A stretch of 64,000 nucleotides of DNA from Bacteroidaceae bacterium (GTDB lineage Bacteria > Bacteroidota > Bacteroidia > Bacteroidales > Bacteroidaceae), in assembly GCA_017619585.1 (NCBI GenBank), contig JAFZSA010000034.1, positions 1 to 64,000 of the forward strand, read 5' to 3'. A program made the translations under genes and the position numbers. Position 1 is the stretch's first letter; every line of letters starts with the position of its first letter. Below the pieces are notes generated by a model that ran no database searches, had not been told where the DNA came from, and saw nothing but the letters and a program-made list of their open reading frames with translations. Positions 1 to 64,000 of this stretch are shown here, in pieces.

Positions 1-1
1 G

Positions 2-148
2 CGGAGGTTTTTCTTTGTGAAAGCTTTGATATCTGAAAGATATGTTATGATATTGGCAGGAAGATGGGGGAAGCTTGCTTACGACCAGATTCATGACAAT
101 AGCAGAACAAAGGCACAAAGTGCTAAAGCTTTCAAAAAGGGTTTTTAA
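2..148 (+). CDS. C-terminal fragment of an unidentified protein (partial at left edge)
   Basis: One frame is open from the window edge to a TAA at 146-148 and gives about 48 residues that are basic towards the end (ending AKAFKKGF). There is no start inside the window apart from a GTG at 17 and an internal ATG, so this is either the end of a longer gene or a chance frame. I do not recognise the family. A transposase C-terminus is possible because inverted and tandem repeats follow, but nothing in the residues proves it. Confidence 0.35.
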   Translation, partial: RRFFFVKALISERYVMILAGRWGKLAYDQIHDNSRTKAQSAKAFKKGF

Positions 149-177
149 GGTTTTTGTTAATACCCTAAACACAGAGA

Positions 178-222
178 TTTACTGGTGAGCCAATTTTTCT
201 GTTATTTGGGCTCACTGGTAAA
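178..222. repeat. Imperfect inverted repeat downstream of the left-edge ORF
   Basis: TTTACTGGTGAGCC (178-191) and GGCTCACTGGTAAA (209-222) pair over 14 bp with two mismatches around a 17-nt loop. It lies 30 bp after the stop of the left-edge frame. It could be a transcription terminator without a U-tract or the end of an insertion sequence; neither can be decided here. Confidence 0.5.
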
Positions 223-251
223 CTATTGTGTTTGAGCGGCGCTGTTTACGG

Positions 252-310
252 CTACGTGTACTAGTAATTACTCCTACGTGTACTAACAAGTTTTCCTACG
301 TGTACTAGTA
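252..310. repeat. Three 15-bp repeats at exact 22-bp spacing
   Basis: CTACGTGTACTAGTA occurs at 252-266 and 296-310, with the variant CTACGTGTACTAACA at 274-288. The starts are 22 bp apart, which places the copies on one face of the helix. The core ACGT/GTAC is itself palindromic. Such spacing suits protein-binding iterons or operators; no gene in the window has an obvious link to it. The rest of the gap (149-386) shows nothing else recognisable. Confidence 0.7.
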
Positions 311-386
311 AAAACGCCCTCGCTCTTTGATTTAATGTCACGCGGATATTGCGAGAACAGCAGTATCCTATCTGCCTGGAGACTAC

Positions 387-429
387 AAAAAAAAGAGAGG
401 TTCCGCTTTTGGGCAAGCAGGAACCTCTC
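387..429 (-). terminator. Rho-independent terminator of alaS
   Basis: GAGAGGTTCC (395-404) pairs perfectly with GGAACCTCTC (420-429), and the stem continues with GCTT/AAGC inside it. On the minus strand it is followed by eight Us (A-run 387-394). It lies 26 bp beyond the alaS stop codon. Confidence 0.85.
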
Positions 430-455
430 CTTGAATATGTTTTAATGATTGGAGC

Positions 456-3089
456 TTACTTAGTGAGCAACTCGATGAGTTTCTCCACAGCAGCATGGAT
501 GCCCTCGGCGTTCTTACCGCCGGCAGTAGCGAAGTGGGGCTGACCGCCACCGCCACCCTGGATGAGTTTGGCAGCCTCGCGGATATTCTTGCCTATGTTC
601 ACACCTGCGGCTACAACGCTGTCTGAGGCAGCAGCTGTCAAGAGGGGCTTGCCGTCGGCAACAGAACCAATGACTACCAGGCTGTTCTCTACCTCGGCAC
701 GGAGCTGGAAGGCGATGTCCTTGACATATTCGGCGTTCAGGGCTGTAATGGTACTCATCACCTTGATGCCGTTCATATCTTTCTGCTTTGCGAGCATTTC
801 CTTCTTCAGGTTAGCAGCTTTCTCGCGCATAACATCCTCAACCTGCTTCTTCAGCTCAGCATTATCGCTGATGGCCTTACGGATGGTTGCCATCAGGTCA
901 GGTGCGTTGTTGAAGAGGCTCTTGAGACCGTTTAGCATGTCTTGCTGCTTGTCCATTGCTTCTTCTACAGCCTTACCGGTAATGGCTTCGATACGACGAA
1001 CGCCGGCGGCGATGCTGCTCTCTGAGATGATGCGAACCATACCAATGCAACCTGTGCTCTTGGCGTGGCAGCCACCACAGAACTCTACGCTGGAACCGAA
1101 CTGTACAACGCGTACCTTGTCGCCATACTTCTCTCCGAAGAGGGCAATGGCACCCAGTTTCTTGGCTTCCTCAATGGGTGTATCACGATATTCCTGCAAG
1201 GGCAGGTTCTGACGGATACGCTCGTTGACCAAGTGTTCTACCTCACGAATCTGCTCGGGTGTTACCTTCTCGAAGTGTGAGAAGTCGAAACGCAGATAGT
1301 CGGGTGTTACCAGTGAGCCCTTCTGCTCTACGTGGTTGCCCAGCACTTCTTTCAGCGCCTCGTCCAACAGGTGAGTACAAGAGTGGTTGGCCTCTATGGC
1401 ACGACGACGGTCAACATCCACGCAAGCCATAAACTCAGCCTCGGGGTTGGTGGGGATGCGCTCCAGCAGGTGTATGCTTACGCCGTTCTCTTTCTTGGTG
1501 TCTATAACCTTGATGGTCTCTGTCTCGTTTACCAGTACGCCGGTATCACCAACCTCACCACCCATCTCGCCATAGAAGGGAGTCTGGTCAAGGATGGCCT
1601 CGTAAACGATGCCTTTCTTCTGCTTCACCTCGCGGTACTTCACGATGTGACAGCTGTATTCTGTATAATCATATCCCACGAAGGTGGAGATCTCACCGTT
1701 TTCGCTCTGGCTCTCAGAAACAATGTGCCAGTCGCCCATTTCAACCTGAGCGGCGTTACGTGCACGGGCTTTCTGCTTCTCCATCTCTACGTTGAAGCCA
1801 GCCTCGTCAACGGTCAGTCCGTTCTCGCGGCAGATAAGCTCTGTGAGGTCGAGGGGGAATCCGTAAGTATCAAAGAGAGTGAAGGCTTTCTCGCCTGCGA
1901 TTTCTGTCTTGCCGGCAGCCTTGGTCTCCTTCATTACACCGTCCAGCAGGCGGATACCGGTCTCAAGGGTACGCAGGAAGCTGTCTTCCTCTTCCTTCAT
2001 AACCTTGCTGATAAGCTCGCGCTGAGCTTCCAACTCGGGGTATGTGGCACCCATCTCCTGAATAAGAACGGGGAGCAGACGGTACATAAAGGCCTCTTTC
2101 TGACCCAGGAAGGTGTAGGCGTAACGAACGGCACGACGCAGGATTCGGCGGATAACATAGCCAGCCTTGGCGTTGCCGGGCAGCTGACCATCGGCAATAC
2201 TGAAGGCGATGGTACGCAAGTGGTCGGCAATCACACGCATGGCAACATCGGTCTCTTCCTTCTCGCCATACTTATAGCCGCTCAGGTCACCGATTGCCTT
2301 GATGATGGGCTGGAATACATCAGTATCATAGTTAGAGTGCTTGCCCTGAATAGCGCGGACAAGACGCTCAAAGCCCATACCGGTATCAATAACATTCATG
2401 CCAAGGGGCTCCAGATGACCATCGGCCTTACGCTCGTACTGCATGAATACGATGTTCCAGATTTCAATAACCTGTGGATCGTCCTTGTTCACCATCTCGC
2501 GTCCGGGGACCTTTGCCTTTTCCTCGGGGGTACGGCTATCCAAGTGAATCTCAGAGCAGGGACCGCATGGACCTGTATCGCCCATCTCCCAGAAGTTATC
2601 GTGCTTATTTCCGTTTATAATATGATCAGCGGGAACGTGCTTCAGCCAGTAGCCGGCAGCCTCATCATCACGTACCAGATTCTCCTCGGGTGAGCCCTCG
2701 AAAACAGTGACATAGAGATCCTTGGGGTCAAGTTTCAGCACATCTACCAGATATTCCCATGCCATATCGATGGCGCCCTCTTTGAAGTAGTCGCCGAAAG
2801 ACCAGTTACCCAGCATCTCAAACATGGTGTGGTGATAGGTGTCATGGCCTACCTCTTCCAGGTCGTTATGCTTACCGCTTACACGCAAGCACTTCTGGCT
2901 GTCGGCACGACGGCGTGGCTCAGGGTCACGAGTACCCAGAATGATGTCTTTCCACTGGTTCATACCAGCGTTGGTGAACATCAGTGTTGGGTCGTCCTTC
3001 ACTACCATGGGAGCGGAGGGAACTATCTGATGTCCCTTGGACTCGAAGAATTTCTTGAACGAGTCTCTGATTTCGTTAGCTGTCATCAT
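456..3089 (-). CDS. alaS: Alanyl-tRNA synthetase
   Basis: Charges tRNA-Ala with alanine in the cytoplasm and hydrolyses mischarged Ser/Gly-tRNA-Ala. At 877 residues it has the usual family length. The class II catalytic core is N-terminal (NAGMNQWKD near residue 40, the [12 protein letters not shown] block near 90, GMGFERL near 240). The editing domain keeps the metal ligands as HSCTH (about 566) and CGGCH (about 670). The DHHA1-type C-terminal domain ends with the glycine-rich GGGGGQP segment near 845. The start is [10 protein letters not shown]; the second ATG is equally possible. It is transcribed divergently from the MerR gene from a near-perfect Bacteroidota promoter and ends at a strong terminator. 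A single essential gene; nothing unusual. Confidence 0.97.
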
Positions 3090-3158
3090 ATTTCTTGTTA
3101 TTTTGACTTTTTCTAGTTTGCTTATTTGTCTGTTTACAGTGTATATTTCACCAAAAAT

Positions 3159-3190
3159 CTTGCAAAGGTAATTTATTTTACCTATTTTTG
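3159..3190 (+). promoter_or_regulatory. merR promoter, overlapping the alaS promoter
   Basis: CTTG at 3159-3162, 20 nt, TATTTTTG at 3183-3190, with the start codon at 3230. It occupies almost the same bases as the alaS promoter on the opposite strand, so the two can probably not be used at the same time. Confidence 0.6.
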
Positions 3191-3194
3191 CAAA
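3163..3194 (-). promoter_or_regulatory. alaS promoter (-33/-7 Bacteroidota type)
   Basis: Read on the minus strand: TTTG (complement of 3191-3194), 20 nt, TACCTTTG (complement of 3163-3170). This matches the sigma-ABfr consensus exactly and lies about 75 bp upstream of the alaS start. It is interleaved with the merR promoter on the other strand. Confidence 0.75.
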
Positions 3195-3229
3195 GAAATT
3201 GATTATAAAAGGAAGTAATACCTGTAATT

Positions 3230-3577
3230 ATGCCCTATAATCCGAATAAAGAGCTGAAGAAGTTTTATTCTATTAGCGAGGTTGCCGCTCAGTTTAACGT
3301 GGCAGAGTCTCTTTTGCGCTATTGGGAAAAGGAATTTCCTAATATTAAGCCCAAGAAGACGGAAAGTCGTGGAATAAGAAGGTACACGGCCGAGGATATT
3401 GCTGAGATTCAGTTGGTTTACAACCTGCTGAAGGTGCGCGGTATGAAGATAGGTGCTGCCAAGCAGGTACTGGCAAAGAACCATGATGGTGCCAATAATA
3501 CCGCTGAGGTATTAGGCTACTTGCAATCGATACGACAGGAACTGATTGAGATCAGCAACGAGCTGAAGGATTTGTAA
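3230..3577 (+). CDS. MerR family transcriptional regulator (short form)
   Basis: A 115-residue protein that is essentially only the winged-helix DNA-binding part of MerR regulators: KFYSISEVAAQFNVAESLLRYWEKEF near residues 11-36 (helix-turn-helix), then RRYTAEDIAEI (wing) and a dimerisation helix. No effector-binding domain follows, so an inducer cannot be inferred. It lies between alaS and rel. Its stop codon (3575-3577) directly abuts the stop of the convergent rel gene, leaving no intergenic base. The overlapping divergent promoter with alaS means it could influence alaS by occupancy; this is inference. Confidence 0.88.
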   Translation: MPYNPNKELKKFYSISEVAAQFNVAESLLRYWEKEFPNIKPKKTESRGIRRYTAEDIAEIQLVYNLLKVRGMKIGAAKQVLAKNHDGANNTAEVLGYLQSIRQELIEISNELKDL

Positions 3578-5938
3578 TCAGTAGCGTTTAACTTCCTTAA
3601 TATCCTCTATTTTCTTAAGATTCTTGCAGATGGTGCGGATATCGCTTACATCGTGTACTCCCAATTCTATTTCTGCAGTGAAGATGCCGTTTTTGGTATT
3701 GATGTTCAGTTGATGGATATTCACGTTCAGCTGCTGAGACAATACGCCTGTTATCTGGTGTAGCACGCCTACGTGGTCTATACCATTAAGGTGAATGATG
3801 GCAGGGAACGAGATTTGTTTGTGCGTATCCCATTTGGCCGCCAGAATGTGATTACCATCGCTGGCTTTAAGCTTAGAGGCAACTTCACATTGGCGTTTGT
3901 GTATGGTAATGCTGCTGATGCCGTCAAAATATCCCAGTATGTCGTCACCGGGAATAGGATGACATGTCTGACAGATAACGTAATGTCCCATTGTCTCCTC
4001 GTTAAGGATAAGGGGCTTCTTCTTGTCAATCTTAAGCGGAGTAACATTAATAGGAGTGTCAGCGTTTTCTGTATGTTTCTTGAAAAGGGTAAGATAACGG
4101 CCCCATCCTTTCTTGTTTAGCGTCTTGTTTAGGATGACAGCTTTGTCATTGTCACCAAGAACGACATGCTTCTCGCCAACGGCAGTAAGGAATTCTTCTC
4201 TTGTCTGCATGTTGTGCAGTCGGCAGAGTTTGTCTATGTTGATGCTGTTGGGCTCTTTTTCTATTTTCTGGAAGAACTCATTCAGCAGTTCTTCTCCTTC
4301 TTTCTGTTTTTCTCTGTCCTCGCGGCGTAGCAGAGCCTGAATCTTTCCCTTTGCCTTTGCTGTGGTTACGTATTGCATCCACTCGCGTTCAACTTTCTGG
4401 TTCTTAGATGTCAGAATCTCTACCTGGTCACCACTCTGTAGTATATGATTGATGGGTACCAGATGATGGTTGACCTTGGCGCCAATACAATGAGTGCCCA
4501 AGAACGTGTGGATGTTGAAGGCAAAGTCCAGTACGGTGCAGTTTGCAGGCATAGTCTTGAACTCTCCTTTGGGGGTTACAACAAATATCTCGCTGGCATA
4601 GAGGTTTAGCTTGATGGTGTCCAGGAAGTCAATGGCGTTTGGCTGGGGATCGTCAAGGATTTCCTTTATGGTAAGCAGCCATTTGTCCAGTTCATTTTCG
4701 CTGTTTTCGTTGTCTTTGCTACCCTCTTTGTACTTCCAATGCGCAGCAAACCCCTGCTCGGCTATTTCATCCATGCGGCGGCTTCTTATCTGCACCTCCA
4801 CCCATTGTCCGTTCTTACCCATAAGGGTAGTATGCAGGGCCTGATAGCCGTTGGATTTGGGGTGCGAGAGCCAGTCGCGGAATCTCTCGGGGTGAGGTTT
4901 GTAGATACGGCTGGCAATGGCATAGATTTGGAGACATTCGGCAATTTCCTCGTCCTCCTTCTTCTTTTCAATATCCTTGTCGGTTTCCTTTTTGGTATCC
5001 TTACAGCTATTCTTTTCAGTATCTTTACTGGTCTCCTCGTCAGTGTCCTTTTCGGAATCCTTGATGTCAAAGATGATGCGCACGGCCAGAATGTCATAGA
5101 TTTCCTCGAAGGTGACGTGCTTGGTCTGCATCTTGCTCCAGATACTGTAGGGTGCTTTGATACGTGCCTTAATCTCGTATTTTATGCCGGCGGCATCAAA
5201 TGCTTCCCTTAATGGAGCGGTGAACTGGTCGAAGATAGAAGTCAGATGCTCTTGCATCCCTGCCAGTTTGTTCTTGATGGCTTTATATTCCTCCGGATGT
5301 TCGTAGCTGAAACTCAGATCCTCCAGCTCTTCTTTCACCTTATTCAGTCCCAGTCTGTTGGCCAGTGGGGCATAGATGTATAGCGTTTCTCCGGCAATCT
5401 TGTACTGCTTGTTGGGCAACTGACTTCCCAGTGTACGCATATTGTGCAGACGGTCAGAGATCTTGACCAGTATCACACGGATGTCATCGCTCATGGTCAG
5501 TAGCAGTTTCTTGAATGATTCTGCCTGTGCTGATGCCTTGTCGCCGAAGATGCCGCCTGAAATCTTTGTCAGTCCGTCAACAATCTCGGCTATCTTCGGA
5601 CCGAAGATGTTGCCTATATCCTCAACGGTATAGTCGGTATCCTCCACCACGTCATGCAGCAATGCTGCGCAGATGCTGGTGCTGCCTAATCCTATCTCCT
5701 CGCAGGCTATCTGTGCAACGGCAATGGGGTGCATAATGTAAGGTTCGCCCGAAAGCCGGCGTACTCCTTTGTGTGCTTCTTTGGCAAAGTTGAACGCTTT
5801 CTCAATTATTTCTACGTGCTTACGGTGTCTGGAATTGAGATACGTCTCAACAAGATGCTGATAAGCCTGGCTTACCATCTTCTCGTCTTCAGATTCTATT
5901 TTGTTCAGCTCTTCTTCCATACTCAAATCCTTTAACAT
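3578..5938 (-). CDS. rel: Bifunctional (p)ppGpp synthetase/hydrolase, RelA/SpoT family
   Basis: Makes and degrades the stringent-response alarmone (p)ppGpp. The N-terminal HD hydrolase domain has intact motifs (YIMHPIAVA near 67, HDVVED at 95-100). The synthetase domain carries DWLSHPKSNGYQALHTT near 355-372. TGS and helical regions follow and the ACT domain closes the protein (about 705-786). Odd feature: a strongly charged insert of about 40 residues (roughly 288-330, 4950-5075) made of degenerate 8-residue units of the KDTEKET type interrupts the synthetase domain after RIIFDIKD. The start is uncertain: ATG at 5936-5938 gives 786 residues, but the in-frame ATG at 5918-5920 is preceded by AAAGGA. 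Last gene of the par operon, 17 nt after the transglycosylase. Confidence 0.95.
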   Translation of the reverse strand: MLKDLSMEEELNKIESEDEKMVSQAYQHLVETYLNSRHRKHVEIIEKAFNFAKEAHKGVRRLSGEPYIMHPIAVAQIACEEIGLGSTSICAALLHDVVEDTDYTVEDIGNIFGPKIAEIVDGLTKISGGIFGDKASAQAESFKKLLLTMSDDIRVILVKISDRLHNMRTLGSQLPNKQYKIAGETLYIYAPLANRLGLNKVKEELEDLSFSYEHPEEYKAIKNKLAGMQEHLTSIFDQFTAPLREAFDAAGIKYEIKARIKAPYSIWSKMQTKHVTFEEIYDILAVRIIFDIKDSEKDTDEETSKDTEKNSCKDTKKETDKDIEKKKEDEEIAECLQIYAIASRIYKPHPERFRDWLSHPKSNGYQALHTTLMGKNGQWVEVQIRSRRMDEIAEQGFAAHWKYKEGSKDNENSENELDKWLLTIKEILDDPQPNAIDFLDTIKLNLYASEIFVVTPKGEFKTMPANCTVLDFAFNIHTFLGTHCIGAKVNHHLVPINHILQSGDQVEILTSKNQKVEREWMQYVTTAKAKGKIQALLRREDREKQKEGEELLNEFFQKIEKEPNSINIDKLCRLHNMQTREEFLTAVGEKHVVLGDNDKAVILNKTLNKKGWGRYLTLFKKHTENADTPINVTPLKIDKKKPLILNEETMGHYVICQTCHPIPGDDILGYFDGISSITIHKRQCEVASKLKASDGNHILAAKWDTHKQISFPAIIHLNGIDHVGVLHQITGVLSQQLNVNIHQLNINTKNGIFTAEIELGVHDVSDIRTICKNLKKIEDIKEVKRY

Positions 5939-5955
5939 TATATATTATATGCCGC

Positions 5956-7230
5956 TTAATTCAATCTCAGTTTCTGACCTTCTCTGATATTGTCACTCTT
6001 CAGACCGTTGGCTTTCTTGATTGCGCTGACTGAGGTTCCGTTGCGTCTTGCGATAGCTCCCAGGGTATCGCCTTTCTTAACGGTAATTGAACCACCGCCA
6101 GACTTTCCGCGTCTGTTTTTCTTGCTGTTGCGTCCTTTGGTCTTGCCATTATCGTTGTCTTCCGTAAGGGTGACTTCCTTAACGACTGATGAATAATCCT
6201 GCTTTACGTAGATAGAGTCACCGGCATCTATGAAGGCGTTAATCTTGTCGGATGGCATACGCAGGATGCAGTCGTGTGAATCTCCCGGAATAAGCGTTGT
6301 GCGGTATTGGGGATTAAGGGCACGCAACTCATCTATACTGATGTCGCATGTGGCGGCAATCTGTTCCATCTTGACGTTCTTTTTCAACAGCAAGGTGTCT
6401 GTTGCCTGAGGCAAGGTGGTTCCTACAGGACAGATGTTGTGGTCGCAGTAGTAGTTCATTACATAATTGGCAGCAATGAAGGCGGGAACGTATCCTCTGG
6501 TCTCTGCTGGCAGGTACTGGTAGATACCCCAGAAGTCTTTTCTGCCGCCGGAACGACGGATAGCCTTGCTGACATTGCCCGGTCCGCAATTGTAGGCGGC
6601 AATAGCCAGGGACCAGTCTCCGAAGATGTCATAAAGGTCTTTCAGCATATGGGCAGCAGCATAGCTGGCCTTGACGGGGTCTTTGCGCTCGTCAATCAGA
6701 CTCGTTACTTCCAGTCCGTATCTTTTGGCTGTTCCTATCATAAACTGCCAGAGTCCTACTGCTCCGGCTCTGCTGACTGCGTTGGGGTGCAGGGCGCTCT
6801 CTATGATGGGCAGGTTACGCAGTTCCAGAGGTACTTGGTAACTCTCCAGTGCCTCTTCAAAGATGGGGTTGTAGAAGTTGCAGGCACCCAGCATGATGCT
6901 TACTGATGGGCGCAGACGCTCACAGTAGCGGTCTATGTATTTACGGACGATGTCGTTGTAGGGCATGTCTATAACGTTAGGCAGGCGGCTGAGGCGCTGG
7001 GCATAGGTCTCATCGCTGAAGCTGGGGTTTACGCCTTTTGAGAGGCAGTTCTCTACGTTAGTCAGATAGGTGCGGGTCATCCAGTCAGTGAGCAGGCTGT
7101 CCAGCTCATACATTTGCATACCCTCAGGCAGCAGCGTGTCGTCTGTGCCGATGGTATCTGTGTATTCTTGTGCGTAGGCTGTAATGGCCAATAGCAATGC
7201 GCATGTGAATGTGTAAATTCTTATTTTCAT
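5956..7230 (-). CDS. Secreted lytic transglycosylase with LysM domains (MltD-like)
   Basis: Predicted to cleave the MurNAc-GlcNAc bond of peptidoglycan in the periplasm. It begins with a clear signal peptide (MKIRIYTFTCALLLAITAYAQ). The SLT domain spans about residues 125-270, with the catalytic Glu expected in IESALHPNAVSRAGAVGLWQ and the AAYNCGPGNV motif later. A weak LysM-like stretch near 285-335 and a clear LysM at the C-terminus (ITVKKGDTLGAIARRNGTS, about 380-424) bind glycan. A basic KGRNSKKNRRGKSGGG linker precedes the last LysM. It lies 17 nt after the DUF5683 gene in the parA-parB operon, linking chromosome segregation with wall remodelling. Confidence 0.93.
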   Translation of the reverse strand: MKIRIYTFTCALLLAITAYAQEYTDTIGTDDTLLPEGMQMYELDSLLTDWMTRTYLTNVENCLSKGVNPSFSDETYAQRLSRLPNVIDMPYNDIVRKYIDRYCERLRPSVSIMLGACNFYNPIFEEALESYQVPLELRNLPIIESALHPNAVSRAGAVGLWQFMIGTAKRYGLEVTSLIDERKDPVKASYAAAHMLKDLYDIFGDWSLAIAAYNCGPGNVSKAIRRSGGRKDFWGIYQYLPAETRGYVPAFIAANYVMNYYCDHNICPVGTTLPQATDTLLLKKNVKMEQIAATCDISIDELRALNPQYRTTLIPGDSHDCILRMPSDKINAFIDAGDSIYVKQDYSSVVKEVTLTEDNDNGKTKGRNSKKNRRGKSGGGSITVKKGDTLGAIARRNGTSVSAIKKANGLKSDNIREGQKLRLN

Positions 7231-7247
7231 TTGTTTTTGTTTGTTTT

Positions 7248-7961
7248 CTAATAGGATAGGGTGAACTTGACCCCGGCAGCAGATTCCCTGCCAAATGTTT
7301 TGGTTGGAGAAGTCTGGATGAATGTGGGCTCTACGTGAAGGCTGAGGTCGGTGCTGATGTCAAAGGTGGACAGTTCGGCATCAACATAGGCATCTATCAC
7401 GGCCAGCAGATATACTCCGGCAAAGGCAAAGATGCTGAGGTCGCGGTTGCGTCGGAAGAAGTTCTTCTTGTGTTTGAAGATGTTCTTGAAGCGTTCCTCG
7501 CGGCCTGTGATGTCATAGCCTATGGGCAGCATCTTCTCGTAGCTCTTGGTGTTAGGGTCCGTGTCCATGATGTCCAGATATGCCTGCGAGTAGTCGTGCA
7601 GCATCTGGTTGTTCCATGTCAGGGCGTACACACAACCCAGGAATCCTCCGTATATCATGGGTAGTTTCCAGTACTTGTGGTTGTAGATCTGTCCGCCTCC
7701 GGGGAAAACCAGGCCCAGCCACATGGCGCGGATGGGGTCGGGTACGAACCGCTCTCTTTTCAGAGATGCGTCTATGGTTGCCGTCAGCATGCTGTCAGAT
7801 ACAGCTACTATACGAGTGGAATCCTCGGGCGATAGTCTGCTAAGTGAGTCCACGGGCATCTGTTCCTGCTGTTGGGCAAGAACTGTTGATGTGCTGCTGC
7901 ACCAGACGATGAATATCAGCAGCAGTATCCGAGGGACATATAAAGGGGCGACGATTCTCAA
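7248..7961 (-). CDS. DUF5683 domain protein, membrane or periplasmic
   Basis: A 237-residue protein with an N-terminal signal or anchor (RILLLIFIVWCSSTSTVLAQ) and the DUF5683 signature: PDPIRAMWLGLVFPGGGQIYNHKYWKLP, a glycine-rich hydrophobic hairpin, then an FKHKKNFFRRNRDLSIF segment and another hydrophobic helix. The function of this family is unknown. It overlaps the parB stop by 4 bp (ATGA), so translation is probably coupled. The fixed position between parB and a transglycosylase gene in this phylum suggests an envelope role linked to the cell cycle. Confidence 0.88.
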   Translation of the reverse strand: MRIVAPLYVPRILLLIFIVWCSSTSTVLAQQQEQMPVDSLSRLSPEDSTRIVAVSDSMLTATIDASLKRERFVPDPIRAMWLGLVFPGGGQIYNHKYWKLPMIYGGFLGCVYALTWNNQMLHDYSQAYLDIMDTDPNTKSYEKMLPIGYDITGREERFKNIFKHKKNFFRRNRDLSIFAFAGVYLLAVIDAYVDAELSTFDISTDLSLHVEPTFIQTSPTKTFGRESAAGVKFTLSY

Positions 7962-8863
7962 TTCCTCAGTTTGTCTATGATGCCGATGATACGTTCCAGT
8001 TCTTCTTCGTTGGCAAAGGGGATGGTAATCTTGCCCTTTCCAGTCTCGGCACAGGTCAGCTGAACCTTAGTCTGGAAGAATTTGCTCAGGCTGTTGCGCA
8101 GAGCTCCGTATTCGCTGCTCAGGTTAGAGCCTTTCTGACGGATGCGCTTGCCTTCTTTGTTCTTGACGCTACCGCCCTGACTCAGTTCCTTCACCATCTC
8201 CTCTATTTTGCGGACGCTGATTTTGTCCTTCTTGAATTCGTTGAACACCTCCAGCTGGGCTGTCGGGTCATTCAGTGCCAGCAATGCGCGGGCATGGCCC
8301 ATGTCGATTTCCTTCTTCTTGAGGGCCATCTGTATGGGGGCAGGCAACTTCAGCAGACGCAGGTAATTGGCTACCGTAGCGCGGTTCTTACCTACCTTGT
8401 CGCTCAGCTGTTCCTGTGTCATGTCATACTGCTCCATCAGGTGCTGGTAAGCCAGGGCAATCTCTAAGGCACTCAAGTCCTGGCGCTGGATATTCTCCAC
8501 CAGTGCCATTTCCATCATGTTCTCGTCATCTACCGTTCTGATGTAGGCGGGAATGTGGGTCAGACCGGCACGCTGGCTGGCTCTCCATCGTCTTTCACCG
8601 GCGATGATGATGTAGGTGTCATCACCCATGTCACGCAGAGTGATGGGTTGTATGATGCCAATCTGGCGGATGCTGTTGGCCAGTTCCTGCAGGCTGTCGT
8701 CATCAAAGTCCCTTCGGGGCTGATTGGGGTTGGGCTTGATTTTCTCAATGCTCACCTCGCTGATGTTGGAAGAACCTGCTGTCTGGACTTCTGCATCGGT
8801 ATTTAATAAAGCGTCAAGGCCTCTTCCCAAAGCCTGACCCTGATATTTCTTACGTATGGCCAT
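7958..8863 (-). CDS. parB: Chromosome-partitioning protein ParB
   Basis: Binds parS sites, uses CTP to slide and spread, and stimulates ParA. The 301-residue length is normal. The ParB/Srx domain carries GERRWRASQRAGL (CTP-binding box, about 90-105). The helix-turn-helix region (MTQEQLSDKVGKNRATVANYLRLLKL) follows near 150-175 and a C-terminal dimerisation domain ends the protein. It lies downstream of parA with a 143-bp gap filled by short tandem repeats. I saw no clear parS palindrome in the window. Confidence 0.95.
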   Translation of the reverse strand: MAIRKKYQGQALGRGLDALLNTDAEVQTAGSSNISEVSIEKIKPNPNQPRRDFDDDSLQELANSIRQIGIIQPITLRDMGDDTYIIIAGERRWRASQRAGLTHIPAYIRTVDDENMMEMALVENIQRQDLSALEIALAYQHLMEQYDMTQEQLSDKVGKNRATVANYLRLLKLPAPIQMALKKKEIDMGHARALLALNDPTAQLEVFNEFKKDKISVRKIEEMVKELSQGGSVKNKEGKRIRQKGSNLSSEYGALRNSLSKFFQTKVQLTCAETGKGKITIPFANEEELERIIGIIDKLRN

Positions 8864-8870
8864 ATTTTAA

Positions 8871-9009
8871 TTTTGAATTAAGAATTAAGAGTTAAGAGTG
8901 AATCAACGTAAACGATAACGTAAACGATAACGTAAACGATAACGATAACGTAAACCTGCGTTCGCTAACCGCTAACCACTAACCGCTAACCACTAACCGC
9001 TAACCGCTA
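8871..9009. repeat. Simple tandem repeats filling the parA-parB gap
   Basis: Three arrays follow each other: degenerate GAATTAAGA-type units (8875-8900), a 12-bp unit CGTAAACGATAA repeated three times plus partial copies (8907-8956), and CTAACCG/CTAACCA units (8965-9009). The last type is the same family as the GGTTAGCGGTTAG tracts near 15150, 28900, 40000, 40530 and 42450. They separate two genes expected to be in one operon, so they are probably transcribed. Confidence 0.85.
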
Positions 9010-9780
9010 ATTGTTATTCGAATTCTTCTCAATAATCTCCTCTGCCAGTTTCAGGTGAACCTTAGCGCCTACGGCGTCAGCATCGTACAGGATGGCGGGC
9101 ATACCGTGACTGGGAGCTTCGCTCAGCTTTACGTTACGTGGGATGACGGTTTTGAAGACCAGTTCGCGGAAGTGGCGCTTCACCTCTTCGTAGATCTGGT
9201 TGGCCAGGCGCAGACGACTGTCGTACATGGTCAGCAGGAAGCCTTCAATCTCCAGGGCGGGGTTCATTCTGGACTTCACAATCTTGATGGTGTTCAGCAG
9301 TTTGCTGATACCCTCCAGTGCGAAATACTCGCATTGCACAGGTATGATTACGCTGTGAGCGGCTGTCAGTGCATTAACGGTGATGAGACCCAAGCTGGGG
9401 CTGCAGTCTATGAGCAGGTAGTCGTACTCGTCAGCAATAGTGGCCAACAGCTTCTTCATTACCTGTTCCTGATGCTTTACGTTCAGCAGTTCTATCTCGG
9501 CTCCCACCAGATTGATGTGAGAGGGTATGATATCCAGTCCGTTGATGTCTGTCGTGTAGATGACATCGCGGATGTCCATTTCGCCAAGCAATGCGTTGTA
9601 TATAGAACCTTCAATCTTGTTTACATCTACGCCCAAACCACTGGATGCGTTGGCCTGCGGGTCTGCGTCAATCAGCAAGACTTTCTTCTCCAAGGCTGCC
9701 AGGGAGGCTGCCAGGTTCATGCAGGTGGTGGTTTTTCCAACACCGCCTTTCTGGTTTGCTATAGCAATGATTTTGCTCAT
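9007..9780 (-). CDS. parA: Chromosome-partitioning ATPase ParA/Soj
   Basis: Walker-type ATPase that forms nucleoid-bound gradients moving ParB-parS complexes. At 257 residues it is of Soj type without an N-terminal HTH. The deviant Walker A is [12 protein letters not shown] (about 7-18), the switch I region is [14 protein letters not shown] (about 38-51) and Walker B is [12 protein letters not shown] (about 121-132). First gene of the five-gene minus-strand operon parA-parB-DUF5683-transglycosylase-rel. Upstream on the minus strand is a TATCTTCG sequence that could be a variant -7 element. Confidence 0.96.
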
Positions 9781-9861
9781 CTGTTCTTGTTTTCGTTCCT
9801 AAATTAAGTGCGAAGATATGATTTTCTTTTGGAATATGGGGCAGAATTGTCACATTTTTAT

Positions 9862-9869
9862 TACTTTTG
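9862..9869 (+). promoter_or_regulatory. -7 promoter element of surE-lpxB
   Basis: TACTTTTG at 9862-9869 matches TAnnTTTG. No good -33 TTTG is present at the expected distance. It overlaps an in-frame TTG codon at 9867, so that codon is unlikely to be the translation start. Confidence 0.5.
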
Positions 9870-9890
9870 CATAGCAAATGGAACAAAGAC

Positions 9891-10646
9891 ATGCAAAAAC
9901 AGCCCTTGATATTGATAACAAATGATGACGGATTGAGTGCGCAAGGTATTTCTGTGCTAACCAAGTGTATGCTGAAATTAGGTCAGGTTGTTGTGGTTGC
10001 ACCGAATGGTGCACGGTCCGGCGCAGCCTGCTCTATAACCCCTATCGTGCCCGTTACTTTGAAGCTGGAAAACAGGCAGGAAAATCTGCAGGTTTACTCT
10101 TGTAGCGGAACACCGGCAGATTGTGTCAAGTTGGCTTTGGAGAAGGTGGTTCCCCGTCAGCCGGATCTTGTTGTCTCTGGTATCAATCATGGTGACAATG
10201 CCAGTTGCAGTGTGCACTACAGCGGCACTATGGGAGCTGTCTTTGAGGGCTGTATGAAAGGTGTCGCTTCTATCGGCTATAGTCTCCGGACCCGTAAGCA
10301 GGAATGTGATTTCCAACCCTATCTTGATGTGGTAGAGAAGGTGGCTGCTCATGTTCTGAAAAACGGACTTCCGAAGGATGTCTGTCTGAATGTGAACTTC
10401 CCGGAGGTTCCTGTCCTGAAGGGCGTCTCTGTCTGTAGGATGGCAAGGGGAATCTGGCAGTCGGAATGGAAGGATACGGATACGCCTGATGTATATACAC
10501 TTACGGGTAGTTTTACTAACTTGGAACCAGAGGCGGAAGATACAGATTATTGGGCATTGGACCATGGAATGGCATCCGTAACCCCTTTGACGTTGGATAT
10601 GACTTACTATCCATCTCTTGATACACTGAAATCCTTACAGAAATGA
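9891..10646 (+). CDS. surE: 5'-nucleotidase SurE
   Basis: Metal-dependent phosphatase acting on nucleoside monophosphates. The acidic metal site ILITNDDGLSAQG is at the N-terminus, followed by the APNGARSGAACSIT loop and the GTPADCVKLAL and VVSGINHGDNAS motifs typical of SurE. Length is 251 residues from the ATG at 9891. The frame is open to a TTG at 9867, but that codon lies on the -7 promoter element, so the ATG is preferred. It overlaps lpxB by 4 bp (ATGA), which suggests translational coupling. Confidence 0.94.
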   Translation: MQKQPLILITNDDGLSAQGISVLTKCMLKLGQVVVVAPNGARSGAACSITPIVPVTLKLENRQENLQVYSCSGTPADCVKLALEKVVPRQPDLVVSGINHGDNASCSVHYSGTMGAVFEGCMKGVASIGYSLRTRKQECDFQPYLDVVEKVAAHVLKNGLPKDVCLNVNFPEVPVLKGVSVCRMARGIWQSEWKDTDTPDVYTLTGSFTNLEPEAEDTDYWALDHGMASVTPLTLDMTYYPSLDTLKSLQK

Positions 10647-11803
10647 AGTATTACCTCATAGCAGGCGAGGCCAGTGGCGACCTACATGCCAGCCACTTGA
10701 TGGCGGCTCTCAAGGAAGAGGATGCGCAGGCAGAGTTCCGTTTCTTCGGAGGCGACAAGATGCAGGCGCAGGGCGGTACCTTGGTTTGCCATTACAGCCA
10801 GCTTGCCTATATGGGGTTTGTGGATGTGGCGTTGCATCTGCGCACTATCCTGAAGGGTATGAAGAGGTGCAAGCAGGATATTCTGGCATGGAATCCGGAT
10901 GTGGTGATACTGGTGGATTATCCTGGATTTAACCTGAAGATTGCCCGCTTTGTACACGATAATACCAATATTCCAGTTTTCTATTATATCTCGCCCAAGA
11001 TCTGGGCATGGAAGGAGCATCGCATCAAGGATATCCGTAGGAATGTGAATGAGCTCTTCAGCATTCTTCCTTTCGAAGTGGATTTCTTCGTGCGTAAGCA
11101 CCATTATCCCATCCATTATGTAGGCAACCCTACGGTGGACGAGGTGGATGCATTCCTCAAGGAAAATCCTGAAGATGAGGCTGGCTTCCGTCTTGAGGCA
11201 GGGTTGGATAACCGCCCCATTATAGCTCTTCTGGCAGGAAGCCGTAGGCAGGAGATTCGCGATAATCTGCCCCGTATGATAGAGGCTGCATCCTCTGTGG
11301 GGCAGGAATACCAGATGGTCTTGGCTGCAGCTCCTGGCATTGATGACGACTTCTACAAAGAAGTTCAAGGTTCAAGGTTCAATGTTCAAGGTTCAATGGA
11401 CATCCACGTTGTTCGAAATCAGACTTACAGCATTCTGCGCTATGCCACAGCAGCTCTTGTCACCAGTGGTACGGCAACGCTCGAGACTGCTCTGTTCCGT
11501 ACTCCTCAGGTTGTCTGCTATTTTATGAAGGCCAGGTACTTGGCTTCCTTTGTCCGTAAACTGATTCTGAAAATCCCATACATATCATTGGTGAACCTTA
11601 TTGCCGGCAAGGAGGTTGTTCCGGAGCTGGTTGCTCATCAGATGACGGTGGAGAATACACGTAGGCACCTTTTGTCTCTTTTGCCAGGCGGATCGGCTCG
11701 TGAGCAGCAGTTGCAAGGTTACGAGCTTATGGCACAGAAGCTGGGAGAGCCCGGTGCCCCCAAGCGTGCTGCTCGACAGATGGTGCAGTTGCTATGCCAT
11801 TAA
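10643..11803 (+). CDS. lpxB: Lipid-A-disaccharide synthase
   Basis: Joins lipid X to UDP-2,3-diacylglucosamine to form the lipid A disaccharide at the inner membrane (GT19). 386 residues; hallmarks are YYLIAGEASGDLHASHL at the N-terminus, FFGGDKMQAQGG, FYYISPKIWAWKEHRI in the middle, and the conserved ALVTSGTATLETAL block. Odd: between DDDFYKE and DIHVVRNQTYS lies a short stretch EVQGSRFNVQGSM, encoded by five GTTCAAG/GTTCAAT heptamers (11363-11397), that looks like an intergenic repeat inserted in frame. It falls in a surface loop before the GTSTATLE-like region, so function is probably kept. Confidence 0.95.
   Translation: MKYYLIAGEASGDLHASHLMAALKEEDAQAEFRFFGGDKMQAQGGTLVCHYSQLAYMGFVDVALHLRTILKGMKRCKQDILAWNPDVVILVDYPGFNLKIARFVHDNTNIPVFYYISPKIWAWKEHRIKDIRRNVNELFSILPFEVDFFVRKHHYPIHYVGNPTVDEVDAFLKENPEDEAGFRLEAGLDNRPIIALLAGSRRQEIRDNLPRMIEAASSVGQEYQMVLAAAPGIDDDFYKEVQGSRFNVQGSMDIHVVRNQTYSILRYATAALVTSGTATLETALFRTPQVVCYFMKARYLASFVRKLILKIPYISLVNLIAGKEVVPELVAHQMTVENTRRHLLSLLPGGSAREQQLQGYELMAQKLGEPGAPKRAARQMVQLLCH
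11363..11397 (+). repeat. In-frame 7-bp tandem repeat inside lpxB
   Basis: Five 7-bp units, GTTCAAG or GTTCAAT, run without interruption. A 35-bp tract alone would shift the frame; as it stands the gene stays open, reading VQGSRFNVQGS. Similar AT-rich simple repeats (TTCAAAA units at 15097-15142) lie between genes in this window. Confidence 0.8.
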
Positions 11804-11947
11804 GGGGCAAGGGGCAAGTGGTTAGGGGCAAGAGGATAGTTCTACACGTGATTCCGTACATATCACCTAAGACTGGGGGCTTGAAGTCTAATCAAATCTC
11901 TTGCTCCTTGCCCCTTGCTCCTTGCCCCTTGCTCCTTGCCCCTAGCC
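11803..11947. repeat. Inverted GGGGCAAG / CTTGCCCC tracts after lpxB
   Basis: AAGGGGCAAGGGGCAAG starts at 11802 directly after the lpxB stop, with GGTTAGGGGCAAGAGG following. About 80 bp later CTTGCCCC/CTTGCTCC units are repeated on the same strand (11901-11947), so the two blocks could fold on each other. The 306-bp gap to the next gene otherwise holds only its promoter (12037-12069) and a T-rich stretch at 11995-12020. Confidence 0.7.
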
Positions 11948-12036
11948 CCAAAGTTGAGCTTGCGAGACTAAAATAGGAGAATTCTTTACAAAGGTTTCTT
12001 TTTCTTCTTTTTTTCTTGGAAAAAGAGCCTGAAAAT

Positions 12037-12069
12037 TTTGCTTCTTTTCTGAAAAAGTTTGTATCTTTG
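12037..12069 (+). promoter_or_regulatory. Promoter of the 12109 secreted protein
   Basis: TTTG at 12037-12040, 21 nt, TATCTTTG at 12062-12069; start codon 40 nt downstream. Matches the Bacteroidota consensus with a spacing one base longer than usual. Confidence 0.65.
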
Positions 12070-12108
12070 TGGCATAACAATACCAAAAATAACTAAACAA
12101 CAACGCTT

Positions 12109-15096
12109 ATGAACAAAATTTTACGCTTTTTGTTTGTAGTCTTGCTGGCTACATTCGTTGGATCTGCGAGTGCAGATGAGGTTACGATGAAGTACACGGG
12201 TACTACAACTTCTAACATGACAGGAGATAATGATGCAGCCCTATTTGGACTTGATGCAACGGCATGGTCTGTTGTGGCAAGCAAAGGTGGAGCCAGCAAC
12301 TTCCCTGGTCTTAATCAGGCGGGAGATCTCCGTCTGTATTATAATGCCAGTGGCAGTAATACTGTAACGGTTACGTCACTAACCGGCGTACTCATTAAAA
12401 CTATTAAACTCACTTTTACGGGAGCCTCTTATAACAAGGTTTCCGTGACTGTTGACGGCACCACGGTTGACGCTGACGAGGGTGTATACAAAATCAACAA
12501 CTCTTCATTTGTGCTGGGCAATGGCAACACATCCAATCAGCAGGTAAGAATAAAGGATGTTGTGATTGAATACACTACTGGTGGTGGCGACGTGAAGACT
12601 CTCACTAATGTCGAGCTTTCAGATGGTTATGTTACACGCTTCACTCCTGGCAAGGATGGTGATGAGACATCATTGCCCACTGCAACTGTCATGTCCAATG
12701 GTGCTGTTCTTGAGGGTGCTACTGCAACGTGGGAACTGAAGATGGGCAGCAACTGGATAATGGGCGAGGAAGAGCCCAGTATTGGCAATGGCAAGGTTTA
12801 CATTCCCAACCACAGTTGCGGCGATCTTATCCTGACAGCCAGGTATGCTGGTGATGATACCTACGAGGCCAGCAGCAAGAGTTATACCCTGAAGGTGTAC
12901 AAGGGCTATATGAGCATCCGTAGCATCCTGGAGGACTTCCCCACGATAGGTGGTGATTCCTGGAAGGCGAAGGAAGCAGAATGGAACAAGGGAGAGCTGA
13001 TATCTCTTTGGCAGGTAGATGCACAGAGCCAGACAGAGTTCACACCGAAGGAAACTTTGGTAACTTACGTAAATGGCTCTCATACTTATATCAAGGATGA
13101 TTTTGGTTCTGTGTTGCTCTACGGAAGTGGCTTAGGCTTTAAGCAGGGTGATAAGATCTCTGGCGATTTAGGCGAAGGCAAGATTGGCGCTATCTACGGT
13201 ACGCTGAAGACTTACAACGGTCTGCTGGAATTGGTGGTTTCAAAGGAGGATGTTGAGTTCGTTACTAAGTCCAGCGATAATGCTGTTGAGCCCAAGACCA
13301 TCACCCTTGTCGAGCTGGGTCAGACATACATGAACGAATATGTCAAGATAGAGAACGCCGAGTTCGTAAGTGCGGATAAGAAGAACCTGACCTTCAAGGT
13401 GGGTGAAGAGACATTGGCTGTTTACAACCAGTGGAGCGTTGATATCGCGACCATGGAAGCCGGTGCTGTTTATACTCTTGAGGGTATGGGTTGTGTATAC
13501 TACAAGGATGGTACTCTTACCAACCAGATTTACCTGACAGGTTTTACTGGCGTCAGACCTCCCTCTACAGTTGAACTGTCTGAAGGCTACCTGACACGCT
13601 TCACCACTGGCAAGGATGGTGATGAGACACCATTACCTACTGCTACAGTCAAGGCTAACGATGCTGTGATAGAAGGTGCTACCGTTACCTGGACGCTGAA
13701 GATGGGCGACAACTGGGTAATGGGCGAGGAAGAGCCCAGTATTGGCAATGGCAAGGTTTATATTCCCAGCCATAGTCATGGCGACCTTATCCTGACAGCC
13801 AAATATGCCGGCAACAGCACTTATGAGGCCAGCAGCAAGAGCTACACCCTGAAGGTTTATAAGGGTTATATGAATATCCAGGATGTTCTGGAGCAGTTCC
13901 CCGAGGTGGGCGGCGATACTTGGGCAGGTAAGGAGTCCGCTTGGACTAAGGGCTATCAGGCTTCTTTCTGGGAGGTAGATGCAAAGAGCGAGACAGAGTT
14001 CGCACCCAAGGAGGCTTTGGTAACCTATGTAAACGGTTCCTATACATACATCCAGGATGATGCTGGTGCCCTGTTGCTTTATGGCAGCGGCTTGGGCTTC
14101 AAGAAGGGTGATATAATCACTTGCGACTTGGGCGAAGACAAGGGCTATGGTGGTATCTACGGAACACTGAAGGCTTATAACGGTCTGTTGGAACTGGCTG
14201 TTGCAAAGACCGATGTGGAGTTTGCTGTCAAGTCCAAGGACAATGCTGTTGAGCCTAAGACTATCACCGTTGACGAGCTGAACCAGTCTAACCTGAGCCA
14301 GTTCCTGAAGATTGACAAGGCTGTCTTCGTTGGTGCCGACAAGGATAATCAGAAGAAGCTTACCTTCATGGTAGATAAGAAGGAGTTCCTGGTGTTCAAC
14401 CAGTGGGGTGTTAATGTAGCAGGCCTGAAGGAAGGAACGGAATACACCCTCGAGGGCATGGGTTCTATAGAATACAAGGATGGTAATCTTAGCAACCGCC
14501 TTAACTTGATCAGCTTCGCGGAGAGCGTAAATGCTCCAAGTATCAAGAGCTTCAAGTTGACCATTAACCATGACGGAGAAGTATTCACAGAATCGTTCCC
14601 CGCTTCTGGGTGGCAGAATATTGTGATAGATGGGACGACATCTCTTTTGAATATTAATAAGATTGAGGTAGAAGTCGGCATCCCCATGAAGTACGTAGGA
14701 TTCATTGGCACATTGTACAATGCAGAGGATGGCTGGCAACATGATGATACTGCATGGGAGACAATAAATCTTGAGAAAAAGAATGATGGTCTTTGGGTAC
14801 TTGAGCCGGAGTGGGGAATAGATCTCACCCCACCAGAAGTCGATGGTGCAGCCGCAAGCAAGCCACTGACCTATGAGTTCTTCATCTACGCAGAGGACGA
14901 GAATGGTACTCCTATGCATTACAACAATGATGGAAAGAACTACAAGGTTACCTTCACTCCTGCTGATGATCCTAATGCCATTAGCAATGTGAAGGCTGAC
15001 AGCAGTAAGTCTGCTACCTACAACCTCTCAGGTCAGCCCGTAACCCGCACCTATAGAGGCGTTGTTATACAGAACGCACGGAAGGTGGTACGTTAG
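12109..15096 (+). CDS. Large secreted protein with two duplicated OB-like/Ig-like units
   Basis: 995 residues with a signal peptide (ILRFLFVVLLATFVGSASA). Residues about 24-155 form a beta-rich module (MKYTGTTTSNMTGDNDAA, VVIEYTTGG) common at the N-terminus of Prevotella secreted proteins. Two units of about 321 residues follow (about 166-485 and 487-807). Each begins VELSDGYVTRFT or VELSEGYLTRFT, contains an Ig-like part (YAGDDTYEASSKSYTLKVYKGYM) and then an OB-fold-like part (VTYVNGSHTYIKDD, YNGLLELVV, TLEGMGC). A distinct C-terminal beta domain and the tail TYNLSGQPV...VVIQNARKVVR end the protein; the tail resembles the sorting-like tails of the giant proteins at 46573-59390. No enzymatic motif is visible; a surface carbohydrate- or substrate-binding role is inference. 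Confidence 0.85.
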   Translation: MNKILRFLFVVLLATFVGSASADEVTMKYTGTTTSNMTGDNDAALFGLDATAWSVVASKGGASNFPGLNQAGDLRLYYNASGSNTVTVTSLTGVLIKTIKLTFTGASYNKVSVTVDGTTVDADEGVYKINNSSFVLGNGNTSNQQVRIKDVVIEYTTGGGDVKTLTNVELSDGYVTRFTPGKDGDETSLPTATVMSNGAVLEGATATWELKMGSNWIMGEEEPSIGNGKVYIPNHSCGDLILTARYAGDDTYEASSKSYTLKVYKGYMSIRSILEDFPTIGGDSWKAKEAEWNKGELISLWQVDAQSQTEFTPKETLVTYVNGSHTYIKDDFGSVLLYGSGLGFKQGDKISGDLGEGKIGAIYGTLKTYNGLLELVVSKEDVEFVTKSSDNAVEPKTITLVELGQTYMNEYVKIENAEFVSADKKNLTFKVGEETLAVYNQWSVDIATMEAGAVYTLEGMGCVYYKDGTLTNQIYLTGFTGVRPPSTVELSEGYLTRFTTGKDGDETPLPTATVKANDAVIEGATVTWTLKMGDNWVMGEEEPSIGNGKVYIPSHSHGDLILTAKYAGNSTYEASSKSYTLKVYKGYMNIQDVLEQFPEVGGDTWAGKESAWTKGYQASFWEVDAKSETEFAPKEALVTYVNGSYTYIQDDAGALLLYGSGLGFKKGDIITCDLGEDKGYGGIYGTLKAYNGLLELAVAKTDVEFAVKSKDNAVEPKTITVDELNQSNLSQFLKIDKAVFVGADKDNQKKLTFMVDKKEFLVFNQWGVNVAGLKEGTEYTLEGMGSIEYKDGNLSNRLNLISFAESVNAPSIKSFKLTINHDGEVFTESFPASGWQNIVIDGTTSLLNINKIEVEVGIPMKYVGFIGTLYNAEDGWQHDDTAWETINLEKKNDGLWVLEPEWGIDLTPPEVDGAAASKPLTYEFFIYAEDENGTPMHYNNDGKNYKVTFTPADDPNAISNVKADSSKSATYNLSGQPVTRTYRGVVIQNARKVVR
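12605..14530 (+). repeat. Intragenic 963-bp tandem duplication
   Basis: The segments 12605-13567 and 13568-14530 encode clearly homologous 321-residue units, with near-identical DNA stretches (for example around 12760-12800 and 13720-13760, both encoding MGEEEPSIGNGKVYIP). The divergence is uneven, which suggests an older duplication with local gene conversion. Confidence 0.8.
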
Positions 15097-15178
15097 TTCA
15101 AAATTCAAAATTCAAAATTCAAAAAGCAAAATTCAAAATTCATAGTTACGCTAACCACTAACCGCTAACCGCTAACCA
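15097..15178. repeat. Intergenic TTCAAAA and CTAACCG tandem tracts
   Basis: TTCAAAA units run from 15099 to about 15142, followed by CTAACCA/CTAACCG units (15149-15178). They sit between the stop of the 12109 gene and its terminator hairpin and belong to the same repeat families found in other gaps of this window. Confidence 0.8.
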
Positions 15179-15179
15179 C

Positions 15180-15209
15180 ACAGCCGCACTCCATTCGGGG
15201 TGCGGCTGT
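15180..15209 (+). terminator. Hairpin terminator after the 12109 gene
   Basis: ACAGCCGCAC (15180-15189) pairs perfectly with GTGCGGCTGT (15200-15209), with TCC/GGG extending the stem inward. The following U-run is short, so termination may be partial. The next gene starts only 20 nt later and has no visible promoter of its own, so read-through is likely. Confidence 0.65.
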
Positions 15210-15228
15210 TTAAAAACAAATAAAACTG

Positions 15229-16332
15229 ATGAGAATTTATCTTCTACCCCTTTTCTTAGCCACATCTCTGTGCGGCATGGCTCAACAGTATGACGATATT
15301 GTACAGCAATGGCGTGATTCAGTGCAGAAGGCCACAGACCCTATAGTCCGTGGTAAGATTGTTGTGCAAGGTGATAATCGCATGCCCCTTTTCTGGACCA
15401 TCTATGGCAAGGAGCCTGCTGATGGGCGTAGCCTCTGGATTTCGCTCCATGGTGGTGGCGGTGCTCCCAAGGAGGTCAATGATGGGCAATGGCAGAACCA
15501 GAAATTCCTCTATACCCCCGAGGAGGGCGTGTATGTAGCACCCCGTGCCCCCTGGGATGCATGGGATATGTGGTTTCAGGAGCCCATAGACTCTATGTAC
15601 CTGCAACTTATTCAGGCTATGGTTACGCATTACAATGTGAACCCCGACAAGGTCTATATCCTTGGCTATTCGGCTGGAGGCGACGGCATCTGGCGCCTGG
15701 CACCCCGAATGGCCGACCACTGGGCTGCTGCATCCATGATGGCAGGACATCCGGGCGATGTCAGTCTGGTGAATGTGCGCAATCTTCCCTTTATGATATG
15801 GATGGGTGGTAAGGATGAGGCTTACAATCGTAACCGCGAGGCTGCTATCCGTGGCGCTCAAATGGACTCTTTGCAGGTACAGGATCCTGAAGGATATATT
15901 CACCAGACGCATATCCTGGCCGACAAGGCACATTGGATGGACCGTGAGGACAGGGCTGCTGTTCCCTGGATGGCACAATACAGACGCAACCCATGGCCAC
16001 GTCATCTTGTTTGGCAGCAGGAGTCTGTCCTGAAGGAGCATTTCTATTGGGTTAGCGTTCCGCAAGACGAGATGGAAAGGGGTAAGCGAGTAGAGATAAG
16101 CGTAAAGAAGAATGTAATCAGCATTCTCCGTTGCGATTATTCCACCCTCCGTCTCCGCCTCTCTCCGGAACTGTTGCCTCTCAAGGGTAAAGTTGTAGTT
16201 AAATATAAGGGTAAGACGCTATATAAAGGAAAACCAGAGCCTTCAGCTGCTACGTTCAGGAAAACCTTGCACCAGATGCAGGACCCCCGCATGGCTGCGC
16301 CAGTGGAGATAGAGGTTAATGTAAAAGATTAG
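15229..16332 (+). CDS. Secreted alpha/beta-hydrolase esterase
   Basis: 367 residues with a signal peptide (RIYLLPLFLATSLCGMAQ). The alpha/beta-hydrolase core shows the oxyanion motif SLHGGGGAP near residue 70 and the nucleophile elbow ILGYSAGGDG (Ser near 147). A probable acid lies in MWMGGKDEAYNRN-like context near 195, and the His is in KAHWMDRED near 235. These features fit the PHB-depolymerase/feruloyl-esterase-like group. The substrate cannot be read from sequence; with a glutaminase-like enzyme next to it, a role in degrading extracellular polymers is plausible. The C-terminal 80 residues form a beta-rich extension (VKYKGKTLYKGKPEP). Confidence 0.85.
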   Translation: MRIYLLPLFLATSLCGMAQQYDDIVQQWRDSVQKATDPIVRGKIVVQGDNRMPLFWTIYGKEPADGRSLWISLHGGGGAPKEVNDGQWQNQKFLYTPEEGVYVAPRAPWDAWDMWFQEPIDSMYLQLIQAMVTHYNVNPDKVYILGYSAGGDGIWRLAPRMADHWAAASMMAGHPGDVSLVNVRNLPFMIWMGGKDEAYNRNREAAIRGAQMDSLQVQDPEGYIHQTHILADKAHWMDREDRAAVPWMAQYRRNPWPRHLVWQQESVLKEHFYWVSVPQDEMERGKRVEISVKKNVISILRCDYSTLRLRLSPELLPLKGKVVVKYKGKTLYKGKPEPSAATFRKTLHQMQDPRMAAPVEIEVNVKD

Positions 16333-16341
16333 CCTTATGAC

Positions 16342-16372
16342 TTGTGGGTATGAAATATAATTTGTAACTTCG
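16342..16372 (+). promoter_or_regulatory. Promoter of the glutaminase-like gene
   Basis: TTG at 16342-16344, 20 nt, TAACTTCG at 16365-16372. The -7 element differs from TAnnTTTG by one base. The start codon chosen at 16403 is 30 nt downstream. Confidence 0.5.
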
Positions 16373-16402
16373 CCCCGCAAAATGATAAATTTTAACCATA
16401 AT

Positions 16403-18994
16403 ATGAGAAGAAGAATCTTATCCGCATTCCTGTTTGTTGCCACCATGGCTTGTGCACAGACAGCAGAGTTTTTTAAGCCTTATGCCAGTACAGACCTGCG
16501 TTTGCCCTCTGTACCTCTGGTAGTGAATGACCCCTATTTTTCTATCTGGTCGCCCTACGATAAGCTGACCGATGGTACTACTCGCCACTGGACCAACGAC
16601 GAGAAGCCTCTGCTGGGTCTTCTGCGTGTTGACGGCAAAGCCTATCGCTTTATGGGTGCCGAGCAGAACTACGTGTTCTCTTCCATTGCCCCTATGTCCG
16701 ACGAGGAGCGTTGGGAAGGTAAGGTAACCCGCAAGACTCCTGCTGACGGTTGGCAAAAGGAAAGCTTTGATGCCAGCAGTTGGAAGACAGAGAAGGCTGC
16801 CTGGGGTAGCGAGGGAGAGAATATCAGCAGCCGCTGGGGACAGGCCGGCAGCGATATCTATATCCGTCGCGAGGTGGAGCTTACTGCCCAGCAGCTGCAG
16901 GAGGATCTGTATGTGAAGTATTCACACGATGATGTCTTCGAGCTTTACATCAATGGCACCAAGGTGGCTGATACAGGCGAGACTTGGGTGAATGGTGTGG
17001 TATTGCACTTGGATGGCGACCTGAAGAACCTCCTTCATGCAGGCAAGAACACTATTGCTGCCCACTGCCACAATACTACAGGTGGTGCGTATGCCGACTT
17101 TGGCCTCTTCAAGAACATCAAGCCCAAGGGGGCCAACATCCAGGTGGCTGAGCAGAAGAGTGTTGACGTATTGGCTACCAATACCTATTATACATTTGTC
17201 TGCGGTCCTGTTGAGTTGGACGTAGTCTTCACCGCTCCTATGCTGATTGATGACTACGACCTTATCTCTATGCCCATCAACTACATTTCTTATCAGGTAC
17301 GCGCTACCGACGGTAAGAAGCACGATGTTCAGATGTATATCAGTGCCAACCCCTTACAGGCTGTGAACAAGGATACACAGGCCACCATTACCACTATGGG
17401 TAATGAGAAGGGCGTGCAGTATGTTCGTACAGGAACCGTTGAGCAACCCATCCTGGCTAAGTCAGGCGATGGTATCTGCATCGACTGGGGTTATTTCTAT
17501 ATGCCTGCTATCAACGGTCGTGTTATGATGGGTGATGCCTCAGAAGTTCAGAATAATTTTGTGGAGAAAGGTGGCCTCCCCCTCCCAAGGAGGGGAGAAA
17601 GGGGCTCACAGTTCACCTCCCCTTTGGGGAGGATGGGAAGGGCTCTTGTTGCCCGCAAACCTGCAGAGATGCCAGTATTGGCTTATATCCACAACTTCGG
17701 TTCTGTAGAGACTGCCAGCAGTTTCATGATGATGGGTTACGATGAGATTGAGGACATTGAATACTTCTACAACCGCTACAAGGGCTACTGGGCTCATGGT
17801 GGTAGCGTGACCATCTTCGATGCTTTCAAGAATATGCAGAACGGCTATGCCAGCATCATGCAGCGTTGTCGTGCTTTCGACAAGATGATTTATGATGACG
17901 GCTTCAAGTCGGGCGGTAAGGAATATGCCGAGATTCTCTCTGGTTCTTACCGTCATGTGATGGCTGCTCATAAGCTCTTCCAGGATAAGGACGGCAACTT
18001 GTTGTGGTTCTCTAAGGAGAATAACTCTAACGGTTGTGTGAACACTGTTGACCTCACCTATCCTGAGGCTCCGCTGGTACTTTGCTACAACCCCAACCTG
18101 CAGAAGGCCATGATGACTTCTATCTTCGACTACAGCAAGAGCGGTCGTTGGACCAAACCATTCGCAGCTCACGACCTGGGTCAGTACCCCTTGGCTAACA
18201 AGCAGGTGTATGGTGGTGATATGCCCCTTGAGGAGTCTGGTAACATGCTTACCCTGGCTGCTGAGATCTGTAAGTTGGATGGCAATACAGCCTATGTAGA
18301 TCCTTACTGGGATATGATGACCGTCTGGGTGGATTACCTGGTAGAGAACGGCTTGCATCCTGCCAACCAGCTCTGTACCGACGATTTCGCCGGTCATTGG
18401 GCTGGTAACTGCAACTTGGCTCTGAAGGCTATCATGGGTATTGCCGGTTATGCCGAGATGGCCAAGATGAAGGGTCAGGACGAGGTTTACCAGAAGTACA
18501 ATGCCAAGGCTAAGGAGATGGCTGCCGCTTGGGAGAAAGAGACCAAGGTGGGTGACCACTACGAGTTGGCATACGGCGCTGGCAAGGATACTTGGAGCCA
18601 GAAATATAATATGGTATGGGATAAGCTGTGGAATACTGGCATCATCCCCAACGATGCCATGCAGACAGAAATCAAGTACTATCTGACCAAGCAGAACAAG
18701 TACGGTCTGCCCCTTGACTGCCGCAAGGACTATACCAAGAGTGACTGGATACTGTGGACCGCTGCCATGGCTCCCGATGCTGATACATTCAAGAAGTTCG
18801 TCAGCCCTGTCTATAAGTATATCAACGAGACAGAGAGTCGTGTGCCCATCTCTGACTGGAGCGACACCAAGACTGGTCGTATGACAGGCTTCAAGGCTCG
18901 TAGCGTTATTGGTGGCTACTGGTTCCGTGTGCTGATGGATAAGGTAAATCCTGCTCCTGCAGCATCCGCAAAGGCTAAGAAGGGTAAGAAGTAA
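16403..18994 (+). CDS. Secreted glutaminase-A-like protein (DUF4964/DUF5127/DUF4965/DUF1793 type)
   Basis: The mature protein is a multidomain secreted enzyme of the family annotated as glutaminase A in Bacteroides. It starts with RLPSVPLVVNDPYFSIWSPYD and TDGTTRHW (DUF4964). A galactose-binding-like insert (ISSRWGQAGSDIYIRREVEL...YVKYSHDDVFELYING) follows, and the long alpha-rich C-terminal part contains LLWFSKENNSNGCVNTVDLTYPEAPL, DLGQYPLANKQ and WAGNCNLALKAIMGIAGYAEM. The true catalytic reaction is uncertain; some related proteins act as glycosidases. The ATG at 16403 gives an immediate signal peptide (MRRRILSAFLFVATMACAQ) and 863 residues; the upstream in-frame ATG at 16382 is less likely. 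Odd: about 24 residues near 391-415 (LPLPRRGERGSQFTSPLGRM) come from an inserted palindromic repeat. Confidence 0.85.
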   Translation: MRRRILSAFLFVATMACAQTAEFFKPYASTDLRLPSVPLVVNDPYFSIWSPYDKLTDGTTRHWTNDEKPLLGLLRVDGKAYRFMGAEQNYVFSSIAPMSDEERWEGKVTRKTPADGWQKESFDASSWKTEKAAWGSEGENISSRWGQAGSDIYIRREVELTAQQLQEDLYVKYSHDDVFELYINGTKVADTGETWVNGVVLHLDGDLKNLLHAGKNTIAAHCHNTTGGAYADFGLFKNIKPKGANIQVAEQKSVDVLATNTYYTFVCGPVELDVVFTAPMLIDDYDLISMPINYISYQVRATDGKKHDVQMYISANPLQAVNKDTQATITTMGNEKGVQYVRTGTVEQPILAKSGDGICIDWGYFYMPAINGRVMMGDASEVQNNFVEKGGLPLPRRGERGSQFTSPLGRMGRALVARKPAEMPVLAYIHNFGSVETASSFMMMGYDEIEDIEYFYNRYKGYWAHGGSVTIFDAFKNMQNGYASIMQRCRAFDKMIYDDGFKSGGKEYAEILSGSYRHVMAAHKLFQDKDGNLLWFSKENNSNGCVNTVDLTYPEAPLVLCYNPNLQKAMMTSIFDYSKSGRWTKPFAAHDLGQYPLANKQVYGGDMPLEESGNMLTLAAEICKLDGNTAYVDPYWDMMTVWVDYLVENGLHPANQLCTDDFAGHWAGNCNLALKAIMGIAGYAEMAKMKGQDEVYQKYNAKAKEMAAAWEKETKVGDHYELAYGAGKDTWSQKYNMVWDKLWNTGIIPNDAMQTEIKYYLTKQNKYGLPLDCRKDYTKSDWILWTAAMAPDADTFKKFVSPVYKYINETESRVPISDWSDTKTGRMTGFKARSVIGGYWFRVLMDKVNPAPAASAKAKKGKK
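17573..17643 (+). repeat. Two-hairpin palindromic element inserted in frame in the glutaminase-like gene
   Basis: The first hairpin is CCTCCC-aa-GGAGGGG with GAGAAA after it; the second is CCTCCCC-ttt-GGGGAGG (17616-17632), followed by a GGGAAGGG tail. The same architecture recurs at 42371-42436 over the end of the sulfatase gene, and simpler relatives lie in the gaps at 18998, 39968 and 40490. The element keeps the reading frame and adds an Arg/Gly/Pro-rich loop. Confidence 0.82.
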
Positions 18995-18997
18995 AAC

Positions 18998-19037
18998 AGC
19001 CCCCTCCATCTGTCCCCTCCCCCGAGGAGGAGGGGTT
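18998..19037. repeat. Intergenic palindromic element after the glutaminase-like gene
   Basis: CCCCTCC and GGAGGAGGGG form a short palindrome directly after the stop codon, ending in GGTTAGCG. It is of the same C-rich/G-rich family as the element inside the preceding gene. Confidence 0.65.
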
Positions 19038-19041
19038 AGCG

Positions 19042-19082
19042 AAAAGAAAAGCCCCTGAGTGTATCTCAGAGGCTTTTCTTTT
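19042..19082. terminator. Bidirectional terminator between convergent genes
   Basis: AAAAGAAAAGCC (19042-19053) and GGCTTTTCTTTT (19071-19082), with CTGAG/CTCAG inside, form a long stem with A- and T-rich arms. It serves the glutaminase-like gene on the plus strand and the Stealth gene on the minus strand, whose stop codon overlaps the last bases. Confidence 0.88.
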
Positions 19083-19977
19083 ACTTCTCGAACGCTGATT
19101 TGCCTGGCAGGACTTCTTCTAGACGGTTTCGCAGTAGTGTTTTGCCATAGTAGTAATTATCGTGATACTCGTCATTGAGTACTATCACGTCACAGCCCGT
19201 AAAATCCAGATTGCTGATACTGTCTTCATCTCTGAGAGCTGTATAACGTGTTTTTATACCTCCTACATGTAACATACCTCTAATCATCAGGTTTAGCGGA
19301 TAGATGAGCCATGTTAGGTTTTTGCTTTCGCGGAAACGGGAAAGCGAGCCCTCTATTTCAGCCTGATACTTCTCCAGAACCTTCAGATTCTCTGACCGTA
19401 GGTGTGGTACTATGGCATGGTTGCAATAGGGCATGAGGAAGTATTCGCCTTCTTTACTGATATACTGAGGACATATCAACTGGTCAGAGTTATAGATAGT
19501 CTGAGTATATGTCCAGTTACAGAACTTATACCGCCCTATATTCAGCTTTATGCCGTTCTCGGGGAAGAAATCATCCAGTTTCAGTTCCTTCATAACTATG
19601 TAATCATCACAGGCATAAAGGTAGCGTTCGCTTAGTCCTTCTATACGCGGGATATACAGGTCTATGACGTTGGAGTTAAAAACTGGCAGATATTCATGCG
19701 GAACTATCTCCCAGTCCCAGACAATATGTACATGTCCGTTCTCTGTGTTCAACCATTTGGGGATTTGTGTCTCTGAGATGGAAACTACGATATATATGTT
19801 CCGTATCCAAGGCATGTATCTTTCTATGCTGCGCAGCTGGTAACGTAATGTCTCCCAGTCACGGAAGCGGGTAGCGTTATTGCTCCAGTCACTTACGCCA
19901 GACACATACTTCCTGTACTCCAGGAGCCAGTTCCTGTCGCTACAATCTACAAATGGTATTACGTAGTCTATGAGCAT
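19081..19977 (-). CDS. Stealth-family sugar-phosphate transferase
   Basis: 298 residues with the conserved blocks of Stealth/capsule hexose-1-phosphate transferases. CR1-like DYVIPFVDCSDRNW is at 4-17, CR2-like RFRDWETLRYQLRSIERYMPW at 38-57, and CR3-like VIDLYIPRIEGLSERYLYACDD near 104-125. A His-containing CNHAIVPHL block lies near 185. Members join hexose-1-phosphate units through phosphodiesters in exopolysaccharide or glycan synthesis. It is the last gene of a four-gene minus-strand cassette, 45 nt after the membrane-anchored protein, so it may modify a cell-surface or peptide-linked glycan made by this cassette. Family assignment is good; substrate unknown. Confidence 0.85.
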   Translation of the reverse strand: MLIDYVIPFVDCSDRNWLLEYRKYVSGVSDWSNNATRFRDWETLRYQLRSIERYMPWIRNIYIVVSISETQIPKWLNTENGHVHIVWDWEIVPHEYLPVFNSNVIDLYIPRIEGLSERYLYACDDYIVMKELKLDDFFPENGIKLNIGRYKFCNWTYTQTIYNSDQLICPQYISKEGEYFLMPYCNHAIVPHLRSENLKVLEKYQAEIEGSLSRFRESKNLTWLIYPLNLMIRGMLHVGGIKTRYTALRDEDSISNLDFTGCDVIVLNDEYHDNYYYGKTLLRNRLEEVLPGKSAFEK

Positions 19978-20022
19978 AATACATCCCTATTTCTATATGA
20001 GCATCCTTGCTTCTGTAATTTA

Positions 20023-20664
20023 TCAATACTTAACTGTATAATACTTTGGTGTATTATTAACGGTTTTCTCAATAACTCTGTCTGGAAATACAAAACGAAT
20101 TTTATGAGGAAATGAGTCCGTTTCATTAAGGGAGAATAAAGAGTATGTCTTGAGAGGACGAAAATACAATACCCCGTCATTCGTCAAGAACTTTTCCTGT
20201 GCTCTGATATCATGATCACAAAACACATATAGCAAAGTGTCCAAACCATAAAGATCGGCATTCCCGTATTTCATTGAGTCACAGGTTGTTGTTTCAAACA
20301 TATCATTCAACTGTGTCCCGTGTTTTGTTTCTATGTATATATTCAGGACAGAATCCTCCGAACCATCAGGGAATGGGGGTAAGCCATCGTAATAGATGCC
20401 GGGATGAATTTCCGTTCTCGTTCCTTCTTTCAGGCTTGTTTTCATGAGATATAGTTTCTTGCCAGAAAACAAACTATCCCCATCTATAATTACTCTTTGC
20501 AGGGCTACATCTGATATAACATACGTTTGTGGATACTTCTTTAGAGAGGTTACATAGATTAGGCCATAGGCTATTATGCAGAATAAAATGCATCCACAAG
20601 TCCCAATCAGAAGGAATCGGACAATCTTCCATATAAGATGATGTGCTCTCCTCATAATAATCAC
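20023..20664 (-). CDS. Membrane-anchored protein of unknown function in the four-gene cassette
   Basis: 213 residues: a basic N-terminus (MIIMRRAHHLIWK), one strong hydrophobic helix (about 15-36, FLLIGTCGCILFCIIAYGLIY) and then a soluble beta-rich domain facing the periplasm or outside. No family is recognised. The ATG at position 4 (MRRAHH) is an alternative start. Its start overlaps the stop of the cysteine-protease gene by 4 bp (ATGA on the minus strand), a tight coupling typical of partner proteins. That placement makes an immunity or export-partner role for the protease possible; this is inference only. Confidence 0.75.
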   Translation of the reverse strand: MIIMRRAHHLIWKIVRFLLIGTCGCILFCIIAYGLIYVTSLKKYPQTYVISDVALQRVIIDGDSLFSGKKLYLMKTSLKEGTRTEIHPGIYYDGLPPFPDGSEDSVLNIYIETKHGTQLNDMFETTTCDSMKYGNADLYGLDTLLYVFCDHDIRAQEKFLTNDGVLYFRPLKTYSLFSLNETDSFPHKIRFVFPDRVIEKTVNNTPKYYTVKY

Positions 20665-21773
20665 CTGTCAATTATATATAATCCCCATACTTTGGTTGTT
20701 TGTGATTTGTATGGTTGTTCTCGTCCCATTTGCCAATAATTAATAGCGTGATCATTTGTAGTACCTAAGATCTGAACGTAATGCCTTGGGATACCTTCCT
20801 CTTCAAAATTACCATTTACATCTGTATAGCCAATAAGGGCAATTACATATTTTCTGCTATAATCTATTTTAGATAGCTGATCGAAAGAATCTGTCAGATG
20901 GGAATATGTGTGACATTCACAGTTTTTGTGAAGCTGATCCTCAAAGAAACTGTTAATCTCTGTAGGCCATGTAATAGATGACCATCCTGACCCATCCGTA
21001 AATGGGTTATAACTCGTTGTTTCGTTATATGTGTTTCTAAATGCCCCTTGAACAATACAATCTAATGCTGTAGTCTTCAGTTCTTTTGCTTGTGCATCAG
21101 TACCTGTTTTAGATGCTTCGCATACTTTTAACCCCCACTTATCATATTTACCTGTTTCGTATAAACTAATTGCAGCCTCTGCATATTTGTCAGGCATACA
21201 TTCCAGAAGATACTTGCAGATAGCAGCAATTCCACAAGTCCCATTCTCACCTTGTTTAACTAATGCTGGGGTAGATATTTGTTCTCGCAAATCTTGGATA
21301 AACTTTGTTTTACTTATATTCGGATATGCTACGGAAGTTACACGATTTTCGAATCGTTTTATAATATCCAATGCACGTGATTTAGGAGTACTTCCTCCAC
21401 TGGAATTTCCTCCTCCACCGCCTCCTCCGGTGTTGTTGTTCCCACCTCCTGTATTTCCTCCTCCACCGCCTCCGGTGTTATCTCCATTTGAGTCATCATC
21501 GTCATCCCAAGGTTTATATGGGTACGAACCCCACCAACTTGAACCCCACCATGAGCCCCACCAGTGTGACCCCCACGGATCAGATCCGCTTCCGCTGGAG
21601 CCATAGCCTGAATATCCTTTGGAGCCATAAAAGACTGCATCTTTCAAGGCATATACCACGCTACCTGTTTCATCTGTAATATAACCGCCTTGCCACTGTC
21701 CTGATTCTGAAAGCGATTCATACTCTTCTAATGAATAGGGATTCTCTTGCGTCCCCTTCTCGTCTGTTGCCAT
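20661..21773 (-). CDS. Putative papain-like cysteine protease with Gly/Trp/Asp-rich linker
   Basis: 370 residues in three parts. Residues 1-50 are a small N-terminal domain (NPYSLEEYESLSESGQWQGG, double Gly at 29-30). Residues 51-130 are a low-complexity linker with three WWGS motifs, an Asp run and long Gly/Asn runs. Residues 131-370 resemble a papain-fold peptidase: QGENGTCGIAAI supplies a probable oxyanion Gln174 and nucleophile Cys180, and GIPRHYVQILG supplies His331. Asn345 or Asp341 in NDHAINYWQMG may be the third residue. There is no signal peptide, so export would need the N-terminal domain or a dedicated system. It lies second in a four-gene cassette, 26 nt after the glycosyltransferase-like gene. 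A peptidase-type toxin or peptide-processing enzyme is inference; a C39-like fold is the nearest guess. Confidence 0.75.
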   Translation of the reverse strand: MATDEKGTQENPYSLEEYESLSESGQWQGGYITDETGSVVYALKDAVFYGSKGYSGYGSSGSGSDPWGSHWWGSWWGSSWWGSYPYKPWDDDDDSNGDNTGGGGGGNTGGGNNNTGGGGGGGNSSGGSTPKSRALDIIKRFENRVTSVAYPNISKTKFIQDLREQISTPALVKQGENGTCGIAAICKYLLECMPDKYAEAAISLYETGKYDKWGLKVCEASKTGTDAQAKELKTTALDCIVQGAFRNTYNETTSYNPFTDGSGWSSITWPTEINSFFEDQLHKNCECHTYSHLTDSFDQLSKIDYSRKYVIALIGYTDVNGNFEEEGIPRHYVQILGTTNDHAINYWQMGREQPYKSQTTKVWGLYIIDR

Positions 21774-21799
21774 ATCTATATGTTTTTAAATTTAATATA

Positions 21800-23236
21800 T
21801 TAATTTTCTTTCTTGTGCGCAATCAAAACTCCTTGTTTTAATATATGTGAAATATGATGGTAAATTAGCCTTCTTGCACCACTTCTTGATTTCTCCGAAC
21901 TTAATGCAAAACTCCCCATTAATTCAGCTTCCAGTTCATGGTAAGATGTTGCTTTTTTTACTAGCAATGAGATTATTCTTTGCTGAAAGTCTACCACAGG
22001 CACTTCCTTTATGCCATCATGTAATAAGACTGGGAAAAGGCATATGCCATCTAAAGGATATTGCTTTTCACAATTGAATCGTTGTTTTATGAGTTCTGTG
22101 GCTTTGGGGTTCCATCTCTCGTTTACCTTGTAAACATAAAGATAGGGGTTAACGCTTATAATGTAATCCCCCTTTTCTTCTGGAGAAGCCATAAAGAAAT
22201 CATGTGAATCTAATATAGCCTTGTCTGTTTCTATGATTTTGTCAACGCCACATAAGTCCCATTCGGCTGCCTTAAGTTCACGTATATCCTCATATTGTGC
22301 TATATTACGTTCTATACTATCATAATTACGGGTAGGGCATCCCGTTTTACATAGCCTTCTATGAGACGATTCAAAAAGATGAATAATCCTGATAAAATAG
22401 TCGTAATATAGTCGAAACATCACTTTTTCCAACTGATCACTATTGAATTCTGCCCTTTTATGTCCTCCCACTAAGTGAAAGAATTGTTTTTCTTCATAAT
22501 TTTCTAAGCTGCAAAACTCACGCGAGGAATACCCCATATCTTTTATCGCCCTCTCATGTACACTCGTTACAGTCCGCCCTTCGTTTTCAGCCATAATAGC
22601 CATCAGAACTTGCTCAAAGAATACATTACAACATACACGGGAACATTTCTCAGACAAGTCGTTCATATTGTTGACTTGCAGAAAGTCTTCTGCCTCCTTA
22701 CAGTAACGATGTATAAAGTCAAGGTCACTACCACCGAAGATTCCCATGTTATAAGACGGAACAGACTGTACAGCTAACCCTCTTTGCAGGAATTCAGGTA
22801 GAACAATCTCTGGATATCCGAGCAAATGGTCAATCATGGACCGATAATAACGTGTCCCTATCTCACGATTCTGAGCCACTAGCGGAGCGTTGGCTATGTC
22901 CTCCGGAATAGGATGAGGAAGATATACGTCTCCGTCGATATGCAGGAAGGGCTTTGTCTGCATGCTGTAGGTCTTAATTTTGGCATATGCCCAATGATGT
23001 GGAAGGCAAAGATTCTTGTCGTAAGCTACATTCACCTCGGTATATGGGAGGTGTAATTTGCTAATTAGCACATCATACCCTTCTGGATCAGTATAGAGTG
23101 CTACATCGTCATAGTGTTCCCTCAGGCTCAGGCAACTTAAAGCCCACGACATTAGGTTGTATTCAGGGTGCGACCATCCAAAGGGGTACTTTAAGGGGTC
23201 TCTACCTGCCGTCCAGAAGGTTTGTACAATTCTCAT
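21800..23236 (-). CDS. Glycosyltransferase-like protein (DUF6734 type)
   Basis: 478 residues starting RIVQTFWTAGRDPLKYPFGW. The N-terminal half resembles GT-A sugar transferases: FLHIDGDVYLPHP contains a DGD metal motif at 101-103, and VPSYNMGIFGG lies near 190. The C-terminal half is alpha-rich and unassigned. Related Bacteroidota proteins are annotated DUF6734 and occur next to small peptide and peptidase genes; I recall this association and cannot check it here. First gene of the cassette, directly downstream of a consensus promoter. It is more AT-rich than the housekeeping genes around it, which would fit acquisition by transfer. Confidence 0.72.
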   Translation of the reverse strand: MRIVQTFWTAGRDPLKYPFGWSHPEYNLMSWALSCLSLREHYDDVALYTDPEGYDVLISKLHLPYTEVNVAYDKNLCLPHHWAYAKIKTYSMQTKPFLHIDGDVYLPHPIPEDIANAPLVAQNREIGTRYYRSMIDHLLGYPEIVLPEFLQRGLAVQSVPSYNMGIFGGSDLDFIHRYCKEAEDFLQVNNMNDLSEKCSRVCCNVFFEQVLMAIMAENEGRTVTSVHERAIKDMGYSSREFCSLENYEEKQFFHLVGGHKRAEFNSDQLEKVMFRLYYDYFIRIIHLFESSHRRLCKTGCPTRNYDSIERNIAQYEDIRELKAAEWDLCGVDKIIETDKAILDSHDFFMASPEEKGDYIISVNPYLYVYKVNERWNPKATELIKQRFNCEKQYPLDGICLFPVLLHDGIKEVPVVDFQQRIISLLVKKATSYHELEAELMGSFALSSEKSRSGARRLIYHHISHILKQGVLIAHKKEN

Positions 23237-23288
23237 GTTAAAATGTGTTTAATACGGTGTGCGCGTTCTTTCTTAAGATTAAACAACA

Positions 23289-23319
23289 CAAAAATACTAT
23301 GTTTTATAGAAAGGACAAA
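23289..23319 (-). promoter_or_regulatory. Promoter of the four-gene cassette
   Basis: On the minus strand: TTTG (complement of 23316-23319), 19 nt, TATTTTTG (complement of 23289-23296). An exact consensus promoter 53 bp upstream of the glycosyltransferase-like start; it could drive all four genes to the terminator at 19042-19082. Confidence 0.75.
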
Positions 23320-23437
23320 ATTCTAAAATATACTTTATGCAACTTTTAGCATAATTTATGATATAAGAAGGTTTGTCTTAGATTTCGGAGGGGGATTTCT
23401 TGTTTTCTTCTTGATTATCGAAAAAAAACTCGTTGGT

Positions 23438-23470
23438 TTTGTTGTATATAACAAGAAAATAGTATATTTG
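23438..23470 (+). promoter_or_regulatory. Promoter of the 23489 gene
   Basis: TTTG at 23438-23441, 21 nt, TATATTTG at 23463-23470. It lies inside the open frame upstream of the chosen start, so translation must begin at or after 23489. Confidence 0.65.
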
Positions 23471-23488
23471 AGGCGAAAAATACACATT

Positions 23489-24298
23489 ATGGTTATGATT
23501 ACGCTATCAAAAAACTATTCTTTGTTGTCTGCACTACTGGTGCTGATGTTCATTACCCCTTCTAAGATGAATGCTCAGGAGGATGTGCCCAGGTTTTATG
23601 TAGAAGCCGCCTTTCATGATGTGTGGCCTTCTGCTGGTATTGATGTAATTCAGGCAAGAGCCAATGCCTTTGTCTTTGAGGGAAAGTATGATGAGTACCA
23701 TAAATGGGAATTACACCGATATTTGAAAGGCAAACGCCAATATGACAAGATGGAGAAAAAGATTAGGGCTTGCGATGATGAAGATGAAAAAGATAGCCTG
23801 CAGTCGTTACGCAAGCGCTTGTCATACGAGTCAAGGATGCAGAAGAATCCCTATCATAGACACAACTATGTGGTGATGATTGAACCTTCATTTGAACCGC
23901 ATTGCAGTTTTGCTGTAGAGAAAGACACGCTGGTCTATATGGAATATGTAAAAGGCAAGCAAAAGAAAAGTAAACAGTTTGCTGTTACCTCCCATGCAAT
24001 GTCTGCGCCTGAGGAATTCTGCACAGTCTTTAGACATCTGATGGAAAGGATGACATATTCTGCCAAAATCAGAGAAGAACCCAGTAGGACTATGGATGGA
24101 ACAAATTATAAGGTTCTTGTAGGTCCCTACCCAACGCATATTGTTAGCGTTCATTCTCCTTGGGGTGAGAACGGGAAGGCACTTAAGGCACTATTTAACA
24201 ACATCTCCGAAGCAGCCAAGAAGCAGGATGCTTCTGCCCTGCAGTCCCTCCTTCCAGAAGTAAAGCGCTTTGATGCTCTGTACGACAAGCAGAAATGA
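23489..24298 (+). CDS. Secreted protein of unknown function
   Basis: From the ATG at 23489 the protein has 269 residues; the ATG at 23495 is equally possible. The frame is open further upstream to 23411, but a consensus promoter lies there. A signal peptide (LLSALLVLMFITPSKMNAQ) is followed by a basic, charged soluble domain with KMEKKIRACDDEDEKDSLQ and RYLKGKRQYDK stretches. A later part, VLVGPYPTHIVSVHSPWGENGKALKALFNNI, may be a small alpha/beta fold. I recognise no family. It stands alone between the cassette and a long gene-free region. Confidence 0.75.
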   Translation: MVMITLSKNYSLLSALLVLMFITPSKMNAQEDVPRFYVEAAFHDVWPSAGIDVIQARANAFVFEGKYDEYHKWELHRYLKGKRQYDKMEKKIRACDDEDEKDSLQSLRKRLSYESRMQKNPYHRHNYVVMIEPSFEPHCSFAVEKDTLVYMEYVKGKQKKSKQFAVTSHAMSAPEEFCTVFRHLMERMTYSAKIREEPSRTMDGTNYKVLVGPYPTHIVSVHSPWGENGKALKALFNNISEAAKKQDASALQSLLPEVKRFDALYDKQK

Positions 24299-24380
24299 CG
24301 TTATTCATTTAACTTCCGGTTTTCGACAAAAACCATAAAAACCCCTCTTCCGATGTCTTTGCTCTTTGAGCATCAGTGCT

Positions 24381-24431
24381 GATGTCAGGGCTCTGTGTCT
24401 GTGGGTAAGCTCACACACAAGCCCTGACATC
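24381..24431. repeat. Long hairpin with 12-bp perfect stem
   Basis: GATGTCAGGGCT (24381-24392) pairs perfectly with AGCCCTGACATC (24420-24431). The inner bases (TGTGT near 24394 and ACACA near 24415) can extend the stem. No U-run follows on either strand, so it is not an obvious terminator. Confidence 0.75.
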
Positions 24432-24775
24432 ACCACATGTTGCTTTGCAACTTAAGACATCTCCAGAGGAAAAACACCGTTCCGCTTCGCTTCACTGAAA
24501 AACAGCGCATGGGAAATAAATTCATTCTTGGTTCTGGCGATAAGTTGAGACATGTCGTCTTGTCAAGGATTTTCCTTAACAATATTCCGTAATCCCTGTT
24601 AGCTATTCCCTAATCCGTTTTTTCTGTCTAACTGGGCAAGAAAAATTCCCTGGTTGGGGAGTTTGTTGTTTCGTGTTAGTGAGATTTTAACTCCAATATA
24701 AGCAAAAATGAAAGTGTAAAATATTTTCCTGTTCAATACGATGCGGACCACATTGAGAATTAATACTAATAATTG

Positions 24776-24835
24776 CTACTATTAAGAGAAAATTTTGCAA
24801 ACCTTAATAGTAACAATTGTTAAACTTAATAGTAG
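24776..24835. repeat. CTTAATAGTA repeats, two direct at 22-bp spacing and one inverted
   Basis: CTACTATTAAG (24776-24786) is the exact inverse of CTTAATAGTAG (24825-24835); CTTAATAGTAA lies between them (24803-24813), 22 bp before the last copy. This looks like an operator cluster, about 100 bp outside the left end of the VapE element. Confidence 0.75.
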
Positions 24836-24933
24836 CCAAAACGGTGCTTTGACGCTTTTCGGGTGGTGTAAAGTTTTTTGAATCCCAATTTTCAATTTCA
24901 TGCTCACATGTTCAAAAAACAGCGTTAAACTAT

Positions 24934-25005
24934 GATGACTATCGGGCGGGGAGGACGGGAGGTCTCTTTTTCAGACCTCCCGTAAACGTCCCTTATACCT
25001 CCCGT
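24934..25005. repeat. Left 72-bp end of the VapE element
   Basis: GATGACTATCGGGC (24934-24947), 7 nt, ACGGGAGGTCT (24955-24965), 7 nt, AGACCTCCCGT (24973-24983), AAACGTCCCTT (24984-24994), ATACCTCCCGT (24995-25005). The second and third blocks form a perfect 11-bp hairpin with a 7-nt loop. Confidence 0.85.
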
Positions 25006-25087
25006 AGTGTTTCTTTTTCTTGTTGTATAAAAACACAAAAACGTGCTTATTTGGGGTGGTTTTTCGAGAATTAATGAAATAATTTTA

Positions 25088-25095
25088 TATCTTTG
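25088..25095 (+). promoter_or_regulatory. -7 promoter element of the VapE-like gene
   Basis: TATCTTTG matches TAnnTTTG; the base context 20-24 nt upstream (TTTTCG) is only a partial -33. It lies inside the element, 83 bp downstream of the left repeat block, so the gene carries its own promoter. Confidence 0.55.
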
Positions 25096-25178
25096 CATGC
25101 TTTTTCAGCGATAGCCATTCAAAGAAGAGCACACAAGAACGAGATATCTTATTTATTAACCAAACAAAACTAACTGTT

Positions 25179-26387
25179 ATGAGTAAAGAATTACTTGTTA
25201 ACGGAGAGGCTATGAATGCTTCTCTGGAAGGGTTGCTTGTCGTTGAGCAGTTCCTTGTCGAGAATTACCTGTTTCGCAGAAACATCCTGAACGGAAAGAC
25301 TGAGTTTGCTACCCAGGAGGATGGCAATCAGACATCCGACTATCGTCCATTGATTCAGGAAGCCCTGAATAGCATCATCCTGAAGGCAAAGCGCCAGGAG
25401 ATTGTTGAAGGCAACCCCAAGTCGGACATCGTGGAGTATATCCACTCTGAGGAGGTGCCTTCCTATAATCCTGTCGAGGAATTCCTAAACGCTCTTCCCT
25501 GTTGGGACGGGCAGAACCACGTGGCTGAGCTATTCAGCCGATTGCCTGGCGTCAGCTCTGAGCAATTATCGTTCCTCTCCGTCTGGCTTCGTTCCACCGT
25601 TGCCCATTGGCTGCAGATGGACACCCTTCATGGTAATGAATGTGTTCCTACGCTGATTGGCTCTCAGGGTTGCGGAAAGACGACCTTCCTGCGCAGGCTG
25701 CTTCCCCAGCATCTGCGTCAGTACTATCTGGATCATCTGAACCTGAGCAACAAGTTCGACAAGGAGATGGCTCTTACCAACAATCTGCTGGTAAACCTGG
25801 ATGAGCTGGATGCCATCCGTCCTAGTCAGCATGCTGCCCTGAAGCAGACACTCTCCAAGAGCAAGGTAAACGGCAGGCCTATCTTCGGATGTGCTCAGGA
25901 GGACAGACCCCGATTTGCCTCCTTTGTAGCAACCACCAACAATCCCCATCCTCTGACGGATGCCACAGGTAGCCGACGTTATATCTGCATCCAGATTCCC
26001 CAGGGCCAGTATATAGATAATGTAGGGGAAATCAATTACGAGCAGCTTTATGCCCAGGTGCTGTATGAACTGCGAGAGCAGAAAGCACCTTATTGGTTCA
26101 ATAACGAGGAGGTGGCACGTATTCAGGAACTGAACATCGAATTTGCTGAGAAGAAGGACTTGGCAGAAATCTTGGCAGTTTGCTTTCGTAAGCCAAAGGA
26201 TGGAGACGTTGTGAGTACTATGAACAGCAATCAGGTGCTGCAAATGATACAGAAGGAATATCCCAGTATTAGGATAAACCACAGTACTAAGGTCAGTTTG
26301 GGAAGAGCCATGAAGGAGTTGGAGTTCGACCATACGGAACACAGTCATGTAGCCTATTACAAGGTGGTCCCCCTGAAGGCGGCATGA
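25179..26387 (+). CDS. VapE/VirE-like protein with SF3-type helicase ATPase
   Basis: 402 residues. After about 90 N-terminal residues comes the domain known as virulence-associated E (PF05272-like). It has Walker A GSQGCGKTTFLRRLLP (about 160-175), Walker B NNLLVNLDELD (about 200-211) and a sensor ASFVATTNNPHPLTDATGSRRY (about 245-266). These are the features of superfamily 3 helicases used for replication initiation by phages and plasmids. The larger VirE proteins of Bacteroides usually carry an N-terminal primase-like domain; none is obvious here. The gene has its own promoter and fills a unit bounded by inverted 72-bp repeats, so it may act on those ends. It could also be a remnant of a larger island. 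Confidence 0.85.
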   Translation: MSKELLVNGEAMNASLEGLLVVEQFLVENYLFRRNILNGKTEFATQEDGNQTSDYRPLIQEALNSIILKAKRQEIVEGNPKSDIVEYIHSEEVPSYNPVEEFLNALPCWDGQNHVAELFSRLPGVSSEQLSFLSVWLRSTVAHWLQMDTLHGNECVPTLIGSQGCGKTTFLRRLLPQHLRQYYLDHLNLSNKFDKEMALTNNLLVNLDELDAIRPSQHAALKQTLSKSKVNGRPIFGCAQEDRPRFASFVATTNNPHPLTDATGSRRYICIQIPQGQYIDNVGEINYEQLYAQVLYELREQKAPYWFNNEEVARIQELNIEFAEKKDLAEILAVCFRKPKDGDVVSTMNSNQVLQMIQKEYPSIRINHSTKVSLGRAMKELEFDHTEHSHVAYYKVVPLKAA

Positions 26388-26393
26388 GGTTGG

Positions 26394-26465
26394 ACGGGAG
26401 GTCTACGGGAGATGTACGGGAGGTATGAAACAAATACCTCCCGTTCTCTTAGCCCGATAACCATC
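26394..26465. repeat. Right 72-bp end of the VapE element
   Basis: Three tandem 11-mers ACGGGAGGTCT, ACGGGAGATGT, ACGGGAGGTAT (26394-26426), 7 nt, ATACCTCCCGT (26434-26444), 7 nt, GCCCGATAACCATC (26452-26465). It mirrors the left end block for block. The hairpin 26416-26444 may also terminate the VapE transcript. Confidence 0.85.
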
Positions 26466-26517
26466 GGCTTTGTGAGGAAAAATGGGGGGTGTCAATAATC
26501 TGCGTAAAGCGCCACGA

Positions 26518-26583
26518 CATATCACTCTCAGAGAAACGGCATATCACTCTCAGAGAAACGGCATATCACTGTCAGTGAAACGG
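26518..26583. repeat. Three 22-bp direct repeats without spacers
   Basis: Units at 26518-26539, 26540-26561 and 26562-26583 all begin CATATCACT and end GAAACGG; a degenerate fourth begins at 26584. Units 1 and 2 contain TCTCAGAGA and unit 3 contains TCACTGTCAGTGA, so each has an internal palindrome. They lie 53 bp outside the right end of the VapE element and 186 bp before the sigma-factor gene. Confidence 0.85.
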
Positions 26584-26707
26584 CATGTTGCTATCGGCGT
26601 CTTACCTTATCACCTTGTATGTTTTGCCATTGCTGGTGCGGATGATGCGAATTCCAGTGTTAGCTCTTCATTTTTGTTATTTTTCTTAGTTTTTCTGTAG
26701 TTTTTTG

Positions 26708-26715
26708 TACCTTTG
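26708..26715 (+). promoter_or_regulatory. -7 promoter element of the sigma-factor operon
   Basis: TACCTTTG matches the consensus, 54 nt before the sigma-factor start. The upstream T-rich stretch has no exact TTTG at the proper spacing. Confidence 0.55.
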
Positions 26716-26768
26716 TTGCGTCTAATGGATGTAGGATTCAAAATACAGACATTACAGCAGACATTACA

Positions 26769-27248
26769 ATGGACCAGTTAGAACAAAGGTTTGAACAAAC
26801 TTTGAAGGAGCAGAAGGACACCATCTTTACGGTGTGCTACATGTTCTCTAAGGACGAGGACGAGGTGAACGACCTCTTTCAGGAGGTGCTCATCAACCTG
26901 TGGAACGGCTACGAGGGCTTTGAACACCGTAGCGATATCCGTTCGTGGGTTTACCGAGTGGCCCTTAACACCTGTATCTCTTACGACAGAAAGAGACGTC
27001 GCACCGATGCCGAAAGGTTGAACATGAACATCAACCTCTTTGAGGACCGCGACGAGGATACCCGTCAGGTGGATATGCTGCACAAACGCATCTCCAAGCT
27101 TCAACCCTTTGACCGTGCTATTGTCCTGCTCTGGCTGGAGAACCTCTCCTACGAGGAGATAGGCCAGATAGTGGGTATCACCACCAAGAATGTCAGTGTA
27201 CGTCTGTTCAGAATCCGCGAGCAGTTAAAGAATATGTCAAACGATTAA
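26769..27248 (+). CDS. ECF-type RNA polymerase sigma factor
   Basis: 159 residues with region 2 (TVCYMFSKDEDEVNDLFQEVLINLWNGYEGF, then RSWVYRVALNTCISYDRK) and region 4 (LQPFDRAIVLLWLENLSYEEIGQIVGIT, then NVSVRLFRIREQLK). It directs RNA polymerase to an alternative promoter set, probably in response to an envelope signal. It is followed after 12 nt by a membrane protein and then by a TraB/GumN protein, so the three probably form one operon. No classical anti-sigma (zinc or FecR type) is next to it. Confidence 0.92.
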   Translation: MDQLEQRFEQTLKEQKDTIFTVCYMFSKDEDEVNDLFQEVLINLWNGYEGFEHRSDIRSWVYRVALNTCISYDRKRRRTDAERLNMNINLFEDRDEDTRQVDMLHKRISKLQPFDRAIVLLWLENLSYEEIGQIVGITTKNVSVRLFRIREQLKNMSND

Positions 27249-27260
27249 CACTTGCCCATT

Positions 27261-27860
27261 ATGAACAATAACGAATCTTTTGAATTGGAAGAGATGCGCC
27301 AGCAGATGGCTTTACTGAAGAAGAAGCTGGAGCAGCAGGAGATTATAAACGAGCGCATGGCCAGTAAGGCTAAGGCTTCGCTGGAGAAGAAAGTGGAAAA
27401 ACTGAATCAAGGGTTTAAGGGCAGTTGGATTCTGGCTATACTGATGATTCCGTTGGGCTATTACGAGATTGTAGGTAAATTGGGCTTCTCTGTTGCTTTT
27501 TTCATATTCTCTTGTCTTTATATTCCACTCAGATTATTATACATTCACAGAGACAGAAGCAAACTGCGTGACAAGAGTTTGTTCGAGGGTAGCTTGGTAG
27601 AGGCGCAGAAGACGGTGGCTTTGGCAAAGAATCATTTCTGCCACGGGTTTAAATATGATTTGATACTGAATGTGGTTTACCTGGTGTGGTTTGTATGGGA
27701 GGTATATCAGAATTCCATCATGAAAGCTCCTCGGGCAGGTCTGTTTATAGTAGCTTTACTATTGGGATTCTGCCTTTTCCTATGGGGCTTTTTCTCTCGC
27801 AGACGTCAGTTTAAGGATGTGTTGAACCAAATAGATGAATTAACTTCAAACGTAGAATAA
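27261..27860 (+). CDS. Membrane protein with N-terminal coiled coil, candidate anti-sigma partner
   Basis: From the ATG at 27261 the protein has 199 residues (a TTG 9 nt upstream is also in frame). An acidic/basic coiled coil (about 5-50, EMRQQMALLKKKLEQQEIIN) is followed by two hydrophobic helices (WILAILMIPLGYYEIV and FSVAFFIFSCLYIPLRLLY) and two more near 135-175. No family name can be given. Position directly after an ECF sigma factor, with a cytoplasmic coiled coil and membrane helices, makes an anti-sigma role plausible but unproven. It ends 5 nt before the TraB/GumN gene. Confidence 0.78.
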   Translation: MNNNESFELEEMRQQMALLKKKLEQQEIINERMASKAKASLEKKVEKLNQGFKGSWILAILMIPLGYYEIVGKLGFSVAFFIFSCLYIPLRLLYIHRDRSKLRDKSLFEGSLVEAQKTVALAKNHFCHGFKYDLILNVVYLVWFVWEVYQNSIMKAPRAGLFIVALLLGFCLFLWGFFSRRRQFKDVLNQIDELTSNVE

Positions 27861-27865
27861 ATAAA

Positions 27866-28894
27866 ATGAAAAGTATCACACTTACTTTGTTTGCTCTTAT
27901 CGCGTGTATTAATAATGTATTCTCACAGGCTGAATCATCAGCCGTAAACAGCATCCTTTGGGAGATTTCAGGGAAGGACCTCACTCAGAAGTCCTATCTG
28001 CTAGGAACGTTTCATGGTTTCGACGATACTAAAATAGATTACCAATATCTGGACACACTGCCCAAGTACAAGGAGATATTTGCGAAAGTCGATGCTGTGG
28101 CAGTAGAATGCAATACGACAGACGAATCAATGGTAGAGGCGTACAAAAAACATAGGGCTATGTATTTCTCCCCAAACAATCCTACATACGCTTTGCTGCC
28201 TGATAGTATAGAAAATTTCTCTAACCTTTTTGAGAATACCGAAGAGTTTCATTATGTGGACAGTTTTATGCAGGAGTCTCTGAAGCAAAGGAAAATTTTT
28301 CCTTTTGATTACAAGAAACTAAAACCCATGTTTACAAGTACCATTATCAGTAAATATAAGACCATAATAAAGGTCCATGAGAAAGTCATGAAGAAAGAGC
28401 TCCTAAAAGTTATGGACTCCGAATTATCCGCAAAGGCCATAGAAGCAGGCAAACGCCCCTTTTATATGGAAACCGTGGCCGATCAACTTGCACTTGACGA
28501 GAGAATAGACTCTGTAGCTTGCGAATCTATCGGACTTAAAGAACAGGCCAAGGCTTTATACCTTTCTTTCTTGACGGGAGACAGTATTTCCAACCAATAT
28601 AGTGCTAAATTTGAGGAATTCTATCTAAAGGGCGACTTAGATGCTGCCTTGAAGAGTAGAGAGGAAATGCTTCAAAATACTGATTTCCCAACGTCGGCGC
28701 AATTTATGGAAGTGGCAAACGAAGAACTTGTTAACGAGCGTAATCACCGTTGGATACCCGTTATAGACAGAAATGTTCACCAAGGTTCTTGCCTCATTGC
28801 CGTTGGTGCCCTGCATCTGCCAGGAGAAAATGGTCTGATTAACATGCTTCGCAAGGAAGGATATACGCTAACACCTGTGGATATTCACGAGTAA
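27866..28894 (+). CDS. TraB/GumN family protein, secreted
   Basis: 342 residues with a signal peptide (SITLTLFALIACINNVFSQ). The family signature is present at both ends: WEISGKDLTQKSYLLGTFHG near 36-55 and RNHRWIPVIDRN with CLIAVGALHLPGENGLINML near 290-330. TraB/GumN proteins are related to the TIKI metalloproteases; the GTFHG and GALHLPG motifs contain the His residues that would bind metal. The last gene of the sigma-factor operon; it is followed by a terminator at 28976-29018. Confidence 0.88.
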   Translation: MKSITLTLFALIACINNVFSQAESSAVNSILWEISGKDLTQKSYLLGTFHGFDDTKIDYQYLDTLPKYKEIFAKVDAVAVECNTTDESMVEAYKKHRAMYFSPNNPTYALLPDSIENFSNLFENTEEFHYVDSFMQESLKQRKIFPFDYKKLKPMFTSTIISKYKTIIKVHEKVMKKELLKVMDSELSAKAIEAGKRPFYMETVADQLALDERIDSVACESIGLKEQAKALYLSFLTGDSISNQYSAKFEEFYLKGDLDAALKSREEMLQNTDFPTSAQFMEVANEELVNERNHRWIPVIDRNVHQGSCLIAVGALHLPGENGLINMLRKEGYTLTPVDIHE

Positions 28895-28895
28895 A

Positions 28896-28962
28896 GGTTA
28901 GCGGTTAGTGGTTAGCGATTAGCGAAGATTCTTCATTCTTCACTCTTCACTCTTCACTTAAG
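28896..28962. repeat. GGTTAGCGGTTAG and TTCACTC tandem tracts
   Basis: GGTTAGC/GGTTAGT units (28896-28925) followed by TTCATTC/TTCACTC units (28930-28958). They sit directly after the TraB/GumN stop codon, as in the other gaps with these repeats. Confidence 0.8.
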
Positions 28963-28975
28963 GACGGGGCATCTC

Positions 28976-29018
28976 CCCCATATCTTTAGGGAAATTATCC
29001 TGAAGGTATGGGGATTTT
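28976..29018 (+). terminator. Terminator of the sigma-factor operon
   Basis: CCCCATA (28976-28982) pairs with TATGGGG (29007-29013), with CTT-AGG/CCT-AAG extending the stem, followed by ATTTT. An in-frame ATG at 29008 lies inside the stem and is therefore not taken as a gene start. Confidence 0.75.
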
Positions 29019-29020
29019 CA

Positions 29021-29052
29021 TTTCCGTAGCCTATGGAAAGACCCTACCTTTG
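29021..29052 (+). promoter_or_regulatory. Promoter of the His-rich secreted protein
   Basis: TTTC at 29021-29024, 20 nt, TACCTTTG at 29045-29052. It points to a start downstream of 29059 and supports the ATG at 29101. Confidence 0.6.
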
Positions 29053-29100
29053 CCATTGCAATCAAGAAACAAAATGTTGAACCATTTAAAGTTTAAGGTT

Positions 29101-29487
29101 ATGAAGAAGATGATGAACAAAGCGATGGCAGCCATGATAATGGTACTCGCAATGGCAATGCCTGCAAAGGCTGATAATAGAGGTCACGTAGTTGACAATG
29201 GCAGAAGAAATCATGCTGTTGTAGTAGATAATCATAGGAAGGATGCTCATTTCGACAAGAAGGACCACAAGCCTGGTCACATCGACATGAGGCATGCTTA
29301 CCGTCCTGACATGAAGACCTGCAGCATCAGGGTAGGTCATCGTGATAATCCCAAGAGAATTGAGGCTAAAGCCCGTCGCATCAACGGTGTAAAGGATGCA
29401 CACTGGAATGCACGCACTCGCGAAGTGGTTGTTAGCTACGATGCCAATAAAACGTCTGCGCGCTACATCAAGCGTATAGTCGCATAG
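29101..29487 (+). CDS. Small secreted His-rich protein with HMA-like C-terminal fold
   Basis: 128 residues from the ATG at 29101; the longer frame from 29008 begins inside a terminator. A signal peptide (NKAMAAMIMVLAMAMPAKA) is followed by a His/Asp/Lys-rich stretch (about 27-72) and a C-terminal segment (CSIRVGHRDNPKRIEAKARR, then INGVKDAHWN, VVVSYDANKTS). This segment has the beta-alpha-beta-beta-alpha pattern of heavy-metal-associated domains. The CxxC metal motif of true HMA domains is missing. Metal binding by the His-rich part is possible but inferred. Confidence 0.72.
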   Translation: MKKMMNKAMAAMIMVLAMAMPAKADNRGHVVDNGRRNHAVVVDNHRKDAHFDKKDHKPGHIDMRHAYRPDMKTCSIRVGHRDNPKRIEAKARRINGVKDAHWNARTREVVVSYDANKTSARYIKRIVA

Positions 29488-29508
29488 TTTGTGTTGTTAA
29501 TAGTTGAG

Positions 29509-29537
29509 AGCCTCTCCAGATTCTGGGGAGGCTTTTT
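29509..29537 (+). terminator. Rho-independent terminator
   Basis: AGCCTC-tCCAGA pairs with TCTGG-GGAGGCT, followed by a run of five Ts (29533-29537). It ends the His-rich protein transcript. Confidence 0.88.
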
Positions 29538-29619
29538 CTGTATGTGCAAATAAGTGTTAAATCATTCTCTCCAATTGTTAATAAGTACCTTTGTTCATTC
29601 TTCTGTAATTAGAAATTAG

Positions 29620-29627
29620 TATATTTG
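29620..29627 (+). promoter_or_regulatory. -7 promoter element before the leader ORF
   Basis: TATATTTG; a second match TACCTTTG lies at 29586-29593. Neither has a TTTG at ideal spacing. One of them probably drives the leader ORF, the barrel protein and the thioredoxin protein. Confidence 0.45.
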
Positions 29628-29710
29628 GAGTGAAAAAACGCACTTAAGGTTAGTTTTTTCTGTAATCATGACCCGTAATACGACGCAAACACTTAATAAA
29701 TTTACTAAAT

Positions 29711-29800
29711 ATGATGAATATGTCCGATGGTATTAGGATTAGACAGGATTTCGATATCCTGTTTGTTGATTCGGAAAAGAAGAAGGAGGACGTGAGATGA
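29711..29800 (+). CDS. Possible 29-residue leader peptide overlapping the barrel-protein start
   Basis: Begins with a double ATG (MMNMSDGIRIRQDFDILF) and ends in a basic/acidic KKKEDVR. Its TGA overlaps the ATG of the next gene (ATGA at 29797-29800). This tight arrangement suggests translational coupling. It resembles no family I know and could also be chance or the tail of a lost upstream gene. Confidence 0.4.
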   Translation: MMNMSDGIRIRQDFDILFVDSEKKKEDVR

Positions 29801-32800
29801 AAAAAATTGCCTTACTCCTTCTTATGTGTATAAGTGCCAGCCTTAATCTTTCGGCACGTGACCTGACGTTCCGTGGTGAGTCTCTGGCAACGGCTCTCGC
29901 AACCTTGCGCGACATGAATACGGGGTACACCGTCAATTTCATTGTGAACGACCTCGACCATCTGCCTGTATATGCCAGCCTCAACGGCCTCTCCATGACG
30001 GCTGCCATCAAACGGCTCTGCCAGGGTCAGCCCGTGAAGGCAAAGATAAAAGACAAGCAGATATTCATTCAGTATGACAAGGATTATAAGTTTCGCACCA
30101 TAAAGTTGAATGGATGCGTCTATGATGCTGATACACGTCGGTATCTGATTGGAGCCAAAGTGGAAATGTTAGGAGAAGACAGCACGGTCATTGATACTAC
30201 AAGTGCCAGACATTACATCTTTGGCTATGACGGGAGCGGAAAGGAAATAGGGAGCTATACGGGACATTTCTCTTTCGAAGTGCCTGCCCTCCCGCGCAAT
30301 TATATCTTCCGTATCTCGTATGATAACTATCGGACCATATATTACAATTATGCGATGGACCATGTCGGACGTAGAGAAACGGCGCGGATGGTGTCATCGT
30401 TCTACATGCATAAGGAGAAAAGTACGTTACGGGAGGTAACCGTCACGGCATCGCGTGTCCGCTTCTATTACAAAGGCGATACCATTGTCTATAATGCCGA
30501 TGAATTCAAGCTTGCGGAGGGTTCTATGCTGGATGCCTTGTTGAAGCAGTTGCCGGGCATGGAGCTCAAGGAAGACGGGCGTATCTATCACAACGGTAAG
30601 TTTGTGGATGACCTTTTGCTCAATGGGAAAGAATTCTTCCAAGGCGACAAGAAACTGTTGCTCAAGAACCTGCCGGCATATACGGTAAAGAACGTATCGG
30701 TTTACGACAAGCAGACCAAGGAGAATGAGTGGCTGGGGCGTAACGACGAAAGCACACAGCATCACGTCATAGACGTGCGTCTGAAGAAGGAATACATGAA
30801 GAACTGGATAGCAAATGTTGAAGCAGGGACCGGCATCCGTCAGGACGAGATGCCCTATCTGGCACGCCTCTTTGCCATGCAAAATACTGAACGCTCACGG
30901 ATAGCTATCGTTGCCAAGGCAAATAACTTGAGCGATGATGGTTTCAATTTAAGTGGTGAGGAGGCATGGGCGCCAAATTCGGGGTCTCATCTTCGAAGCA
31001 ACGAGATGGCATTGGTAACTGTTAGCGTGGAAAACGAGGACAAGACGAAGGATTACGATGGCCAAGTTGTTGTGTCGCATTCCACGACACGGCAAGAGCA
31101 GCGTACAACGTCACAGACTTTCTTGCCTAATGGCGATACCTATAACTACGACTTCAGTCATGCAAAAGATGATGATTGGTGGGTACAGACGTATAATGAA
31201 TATACCTATAGGGGCAAGCAGGTGATGCTGAACGGCAGTGCCGAAGTGGAATACAATCATTTCAATAATACATCGGGTAGTACGTCGGGGTTGTTTGCTG
31301 CACCTGTATCAGAGGTCAGCTGTCAGTTGCTTGATGACCTTTTCTCCCCAACATCGTCCCGTCCCAATCTGCGTGATACGCTCATCAATCGCCAGTTGCG
31401 CGAGAACCTTGGCATAGGACATAACCTTGATACCTCTTTAAGGTTCTATGGAACTATGAAGATAAAGGGTACCAATGACATTCTAAAGTTCGGTATGGAC
31501 GGCAATTACAGACATAATGCCCGACAGCAGTTCTCCAGGCAAAGCTCTGATTACACGGAGTCTCAACAGCCACCTCTCTTCCGTCACCAATTCGTCGACA
31601 CGCCGCCTCGCAGCAAGTTTGAACTTTCTCCTTTTGTGGCGTACGTGTTTTCTCTGGGGAAAGGATACCGTAGGCTTGAAATGTGTTATCGCCTCACTCA
31701 TAACAACCGGCGTGAGCAAGAGAGCATCTATCGCCTTGACCAATTGGCAGGTGCCGACTCTTCCTTTGCCCGCCCCATTGACCTTCTACCCAGTATGAGC
31801 GAGTATCAGCATGTCTTTGACCGCACAAACAGCAGCCTGAGCCATTACATAGAAAACAAACACAACTTTTATGCTACCTTTAAATATGTCCTCAATGAAG
31901 GGAATTGGGGGAAGCTATACATAGACACTGATGTCTTCTCTACGCTTAACCATCAGCGAAACGATTATGAACGTGGCAGCATTGATACGGTCCTTCATCG
32001 CTTTGCCCCTACCTTCGAATTCTCCGTCAAGCCATGGATCAGAACCAAAGACGGACATCATGCAGGACTTGAAGTACAACTGGAGAATGAAGCACCTGAT
32101 CTGATGAATGAGGCTGCCATTGTTGACAATACAGATCCCATGAATATCCGTATCGGTAACCCGGACCTACGCTATGCTCTTTGCATGGAGACGACGCTCG
32201 ACGGCAACTTGTATTCAATGAACAAAAGTATGCATAACCGTATAGACCTCAACTATGGTTTTACCCATAACGCCATAGGAATGGGGCAGGTTTATGATCG
32301 CCAGACGGGTATTCGCACCTACCTGCCTGAGAATGTCAACGGCAACTGGAAGGCTTTTGCAAGGCATACCATCAACTATAGCTTTGGCGATGGCAGGAAA
32401 CACAGCGCCAGTATGGTCACACAGTTCAGCTATAAGAATAGTGTGGACCTGATGGGCGAGGAACAGGGAACAGAGGTCAGCGGGCAAGAGACGGCAACAG
32501 ATAAAAGCACCGTCCGTAACATGATGCTCTCTTTTGCGCCTAAGCTCAGCCTTTCACTTGGCAAACATTTCCTGAACTTCTCTTCGGATTTCGCTTGGGA
32601 CCGTTACAGCAGCGACCGAACTACGTTCCAGAACATCTCTGCCTGGCAATATCGTGTAGGAGCAGATGCTACTGTTCATCTGCCATGGAAGTTAGATCTC
32701 ACTACCGCTCTCACCCTTTATGGGCGTACCGGTTATGCTGATTCAGAACTTAACACCAACGATGTTGTCTGGAATGGCCGTCTGGCCCGTCCCTTCCTCA

Positions 32801-32973
32801 AGGGTAAGTGGTTAGTGGTTGTTGACGGGTTCGATATCTTAGGTCAGCTTTCTAACGTCACACGCACTATCAATGCTCAGGGGCGTACAGAGACTTACAC
32901 CAACGTGCTGCCTCGTTACGCCCTTCTACACGTGGTTTACCGATTTAACAACACATCTAAAAACCAAAAGTAA
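29797..32973 (+). CDS. TonB-receptor-like outer-membrane barrel protein with STN domain
   Basis: 1058 residues. A signal peptide (KKIALLLLMCISASLNLSA) is followed by an STN domain (about 22-88, LTFRGESLATALATLRDMN). Next come a carboxypeptidase-regulatory-like beta sandwich (about 103-205) and a plug-like domain (TASRVRFYYKGDTIVYNADE, MLDALLKQLPGMELKEDGRI, about 215-330). A long beta-barrel region ends in the aromatic strand ALLHVVYRFNN. An N-terminal STN domain often signals through a sigma/anti-sigma pair. No SusD-type lipoprotein follows, so this is not a classical SusC/D uptake pair. It overlaps the next gene by 1 bp (TAATG), which ties it to a thioredoxin-domain protein. Confidence 0.88.
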   Translation: MKKIALLLLMCISASLNLSARDLTFRGESLATALATLRDMNTGYTVNFIVNDLDHLPVYASLNGLSMTAAIKRLCQGQPVKAKIKDKQIFIQYDKDYKFRTIKLNGCVYDADTRRYLIGAKVEMLGEDSTVIDTTSARHYIFGYDGSGKEIGSYTGHFSFEVPALPRNYIFRISYDNYRTIYYNYAMDHVGRRETARMVSSFYMHKEKSTLREVTVTASRVRFYYKGDTIVYNADEFKLAEGSMLDALLKQLPGMELKEDGRIYHNGKFVDDLLLNGKEFFQGDKKLLLKNLPAYTVKNVSVYDKQTKENEWLGRNDESTQHHVIDVRLKKEYMKNWIANVEAGTGIRQDEMPYLARLFAMQNTERSRIAIVAKANNLSDDGFNLSGEEAWAPNSGSHLRSNEMALVTVSVENEDKTKDYDGQVVVSHSTTRQEQRTTSQTFLPNGDTYNYDFSHAKDDDWWVQTYNEYTYRGKQVMLNGSAEVEYNHFNNTSGSTSGLFAAPVSEVSCQLLDDLFSPTSSRPNLRDTLINRQLRENLGIGHNLDTSLRFYGTMKIKGTNDILKFGMDGNYRHNARQQFSRQSSDYTESQQPPLFRHQFVDTPPRSKFELSPFVAYVFSLGKGYRRLEMCYRLTHNNRREQESIYRLDQLAGADSSFARPIDLLPSMSEYQHVFDRTNSSLSHYIENKHNFYATFKYVLNEGNWGKLYIDTDVFSTLNHQRNDYERGSIDTVLHRFAPTFEFSVKPWIRTKDGHHAGLEVQLENEAPDLMNEAAIVDNTDPMNIRIGNPDLRYALCMETTLDGNLYSMNKSMHNRIDLNYGFTHNAIGMGQVYDRQTGIRTYLPENVNGNWKAFARHTINYSFGDGRKHSASMVTQFSYKNSVDLMGEEQGTEVSGQETATDKSTVRNMMLSFAPKLSLSLGKHFLNFSSDFAWDRYSSDRTTFQNISAWQYRVGADATVHLPWKLDLTTALTLYGRTGYADSELNTNDVVWNGRLARPFLKGKWLVVVDGFDILGQLSNVTRTINAQGRTETYTNVLPRYALLHVVYRFNNTSKNQK

Positions 32974-34847
32974 TGAAGCAACTAGTTATTGTGCTGTTTG
33001 CTGCTATATGTTCGGCAGCCAACGCAGGGGAAAAGATTCTTGAACGTCCCGCGTTCAGGTCTGAAACAACATCCGACATCTTTCCTGTGAAGGTGGAATT
33101 GACAAAAGATGCTACCATAGTACACTTTCACGTGAATTGTGCTGCATGGAGAAAATGGGATATGGTTGGTGCCCGATTGGACGCTAACGGCAAGACCTTT
33201 GCCTGTCAGAAAGGTCGTATCATCACGCATGAAAGAAAGGAAGTGCTTGCTGATGAGGCGTTTGAGTTTGAGAAAGAATATGAGAAGAATGCACAAATGG
33301 ACTCTGTCATCCTCTACTTCGCTCCACTTCCCAAAGGTACAAAGACTTTCGATTTCATAGAGAACGATGATGACGGGAGGTGGAAGTTCTATGGTATTCG
33401 TCTCGACAATAAACTATACCCCGAACTCTTGCCGGCTTATAAGCTAAGAAAGGATGAAGGGAAGCCCCTTGAACCTCTGACCCTGAAGTATGGAGAGGCT
33501 ACGGCCACCATTACTATACTTGGGGATACCATCAATGATTTCAGCTGGTTTGGAGACCCAAGCCGTGACCCTATAACAAGTGAATACAATGTAAAGAGTG
33601 AGGGGCGTGGAAATATCTGCTGCTATTTCCAACCTGCTTATTCTGCCATAATGCCCAAGTTTATTGGCCCGAAGATAGACACAGACGGCTTTGGAGGTCA
33701 GTACAACATGATAGTGATTCCTGGCGAGACGCTGACAATAGATTTCGATCCTGCCACCTGTTATGCCATGGTGTATGACTTTGCAGCAGGAAAACCTTCC
33801 CATCAAGGCTATCGTTTGGGTGGTACAATTGGCGACCTCAACGAAGTTCTGTTAGATAATCAGAGACATTTCGTCCTCTACAAGATGTCGGAAATACCAA
33901 CCTATAATGAAGTGAAGGACTTCCCTGAATGGCGCGAGAAGCTGTGGCAGAACCTCTGCGCAGTGCGTGATAGTGTAATGAATAGTCAGGATTATACCCG
34001 TAGGCAGAAGGATTTCTTTACGCTACTGATAGAAAGGGCCTATGTGCGTTGTAACGTCCTTTGCCTAGGCTTCCTAGAGTGGAAGAATAACTATTCCCTC
34101 CCTGATAGTGCTTTGGCTCACCTGAAGAATACTTATACTCTGGTTGACCCTCGTGCAAAGGAGCTACAGTTCTTCAAAGACGGAAGAAGCTTCTACTTCC
34201 CTCTCGTAGATGAAGTCCTGCCTTATTTCGATGCCAACGGCCTCACAGAAAGCGAGCCTTACAGGATGACAAAGGCTATGGCCGATGCCAAGAAGATAGG
34301 AGATGTTATGAAACAGGGAAAAGTTCTGCCTGAAAGCGAGATAGAGAAAGCCCATCCTTATTTCCAGCGTGTTCTTCGCGAATTCAACGATAGTAATCGC
34401 GTTCAATTGGAACGTATAGAACGCGAAGCAAAAGATCGCATAAAACCAACGCCCGACGTCCCTGGCGACAAACTTCTACAAGCCATTGTGGATGAGCATC
34501 CGGGTAAGGTTGTCTTCTTTGACCTCTGGGCTACTTGGTGTGGACCTTGCAAAAGAGGTATAGAGGCAATGGAGCCGCTGAAAGAGAAACTGAAAGGTAA
34601 GGATGTTGTGTTCGTTTATATAACAGACGAGTCAAGCTTCATGAATGCTTGGACAGAAAGTGTACTTAAGATTCCTGGTATTCATTATCGCATTTCTTCG
34701 ATGAAATGGAAAGAAATACCCATTCCTGGTGGTATTCCACAATACTACCTTTATGACCGCCAAGGCAAGAAAATTTGGGAGCAGACCGGCTTCAATGACG
34801 AGGTGTTGAAGGATATTGAGGTGCAGATAAACAAGGCATTGGAATAA
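32973..34847 (+). CDS. Secreted thioredoxin/TlpA-like protein with long N-terminal region
   Basis: 624 residues with a signal peptide (KQLVIVLFAAICSAANA). The first 480 residues are unassigned: a beta-rich part followed by alpha-helical segments (YTRRQKDFFTLLIERAYVRC). The C-terminal TlpA/thioredoxin domain (about 490-624) contains FFDLWATWCGPCKRG with redox Cys523 and Cys526 and a cis-Pro region (GGIPQYYLYD). It probably reduces or oxidises disulfides in the periplasm. Start and stop of the two genes overlap as TAATG, so it is made together with the barrel protein; a disulfide-linked partner role is inference. Confidence 0.88.
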   Translation: MKQLVIVLFAAICSAANAGEKILERPAFRSETTSDIFPVKVELTKDATIVHFHVNCAAWRKWDMVGARLDANGKTFACQKGRIITHERKEVLADEAFEFEKEYEKNAQMDSVILYFAPLPKGTKTFDFIENDDDGRWKFYGIRLDNKLYPELLPAYKLRKDEGKPLEPLTLKYGEATATITILGDTINDFSWFGDPSRDPITSEYNVKSEGRGNICCYFQPAYSAIMPKFIGPKIDTDGFGGQYNMIVIPGETLTIDFDPATCYAMVYDFAAGKPSHQGYRLGGTIGDLNEVLLDNQRHFVLYKMSEIPTYNEVKDFPEWREKLWQNLCAVRDSVMNSQDYTRRQKDFFTLLIERAYVRCNVLCLGFLEWKNNYSLPDSALAHLKNTYTLVDPRAKELQFFKDGRSFYFPLVDEVLPYFDANGLTESEPYRMTKAMADAKKIGDVMKQGKVLPESEIEKAHPYFQRVLREFNDSNRVQLERIEREAKDRIKPTPDVPGDKLLQAIVDEHPGKVVFFDLWATWCGPCKRGIEAMEPLKEKLKGKDVVFVYITDESSFMNAWTESVLKIPGIHYRISSMKWKEIPIPGGIPQYYLYDRQGKKIWEQTGFNDEVLKDIEVQINKALE

Positions 34848-34976
34848 AAAGAGGTAAGCCCGTCGCCCCCTTTGATGCAAGGGTTTGACAGGCATTACCA
34901 ACACTTTACCTTAAACAATTCTTTTCTACAAAAACCTTGTGTGTGCTTTCTATATTAACTTAACCTTGGTTGGGTA

Positions 34977-35330
34977 CTACCAAACTTGTGCCAACCTCTG
35001 TTGTGACAGGTTGCTTATTCTGCTACCAAACAAGTGGCGCATGCTAGTAGCTGACTTCTGCTGGCAGAAGTTTTTGCTTAGCATCTCGGGCTTATTCTGA
35101 TTAGACTGCTGCTGTACATTCTCAATCTTCCATTCCCCATTATGATTGTGGGCATTGTAGGCTGACCAGATGTTGGGAGCTAGGCAACTGATGTTCTTGC
35201 GAGCATTGTGTGTGATTACGCATGTCTGTGACACAGAAAATGTTTTCTGGGGTCTTGACACAAGATTTACTGCTGAAATAACTTGTGGAAACAGCGCGAT
35301 GGCTATAATGTAAGTGAATATTCGTTTCAT
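34977..35330 (-). CDS. Small secreted hypothetical protein
   Basis: 117 residues beginning with a convincing signal peptide (KRIFTYIIAIALFPQVISA), then a polar, Asn/Gln/Ser-rich sequence with three Cys. No family recognised. The signal peptide is the main reason to accept it. The 129 bp before the end of the frame (34848-34976) hold no other feature. Confidence 0.45.
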   Translation of the reverse strand: MKRIFTYIIAIALFPQVISAVNLVSRPQKTFSVSQTCVITHNARKNISCLAPNIWSAYNAHNHNGEWKIENVQQQSNQNKPEMLSKNFCQQKSATSMRHLFGSRISNLSQQRLAQVW

Positions 35331-35405
35331 GTTCGTTCTTGTTAGTTGTGCGGTCAGGAGCTGTGATTGGTTTCCGTTCTTTCTTATGAAGTGGGTCCCT
35401 CACCG

Positions 35406-35441
35406 GGGAAGTCTGGCGGCAAATGCCGTTACAGACTTCCC
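35406..35441. repeat. Strong hairpin between the DUF3244 gene and the small secreted ORF
   Basis: GGGAAGTCTG (35406-35415) pairs with CAGACTTCCC (35432-35441), and CGGCA/TGCCG pair inside. No U-run follows on the minus strand. It lies 105 bp after the DUF3244 stop and 75 bp before the small ORF, so it may be a terminator, a processing signal or a 5'-leader structure. Confidence 0.7.
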
Positions 35442-35546
35442 AGAATTAAAGAAACAGTGTGAGGTTCAAATAAATGTGTGACAAACAGCGTGCGTGACCT
35501 GCTAGTATAATACTTTTGTCAGAAAATATATTATGCAATTAAATTA

Positions 35547-35951
35547 CTATTCAATACCAAATTCACCTTCGTAGGTGGTTCCGTCGCATTCAATGCTAAG
35601 GGTGTAGATGCCATCTGCCAAACCTGACAGAGAAACGGTAGCTTCTTCTACAGTAGCGAAAGAGATGGTTCCGCTTGCTACCTCGAAGTCGTCCTCGTCA
35701 TATATATAATAGGTAATGGTTCTACCTTCAGTGTCATAGAAGTTAAGACAACGGTTCTCCAGATCCAGCATGATGTCCATGTCCAATGTGACAACTTGTG
35801 CACGTCCTCTTCTGGGACCTACGTTACCACTTGTTGTAGGAACGGTTCTTGTACCTTGAACGACTACAGGTGTAGGTTCGTCTGCGCGTACATTAGATAC
35901 TTGCATTACCAGAGCAAATAGAATCACGAAAAATTTTACTGTTGTTTTCAT
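35547..35951 (-). CDS. DUF3244-like small secreted protein
   Basis: 134 residues with a signal peptide (VKFFVILFALVMQVSNVRA). The C-terminal 85 residues follow the DUF3244 pattern: LDLENRCLNFYDTEGRTITY, then YDEDDFEVASGTISF, and LSGLADGIYTLSIECDG ending in GEFGIE, an Ig-like beta sandwich. Function of the family is unknown. It is transcribed divergently from a TPR-HTH regulator, and both promoters carry the same 19-bp upstream site, so it is probably a target of that regulator. Confidence 0.82.
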   Translation of the reverse strand: MKTTVKFFVILFALVMQVSNVRADEPTPVVVQGTRTVPTTSGNVGPRRGRAQVVTLDMDIMLDLENRCLNFYDTEGRTITYYIYDEDDFEVASGTISFATVEEATVSLSGLADGIYTLSIECDGTTYEGEFGIE

Positions 35952-35985
35952 AACTTTTTTTGTGTTGGTTTTAATGTTTCGAATA

Positions 35986-36015
35986 CAAAATTACGAGCTA
36001 TCAACCAAACGCAAA
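35986..36015 (-). promoter_or_regulatory. Promoter of the DUF3244 gene
   Basis: On the minus strand: TTTG (complement of 36012-36015), 18 nt, TAATTTTG (complement of 35986-35993). The start codon lies 35 nt downstream and the 19-bp site lies just upstream of the -33 element. Confidence 0.6.
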
Positions 36016-36023
36016 AAATTTTT

Positions 36024-36042
36024 ATGTTTCATTTTGTTTCAC
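36024..36042 (-). promoter_or_regulatory. 19-bp regulatory site for the DUF3244 promoter
   Basis: On the minus strand it reads GTGAAACAAAATGAAACAT, 30 nt upstream of the -7 element. An exact copy lies in the same orientation relative to the divergent gene at 36152-36170. The site has an internal direct repeat TGAAACA. Confidence 0.75.
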
Positions 36043-36151
36043 TTTTTGTTAAAAAATGTTACATTCTTTTTTTATTTCTCATAAGATTCAGAAATACAGA
36101 AAGATAAAACGTATCATAACACTACCTCTTTTAACCGTGAAACGTTGCAAT

Positions 36152-36170
36152 GTGAAACAAAATGAAACAT
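36152..36170 (+). promoter_or_regulatory. 19-bp regulatory site for the TPR-HTH promoter
   Basis: GTGAAACAAAATGAAACAT, 40 nt upstream of the -7 element TAGATTTG. An additional half site GTGAAAC lies at 36137-36143. The offset from the partner site relative to its promoter is one helical turn. Confidence 0.75.
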
Positions 36171-36210
36171 TTTTTCTGCAAAGAAACATAAATTATTCAA
36201 TTTTTTTGTG

Positions 36211-36218
36211 TAGATTTG
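36211..36218 (+). promoter_or_regulatory. -7 promoter element of the TPR-HTH gene
   Basis: TAGATTTG matches TAnnTTTG and lies 24 nt before the start codon. No -33 TTTG is present at the proper distance, as expected for a promoter that needs an activator. Confidence 0.5.
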
Positions 36219-36242
36219 TACCCGATTTTAGGTGTGTAACAT

Positions 36243-37997
36243 ATGAAAAAACATCTTTTTTGGCACTTTTTCGTGCTCGTTTCCTTACTGCTGACAGCGT
36301 GTTCTGAAGATCGCTCTCTGGGCAGGATGGAGCAGATAAAAGCAATAGGTGACAGTGACCCGGAGATGGCATTGTCTATGCTTGATTCATTGGAAATTGA
36401 GGTCCGGGATAAAGGTGACTATATAAAGAGTAAATATGATCTCTTGCGTATCCGTTTGAATGATAAGGCATACAAAATACCTACCTCGGATATCATGATA
36501 AAGAAACTGGTGACCTTCTTCGAGGCCAATGGTTCTGATGCCGAAAAGCAGGAGGTTCATTACTATGCAGGCAGTGTATATCGTGATTTGCAGGATACTC
36601 CTCGCGCATTGGAGCATTTTTTTAAATCATTGGATTATGCAAATGCTAATCCCGAGAAATGCGATTCCGTAATGCTATGCAATACTTATTCCAATATTAA
36701 CTACTTGGAATACAAAGTTCAGAATTACGGAGAATCGCTGAAAGCGGCAATCAAAGAGTTGGAAATAAGTAAGAAAACTAATACTGAATCTTCAATTCCC
36801 TTCTCGCATTTGGGTGCCTCTTATCAAGCTCTCAAGAAAAACAAGGAGGCAGAAATCGCTTATGATTCAGTATATTCGCATATTGTTCAGACTAAAACTG
36901 AGGCGGAAAATCAGAATGTAGTTGCTGCCTTGTTGTATCGCTATTCAGAATTGAAGGCAATGTCCAAAGCTAAGGATTGCATTAAGCTGATAAGGGAAAA
37001 TCCGTTGGAGGGTGAACCTACATATGCTTGCGTAGCATTGGGGGAGTATTATAGGACACTGGGAAAGGTGGATTCTGCAGCTATTTATTTTGGCAGAATT
37101 CTGGATAAGTCGACAGATATATATGTGAAATATGACGTTACTAAGCTCATGTTTAACATGTATAATAGTGCGGATGACACGGAAAAGGCCAGGTTATATG
37201 CAGCGTCTTACATGATGTATAGCGACTCGCTGGACTTTGGTAAGCGTCAGGAATTGGCTGCAACGGTCAATAATGCCTACCAGTATCATCTGGATCAGAA
37301 AAGAGAGCAGGATCTGAAGGAGGAGAAAGAACGCTACAAGAGTATCTCTGTCATTGTATTTCTGGCAGGTTCGCTGATAGCTTGTGTGACTTATATTGTT
37401 AACTTCAAGAGAAAGCAGAGACACCTGAAAGAGGTGGCTGCCTTGTCGTCAGAATTGCAGCGTGTGTCGGACGATGACAAGAAGCTGCGCGAGGATATCA
37501 AGCGCAAGGAGAAGGACTTGGCAGAGTCAATGGCATCGCTGAAACGCTCTTCTTCAGAATTGGATGATGTAAAGAAAAAACTGCAGCGTGTGAACCAGGA
37601 ACTGTTGGAGAATAATGATGTGCTGAAGAAGACGGAAGAGCAGTTGGAGGAGAAGAAAGAGCAGAACAAGACGTTCATAAAGTTGTTGCATCAGTCGGAA
37701 TTTGAGGGTAAGGCAGAGGATGTCATCCGTGCTGTCCGTGCAGCCTCTAAGGGTAAGAAGGAGATGACGCTGGCCGAATGGAAACAACTCTACAAGGCTG
37801 TGGATGAGTTGTATCCTACTTTCCATGAGACGATTCTGAAACAGCACAGGCGTGTTAGCGACAAGGAAATGCAGGTGCTGTACCTGATACGTATAGGCTT
37901 ATCTAAACAGCAGATCATAAACATGACGGATATAGCACGTGTTACCATCTGGCGATGGGAAAAGAAGTTTGAATGGGTGCTTACGTCAGATGAATGA
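36243..37997 (+). CDS. TPR-containing membrane regulator with C-terminal HTH
   Basis: 584 residues. The N-terminus is a lipoprotein-type signal (VLVSLLLTACSED), followed by TPR-like helices (about 30-360, for example VYRDLQDTPRALEHFFKSLDYA). One transmembrane helix lies near 365-385 (ISVIVFLAGSLIACVTYIV) and a long coiled coil near 390-485. A C-terminal domain (RVSDKEMQVLYLIRIGLSKQ, then MTDIARVTIWRWEKKF) looks like a helix-turn-helix. This layout is common in Prevotella and Bacteroides as a one-component membrane regulator. The divergent DUF3244 gene with paired identical sites is its most likely target. Confidence 0.82.
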   Translation: MKKHLFWHFFVLVSLLLTACSEDRSLGRMEQIKAIGDSDPEMALSMLDSLEIEVRDKGDYIKSKYDLLRIRLNDKAYKIPTSDIMIKKLVTFFEANGSDAEKQEVHYYAGSVYRDLQDTPRALEHFFKSLDYANANPEKCDSVMLCNTYSNINYLEYKVQNYGESLKAAIKELEISKKTNTESSIPFSHLGASYQALKKNKEAEIAYDSVYSHIVQTKTEAENQNVVAALLYRYSELKAMSKAKDCIKLIRENPLEGEPTYACVALGEYYRTLGKVDSAAIYFGRILDKSTDIYVKYDVTKLMFNMYNSADDTEKARLYAASYMMYSDSLDFGKRQELAATVNNAYQYHLDQKREQDLKEEKERYKSISVIVFLAGSLIACVTYIVNFKRKQRHLKEVAALSSELQRVSDDDKKLREDIKRKEKDLAESMASLKRSSSELDDVKKKLQRVNQELLENNDVLKKTEEQLEEKKEQNKTFIKLLHQSEFEGKAEDVIRAVRAASKGKKEMTLAEWKQLYKAVDELYPTFHETILKQHRRVSDKEMQVLYLIRIGLSKQQIINMTDIARVTIWRWEKKFEWVLTSDE

Positions 37998-38114
37998 CAG
38001 ATAAGAAAATAAAAAAGCATTTTGTTTCGTGATTTCCTCGGTTTGCACATACCTTTGAGACTATGTCTCGAAGTTACTCTCGTTCGGGAATAAAAATAAA
38101 AAAGTGGTTTTTAT

Positions 38115-38145
38115 TTTGTATTCCGCTCACTTAATCGTATCTTTG
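38115..38145 (+). promoter_or_regulatory. argS promoter
   Basis: TTTG at 38115-38118, 19 nt, TATCTTTG at 38138-38145: an exact consensus, 30 nt before the start codon. The preceding 117 bp from the regulator stop hold no convincing terminator. Confidence 0.78.
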
Positions 38146-38175
38146 CACCCCGAATTTATATATATAAGGTAGAAT

Positions 38176-39966
38176 ATGGAAATTGCAGACAAAATAATGA
38201 AGGCCGTGCAGGCCGTAATCGAGGAGTTGTACGGGCAGCAGGTACCAGAGAAAATGGTGCAGTTGCAGGAGACTCGTGCCGAGTTTGAAGGCCAACTGAC
38301 ATTGGTGGTATTCCCCTTCTTGAAGATGAGCAAAAAGGCTCCTGAGGCTACAGCACAGGAGATAGGTGAATGCCTGGTGGCTAAGGTGCCTGAGGTAATC
38401 AGTAAGTTTAACGTCATAAAAGGTTTCCTGAACCTGACCATCAATCCCGCTCAGTGGATTGAGTTGTTGGAGAGCATTCAGCAGAACCCCACCTTCGGTT
38501 TTACTCCCGTAACGGAGCAGAGTCCCTTGGTGATGATTGAATATTCAAGTCCCAATACCAATAAACCCCTCCATTTGGGTCACGTGCGTAACAACCTGCT
38601 GGGTTGGGCGCTGGCCAACGTAATGCAAGCCAACGGTAACAAGGTGGTGAAGACCAACATTGTTAATGACCGTGGTATCCATATCTGCAAGAGCATGCTG
38701 GCATGGCTGAAGTATGGCAATGGTGAAACTCCCGAGACAAGCGGCAAGAAGGGCGACCATTTGATTGGCGACTACTACGTGGCCTTCGACAAGCACTACC
38801 GCGAGGAGGTGAAGGAACTCGTTGCCAAGGGTATGGACGAGGAACAGGCCAAGCAGGAAGCTCCCCTTATCAAGGAAGCACATGAGATGCTGGTGAAGTG
38901 GGAGCAGAACGACCCTGAGGTTCGTGCCCTGTGGAAGAAAATGAACGAATGGGTATATGCCGGTTTCGATGAGACATACAAGGCACTGGGCGTAAGCTTC
39001 GACAAGATATACTACGAAAGCAATACCTATCTGGAAGGTAAGGAGAAGGTGGAAGAAGGTCTGGAGAAGGGTTTCTTCTATCGTAGAGAAGACGGTTCCG
39101 TATGGGCAGACCTGACCAAGGAAGGTCTGGACGAGAAACTGTTGCTGCGTTCTGACGGTACCAGTGTTTACATGACACAGGATATTGGTACAGCCAAACT
39201 GCGTTTCCAGGATTTCCCCATTGACAAGATGATATACGTTGTGGGCAACGAGCAGAACTACCACTTCCAGGTGCTCTCTATCCTACTGGATAAGCTTGGC
39301 TTCAAGTGGGGTAAGGACTTGGTACACTTCTCTTACGGAATGGTAGAGTTGCCTAACGGTAAGATGAAGAGTCGTGAGGGTACCGTTGTGGATGCCGATG
39401 ACCTGATAGCTACCATGATTCAGGATGCCCGTCAGATGAGTGCCGACAAGGTGAACAAACTGGAGGGTATTACAGAAGAGGAGGCTCAGGAGATTGCACG
39501 TATCGTGGGTATGGGTGCCCTGAAGTACTTCATCCTGAAGGTGGATGCCCGTAAGAATATGCTCTTCAACCCTGAAGAGAGTATCGACTTCAACGGTAAT
39601 ACCGGTCCATTCATCCAGTACACATACGCCAGAATCCGTAGCATCTTGCGCAAGGCTGGTGAAGTAAACCTCACTGATTTGGCAAAAGATACAGAGCTGA
39701 GCGATAAGGAGATCAGTCTGATTCAGCATCTGCAGGGATTCCAGACAGCCGTCAAGCAGGCTGGTACCGACTACAACCCCAGCTGCATAGCCAACTACTG
39801 CTATGAGTTGGTTAAGGAGTACAACCAGTTCTATCACGACTTCAGCGTGCTGCGTGAGGAGGACGAGAAGAAGCGTCTGTTCCGTATTGCCCTCTCTGCT
39901 GCTGTCAGTCAGGTAATTAAGAACGGTATGGGTCTCTTGGGTATCGAAGTACCTGAGAGAATGTAG
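38176..39966 (+). CDS. argS: Arginyl-tRNA synthetase
   Basis: Charges tRNA-Arg. 596 residues, normal length. The N-terminal additional domain (about 1-105) is followed by the class I HIGH-type motif SSPNTNKPLHLGHVRNN (about 122-138). The KMSKS equivalent is GKMKSREGTVVDADD (about 395-409). A helical anticodon-binding domain closes the protein, ending GMGLLGIEVPERM. A plain housekeeping gene with its own promoter. Confidence 0.97.
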   Translation: MEIADKIMKAVQAVIEELYGQQVPEKMVQLQETRAEFEGQLTLVVFPFLKMSKKAPEATAQEIGECLVAKVPEVISKFNVIKGFLNLTINPAQWIELLESIQQNPTFGFTPVTEQSPLVMIEYSSPNTNKPLHLGHVRNNLLGWALANVMQANGNKVVKTNIVNDRGIHICKSMLAWLKYGNGETPETSGKKGDHLIGDYYVAFDKHYREEVKELVAKGMDEEQAKQEAPLIKEAHEMLVKWEQNDPEVRALWKKMNEWVYAGFDETYKALGVSFDKIYYESNTYLEGKEKVEEGLEKGFFYRREDGSVWADLTKEGLDEKLLLRSDGTSVYMTQDIGTAKLRFQDFPIDKMIYVVGNEQNYHFQVLSILLDKLGFKWGKDLVHFSYGMVELPNGKMKSREGTVVDADDLIATMIQDARQMSADKVNKLEGITEEEAQEIARIVGMGALKYFILKVDARKNMLFNPEESIDFNGNTGPFIQYTYARIRSILRKAGEVNLTDLAKDTELSDKEISLIQHLQGFQTAVKQAGTDYNPSCIANYCYELVKEYNQFYHDFSVLREEDEKKRLFRIALSAAVSQVIKNGMGLLGIEVPERM

Positions 39967-39967
39967 G

Positions 39968-40053
39968 ACCCCCCGACCCCCTTTAGGGGGAGTGTGGTTA
40001 GCGGTTAAGGGTTAGCGGTTAGCGTAATTATGAATTGTGAATTATGAATTAAC
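39968..40053. repeat. Palindrome plus GGTTAGC and GAATTATGAATT tracts
   Basis: CCCCCttta-GGGGG directly after the argS stop, then GGTTAGCGGTTA units (39996-40024), then ATTATGAATTGTGAATTATG units (40028-40053). All three repeat families of this window occur here side by side in one short gap. Confidence 0.8.
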
Positions 40054-40059
40054 ATAGCT

Positions 40060-40488
40060 GTGGATTACGAGAAGCTGAAAGGAATTGTTGATTTCAACGC
40101 TATTGCGGTGGATGCCGGCTGTAGCGGTAACCCGGGCCCTATGGAATACCAGGGGGTCTATCTGGGTAATGAACAACGTCTGTTCCACTATGGTCCTGTA
40201 CATGGCACCAACAACATAGGCGAATTCCTTGCGATTGTCCATGCTTTGGCCCTTATCAAACAGAAGGGCTGGGACATGAAGGTGTATAGCGACTCGTACA
40301 ATGCCATCCTTTGGGTCAAGAATCGCAGGTGCAAGACCAAATTAGAGCACACCCCAGAGACTGAGGGACTTTTCCAGTTGATAGCCCGTGCCGAGGATTG
40401 GCTCTGGAAAAATCCACAGCATGCACAAGTGTTGAAATGGGAGACCCAGCAATGGGGCGAGATCCCAGCTGACTTTGGAAGGAAATAG
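40060..40488 (+). CDS. Ribonuclease H-like protein
   Basis: 142 residues starting with GTG at 40060 (no closer ATG). The RNase H fold acidic residues are all visible: Asp in AIAVDAGCSGNPGPMEYQG (about 18), Glu in NIGEFLAIVHALAL (about 54), Asp in VYSDSYNAILWVKN (about 77) and a final Asp in IPADFGRK (about 139). It would cleave RNA in RNA-DNA hybrids. Related proteins are annotated as RNase HI or viroplasmin-type RNase H. It lies between repeats on both sides, without a clear promoter, and may be read from argS. Confidence 0.87.
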   Translation: MDYEKLKGIVDFNAIAVDAGCSGNPGPMEYQGVYLGNEQRLFHYGPVHGTNNIGEFLAIVHALALIKQKGWDMKVYSDSYNAILWVKNRRCKTKLEHTPETEGLFQLIARAEDWLWKNPQHAQVLKWETQQWGEIPADFGRK

Positions 40489-40489
40489 G

Positions 40490-40551
40490 CCCTCTCGACC
40501 TCCCCGAGAGGGAGGGAAATAGATTAACGGTTAGAGGTTAGCGGTTAGCGA
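40490..40551. repeat. Palindrome CCCTCTCG/CGAGAGGG plus GGTTAGC tract
   Basis: CCCTCTCG-acctcCC-CGAGAGGG (40491-40512) directly after the RNase H stop, then GGTTAGAGGTTAGCGGTTAG (40529-40548). The same order of palindrome then GGTTAGC array is seen after argS. Confidence 0.8.
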
Positions 40552-40561
40552 AAATGTTTCA

Positions 40562-42430
40562 ATGAAAAGAGTTTTATACATATTTCGGTTTGTAATGTTC
40601 CTCACCATCATATCGTTGGTGGGGAAAATTGCGTTTATGCTATATAATGCTGGAGAGCATTGCACAGTGCTGAACATCTTCAGCGTTTTGTGGACTGGTC
40701 TGCCATACGACCTGAGCGTAGCGGCATTGCTGACATTGCCTGTGTGGGTTGTGACAGCCTTCAGTCTGCGTTATCCCCAGATGCGTCTCAGGGCCATCCT
40801 GTCGCCTTATCTGGTATTGGCTCTCTTGTTTGTGGTTGTAGTGACGGTGGGTGATATTGTGATGTACCACCACTGGAAGTTCAAACTGGATGCCTGTATC
40901 TTCAACTATATGTCGTCACCCGGTTCTGCAGGAGCCAGTGCCCCTATGTGGTACATTGTGACGTGTCTGTCTTCGGCTGCCATCCTGATTATAGGAACTA
41001 TTGTTGCTGCTATTCTGATGACTCCCAAGCGTGTGATGGAGGAGGGGAGAGGCATCAACAGAACCAACTTTCTGGCAACAGGAGCGCTGCTGCTCTTCAC
41101 CGTTTGGGGAATAACAGGCCAAAGATGTACGGAGGCCAGTGTGTATGAGTTCCAGCCTATTGTGTTGAATCATGCAGCCGTGAATACCACAGGGCATATG
41201 CTGCATTCGCTGTGGATCTACCAGCAGGCACCCCAGAAGCAGGTCAGAAGTATGAAGGACGAGGAGTGCGATGCCCTGATGCAAGACCTCTATCCTGAAC
41301 AGATGGATGATATCACAGATACACTGCTGACAACTACCCGTCCCAATGTGCTGACCATTCAGTTGGAAAGCTTCGGTGCTTCTTTTGTGGAGACACTGGG
41401 TGGGGCAGAAGGCGTTACGCCAGAGCTGTGCCGATGGATGAAGCGGGGTGTGAACTTTACCAATGCATGGACCAGCAGCTTCCGTACGGACAGAGGAACG
41501 GTATGCGCCCTTTCCGGTTACCTGTCTTATCCCACCTACAGTCTGATGATGGAGGATGATTGTCTGGGCAACTTCCCCAGTTTGGCAAGCACGCTGGCTG
41601 CTTATGGGTATAAGACCGACTATCTGTATGGTGGTCATTCCGAGAATATGAACAAGCGCAACTATCTGCTTGCATCCGGTTTCCAGAATATATGGGACAT
41701 CAGCAATCTGGATGTTCCTGAGGAGGAACGTGATGCGTGGGGAGCCAATGACAGTATTTCCTTCCAGCGCATGTACAATATATTGACTACTCGTAAGGAT
41801 CCTGCCTGGTACTTTGGCTACCAGTCTGTATCCAGCCACGAGCCTTGGACGGTTCCCTATCATAAGTTGGAGAATGAGGTGTACAATGCCTTTGCCTATA
41901 CCGACCATTGCCTGGGTGCTTTCCTTGATAGCCTGAGCCATACGCCTGTATGGGATAATCTGGTGGTAGTCATCTTTGCTGATCACGGAAGTATGTACCA
42001 GTTGGATTACCAGCATCCTATGTTCTTCAGAATGCCTCTGCTGATGGTGGGAGGTGCTGTGAAGGAGCCAAAGACATACAATATGTTTGTCAGCCAGAGT
42101 GATATGGTGGGTACATTGCTTGCGCAGATGCAGATAAGTCGTAAGGATTATCCCTGGAGCCGTAATGTGCTGAGTAAGAATTACAAGTATCCCTTTGTCT
42201 ATGCTACCTATCCTTCGGGAATGCTCTATGCCGACAAGACGGGTGTGACCATGATGGACTTGCAGTCGGGCTGCGTGGTATATTCAGATGGTGAACTGGC
42301 TGAGAACAGGGTGCTTCGTACAAAAGCCATCCTGCAGCGCAGTTATGACAGATTAACGGAAATTACAACCCCACCCCAACCCTCCCGAGGGAGGGAGAAA
42401 AATCTCAAGTCTCCCCTCGGGGAGGTTTAG
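40562..42430 (+). CDS. LTA-synthase-family sulfatase-fold membrane protein
   Basis: 622 residues. Four to five N-terminal transmembrane helices (about 5-165) are followed by a periplasmic sulfatase-fold domain. Metal and nucleophile regions are visible: TIQLESFGA (about 263), SSFRTDRGTVCALSGY with a probable nucleophile Thr (about 307), HSEN (about 361) and FADHGSM (about 478). Related enzymes transfer phosphoglycerol or phosphoethanolamine to lipids or glycans. Odd: the last 20 residues (PPQPSRGREKNLKSPLGEV) and the stop codon derive from a two-hairpin repeat element, so the original C-terminus has been replaced or extended. Confidence 0.88.
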   Translation: MKRVLYIFRFVMFLTIISLVGKIAFMLYNAGEHCTVLNIFSVLWTGLPYDLSVAALLTLPVWVVTAFSLRYPQMRLRAILSPYLVLALLFVVVVTVGDIVMYHHWKFKLDACIFNYMSSPGSAGASAPMWYIVTCLSSAAILIIGTIVAAILMTPKRVMEEGRGINRTNFLATGALLLFTVWGITGQRCTEASVYEFQPIVLNHAAVNTTGHMLHSLWIYQQAPQKQVRSMKDEECDALMQDLYPEQMDDITDTLLTTTRPNVLTIQLESFGASFVETLGGAEGVTPELCRWMKRGVNFTNAWTSSFRTDRGTVCALSGYLSYPTYSLMMEDDCLGNFPSLASTLAAYGYKTDYLYGGHSENMNKRNYLLASGFQNIWDISNLDVPEEERDAWGANDSISFQRMYNILTTRKDPAWYFGYQSVSSHEPWTVPYHKLENEVYNAFAYTDHCLGAFLDSLSHTPVWDNLVVVIFADHGSMYQLDYQHPMFFRMPLLMVGGAVKEPKTYNMFVSQSDMVGTLLAQMQISRKDYPWSRNVLSKNYKYPFVYATYPSGMLYADKTGVTMMDLQSGCVVYSDGELAENRVLRTKAILQRSYDRLTEITTPPQPSRGREKNLKSPLGEV

Positions 42431-42471
42431 AAGGGGTTTTTCGCTAACCGCTAACCTTTAACCGCTAACCG
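42371..42471 (+). repeat. Two-hairpin element covering the sulfatase C-terminus, then CTAACCG tract
   Basis: CCCTCCC-ga-GGGAGGGAGAAA and CTCCCCTCGGGGAGG, followed by GAAGGGG (42371-42436), match the element at 17573-17643 in layout. CTAACCG/CTAACC units follow (42443-42471) up to the next start codon. The sulfatase stop TAG lies inside the element. Confidence 0.85.
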
Positions 42472-42477
42472 GAAAAA

Positions 42478-43215
42478 ATGAGAAGATTATTCCCTATATT
42501 GATGTGCCTGCTTTACTCTGTAAGCATGATGGCTCAGGATGTTGTCCTACAGGACAGCATTGCTGATGTGTGCGGCACGGAGCATAAGTTCAAGGCCAAG
42601 CAACTGATAATACCGGGGGCATTGATTACTGCCGGTAGTGTGGGAATTGCCTTTCATGAAGAAGTGGGATGCTGGGGCGAGGGCTCTCATACCAAGGTGG
42701 ACAACTATATCCAGTATGCACCTGTTGCGGCAAATCTTTTTCTGGGTTGCTTAGGTGTAAAGCATAAGCATGATCTTGCTGACAGAGTGCTGATTTCTGC
42801 TACTGCCTATGCTGTAGAGTTAGCTTTGGTAAACAGCCTCAAGTATTCTGTCAGAGAAAGAAGACCTAATTGTGAAGATACAAAATCCTTTCCTTCCGGA
42901 CATACTGCCACGGCGTTCACGGGTGCGGAACTGGTGCGTAAGGAATATGGTTGGGGAATAGGTTCGGCCGCTTATGCTATTGCTGTTGCAACAGGAGCTT
43001 TGCGTGTGTATAACAACAAGCATTGGTGCAATGACGTGCTGGCAGGAGCCGGTATAGGTATTCTTTCGGCCAACGTGGCCTATTGGCTTTATCCCTTGGA
43101 GAAGAAACTGTTTACGTCCAAGAAGAATAAGCAGAATACCGTCAGTAAGATGGTGGTGCCCACCTTCGAGACGGAGCATAATACCATAGGATTAGCCTTT
43201 ACGGCAGTCCTGTAG
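42478..43215 (+). CDS. PAP2-family membrane phosphatase
   Basis: 245 residues with a signal peptide (LFPILMCLLYSVSMMAQ). The three PAP2 phosphatase motifs are intact: KYSVRERRP (about 122), FPSGHTATAF (about 138) and RVYNNKHWCNDVLAG (about 178). Several hydrophobic helices surround them. It probably removes phosphate from a lipid phosphate (undecaprenyl diphosphate or lipid A type) on the periplasmic side. It lies directly after the sulfatase-fold protein, which fits joint envelope modification. Confidence 0.88.
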   Translation: MRRLFPILMCLLYSVSMMAQDVVLQDSIADVCGTEHKFKAKQLIIPGALITAGSVGIAFHEEVGCWGEGSHTKVDNYIQYAPVAANLFLGCLGVKHKHDLADRVLISATAYAVELALVNSLKYSVRERRPNCEDTKSFPSGHTATAFTGAELVRKEYGWGIGSAAYAIAVATGALRVYNNKHWCNDVLAGAGIGILSANVAYWLYPLEKKLFTSKKNKQNTVSKMVVPTFETEHNTIGLAFTAVL

Positions 43216-43251
43216 AAATTTTGAGAAGAATAAAATATACAATATAATATT

Positions 43252-45333
43252 ATGGAAAAGAAATTCAAGAGAACCCTTGTAACGTCCGCTTTGCCATACG
43301 CAAACGGTCCTGTTCATATAGGTCATTTGGCAGGTGTGTATGTTCCTGCTGACATCTATGTCCGTTACCTGCGTCTGAAAGGTCGTGATGTGTTGTTCGT
43401 CGGTGGCTCAGACGAGCATGGCGTACCTGTTACCATCCGTGCCCGCAAGGAGGGAATCACCGTTCAGGAGGTGGTTGACCGTTACCATTATCTTATTAAG
43501 GACAGCTTCGAGAAGTTTGGCATCTCATTTGATGTATACAGTCGTACTACCAGTAAGACACATCATAAGTTGGCCAGCGATTTCTTCCGCAAGCTCTATG
43601 ACGATGGTAAGTTCGTTGAGCAGGTAAGTGAGCAGTTCTACGATGAGCAGACAGGACACTTCCTGACCGACCGTAACATCAAGGGCGAATGTCCCCGCTG
43701 TCATGCTCCTGAGGCATACGGAGACCAGTGCGAGAAGTGTGGTGCAACCCTTTCTCCCGAGGAATTGATCAATCCCTATAATGCAGAGACCGGCAATCCT
43801 CTGGTCAAAAAGGCTACCAAGCACTGGTACTTGCCTCTGGATAAGGATCAGACTTGGTTGGAGAAGTGGATTCTGGAAGATCATAAGGAGTGGCGCTCAA
43901 ATGTATACGGCCAGTGCAAGAGCTGGTTGGACGGAGGCTTGCGTCCCCGTGCTGTGACCCGCGACTTGGACTGGGGAATTCCTGTTCCCGTTGAAGGTGC
44001 CGAGGGTAAGGTGCTGTATGTTTGGTTTGATGCTCCCATCGGCTACATCAGCAACACTAAGGAACTATGTGACGCACATCCCGAGTTGGGCTCATGGGAA
44101 ACATGGTGGAAAGATCCCGAGACCCGTCTGATTCACTTTATTGGTAAGGACAACATCGTGTTCCACTGCATCGTGTTCCCTGCTATGCTGAAGGCACACG
44201 GCGATTATATCCTGCCTGATAATGTGCCCAGTAATGAGTTCCTGAACTTGGAAGGCAATAAGATTTCAACCTCTAAGAACTATGCTGTTTGGCTGAATGA
44301 ATATCTGGAAGATCTGCCCAACCGTCAGGATGAGCTCCGTTATGTGCTGACAGCCAATGCGCCTGAGACAAAGGATAATGACTTTACATGGGCTGATTTC
44401 CAGGCTCGTTGCAACAATGAGTTGGTGGCTGTATATGGTAACTTTGTGAACCGTGCCCTGCAGCTTACTCAGAAATACTACGAGGGTGTGGTTCCTGCCT
44501 GTGGCGAGTTGAACGACTACGACCGCGAAACTCTGGCTGAGTTCCAGGGCGTGAAGGAGCGTCTGGAAGCTCTGTTGGAAGGCTTCAAGTTCCGTGAGGC
44601 ACAGAAAGAGGCTATGAATCTGGCTCGTATCGGTAACAAATATATTGCAGACTGCGAACCCTGGAAGGTCATCAAGACCGACCCTGAGCGCGTAAAGACC
44701 ATCATCAATATCTCTTTGCAGTTGACAGCCAACCTGGCTATTGCCTTCGAGCCATTCCTGCCCTTCAGCAGTAAGAAACTCCGTGAGATGATAAGCCTCA
44801 CCCCAGCCCTCTCCAAAGGCGAGGGAGAAAGTCTGTGGGAGTTGCTTGGACGCACCGATATCCTGCCTGCCGGTACACAGTTGCCTAAGCCAGAGTTGCT
44901 CTTCACCAAGATAGAGGATGATGTGGTAGCTGCTCAGATTAAGAAGTTGGAGGATACCATCAAGGCCAACGAGGCTGCCAACTATAAGGCTGCTCCCGTA
45001 AAGGATATTATTCCCTTTGAGGACTTCGAGAAACTGGATATCCGTGTTGGTCTTGTAAAGGCTTGCGAGAAGATAAAGAAGAGCAAGAAACTGCTGAAGT
45101 TTACCCTTGATGACGGTAGTGGTAAGGACCGTACTATCCTGAGTGGTATTGCCCAGTGGTACGAGCCTGAGCAGTTGGTAGGTAAGCGCGTTTTGTTTAT
45201 TGCTAACCTGGCTCCCCGTCAGATGATGGGCGAGGAAAGTTGCGGTATGATTCTCAGCGCTGTAAACTATAATGGCGACCTCAGTGTGACCACAACACTG
45301 GACGAAGTGAAGGGTGGAAGCCAAGTTGGATAA
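43252..45333 (+). CDS. metG: Methionyl-tRNA synthetase
   Basis: Charges tRNA-Met. 693 residues with an N-terminal class I core ([20 protein letters not shown] motif at about 20), zinc knuckles ([18 protein letters not shown], about 147-164) and a KMSKS-type loop [12 protein letters not shown] (about 340). The helical anticodon domain and a C-terminal tRNA-binding OB domain ([20 protein letters not shown], about 590-693) follow. Odd: [13 protein letters not shown] (about residues 515-527) between the anticodon-domain helix and the [11 protein letters not shown] segment is encoded by a palindromic repeat inserted in frame at 44794-44832. Confidence 0.97.
44794..44832 (+). repeat. Palindromic repeat inserted in frame in metG
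   Basis: CCTCACCCCAG, then CCCTCTCC-aaa-GGCGAGGG and GAGAAAG. The arms pair with one mismatch. This equals the first half of the two-hairpin element seen in the glutaminase-like and sulfatase genes. It adds about 13 residues at a domain junction. Confidence 0.8.
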
Positions 45334-45350
45334 GTTTTTTGTACAAACTG

Positions 45351-45381
45351 TTGGCTGTTTCGTGAAAAAGATGTAATTTTG
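45351..45381 (+). promoter_or_regulatory. ddh promoter
   Basis: TTG at 45351-45353, 20 nt, TAATTTTG at 45374-45381. It overlaps an in-frame TTG at 45379, so translation starts at the ATG at 45424. Confidence 0.65.
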
Positions 45382-45423
45382 TCACGCAAATTAACAACGA
45401 AGGTAACAAAAAGCATTATAATT

Positions 45424-46323
45424 ATGGAAAAGATCCGCGTAGCAGTAATAGGTTACGGAAATATTGGTCGCTATACCATTCAGGCTTTGCAGGCCGCTCC
45501 TGATATGGAGATTGCAGGTGTAGTTCGTCGCGCTGGTGCTGAGAATAAACCTGCAGAACTGGCTGACTATAAAGTGGTAAAGGATGTAGAAGAGTTGGGT
45601 AAGGTTGATGTGGCTATCTTGGCAACTCCTACACGAAACGTTGAAGAATACGCTTTGAAGTGTCTGGCTAAGGGTATCAATACTGTTGACAGCTTTGATA
45701 TTCACGGACTTATCTGTGACCTGCGCCGTAGTCTTGACGCAGCTGCCAAAAAGACAGGTGCCGTAAGCATCATCAGTGCTGGATGGGATCCCGGATCAGA
45801 TAGTATTGTCCGTACTCTTATGCAGAGTCTGGCTCCTAAGGGAATCACATACACCAACTTTGGTCCTGGTCGTAGCATGGGTCATAGCGTATGTGTTCGC
45901 AGCAAGGAAGGTGTTAAGGATGCTCTTAGCATGACTATTCCCGTAGGCGAGGGTATTCACCGCCGTATGGTGTATGTAGAATTGGAGGAAGGCGCCAGTT
46001 TGGAAGCTGTTACAGCTGCTGTTAAGGCCGATCCATACTTTGCCAGCGATGAGACACATGTCTTCCAGGTTGATAGCGTAGATGAGTTGAACGATGTGGG
46101 TCATGGCGTAAACTTGGTTCGTAAGGGCGTGAGTGGTCAGACACACAATCAGCTCTTCGAGTTCAATATGAAGATCAATAACCCCGCTCTGACAGCTCAG
46201 GTATTGGTAAATGCTGCTCGTGCTACCCTCAAGCAGCAGCCTGGAGCATATACTATGATTGAGATTCCCGTTATTGATTATCTGCCCGGTGACCGCGAGG
46301 ATATCATCCGTCATCTGGTTTAA
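45424..46323 (+). CDS. ddh: Meso-diaminopimelate D-dehydrogenase
   Basis: Reductively aminates tetrahydrodipicolinate to meso-DAP in one NADPH-dependent step, for lysine and peptidoglycan. 299 residues from the ATG at 45424. The N-terminal Rossmann motif is VAVIGYGNIGRYTIQAL, then VVRRAG. The substrate domain has SAGWDPGSDS (about 122-131), FGPGRSMGHSVCVRSKEGVKDA (about 145-166) and the C-terminal THNQLFEFNMKINNPALTAQ. An upstream TTG at 45379 is in frame but overlaps the -7 promoter element. A terminator lies 45 bp after the stop. Confidence 0.95.
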   Translation: MEKIRVAVIGYGNIGRYTIQALQAAPDMEIAGVVRRAGAENKPAELADYKVVKDVEELGKVDVAILATPTRNVEEYALKCLAKGINTVDSFDIHGLICDLRRSLDAAAKKTGAVSIISAGWDPGSDSIVRTLMQSLAPKGITYTNFGPGRSMGHSVCVRSKEGVKDALSMTIPVGEGIHRRMVYVELEEGASLEAVTAAVKADPYFASDETHVFQVDSVDELNDVGHGVNLVRKGVSGQTHNQLFEFNMKINNPALTAQVLVNAARATLKQQPGAYTMIEIPVIDYLPGDREDIIRHLV

Positions 46324-46367
46324 TTCATAGTGCATAACTAGGTTTTCATAAATTTATGTGATATGGT

Positions 46368-46409
46368 CACTGCGTGAGGCCTAAAAAAGCCTCACGCAGT
46401 GTTTTTTTT
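46368..46409 (+). terminator. Rho-independent terminator of ddh
   Basis: CACTGCGTGAGGC (46368-46380) pairs perfectly with GCCTCACGCAGTG (46389-46401), followed by eight Ts. Confidence 0.95.
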
Positions 46410-46471
46410 ACCCTTTGTTAAGCCCTTTTTTGCTACAAATGCCTTGTATTTGATAATTATTCTTAAAATAA

Positions 46472-46502
46472 TTTGAAGCAAAGTGTTTTATCGCTATTTT
46501 TG
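46472..46502 (+). promoter_or_regulatory. Promoter of the first giant secreted protein
   Basis: TTTG at 46472-46475, 19 nt, TATTTTTG at 46495-46502: an exact consensus, 70 nt before the start codon. Confidence 0.78.
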
Positions 46503-46572
46503 TACGCCTTTTGAGCGAAAAATACACAAAAATACATACATATTTTATTTTAAACTTTAATTCTACAATTCT

Positions 46573-49500
46573 ATGAGTAAAAAGATTTCAAGCATGTTCT
46601 TGACGGCTATTTTGGCGGTTGTCAGCATGTCTGCGTATGCGCTGGACAAGGTAAACGGTGCATACCAAATTGGTACGGCGGAAGACCTGAAAGCTTTCGC
46701 TGAGCTCGTGAATGGTGGAGAAAGAAGCGCCAATGCCATCCTGACGGCTGACATTGACAAGGGCGCAGACATTCTCAAGATTGGCGTTGGAGGAGATTAT
46801 CAGGGTTTCTTTGACGGTGCCGGTCACACCATCACTATTAATTTAACGGATGGGGAGGACGGCGAAGGTCCTGCTTTGTTCCGTGGCGTAGGTAATCGTG
46901 GTATTGTCCAGAACCTGAAGGTTCAGGGTACTATTACAACTGGCAAGTACAAGCATACGGCAGCTATTGCCAACTACAGTGGTGGTATCATCCGCAGCTG
47001 TTTTGTAGATGTAACTGTTAATGCAAACTTTGCAGATAATGCAGACGCCAGCATTGGTGGTGTAGCAGGCCAGCTGAATAAATGTGCACTTATTGACAAC
47101 TGTCTTTCAAAAATCAAAATCTTAGGTTCAACCACACACAAGTGCGGTGGTCTGGCAGCTTGGGTTGATGCTCAGCGCGTTAACATCGTAAACTGTTTGG
47201 TAATCAATGACAAGGAAAGCAACTTCAACTGGTCAGATGGCAAGAGTGCCGGTTTGGTACGTGATGGCGACGGTCTTCGTAAAGTTGTTGATTTGTCAAC
47301 GTACAATGCAGACAGCTACAAGAATCGTCCTGAAGGCGCCAACGCCAACAACTATGTTACCAACGACTGGGGTGTTCTCAGTATTGGAACAGCTGTTGTT
47401 ACTCCTGAAGAGGTTGCAAGCGGTAAGGTATGCTATCAGCTGAACAGCGACCAGAGCCACATCGGCTGGGTTCAGAACATTGGCGACCCATATCCCGTAC
47501 CTGCTGTTTTCGGCAAAGATAAGGGTCAGGTTTATGCTTCTACTGCTACCGACTGCCAGGGTAAGGCAACAGGAGATGTTACCTTCAGCAACACTCCCGG
47601 CAACGCTGCAGTTACCAAGCACACCTATGACAAGTATGGCGTCTGCACCACTTGCGGTCAGTTCAATTGGAACAGCTTCAACTTCGATGATCCCACAAGA
47701 TTCGAGCCTGCTACCAAGTCTGTTCTTCTCGGCAGTGCAGAAGACCTCTTCTTGGCAGAAGGTTGGAACCGTCTGCAGAACGGCTTTAAGCTGAACATGA
47801 AGATGGTGAACGACATTGAGTGTACTCCTGCTGAAGGTCAGCTTATCTTCAACGGTAACGACTGGGTGGATAGCGACTTCAATGGCGATGGTCATACAAT
47901 TACCATCAACTTGGTTGACATAAAAGAAAATGGTGCAGCCCTTTTCCCATTCTTCGACGGTAATTTCGAGAATGTTATTATGCACGGTTCTATTAGCACT
48001 GCCAATTCATGGGCTGGTTCTGTTGCCGGTCGTTTCTATGGCAACGGACAGAAGGTTCGCAACGTATTCTCTGATATTACTATCAATACCACAAAGACAG
48101 GTGATAACACCTCTGGTGGTTTAATTGGTATCCCGTATACAAATACCTCAATCGAGAACTGTATTTATGCAGGTGATATCAATGGTGTAGAAGGTACGGA
48201 AGCTATTGCCGGTCTTGTCGGTTGGGCAAATGGTGGTACAAACTACATCACCAATTGTGCTTTCTTGGGAACGATGACCAATGCGGGTGGTGACTCTCAT
48301 ACTATTACTCGTAACTATGGTATTGCAGCTTGCAATAATGTTTATACTATTAATGAATATGGTAATGGAGCCGATGCCGGTAAATATATCAAGTATTTGA
48401 ATCCTAATGGCGTTGCAAGTGGTGAGTTGGTTTATATCATGAATGATAAGGCCGAGGGCGTAGAGCGTTTCTATCAGAAGATTGGCGTGGATAACTATCC
48501 ATTGCCTGTTGCAAAGGAAGGCACACTTGTCTATATTGACAAATTCAAATGTGACGGCACGCCTTGGACTTATGCCAACACACCAAGATTGTCTGACCCT
48601 GTTATTCCTGATCATCAATTTGATGCTGACGGCATCTGTACTGTTTGTGGTGAACTTGAGAAAGATGCTGACGGTTACATGAAGATTGGAAATGCAAGGG
48701 CATTGGTTCAGTTCTCTAAACTCATAAGTAACGGCAAAACTACAATCAAGGCTCGTTTGTATGATGATATTGATATGTCTAATATTGAATACGAGCCTGC
48801 TGGTAACTGGTCATACGTTTATACTGGCGAGTTTGATGGTCAGTTCCATACTATTAGTAACTTGTTTATTGATAATGACAAGAACTATCAAGGTATGTTT
48901 GGCGTTATCGGTGATAGTGCTGTAATCAAGAACTTCGTCTTGGATGAGACTTGTTCTATCAAGGGTAATGCTTTTGTTGGCATTATTGGTGGTACCAATG
49001 GTAGTGGCAGCGTTTACATTTCTAATATAGGTAATGAAGGAATTGTCACATCTATCAATCAGAACGCTGCAGGTATCGTCGGTGTTGACTATAGCGGTGC
49101 TACGGATATGTTTATCAGCAATTGCTACGTAACAGGTCAGATTAATGGCGGAAGAGAGTCTGGTGCAATCTGTGGTTATTCAAGTCCTAATTCTCAGGTT
49201 ACCAATTGCTGGAGTACAGCTACCATGCCACAGTCTGCTATTTATTCTAGCGACTCCTTCACTCGTGGACAGGCATTCGTTACCAACTGCTACGAAGCTG
49301 AATTGGATGGCGTAGATGCAAACAAGCAGCAGCACAACAAACCCATGCAGGAAAAGAGCAGAACTATCCTCCTTGATTCTGAGGAATTAAACAATGGTAT
49401 TCTCTGCTTTAAGTTGAATGGTAACCAGTTCCGCAATCCTGTCTGGTATCAGACATTGGGCGAGGACGATATTCCCACACCTGATCCTTCACATGGTGTT

Positions 49501-52119
49501 GTTCTTTATGCTGCAGAAACAGTGTATAATGTAAGCGAGGAGACTGTTTCAGATATAAAGGACGCTGTTGCAAGTTATTATAATGGAATGTATGAAGACT
49601 CAATTGCTTATACTGTTGCAGTAGAAGACTTCAATGCCAAGGTGGAGGCTTTGGGTGGAGTTACTACTGTTATTGAGCTTGCAGACGCATTGGATTCTCT
49701 CTATGCAGCTGAGACTGTTGTTCAGACCAGTGTCGCCGTTTACAAGAAGTATCAGGATAAGTGCGAGGAGATTCAGACCTATATAAAGAATCACAATGAC
49801 TTTGCCGGTCCTGCCCGTGATGAGCTGGAAGCATATCTGGAAGAGAACTTTGTAGATATCATAGATCAGCATGAACTTATTGATTCTCTGATTGAGAAAG
49901 AGATAGTATATGTAGACGAGTTGTTTAACAAGGCTCTTCAGGACGGCTATGTAGCCGGTTCAGATGTGACCAGCCTGTTTGCTAATACTGACTTCCACAA
50001 CGATGTTACGGATGGCTGGTCTTCAAGCATGAACAAGTATGCAAATTCACGTAGTACCGTAACTATCAACAAAAAGCCCTATTATGGTTGTGAGGCTTGG
50101 AACACCAAGTTCGATATGCATCAGACCGTTAAGGGCCTGAAGCCAGGTTACTATCTGGTAAGCGTTCAGGGTGCTTTCCGTCCCAGTAACGACCGTTATA
50201 GCTACAACTACGCTGCTCAGGTTTATGCTAATGACAATGTAAACTATCTGCAGTCTGTATTAGAGGGCTATATAAGTGTTGATCAGGCTGTTGATCAGGA
50301 GAATGTTTACCTCACTCAGTTTGGCGGTGGTGATGCTACATTCGACTGGCCTATTTACGAGGATGGTGTCTCTACAGAAGGAGAAAATGGCCTTAAGGGA
50401 TATGTTTTACATGGTCCTTCAGGTGTTGCCGTTGCAGGATATGCAGGCCGTTGTCAGAACTATGTCATTGCCAAGGCCGAGGGCGATAGCCTGACTATTG
50501 GTATTACGAACCCCGGTACTAATTACGGTAGTGACTGGACAGGCTTCACTTCTTTCAAGGTTGTATATGCCGGCGAGGGTGATGAGGCTGAGACATATAT
50601 TGACAAGGCTCTGGAGAGCATGGTGGCCCGTGCAAACATAATCATTGAGGAATACAGAAGTGAAAAAGCGCTCCTGCAGATAAAAGATGAGGGTCAGGCT
50701 CCCAGCTATCCTGCTGCCTTGAAGGAGGCTTTGCAGGCTGCTGTAGCTGCTGCTGATGCTGCTCAGGGTGCAGAGGCTAAAATGAAGGCTGCAGAAACCT
50801 TGAGCCAGTTGTTCAAGGAATTCTATGAGGCTCGTCAGGCTTATCTGGCATTCTATAAGACTATTCCTGTAATCGAGGCAATAGACGCTTGGAACCTTCC
50901 TTTGGTAGAGAAGGACGAGAATGGCGAATGGGTAGAAAAGGACGAATATGTATTTGGTGATAATCTCTTTGATGTTGTAGAGATGTTGGCAGATGCGTAT
51001 GCAAAGGGTTCTTTCTCTCTTGAAGAGGCCAAGAATGCTGCAGTTTCAAATATTCCTGAGATTTCAGATATCGTTCCTCTTAAGGACGAGGATGGTTACT
51101 ACCTCATTACCAATCCTAAGCAGTTCGTTGCTTATCGTGCTATTTTCCTTGAGTTGGACCATGCTGTCAAGGCTAAGCTTGTGAATGACATTGACATGAC
51201 TGGCATTGGTATGCAGCCCTTCGGTAACAATACCAAGGGAACTGAAGATGCGGGTGTTAATTATAAGGGTGTCCTTGACGGTCAAGGCCATGCTTTGGAG
51301 AATGTCTACATCAAGTTCCTGGGCGGACGCGGTTGTGCTCTGTTCTATGAGTTGGATAACGCTACTGTCAAGAACCTGAAGTTAACAGGTGAATACTATG
51401 GCGACATGCAGCGTATGGGTGGTCTTGCCCGTTATACTACAGGTGCCGTAAAGATAGAGAACTGCGAGATTGCCGTTGTTATGCACAATGAGATTGAAGG
51501 TGATGCTACCACTGGTGGTATCATGGGCGTTTGTAGAGGCGGTGCCAGCGTAGTTGTCAACAACTGCCTTGTCAATTGTACCTTCATTGGTGATAAAGCC
51601 CACTCCTTTGGTGGTGTGTGCGGTTGGAAAGACGGAGGTGCAAATACCCTCACTCTTAATAACGTCTTGATTCTTAATCAGTACGAAACCGCTCCAGAAC
51701 CTTCCTCATATCCTTCAGATGTAATTTCACGTTCTGGATGTACAGTTAACAATGTCTTCTATGCAGAGCGTAGTTTGGTTCCGGGTGCCAGTACACGTGG
51801 CACAAAGGCTACTGACGCTCAGTTGGCAAGTGGTGAGATCTGCTATAAGTTGAATGGTGAGAACCAGGGTGAGAATGCAGCATGGTACCAGACTCTGGGC
51901 GAGGATGCTACTCCTGTTCTTGACAAGACACATAAACTTGTCTTGTATGATACGGTTCTTGGCTATTACAATGAAGGTGAGGATCCTGATTTCATTGAAA
52001 ATATCACGCCATCCCTCCCTGATACCAAGGGTGCTATCTTCAACCTGGCTGGTCAGCGTGTAAACAAGGTCCAGAAGGGTATCTACATTGTTGACGGGAA
52101 AAAGGTATTGTTTAAGTAA
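46573..52119 (+). CDS. Giant secreted GLUG/beta-helix repeat protein, paralog 1
   Basis: 1848 residues. Signal peptide (SSMFLTAILAVVSMSAYA), then four beta-helix-like blocks with GLUG-type units (FDGAGHTITINL, FDGQFHTISNL, LDGQGHALENV) at about 30-250, 376-610, 700-910 and 1500-1742. Blocks 1 and 2 are each followed by an H-x(n)-G-[IV]-C-x2-C-G knuckle (GVCTTCG near 358, GICTVCG near 690). After block 3 come a helical region (about 976-1132) and a beta-sandwich, carbohydrate-binding-like module (about 1133-1335, EAWNTKFDMHQTVKGLKPGY). A second helical region (AAVAAADAAQGAEAK) precedes block 4. The tail FNLAGQRVNKVQKGIYIVDG resembles sorting tails. Probably a cell-surface adhesin or glycan-binding protein; ligand unknown. 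Own promoter and terminator. Confidence 0.85.
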   Translation: MSKKISSMFLTAILAVVSMSAYALDKVNGAYQIGTAEDLKAFAELVNGGERSANAILTADIDKGADILKIGVGGDYQGFFDGAGHTITINLTDGEDGEGPALFRGVGNRGIVQNLKVQGTITTGKYKHTAAIANYSGGIIRSCFVDVTVNANFADNADASIGGVAGQLNKCALIDNCLSKIKILGSTTHKCGGLAAWVDAQRVNIVNCLVINDKESNFNWSDGKSAGLVRDGDGLRKVVDLSTYNADSYKNRPEGANANNYVTNDWGVLSIGTAVVTPEEVASGKVCYQLNSDQSHIGWVQNIGDPYPVPAVFGKDKGQVYASTATDCQGKATGDVTFSNTPGNAAVTKHTYDKYGVCTTCGQFNWNSFNFDDPTRFEPATKSVLLGSAEDLFLAEGWNRLQNGFKLNMKMVNDIECTPAEGQLIFNGNDWVDSDFNGDGHTITINLVDIKENGAALFPFFDGNFENVIMHGSISTANSWAGSVAGRFYGNGQKVRNVFSDITINTTKTGDNTSGGLIGIPYTNTSIENCIYAGDINGVEGTEAIAGLVGWANGGTNYITNCAFLGTMTNAGGDSHTITRNYGIAACNNVYTINEYGNGADAGKYIKYLNPNGVASGELVYIMNDKAEGVERFYQKIGVDNYPLPVAKEGTLVYIDKFKCDGTPWTYANTPRLSDPVIPDHQFDADGICTVCGELEKDADGYMKIGNARALVQFSKLISNGKTTIKARLYDDIDMSNIEYEPAGNWSYVYTGEFDGQFHTISNLFIDNDKNYQGMFGVIGDSAVIKNFVLDETCSIKGNAFVGIIGGTNGSGSVYISNIGNEGIVTSINQNAAGIVGVDYSGATDMFISNCYVTGQINGGRESGAICGYSSPNSQVTNCWSTATMPQSAIYSSDSFTRGQAFVTNCYEAELDGVDANKQQHNKPMQEKSRTILLDSEELNNGILCFKLNGNQFRNPVWYQTLGEDDIPTPDPSHGVVLYAAETVYNVSEETVSDIKDAVASYYNGMYEDSIAYTVAVEDFNAKVEALGGVTTVIELADALDSLYAAETVVQTSVAVYKKYQDKCEEIQTYIKNHNDFAGPARDELEAYLEENFVDIIDQHELIDSLIEKEIVYVDELFNKALQDGYVAGSDVTSLFANTDFHNDVTDGWSSSMNKYANSRSTVTINKKPYYGCEAWNTKFDMHQTVKGLKPGYYLVSVQGAFRPSNDRYSYNYAAQVYANDNVNYLQSVLEGYISVDQAVDQENVYLTQFGGGDATFDWPIYEDGVSTEGENGLKGYVLHGPSGVAVAGYAGRCQNYVIAKAEGDSLTIGITNPGTNYGSDWTGFTSFKVVYAGEGDEAETYIDKALESMVARANIIIEEYRSEKALLQIKDEGQAPSYPAALKEALQAAVAAADAAQGAEAKMKAAETLSQLFKEFYEARQAYLAFYKTIPVIEAIDAWNLPLVEKDENGEWVEKDEYVFGDNLFDVVEMLADAYAKGSFSLEEAKNAAVSNIPEISDIVPLKDEDGYYLITNPKQFVAYRAIFLELDHAVKAKLVNDIDMTGIGMQPFGNNTKGTEDAGVNYKGVLDGQGHALENVYIKFLGGRGCALFYELDNATVKNLKLTGEYYGDMQRMGGLARYTTGAVKIENCEIAVVMHNEIEGDATTGGIMGVCRGGASVVVNNCLVNCTFIGDKAHSFGGVCGWKDGGANTLTLNNVLILNQYETAPEPSSYPSDVISRSGCTVNNVFYAERSLVPGASTRGTKATDAQLASGEICYKLNGENQGENAAWYQTLGEDATPVLDKTHKLVLYDTVLGYYNEGEDPDFIENITPSLPDTKGAIFNLAGQRVNKVQKGIYIVDGKKVLFK

Positions 52120-52141
52120 TTTTCATTCATTCTATATGCAG

Positions 52142-52177
52142 GAAGAGGGGAGTTTAGGCTTCCCTCTTCTTTTTTTT
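52142..52177 (+). terminator. Terminator of giant protein 1
   Basis: GAAGAGGG (52142-52149) pairs with CCCTCTTC (52162-52169), followed by eight Ts. The rest of the 374-bp gap holds only AT-rich sequence and the next promoter. Confidence 0.88.
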
Positions 52178-52361
52178 GTCCCACTTTCCGGAAAGTTTTA
52201 AGTTAATTGTTTTTGCGGCTCAGTTAGATAAAAACTATTCCCAAGTTGGGAAAATATCTTTTTGTGTTTAGAGAAAATAGGGCACATTTCCACTTTTCTT
52301 TATCTTTCTTTATCCTTTCTTTGCATAATATGCTTATTCCTCCAAAATTCTTCCGTAAAAG

Positions 52362-52392
52362 TTTGCGGCAATACCAATATTCCTTATCTTTG
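52362..52392 (+). promoter_or_regulatory. Promoter of giant protein 2
   Basis: TTTG at 52362-52365, 19 nt, TATCTTTG at 52385-52392: an exact consensus with a 100-nt leader to the start codon. Confidence 0.78.
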
Positions 52393-52493
52393 TGAGCCAC
52401 AAACTGTAAACTGACAGATTATTAACCATTTTTTTGACTATACATTAACTTAATTTATTAACTGTTTTTATTAACTAATTAACATTTCATTCA

Positions 52494-55400
52494 ATGAGTA
52501 AGAAACTACTTCACATGTGTTTGATGGCCATATTGATGGTCTTCAGCATGTCTGCGTATGCGCTCGAGAAAGTCGGGAATGTGTACCAGATTGGAACGGC
52601 AGATGACTTGAAGGCATTTGCCGAACTCGTGAATGGTGGTGAGGCCAATGCCCGTGCAGTCTTGACTGCCGACATTGACAAGGGCATGGACGGTACCATG
52701 ATTGGTCGGGACGGACTCGACTTCCAGGGTATCTTCGACGGCGCTGGTCATACCATCACAATCAATCTTTTTTCAGCAGGTTCTCAAGGTACGGCAATCT
52801 TCCGTAATGTTGGTGTCCGTGGCCTTATCCAGAACCTGAAGGTTCAGGGTACTATCACTACCGACCAGAAACTGGCTGCCGGTATTGCAGTATGGAGCAG
52901 TGGTATCATCCGTGGTTGCTACGTTGATGTAACTGTGAAAAGCTCCTTTGCTGGTGATGCCACTCATGGTGGTGTTGTTGCAGTCGGCAATCGAGGTCTT
53001 GTTATTGAGAACTGTTTGTCTAAGTTCAAGATTCTAGGTGCTGCCACTCAGAATTGTGGTGGTCTTGTAGGTTGGCTCGACAATCCTATGAATGCTGTGA
53101 ACAACCTTGTCATCAGCGATGGTAGTTCTTTTGATCTCAAAAATGGTGGCAGTGCCAACATTGCCCGTAATGGCGGTAACGTTAGAACGGTCGACTTGGC
53201 AAAGTATAACGAGGATTCCTATGCAAATCGTCCTGCAGGTGCAAACTATAACAACTATGTCACCAACCAGTGGGGTGATAACGTTGCTACATCGGTTGTT
53301 TCTTACGACAATCTTGCTGACGGACGCATTTGCTACCAGTTGAACACCGACCAAAGCAAGATTAACTGGGTTCAGGAGATTGGCAAGGATGAATTTCCCG
53401 TTCCTGCAGCATTCGGAAGTAAGCAAGTATATGCTTCTGCTGCTACAGGTTGTAATGGCAAATCAGAGGGCGACCTGACTTTCTCTAATACAGGTACTGT
53501 TCAGGCTGCAGCACACTCGTTTGATAAATATGGTATCTGTACTGCTTGCGGATGCTTCAACTTCCAAGGTCTTGAATTCAGTCCTGAGGATAATGCCTAC
53601 CTTCTAAAGAGTGCTGAGGATATAGACTTGGCAGAAGGCTGGAACCGTGTAGGCGACGGCTTCAAGGTTGACTTGAAGATGGCTAATGACATAGAGTATG
53701 CAGCAGAGTCCAACCACTACATCTTCAACACCAGCAACTGGGTTGATGGTAACTTCAACGGCGACGGTCATGAACTCACCATCATAATGGATATTGAAGG
53801 AAGCAATGCGTCTTTCATTCCCCAGTTCTCTGGTACATTTGAGAATGTTGTCATGCATGGATCTATCACTACTACCGGTCAGTATGCCGGCTCTATTACT
53901 TCTCATACTCGCAGTGATAAAGTGAAGGTTCGTAATGTCTTTTCTGACGTTGAAATCAACACAACTCATCCTGGTGACAATACTACTGGCGGTTTATTTG
54001 GTGTTGTAGAGACAAAGACAATCGTAGAAAATTCTATCTATGCCGGTAATATCACAGGTAATGAGGGAGGAACATCAGAGTCTCTGGCCGGTATCAGTGG
54101 ATGGTCAAGTGGTCAGTTGTATCTTACCAATTGTGCCTTCCTTGGCACATTGAATAATGTAATCGGTGATTCTAAGACTCTTTCCCGTAATCCTGCAAAC
54201 ATGACTTGTGAAAATGTCTATTTCGCTAATTCATATGGTTACCAGGACGAGGCAAAGGCTACTCTTATAGAGGATCCAGAAGATATTGAGAATGGTGCCC
54301 TTGCATATGCTCTGAATGGTAATCAGGGTGGTGTAGAGCGTTTCTATCAGAAGATTGGTGAGGATCTCATGCCTATGCCTATTAAGAAGGAAGGTGCGCT
54401 TGTATATGCCAATGCTCCGGAGTACCGTTGCGATGGTCAGCCTTTGGGTGAGACTACATACAGTAACGCACCTTCTGGTGATCCTGTTTTGCCTGATCAT
54501 CAGTTTGAAGAAGGTTTCTGTACTGTCTGCGGTGGCATACAAGAGGATTATATGACTCCCGTTGACGGATGGTACGAAATCAGCAATGGTGCCCAGCTTG
54601 TATGGTGGACCAACTATGCAGCCAAGCATCTGGATGCCAGCGCACGTCTGACGGCCGATATTGATATGGATGGCTATTGCGACCGTTGGGCCAATGTGGG
54701 TACCGAGGGCGCTCCCTTCTATGGTAACTTCGATGGTCAGTTCCACACCATCAGCAACTTGATTGTTGAAAAGTCTCAGAGCAATGGTGTAGGTCTTATT
54801 GCCGTTATGAATAGTTTGCCTTCAAAGGGCTTTGGTGGTATCAGCGATGCTGATGCACGTGCTGCAGAGGGCGTATATATTAAGAATGTAACCCTCGACG
54901 AAAGCTGCTCTCTCACAGGTAAGGGCTATGTTGGTCTGGTTGGTATGACGGCTCCCTGGGCTGGTCATGTCAACATCAAGGGTGTCATGATGTGTGGTGA
55001 TGTAACAGCCGCTGATGGTCCCAATGCTTCCGGTGTGTTTGGTTGCGTTATGGGTTCTTCCTGCCACGTTACCATTGACAACTGCGGTATGGTTGGTAAT
55101 GTATATGGCTCAAAGGAGAACGGCTCATTCTCTGGCTGGCTGGGTAGCTATGCCGAGGTAACCAACTGCTTCGCTGTAGGTGAAGTTCAGGGTATTGAAA
55201 GTGAAGACCGCTACTTTGCCCGTTATGGTAGTGCTACTATTACCAACTGCTATGCCAAGTTTGGTACTCAGGTGCCACTTGTAAGCGATGAGGATTTCCA
55301 ATCCGGCGCCCTTGCATGGAGAGCTAACGGCAGTCAGTTCCGTACCTCTTATTGGTATCAGACCATTGGCGATGATTTGTATCCCTTTGCAGATCCTTCT

Positions 55401-58400
55401 CATGGAACTGTCATTTTTGCTGCCAATCAGTATTTCTCTGTAGCTAATGAAGAGGATCTGGCAAGCGTTGCCGATGAGATTAAGACATTCGAGGAGGAGG
55501 CACTTGAAGGGGTTATAGCTACTCAGTCTCTGCTTGTTGATTGCCAAGAGAAAATCGCAGCGTTGACTGAAGCTGCAACTCTTGGTGAGTTTGCTGACGC
55601 TATTGATTCTGTCAACGTAAAGAAGGCTGCAGTTGCTGATAATGCTGCTGTATATCAGACTTATATCGACAAGTGCGAGGAAATCAAGGCATTCCTTGAG
55701 TCAGATAAGAGTTTCGCTGGTACGGTACGTGCAGCTCTTGAATATTACCTCTCTGAGTTGGATGAACCAGACGATGATAATTCTCTTGGTACCTACGAGT
55801 ACATCAAGGAGATTCACACAGCTACGGCCGAGGAGATTGCTGCCGAGACAGAGCGTGTTGTCAAGTGGTTGGCCGATGCTATTGCCGATGATTATGTTCC
55901 CGGAACTGATGTCAGCAGTTTGATTCCCAACTATGACTTCAGCAAGGAGAAAGAGAATTGGACCGATGGCTGGTGCACGGGTTATGGACAGACCAAGAAC
56001 GAAGAGGGCAAGACCTTTATTGGCGTTGAGGCCTGGAACGTGACTGGCGATATGTACCAGACAGTCGAGAACATGAAGCCTGGTTACTATCTGGTAGGCA
56101 TCAACGGTGCTTTCCGTCCCAGCAACAACCGTTACAGCACCAACTATGCTGCCGGTATCTATGCTAACGGCGTATTCAACTACTTCCCCACTGTAGTCGA
56201 GGATTACATTGCTGTCAAGGATACTATGGATCAGGATAATTGTAATCTGCATGGCGCAGGTGCTCATGACCTTGCTATCTATGAAGACGGCTTCTCTACC
56301 AATGATGATAATGGTTCCGCGATTATAGGCTATGCTGTTCATGGTGAAACAGGTATGGCCATCGCTGCCAAGGTAAATCGTTACCAGGTTTATACCATTG
56401 CAAATGTGGGCGAAGATGGAAAACTTACCATCGGTATCAAGAACCCAGGTACAAAGTACGGCAATGACTGGACAGGCTGGGGTGCCTTGAAGGTTATTTA
56501 TTGCGGTGATGACGAAGACAAGGTAAACGGTGCTCTTGATAATGTACTCGAGAACATGGCAGTTCGTGCTCAGAGTATCAAGGATTACGAGTGTGATGAA
56601 GACACTCCTGCTGCAGGTCCTAACTTCCCGGCAGAGCTGAAGTTGGATCTTGAAGCTGTTATGGCTCAGGCTCAGGCTGCAGAAAACGTGGCTGCCAAGG
56701 CTGAGGCAGCAGCTGCATTCTCTGATATCTTCCAGAAGATTTATGAGGGTAAGCAGGCTTACATTAAGCTTAACACTTTGGGTGTTGCTCTTGAAAACAT
56801 CGAGGGTGGCAACTTGCCTTATGTTGAAAAGGACGAGGAGACTGGCGAATGGTTCGAGACTGGTGAAATGGTATTCACTGAGGCTGAGACCGATTTCCTC
56901 TATAATGATGCAGCCCTTACTCTGATTGATGCATATGCTGAAGGCTCTTATAGCACAGAGGAAGCTTTGAATCCTGAGATTCTGAATAACAAAATAGTTA
57001 AGGAGGCTCTTCCTGCTCAGGACGAGGACGGTTATTATCTCATTGGAACTCCCAAGAAACTTGTTGCTTTCCGCGCTATTTCCACATATGCTGATTATAC
57101 AGCAAAGGCTAAACTTACTGCGGACATTGATATGAAGGGCATAGGAATGCAGCCCATCAATGTATCTGATTACAGCTATCGTGGTACGTTCGATGGTCAG
57201 GGATATGCTATCAACAATGTTCTTATTGTTAACGAAGCACAGAGAACAGGTTTGTTCAATACCCTGGATGGTGCTACTGTCAAGAACCTGAAGTTGACAG
57301 GTGAGTATATCAGCAACCAGAAGTTCATTGGCGGTATTGCAGGTTATACCTACAATTCCCGCATCGAGAACTGTGATGTTGCTGTTACCATCAATTCAAC
57401 AATACCTGCAGATGATAATGGTAATTCACAGGATGGTACTCATGGTGGTCTTATCGGTGTTAATGAAGGCGAAGGAACGGTTGTAGAGAACTGTCTTGTC
57501 AACTGTGCTATTTTGGGTGAGAATACCAACTCTTGTGGTGGTGTTTGCGGTTGGGCAACTAACAGTCTTACTGTGAACAATACCCTGATACTCTCTTCTA
57601 ACTACACCGTTAATACTTCTGGCTGTAACACAGTCAGCCGTAATCCGGATAAATGTACTACAAACAATGTATTCTATGTAACAAAGCTTGGTGATACCAA
57701 GGGAACTTTGGCAACCGAAGAGAAGTTGGCAAGCGGTGAAATCTGCTGGACTCTGAATGGTTCTAAGGCAGAGGATGCTCACTGGTTCCAGACACTGGGC
57801 AAGGATGCTACACCTCATCTGTTTGGCGGAAGCTTGGTATGGAAGAACGGAAATGAATTCCAGAACACCCGTCCTAACATCCAGCTCAATGCCTTTGCTT
57901 CTAACCTGAGCGTAGCAACCAATGCAGAACAGGTGGCTGTTCTCTATACGCTGAATGCTGAGGCTAAGAGCGGTGCTATCAACTTCTATGCCGGTGACGA
58001 ACTGAAGTATGCTTACGTACTGAAGGGTGGCGACCTGAAGGCAGGTGGTCATGAGATTGCTATTGACAATAGCTTGTTGAATGTTCCTGCCGGTACTAAG
58101 CTCACCTACGCTCTGGAGATTACTGCTATGGGCGTGAAAGAACCTGCAAGGATTGGCGAGGGCTACAAGGTTAACTCTCCTTACGGTCTTGCTATCAACA
58201 ATACTCCTGCAAGCAAGGGATTCGGTCAGATTTATGTAGCAGAGTCTCGTCCTCTGGAGAAGGGTACTGGTAGCATCTGCGAGGAGAAGCCCGGTGCACT
58301 GTTTGCCTTTGACGCAACCTTCCAGCCTATCAATGCCGAGGATGGCACACCTGGTTTCTATGGTGGTCTTGACATCAAGGACAACAAGAACGTAATCACT

Positions 58401-59390
58401 ATCTCTGGTGACTACAAGTTTGATCTTAAGAATGTACGCGTAAGCAAGGATGGACGTCTCTTCATCGCCCGTGCTTCCGGTAACTCTACCAGCTCTGTAT
58501 GGGAGGCTGATCCTGCCGACCTGAACAAACCTTGGACTCCTATCTTCACTGGTGGTGAGCTTGACAAGGCTACAGGTATTGTAACCGTTGGTGGTGAGGA
58601 ACAGAATCGTCCTGCCGTTTCTCTGGCTGTTGAAGGCGAAGGTGAGAACCTGAAGCTTATTGTTCTGGGTGCTCAGCGTTCAGACGGTAAGGAGAACTTC
58701 TCAGACTACAAATGCTTCACTTATAACCTTGGTACAGCAACTTCTTGGACAGGTGCTCCCAGCAGCGTATTCGAGCCTTTGACTGGTCAGTACACTGTTG
58801 CTCCCGCACATGTTGGTATCGTATCAGATAACCGTGGCGGTCTGTGGTACGAGCAGTACCGTGATAATCCTAAGGAGGAAGAACCCGCTATCAAGCACTT
58901 TGATGCAACAGGTAATGCTGACTACTCAGACATTACAACCAACACACGTGGTGAGGCAATTGCTGTCAGCGCTGATGGCTCTTTCGTAGCTATTCCTAAG
59001 GGTTCTGGTAAGGTGGTTATCTATGAGACCAACTATGTTCCTATGCAGAATGGTTCAATCTACCTGGATGCTAAGTACAATCTGAGTGTTGCCGAGAGTC
59101 AGATTACCGGTATGGCATTTGACTATGCTAACAACCTGTACATCACCTCTAGTGCCAGCAAGACCTTGAACCGCTACGCTGTTCCATCGCTCACAGGCGA
59201 CAAGTATGTAACTCCTGCTCGCGAAGGCTTTGTAGTAGGTACAGAAAGTGGTGATCAGGATGCCTTGGATAACGTTAACGCTAACGGAAACGTTAACAGC
59301 GGAGCTATTTACAACTTGGCTGGTCAGCGTGTAGGTAAGGCTCAGAAGGGTATCTATATCCAGGACGGCAAAAAGGTATCTGTTAAGTAA
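52494..59390 (+). CDS. Giant secreted GLUG/beta-helix repeat protein, paralog 2, with beta-propeller-like C-terminus
   Basis: 2298 residues. Same order as paralog 1: signal peptide, GLUG-like blocks (about 30-240, 360-580, 690-922, 1509-1730), knuckles GICTACG (near 350) and GFCTVCG (near 676). Then helical region, carbohydrate-binding-like module (about 1140-1340, GVEAWNVTGDMYQTVENMKPG) and a second helical region. It differs by an added segment of about 450 residues. This has a short beta domain (NAFASNLSVATNAEQVAVLY) and a propeller-like part (about 1890-2245) with YGLAINNTP, VRVSKDGRLFIARAS, PAHVGIVSDNRGGLWYEQYR and GMAFDYANNLYITSS. It ends with the tail IYNLAGQRVGKAQKGIYIQDG. Each paralog has its own promoter and terminator, so they can be regulated independently. 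Confidence 0.85.
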   Translation: MSKKLLHMCLMAILMVFSMSAYALEKVGNVYQIGTADDLKAFAELVNGGEANARAVLTADIDKGMDGTMIGRDGLDFQGIFDGAGHTITINLFSAGSQGTAIFRNVGVRGLIQNLKVQGTITTDQKLAAGIAVWSSGIIRGCYVDVTVKSSFAGDATHGGVVAVGNRGLVIENCLSKFKILGAATQNCGGLVGWLDNPMNAVNNLVISDGSSFDLKNGGSANIARNGGNVRTVDLAKYNEDSYANRPAGANYNNYVTNQWGDNVATSVVSYDNLADGRICYQLNTDQSKINWVQEIGKDEFPVPAAFGSKQVYASAATGCNGKSEGDLTFSNTGTVQAAAHSFDKYGICTACGCFNFQGLEFSPEDNAYLLKSAEDIDLAEGWNRVGDGFKVDLKMANDIEYAAESNHYIFNTSNWVDGNFNGDGHELTIIMDIEGSNASFIPQFSGTFENVVMHGSITTTGQYAGSITSHTRSDKVKVRNVFSDVEINTTHPGDNTTGGLFGVVETKTIVENSIYAGNITGNEGGTSESLAGISGWSSGQLYLTNCAFLGTLNNVIGDSKTLSRNPANMTCENVYFANSYGYQDEAKATLIEDPEDIENGALAYALNGNQGGVERFYQKIGEDLMPMPIKKEGALVYANAPEYRCDGQPLGETTYSNAPSGDPVLPDHQFEEGFCTVCGGIQEDYMTPVDGWYEISNGAQLVWWTNYAAKHLDASARLTADIDMDGYCDRWANVGTEGAPFYGNFDGQFHTISNLIVEKSQSNGVGLIAVMNSLPSKGFGGISDADARAAEGVYIKNVTLDESCSLTGKGYVGLVGMTAPWAGHVNIKGVMMCGDVTAADGPNASGVFGCVMGSSCHVTIDNCGMVGNVYGSKENGSFSGWLGSYAEVTNCFAVGEVQGIESEDRYFARYGSATITNCYAKFGTQVPLVSDEDFQSGALAWRANGSQFRTSYWYQTIGDDLYPFADPSHGTVIFAANQYFSVANEEDLASVADEIKTFEEEALEGVIATQSLLVDCQEKIAALTEAATLGEFADAIDSVNVKKAAVADNAAVYQTYIDKCEEIKAFLESDKSFAGTVRAALEYYLSELDEPDDDNSLGTYEYIKEIHTATAEEIAAETERVVKWLADAIADDYVPGTDVSSLIPNYDFSKEKENWTDGWCTGYGQTKNEEGKTFIGVEAWNVTGDMYQTVENMKPGYYLVGINGAFRPSNNRYSTNYAAGIYANGVFNYFPTVVEDYIAVKDTMDQDNCNLHGAGAHDLAIYEDGFSTNDDNGSAIIGYAVHGETGMAIAAKVNRYQVYTIANVGEDGKLTIGIKNPGTKYGNDWTGWGALKVIYCGDDEDKVNGALDNVLENMAVRAQSIKDYECDEDTPAAGPNFPAELKLDLEAVMAQAQAAENVAAKAEAAAAFSDIFQKIYEGKQAYIKLNTLGVALENIEGGNLPYVEKDEETGEWFETGEMVFTEAETDFLYNDAALTLIDAYAEGSYSTEEALNPEILNNKIVKEALPAQDEDGYYLIGTPKKLVAFRAISTYADYTAKAKLTADIDMKGIGMQPINVSDYSYRGTFDGQGYAINNVLIVNEAQRTGLFNTLDGATVKNLKLTGEYISNQKFIGGIAGYTYNSRIENCDVAVTINSTIPADDNGNSQDGTHGGLIGVNEGEGTVVENCLVNCAILGENTNSCGGVCGWATNSLTVNNTLILSSNYTVNTSGCNTVSRNPDKCTTNNVFYVTKLGDTKGTLATEEKLASGEICWTLNGSKAEDAHWFQTLGKDATPHLFGGSLVWKNGNEFQNTRPNIQLNAFASNLSVATNAEQVAVLYTLNAEAKSGAINFYAGDELKYAYVLKGGDLKAGGHEIAIDNSLLNVPAGTKLTYALEITAMGVKEPARIGEGYKVNSPYGLAINNTPASKGFGQIYVAESRPLEKGTGSICEEKPGALFAFDATFQPINAEDGTPGFYGGLDIKDNKNVITISGDYKFDLKNVRVSKDGRLFIARASGNSTSSVWEADPADLNKPWTPIFTGGELDKATGIVTVGGEEQNRPAVSLAVEGEGENLKLIVLGAQRSDGKENFSDYKCFTYNLGTATSWTGAPSSVFEPLTGQYTVAPAHVGIVSDNRGGLWYEQYRDNPKEEEPAIKHFDATGNADYSDITTNTRGEAIAVSADGSFVAIPKGSGKVVIYETNYVPMQNGSIYLDAKYNLSVAESQITGMAFDYANNLYITSSASKTLNRYAVPSLTGDKYVTPAREGFVVGTESGDQDALDNVNANGNVNSGAIYNLAGQRVGKAQKGIYIQDGKKVSVK

Positions 59391-59445
59391 AAGAAGATTC
59401 TTGGTATCTGTTATGTAGCAGATACGCAGCTTACATTCCTGTTAG

Positions 59446-59478
59446 GCCTCTTCCCCCAAAAAGGGAAGGGGCTTTTTT
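59446..59478 (+). terminator. Terminator of giant protein 2
   Basis: GCCTCTTCCC (59446-59455) pairs with GGGAAGGGGC (59463-59472) with one G-T pair, followed by six Ts. A smaller hairpin GTATCTG/CAGATAC lies just upstream (59404-59425). Confidence 0.85.
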
Positions 59479-59532
59479 GTTTTCTTTATTTTACATATTG
59501 TTACATATTTTGGCATTTTTTATTGAAAATGT

Positions 59533-59562
59533 TTTGTGTGTAAAATATTTTCGATATATTTG
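59533..59562 (+). promoter_or_regulatory. Promoter of giant protein 3
   Basis: TTTG at 59533-59536, 18 nt, TATATTTG at 59555-59562; start codon 56 nt downstream. Confidence 0.65.
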
Positions 59563-59618
59563 CGTCACAACATTATGTTTAACCTTATTTATTACTATTA
59601 ATTAATCTTTATTCTACT

Positions 59619-62600
59619 ATGAGGAAAAGACTACTTACCATGTGCTTGACGGCCATAATGATGGTCGTTGGCATGTCTGCGTATGCACTCGACAAGGTCG
59701 GGAATGTGTACCAGATTGGTTCTGCGGCTGACTGGGAAGAGTTTGCTGCACTCGTGAATGAAGGTGAGGTCACAGCCAGTGCCGTGCTGACAGCCGACAT
59801 TGACTTGGGCATGGATGGTACGATGATTGGCGTTGGCGATTCACAGGGCAAGCGCTATGACGGTACTTTCGATGGCCAGGGACACACCATTAAAATTAAT
59901 CTCTACCCAGAGGAACAGTATGCGGCTGTCTTCCGTTATGTCGGATGGCGTGCTGTTATTCAGAACCTGAAGGTTGAGGGTGCCATTACAACAAATTTCA
60001 AGTTTGCCGGTGGTATCGCTGCATGTAACAGGGGTGCTATCCGAAACTGTTGGGCAGACATTACTATTAACAGCAAAGTACCTGGTGATGCTACCCATGG
60101 TGGTATTGCTGCTAATTGCTACAATGGTACTATCATCGAGAACTGTCTCGCTAAAATTGCCATCATTGGCGAAACCACAGAAAATTGCGGTGGTGTAGTA
60201 GGTTGGGCTAGCAATCCTGTCAACATTGTAAACTGCTTGGTTATCAGCGATGATAGTAACTTTAATAGCAAGGCTGGCAGTAATAACATTTCGCGTAATC
60301 CTGGCAATGTAAAATCCGTAAATTTGGAGACCTACAATCAGGATACTTACGCTAACCGTCCTGGTGGTTCTTGCTACAACAACTATGTTACCCAACAGTG
60401 GGGAGACAACACTGCCACACAGGTTGTGCCATTGGCAGACCTTGCAGATGGTAAGATTTGCTACCAGCTGAACAACGATCAGAGTCGTATTGGTTGGGTG
60501 CAGAGAATTGGCACAGACCCGTTCCCTGTTCCCGCACCATTCGGTTCAGGAAGGGTTTATGCTTCTGCTCCTACAGATTGTAACGGTAAGGCTGAAGGTG
60601 AGCTTACCTACTCAAACAATGGCACTGACCAATGTGAGAAGCATGAGTTTGACAAGTATGGTATCTGTAGCAAGTGTGGTTTGTACAATTTCCATTACTT
60701 TGAGTACGATGACCCCACCAAGTTTGATCCCATTAGCCGTTCTGTTCTTGTTGGAAGTAAGGAGGACATTGATATTGTGGAAGGTATGAACCGTGTCATC
60801 AACGGTTTCAAACTTCACATCAAGATGGTCAACGATATCGAGTACATAGCAGAGCCTGGCCACCTTATCTTCAATACCAACGACTGGATGGAGAGTGACT
60901 TTGATGGTGGTGGTCATGCTTTGACCATCGAGATGACAGAGATGGGCAACAATGCCGCTCTCTTCCCTGTTCGCCACAATGGTTCTGTTGAGAACCTTAT
61001 CATGCATGGTAGGATTGAGACAAGCGGTATGTACTGGGGCTCCGTCTCTGCGAGTGGTTACGAGTCTACTGTTCGCAACGTATTCTCTGATATTGACTTT
61101 GTCTCTACCAAAACTGGTGATAACACCGCTGGTGGCTTCTTCGGTATTATAGAGTCAGGAAAAACAATTGAAAACTGTATCTATGCAGGTACTATTACTT
61201 TGCCTGGTGGTGAGGCTTCTTCCTGTGCCTGCGTTGGCGGTTTCGCAGGATGGACACGTAATGCCTCTAATTTCAAGAATTGCGCTTTTATTGGCAATAT
61301 TTATGGTGCTGGTGATCAGTGTGCACAAAGTTCTACAGAAAACTCCGCTAATGTCGCCCGTAATTATGGTAATGTGAATTGTGAGAACGTTTATGTCGCT
61401 CATCCCATAACAGGAAAGGATATTAAAGACCAAGACAAATATATTATCTACGAGGACGAGAGTGGTATTGCCAGCGGAGAACTTGCATTCTTCCTGAACG
61501 GCAGGCAGAGTGGCGTAGAGCGTTTCTATCAAAAGATAGGTGAGGACGAGACACCTATGCCTATAGCAAAGGAAGGCGGTCTGGTCTATGTAGATGCTGC
61601 TAGCTACGGATGTGATGGTACGCCTGTAGGTGCAAAATATCAGAATACTCCTGCCGGCGATCCGGTTCTTCCTCCTCACGAATATGAGGATGGATTCTGT
61701 GTTAACTGCGGTCATATTCAGGAAGATTACATGACTCCCGTGGATGGGTGGTTTGAAATTGGTACCCCCGAACAGCTCTTGTGGTGGAGCAACTATGCTT
61801 CTACACACCTGGATGCCAGTGCCAAGTTGACTGCCGACATTGATCTGGAAAACTACAATGAAACAGATCCGGAAACTGGCAGACCCATCACTCCGCGTTT
61901 TGCACAGGTTGGTAGCGAGTATAAGCCTTTCTATGGCAACTTCGATGGTCAGTGTCACACCATCAGTAACCTTAACATCAATCTGCTTGGCAAGAGAGGT
62001 TGCGGTCTTATCAGTGTAATGAACAGCCAGCCTGATGATCAATTAGGCGGTCTCAGCGCAGATGCCGCTCGTGCAGCAGAAGGTGTATATGTAAAGGACG
62101 TTGTGCTTGACGAAACCTGTTCTATCACAGGTGGCGGTTATACCGGTATTGTTGGTATGGGTTCTCCTTGGGCAGGCCATATCACTATTACAGGCTGTAT
62201 GAACCTTGGTAACGTTTATGTTGTTTCCGGTACAAACGGTGCTGGTATCTATGGTTGTTCTATGGGTTCTGCATGTCGTGTCACCATCAATGCCTGTGGT
62301 ATGATTGGTGATATCCATGTTGAGAATGACACCCGTACTGAGAATGGTTCTTTCTCTGGATGGTTAGGTCAATATGCCGAGGTAACCAATTGCTTCGCAT
62401 TGGGTGAAGTGGATCTTATTGACCCAGACCGTGGTTTTGCCCGTCACTCTGGTGGTGCATACAATAATGGTACAGTTGTTATCAAGAACTGCTACGCTCT
62501 TGATGGTTTAGGCATCAAGCAGCAGGATAATGGAAGTAAGCAGGAGGATGTTAGCTTCGTAACCAAGGATGACCTTAAAACTGGTAAGATTACTTGGGAG

Positions 62601-64000
62601 GCTAATGGAAGTCAGTTCCGTGACCCCGTTTGGTATCAGACTATTGGTGATGATGAGTATCCTTATCCTTTCTCTACTCATGGTGTTATTATCTATGCTG
62701 CCGAGGAATACATGGCTATTACAGAGGAGACATTACCAGCTGTTGCCTCTACTATCTCAAGCTATTATACCGAGAAGCTTGATACTACAATAGCTTATAA
62801 GGGCGCTATCACTGCTATGGAGGAGAAGTTGGAAGTCCTGAATCAGGCACAGAATGTTCTTGCCCTGGCAGATGCTTTGGACTCTGTATATGTTGCCGAT
62901 AAGGTTGTTGATGCAAGTGCAAAGGTTTACCAGAAGTATCAGGATAAGTGCGAGGAGACAAAGGCTTACCTGACTGAGCATGATGACTTCGAAGGCGAAG
63001 ACCGTGATGCATTGACAGATTATCTGGAAAATGATTATGTAGATATCATAGAGCAGCATGAACTTGTTGATTCTCTGATTGAAAAGGAGATTGTACGCAT
63101 AGATGAGTGGCTGGCTCTGGCTATCAAGATGGGTTACAAGGCAGGTACTGATGTGACAGGTCTGTTTGTAAATGCCGACTTCCGTAATGGTTTCAAGGAC
63201 GGTTGGAAATCCAGCATGAACAAGTGGGCTACTGGAAGTAGCGCAGTAACCATCAATGACAAGGTTTATTATGGTTCTGAGGCATGGAACACAAAGTTTG
63301 ATATGCACCAGACTGTTAAGGACCTGAAGCCCGGTTATTACCTGGTAGGTGTCAACGGTGCTTTCCGTCCCAGCAACGACCGCTATGGTTACAACTATGT
63401 TGCTCAGGTTTATGCAAATGACAATGTCAACTATCTGCAGACTGTAATAGAAGATTATATAGAGAAGGCAAGTGCTGTAAACGGCGAGAATGTTTACATT
63501 AGCCAGATAGGTGGCGGTAACACTACTTATGACCTTCCCATTATGGACGCTGAAAATGGCGTTGATACTCTGGGCTATGCCGTTCATGGACCTTCTGGTA
63601 TGGCAGTTGCAGGATATGCTGACCGTTACCAGAATTATATCATTGCCAAGGCTGAAGGTGATAGTCTGACCATTGGTATCTGTAACCAAGGCACCAACTA
63701 TGGCAATGACTGGACGGGCTTCACTTCCTTCAAGGTTGTTTATGCAGGTGATGATGAAGAGGCAAAGAATTATGTAGGGCAGGCTTTGGAGAGCATGGTG
63801 GACCGTGCAAACGCTATTCTGACGTTGTATAGAAAGGATGATCCTGACGTTGAGGATCTGGCTCCTAACTATCCTGTTGCATTAAAGGAAGCACTGGAAG
63901 CTGCTGTAGCTGCTGCCGATGCTGCTGAGGATACTGAGGCTAAGATGAAGGCTGTAGAGACCTTGAGTCAGTTGTTCAAGGAATTCTACGAGGCTCGTCA
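59619..64000 (+). CDS. Giant secreted GLUG/beta-helix repeat protein, paralog 3 (partial, runs off the window)
   Basis: Open from the ATG at 59619 to the window end without a stop, about 1460 codons. It starts MRKRLLTMCLTAIMMVVGMS, a signal peptide, and follows the same order as its two neighbours. GLUG-like blocks lie at about 30-240, 370-595 and 705-960, and knuckles at GICSKCG (near 349) and GFCVNCG (near 693). Then come a helical region (about 1024-1184) and the carbohydrate-binding-like module (about 1185-1380, GSEAWNTKFDMHQTVKDLKPG). The second helical region has begun when the sequence ends. The module and helical part are closest to paralog 1; block 3 (with a GSPWAGHITITGCMNLGNV stretch) is closest to paralog 2. 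This mosaic suggests recombination between copies. Confidence 0.85.
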   Translation, partial: MRKRLLTMCLTAIMMVVGMSAYALDKVGNVYQIGSAADWEEFAALVNEGEVTASAVLTADIDLGMDGTMIGVGDSQGKRYDGTFDGQGHTIKINLYPEEQYAAVFRYVGWRAVIQNLKVEGAITTNFKFAGGIAACNRGAIRNCWADITINSKVPGDATHGGIAANCYNGTIIENCLAKIAIIGETTENCGGVVGWASNPVNIVNCLVISDDSNFNSKAGSNNISRNPGNVKSVNLETYNQDTYANRPGGSCYNNYVTQQWGDNTATQVVPLADLADGKICYQLNNDQSRIGWVQRIGTDPFPVPAPFGSGRVYASAPTDCNGKAEGELTYSNNGTDQCEKHEFDKYGICSKCGLYNFHYFEYDDPTKFDPISRSVLVGSKEDIDIVEGMNRVINGFKLHIKMVNDIEYIAEPGHLIFNTNDWMESDFDGGGHALTIEMTEMGNNAALFPVRHNGSVENLIMHGRIETSGMYWGSVSASGYESTVRNVFSDIDFVSTKTGDNTAGGFFGIIESGKTIENCIYAGTITLPGGEASSCACVGGFAGWTRNASNFKNCAFIGNIYGAGDQCAQSSTENSANVARNYGNVNCENVYVAHPITGKDIKDQDKYIIYEDESGIASGELAFFLNGRQSGVERFYQKIGEDETPMPIAKEGGLVYVDAASYGCDGTPVGAKYQNTPAGDPVLPPHEYEDGFCVNCGHIQEDYMTPVDGWFEIGTPEQLLWWSNYASTHLDASAKLTADIDLENYNETDPETGRPITPRFAQVGSEYKPFYGNFDGQCHTISNLNINLLGKRGCGLISVMNSQPDDQLGGLSADAARAAEGVYVKDVVLDETCSITGGGYTGIVGMGSPWAGHITITGCMNLGNVYVVSGTNGAGIYGCSMGSACRVTINACGMIGDIHVENDTRTENGSFSGWLGQYAEVTNCFALGEVDLIDPDRGFARHSGGAYNNGTVVIKNCYALDGLGIKQQDNGSKQEDVSFVTKDDLKTGKITWEANGSQFRDPVWYQTIGDDEYPYPFSTHGVIIYAAEEYMAITEETLPAVASTISSYYTEKLDTTIAYKGAITAMEEKLEVLNQAQNVLALADALDSVYVADKVVDASAKVYQKYQDKCEETKAYLTEHDDFEGEDRDALTDYLENDYVDIIEQHELVDSLIEKEIVRIDEWLALAIKMGYKAGTDVTGLFVNADFRNGFKDGWKSSMNKWATGSSAVTINDKVYYGSEAWNTKFDMHQTVKDLKPGYYLVGVNGAFRPSNDRYGYNYVAQVYANDNVNYLQTVIEDYIEKASAVNGENVYISQIGGGNTTYDLPIMDAENGVDTLGYAVHGPSGMAVAGYADRYQNYIIAKAEGDSLTIGICNQGTNYGNDWTGFTSFKVVYAGDDEEAKNYVGQALESMVDRANAILTLYRKDDPDVEDLAPNYPVALKEALEAAVAAADAAEDTEAKMKAVETLSQLFKEFYEAR

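Follow-up and report, generated by a model that had tools for sequence, protein, structure and literature searches.

The vapE gene and the two 72-bp ends that enclose it in the window (the whole stretch of 64,000 nucleotides analysed here) are probably one copy of a mobile family, most members of which carry a lone VapE initiator helicase between ends that are clusters of its own putative binding sites. Judged by sequence comparison, the family appears to be one of small chromosomal mobile elements in Prevotella-type Bacteroidales. This reading, which is supported at the level of the family, follows from the covariation of iterons with VapE, from gene-less copies and from a 90%-identical element found between unrelated flanks.

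The two ends are mirror images of each other around a single vapE gene, exactly where an earlier note on this DNA had placed them (Table 1), and are complementary over 79% of their 72 nt. Their terminal 14-mers, GATGACTATCGGGC at 24934-24947 and GATGGTTATCGGGC on the minus strand at 26452-26465, are identical at 12 of 14 bases, as the note had it, and give the element terminal inverted repeats, a feature typical of insertion sequences. On re-examination of the window sequence the 7-nt spacings and the 11-mers are likewise as described, and the vapE stop codon, which ends at 26387, leaves the 6-bp gap to the right end that had been claimed. The three reverse-oriented 11-mers claimed for each end are present, but 'three' is generous because the middle direct one is degenerate, with 3 and 2 differences in the two ends as counted by eye.

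Table 1. Positions of the element's features in the window, and of palindromic tandem arrays there and at other loci.
Feature	Position	Strand	Description
Left end, 72 bp	24934..25005	+	Half-palindrome, 1 inverted and 3 direct 11-bp iterons, the middle one degenerate
Right end, 72 bp	26394..26465	-	Mirror image of the left end
Left iteron hairpin	24955..24983	.	ACGGGAGGTCT, 7-nt loop, AGACCTCCCGT
Right iteron hairpin	26416..26444	.	ACGGGAGGTAT, 7-nt loop, ATACCTCCCGT
Left 11-mers	24955-24965 (+); 24973-24983, 24984-24994 (degenerate), 24995-25005 (-)	+ and -	
Right 11-mers	26394-26404, 26405-26415 (degenerate), 26416-26426 (+); 26434-26444 (-)	+ and -	
TATCTTTG	25088..25095	+	Upstream of vapE
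vapE, 402 aa	25179..26387	+	N-terminal region; SF3/VapE ATPase 106-322; predicted C-terminal winged helix ~328-402
Putative iteron-reading domain, codons of residues 346-402	26214..26384	+	Best specificity candidates: 387 (Glu), 390 (His)
Palindromic tandem arrays	Window 26514-26595; L036 ~110-230; G014 and G016 loci L229-L256, L142-L155		

This arrangement stands out sharply from the rest of the 64 kb. All 6 exact copies of ACGGGAGGTMT lie inside the two ends, and with at most one mismatch there are 8 sites against 1.05 expected. The inverted-repeat score of the ends is 39.0, compared with a maximum of 11.6 over 200 shuffles of the left flank, and the left end finds its own right end best among 80 right ends. 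A generic scan of the 64 kb for a hairpin with direct repeats returns the two ends alone, and nothing in 5 shuffles; folded as single-stranded DNA, each end beats every one of 200 shuffles. The exact motif was found in none of the viral contigs searched. In relatives the homologous unit extends some 30-45 bp further outward (by eye) and takes in an outer iteron pair, which the window does not evidently have. About 100 bp to the left of the element, at 24759-24830, lies a 28-nt inverted repeat (82%) with CTTAATAGTA motifs and without the end architecture. To the right of the element lies a tandem array of roughly 22-nt palindromic units; such arrays adjoin many ends, differ in sequence between genomes, and in genome G201 occur also without ends (L145, L146).

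The vapE gene is the sole likely gene between the ends and is preceded by TATCTTTG, which we take to resemble the Bacteroidetes -7 promoter box. Its product matches profile PF05272 over residues 106-322 (9.8e-35), carries the Walker A motif GSQGCGKTT in its translation and has the features of the SF3-D5 helicase family, the fold match being 7pds. The Pfam matches of VapE include no transposase domain and no HUH (Y1) endonuclease domain, Pfam finds no primase domain in the short VapE, and no nuclease domain is seen in either the Pfam matches or the fold comparison. The protein family is very large, 6855 of 7999 scored candidates reaching E 1e-20 or better.

The neighbouring genes, among them those for SurE, LpxB, a sigma-70 family factor and arginyl-tRNA synthetase, give the surroundings a chromosomal character. 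Between 9.9 and 43.2 kb the window has 24 open reading frames of 110 aa or more; a Pfam scan of 23 of them revealed no transposase, integrase, nuclease or phage-related gene, in agreement with the earlier remark that no transposase or integrase is visible. Identification as a defence system was rejected, a weak AriA match (E 0.005) being all that pointed to it, as was an RNA identity from Rfam, where the single match lies far below the gathering score. Descent from phage is suggested by the PHROG helicase and primase profiles that match VapE, and by relatives in 445 phage and 85 plasmid records, all below 60% identity (at most 37% among the 20 matches listed). The element could then be the inert remnant of a phage-satellite or prophage replication module that has lost its integrase and structural genes. 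Such a remnant is at odds with the strong purifying selection on vapE (dN/dS 0.07-0.10) and with the recurrence of the same anatomy in most of 80 elements; moreover, no close relative was confirmed in viral contigs and the phage and plasmid collections gave no DNA match. This explanation, already disfavoured, we consider scarcely credible.

When GTDB species genomes were scanned, relatives turned up in 347 stretches, and the 80 best were retained; with the loci added by whole-genome searches of 18 genomes, the set came to 110 loci plus the window. These represent 86 distinct elements including that of the window, and the 85 relatives come from Bacteroidales genomes. Their hosts are genomes of Prevotella and Bacteroidaceae type, many labelled as rumen MAGs, with 1-4 short-family copies per genome (5 in G018 if contig-end fragments are counted). 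The same anatomy recurs in most relatives, each element having its own iteron of ~11 bp common to both ends; the earlier note had held that the lack of other paired ends anywhere would count against a mobile element, and paired ends of the same architecture do occur in these relatives. Read inward, a typical end begins (by eye) with two outer iteron cores spaced ~8 bp apart; a palindrome follows, then one inverted iteron and, after a short loop, between two and four direct iterons at a spacing of ~11 bp. The right array begins at most a few tens of bases from the stop codon of vapE. The iteron varies from element to element but fits the pattern A-N-A-CCT-M1-M2-C-N-N. When right ends were ranked for the 80 elements with both flanks, the element's own came first in 49 and among the top three in 64, falling outside the top three in the other 16.

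The palindrome CCKWTGTACAAAGGG is common to elements with different iterons. There are 41 exact copies, spread over 9 of 24 genomes, compared with a single match for a reversed control pattern; 12 of the copies are in one genome, that of Prevotellaceae bacterium HUN156 (G014). The remaining 15 genomes lack the exact palindrome, and 11 of them have short-family vapE. A regular expression for the conserved palindrome matches both ends in just 15 of the 85 elements (24 left, 34 right; coding control 3 of 86). Several loci depart from the usual plan. L004 has unlike ends, with the ATATACCC iteron type on the left and ACGGGAGGTGTT on the right, and reads as a mosaic or broken element. In L058, and apparently also in its relative L072, a DUF6078 gene separates vapE from the left end, which is correspondingly further out. 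A solo left end is present in L060 (L060:345-1885) at the position orthologous to L037, upstream of a complete element, and is followed by a 424-aa open reading frame with a P-loop (by eye).

The iteron covaries with the C-terminal 57 residues of VapE, predicted to form a winged helix, and not with the ATPase. These statistics rest on a table of 82 elements, in which nine iterons were set by hand from the ends (L028, L033, L012, L110, L029, L058, L072, L019 and L014) and from which L063, L004 and L054 were dropped, with one more removed by a length filter. The domain border at residue 346 was set after DNA homology had been seen to end ~172 nt before the gene end in L017/L028. Of 402 columns, residues 387 and 390 scored best and were selected from these very data. 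They follow two bases of the iteron: once the set is thinned, His390 accompanies C 33 times and A once, and Asn390 accompanies A 23 times and C once. The left and right ends, 1.4 kb apart, vary in concert. This covariation suggests that iteron specificity is set by the C-terminal domain of VapE, as in SaPI-type Rep/ori modules, and that the ends are putative binding sites for the element's only protein. The earlier proposal that the ends are protein binding sites thus gains support, at family level, from the covariation of iterons with residues of the C-terminal domain.

Elements that share a genome differ in their iterons. An iteron similarity of at least 0.9 is found in 0 of 18 within-genome pairs compared with 202 of 3303 pairs between genomes (table of 82). 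Among pairs at least 82% identical over VapE residues 1-322, 0.9 iteron similarity is reached by none of 7 pairs from the same genome and by 61 of 108 pairs from different genomes; Fisher's test gives p 0.004, with pairs that are not independent. Genome membership in these counts was assigned by hand. An incompatibility-like rule may be operating; the data are only suggestive because MAG assembly collapses identical copies.

Information on mobility comes from G014, which is also the genome of locus L052. A perfect iteron hairpin of the L052 type occurs at 46 places in this genome and at none in 16 others; the two hairpins of L052 itself, each 1 base off the search pattern, lie outside the 46. 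All 28 of the G014 loci that were fetched are two-ended, with tips 252-438 bp apart, too short to hold vapE, and carry the private iteron of the L052 VapE element. Their flanks differ on at least one side. Each of the 28 has the features of a MITE, in being short, numerous and bounded by two inverted ends that match those of the gene-bearing element. A second private hairpin occurs 3 times in G016 and 11 times in G201, and in none of 15 other genomes; ten of its places in G016/G201 comprise 5 two-ended gene-less copies, 1 vapE element and 4 single hairpins. Gene-bearing copies point the same way. L034 and L049 are 90% identical over 1.7 kb bounded by the outer iteron pair, and their available flanks are otherwise unrelated; L036/L044 and L040/L064 are similar, but have some extra left flank in common. 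L037/L060, considered as a further moved pair, was rejected, the two occupying orthologous places. The idea of a minimal mobile or replicating element, put forward in the earlier note, is thus supported at family level by paired copies at different places, and further by the gene-less two-ended copies and by L034/L049 between unrelated flanks.

Could the ends instead be operators, through which VapE regulates itself, the protein binding intergenic repeats that are spread by ordinary recombination or by other elements? It would fit that the left end is upstream of the gene and that the right array begins at most a few tens of bases from the stop codon; repeats abound between the genes of these genomes, some of those in the flanks are shared together with the ends, and no exact empty site was found. 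We nevertheless judge this highly improbable, given that the two ends vary in concert across 1.4 kb, that L034 and L049 share the whole unit from tip to tip between unrelated flanks, and that one genome holds 28 two-ended gene-less copies with flanks that differ on at least one side.

Comparison of strains for an empty allele, proposed in the earlier note, yielded partial absences in relatives but no nucleotide-exact empty site. In relatives vapE is absent upstream of the same sigma-factor gene, where the left flank is not syntenic. For L262, the left flank is found in 5 of 5 related genomes with no gene-less copy beside the orthologous flank, and a clean junction is not recoverable because the intergenic DNA is too diverged. 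The joined flanks of L073 and of L052, searched in 80 genomes each (largely the same ones), matched repeats and gene-less copies and gave no spanning match. The flanks of L057 and L056, both from incomplete MAGs, gave no empty site, and comparison of all flanks with all fetched sequence gave no nucleotide-exact one. The earlier note saw no target duplication in the window, and none is evident in the 28 gene-less copies or in L034/L049, whose tips are not fixed to the base. In a scan of offsets and lengths over the 28 copies the best matches were just 2- and 3-mers, which reflect shared terminal sequence.

Replication-driven copying is the route of spread that we prefer for the mobile family. 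If VapE is a self-loading initiator like its closest relatives (PMC7581432), each end would be an origin and the stretch between would be copied. VapE would bind both ends in cis, and the ends of gene-less copies in trans, assemble there as a helicase and open the palindromic ends; it would then start copying of the intervening stretch, the way SaPI Rep and phage P4 alpha act on their origins. The copy could be put into intergenic DNA by a separate joining step, perhaps host recombination, with no evident target duplication, and with its iterons private to the element, each helicase would stay with its own copies.

No nuclease domain is seen in VapE, and cutting and joining activity is therefore missing from the element. 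This is the starting point of the main rival explanation, in which the element is mobile and a nuclease or recombinase encoded elsewhere cuts and joins it, with VapE giving specificity or energy; known transposons have AAA+ partners in TnsC, IstB and MuB. The data on movement are silent on who cuts, and a palindrome common to elements with different iterons, present at 41 places in 9 of 24 genomes, would fit such an enzyme. The same exact palindrome is, however, absent from 15 of the 24 genomes, 11 of them with short-family vapE, the 23 scanned reading frames at 9.9-43.2 kb include no transposase, integrase or nuclease, and no target duplication is evident. On balance we consider an unlinked nuclease rather unlikely.

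Some long VapE proteins also have paired ends. Nineteen long loci were chosen by hand from ~30 with open frames of at least 600 aa, L295 being chosen for ends already seen. Five (L295, L308, L309, L300 and L296), in which a BT4734-type N-terminal domain is fused to VapE, have paired ends above the 99% null (14.0), and 14 fall below it, one of them near at 13.4. The ends of L295 carry a GGGTGACAC motif, and in genome G007 (L192, L195) two ends ~400 bp apart have a similar motif. A DUF6078 gene lies 3' of the right end in 22 of the 82 elements with enough flank (e.g. L017, L045, L056) and upstream of vapE in two more (L058, L072), making 24 in total. Its product has four invariant cysteines, and in L056/L057 homology ends directly after its stop codon. 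DUF6078 was rejected as the missing nuclease, with no fold match at E 0.001.

Several points count against a mobile family driven by VapE: no nucleotide-exact empty site, no evident target duplication and no nuclease domain; the 16 of 80 end misrankings, the unlike ends of L004 and the hairpin mismatches of L052; and the 14 of 19 long VapE loci without paired ends, together with the palindrome pattern found at both ends in 15 of 85 elements. More tentatively than its mobility, we suggest that the family could be a separate class of transposable element, a possibility that we regard as real and somewhat short of even. In such a class an SF3 helicase would act at two mirror-image origins that are also the ends, with no transposase of its own, and would mobilise gene-less copies in trans. 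A readable code linking two residues of the wing with two bases of the iteron would set its copies apart from other elements of the same genome, by analogy with plasmid incompatibility groups. If this is true, a replication initiator without its own transposase can drive the spread of DNA inside chromosomes. It would also suggest a function for stand-alone members of the very large VapE family, point to a source of some of the intergenic repeats that Prevotella-type genomes contain, and provide natural sets of covarying protein and DNA sites for testing a winged-helix recognition code.

None of the components is new in itself: the protein family is known, and so are iteron origins and miniature copies. 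We know of no class of transposable element that spreads via a replication initiator without its own transposase, and the open-licence literature matches listed contain no description of a two-ended mobile unit with a lone initiator helicase, a private code and cognate gene-less copies. Insertion sequences and their cognate MITEs form pairs of autonomous and miniature copies with common terminal inverted repeats. The family described here resembles them in having gene-bearing and miniature copies, and differs in that no transposase and no target duplication were found.

Among the closest known systems are SaPI Rep/PriRep1 and SCCmec Cch2, described as self-loading initiator helicases with iteron origins (PMC7581432; PDB 7pds). 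There, one origin lies beside rep in a larger element, whereas here a lone gene has a site on either side, the two sites being mirror images, and two-ended gene-less copies are dispersed in the chromosome. The alpha protein of phage P4 has an origin-binding winged helix (1ka8; PMC4234260); unlike the short VapE, in which Pfam finds no primase domain, it carries a primase, and it serves a phage satellite. In Bacteroidales, the BrickBuilt MITE of Porphyromonas gingivalis is a comparable intergenic repeat element, whose 23-nt tandem arrays resemble those flanking some members of this family; its terminal repeats match IS5-family elements, and the word 'helicase' is absent from the main text (PMC4596501). 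The family also resembles the REPtron, in which a gene for TnpA-REP (RAYT) lies between palindromic repeats and relatives of these, the REPINs, are dispersed as small gene-less copies. TnpA-REP is an HUH endonuclease and REP sequences have a conserved GTAG motif (PMC8266576), whereas VapE is an AAA+ helicase and the motif is private to each element.
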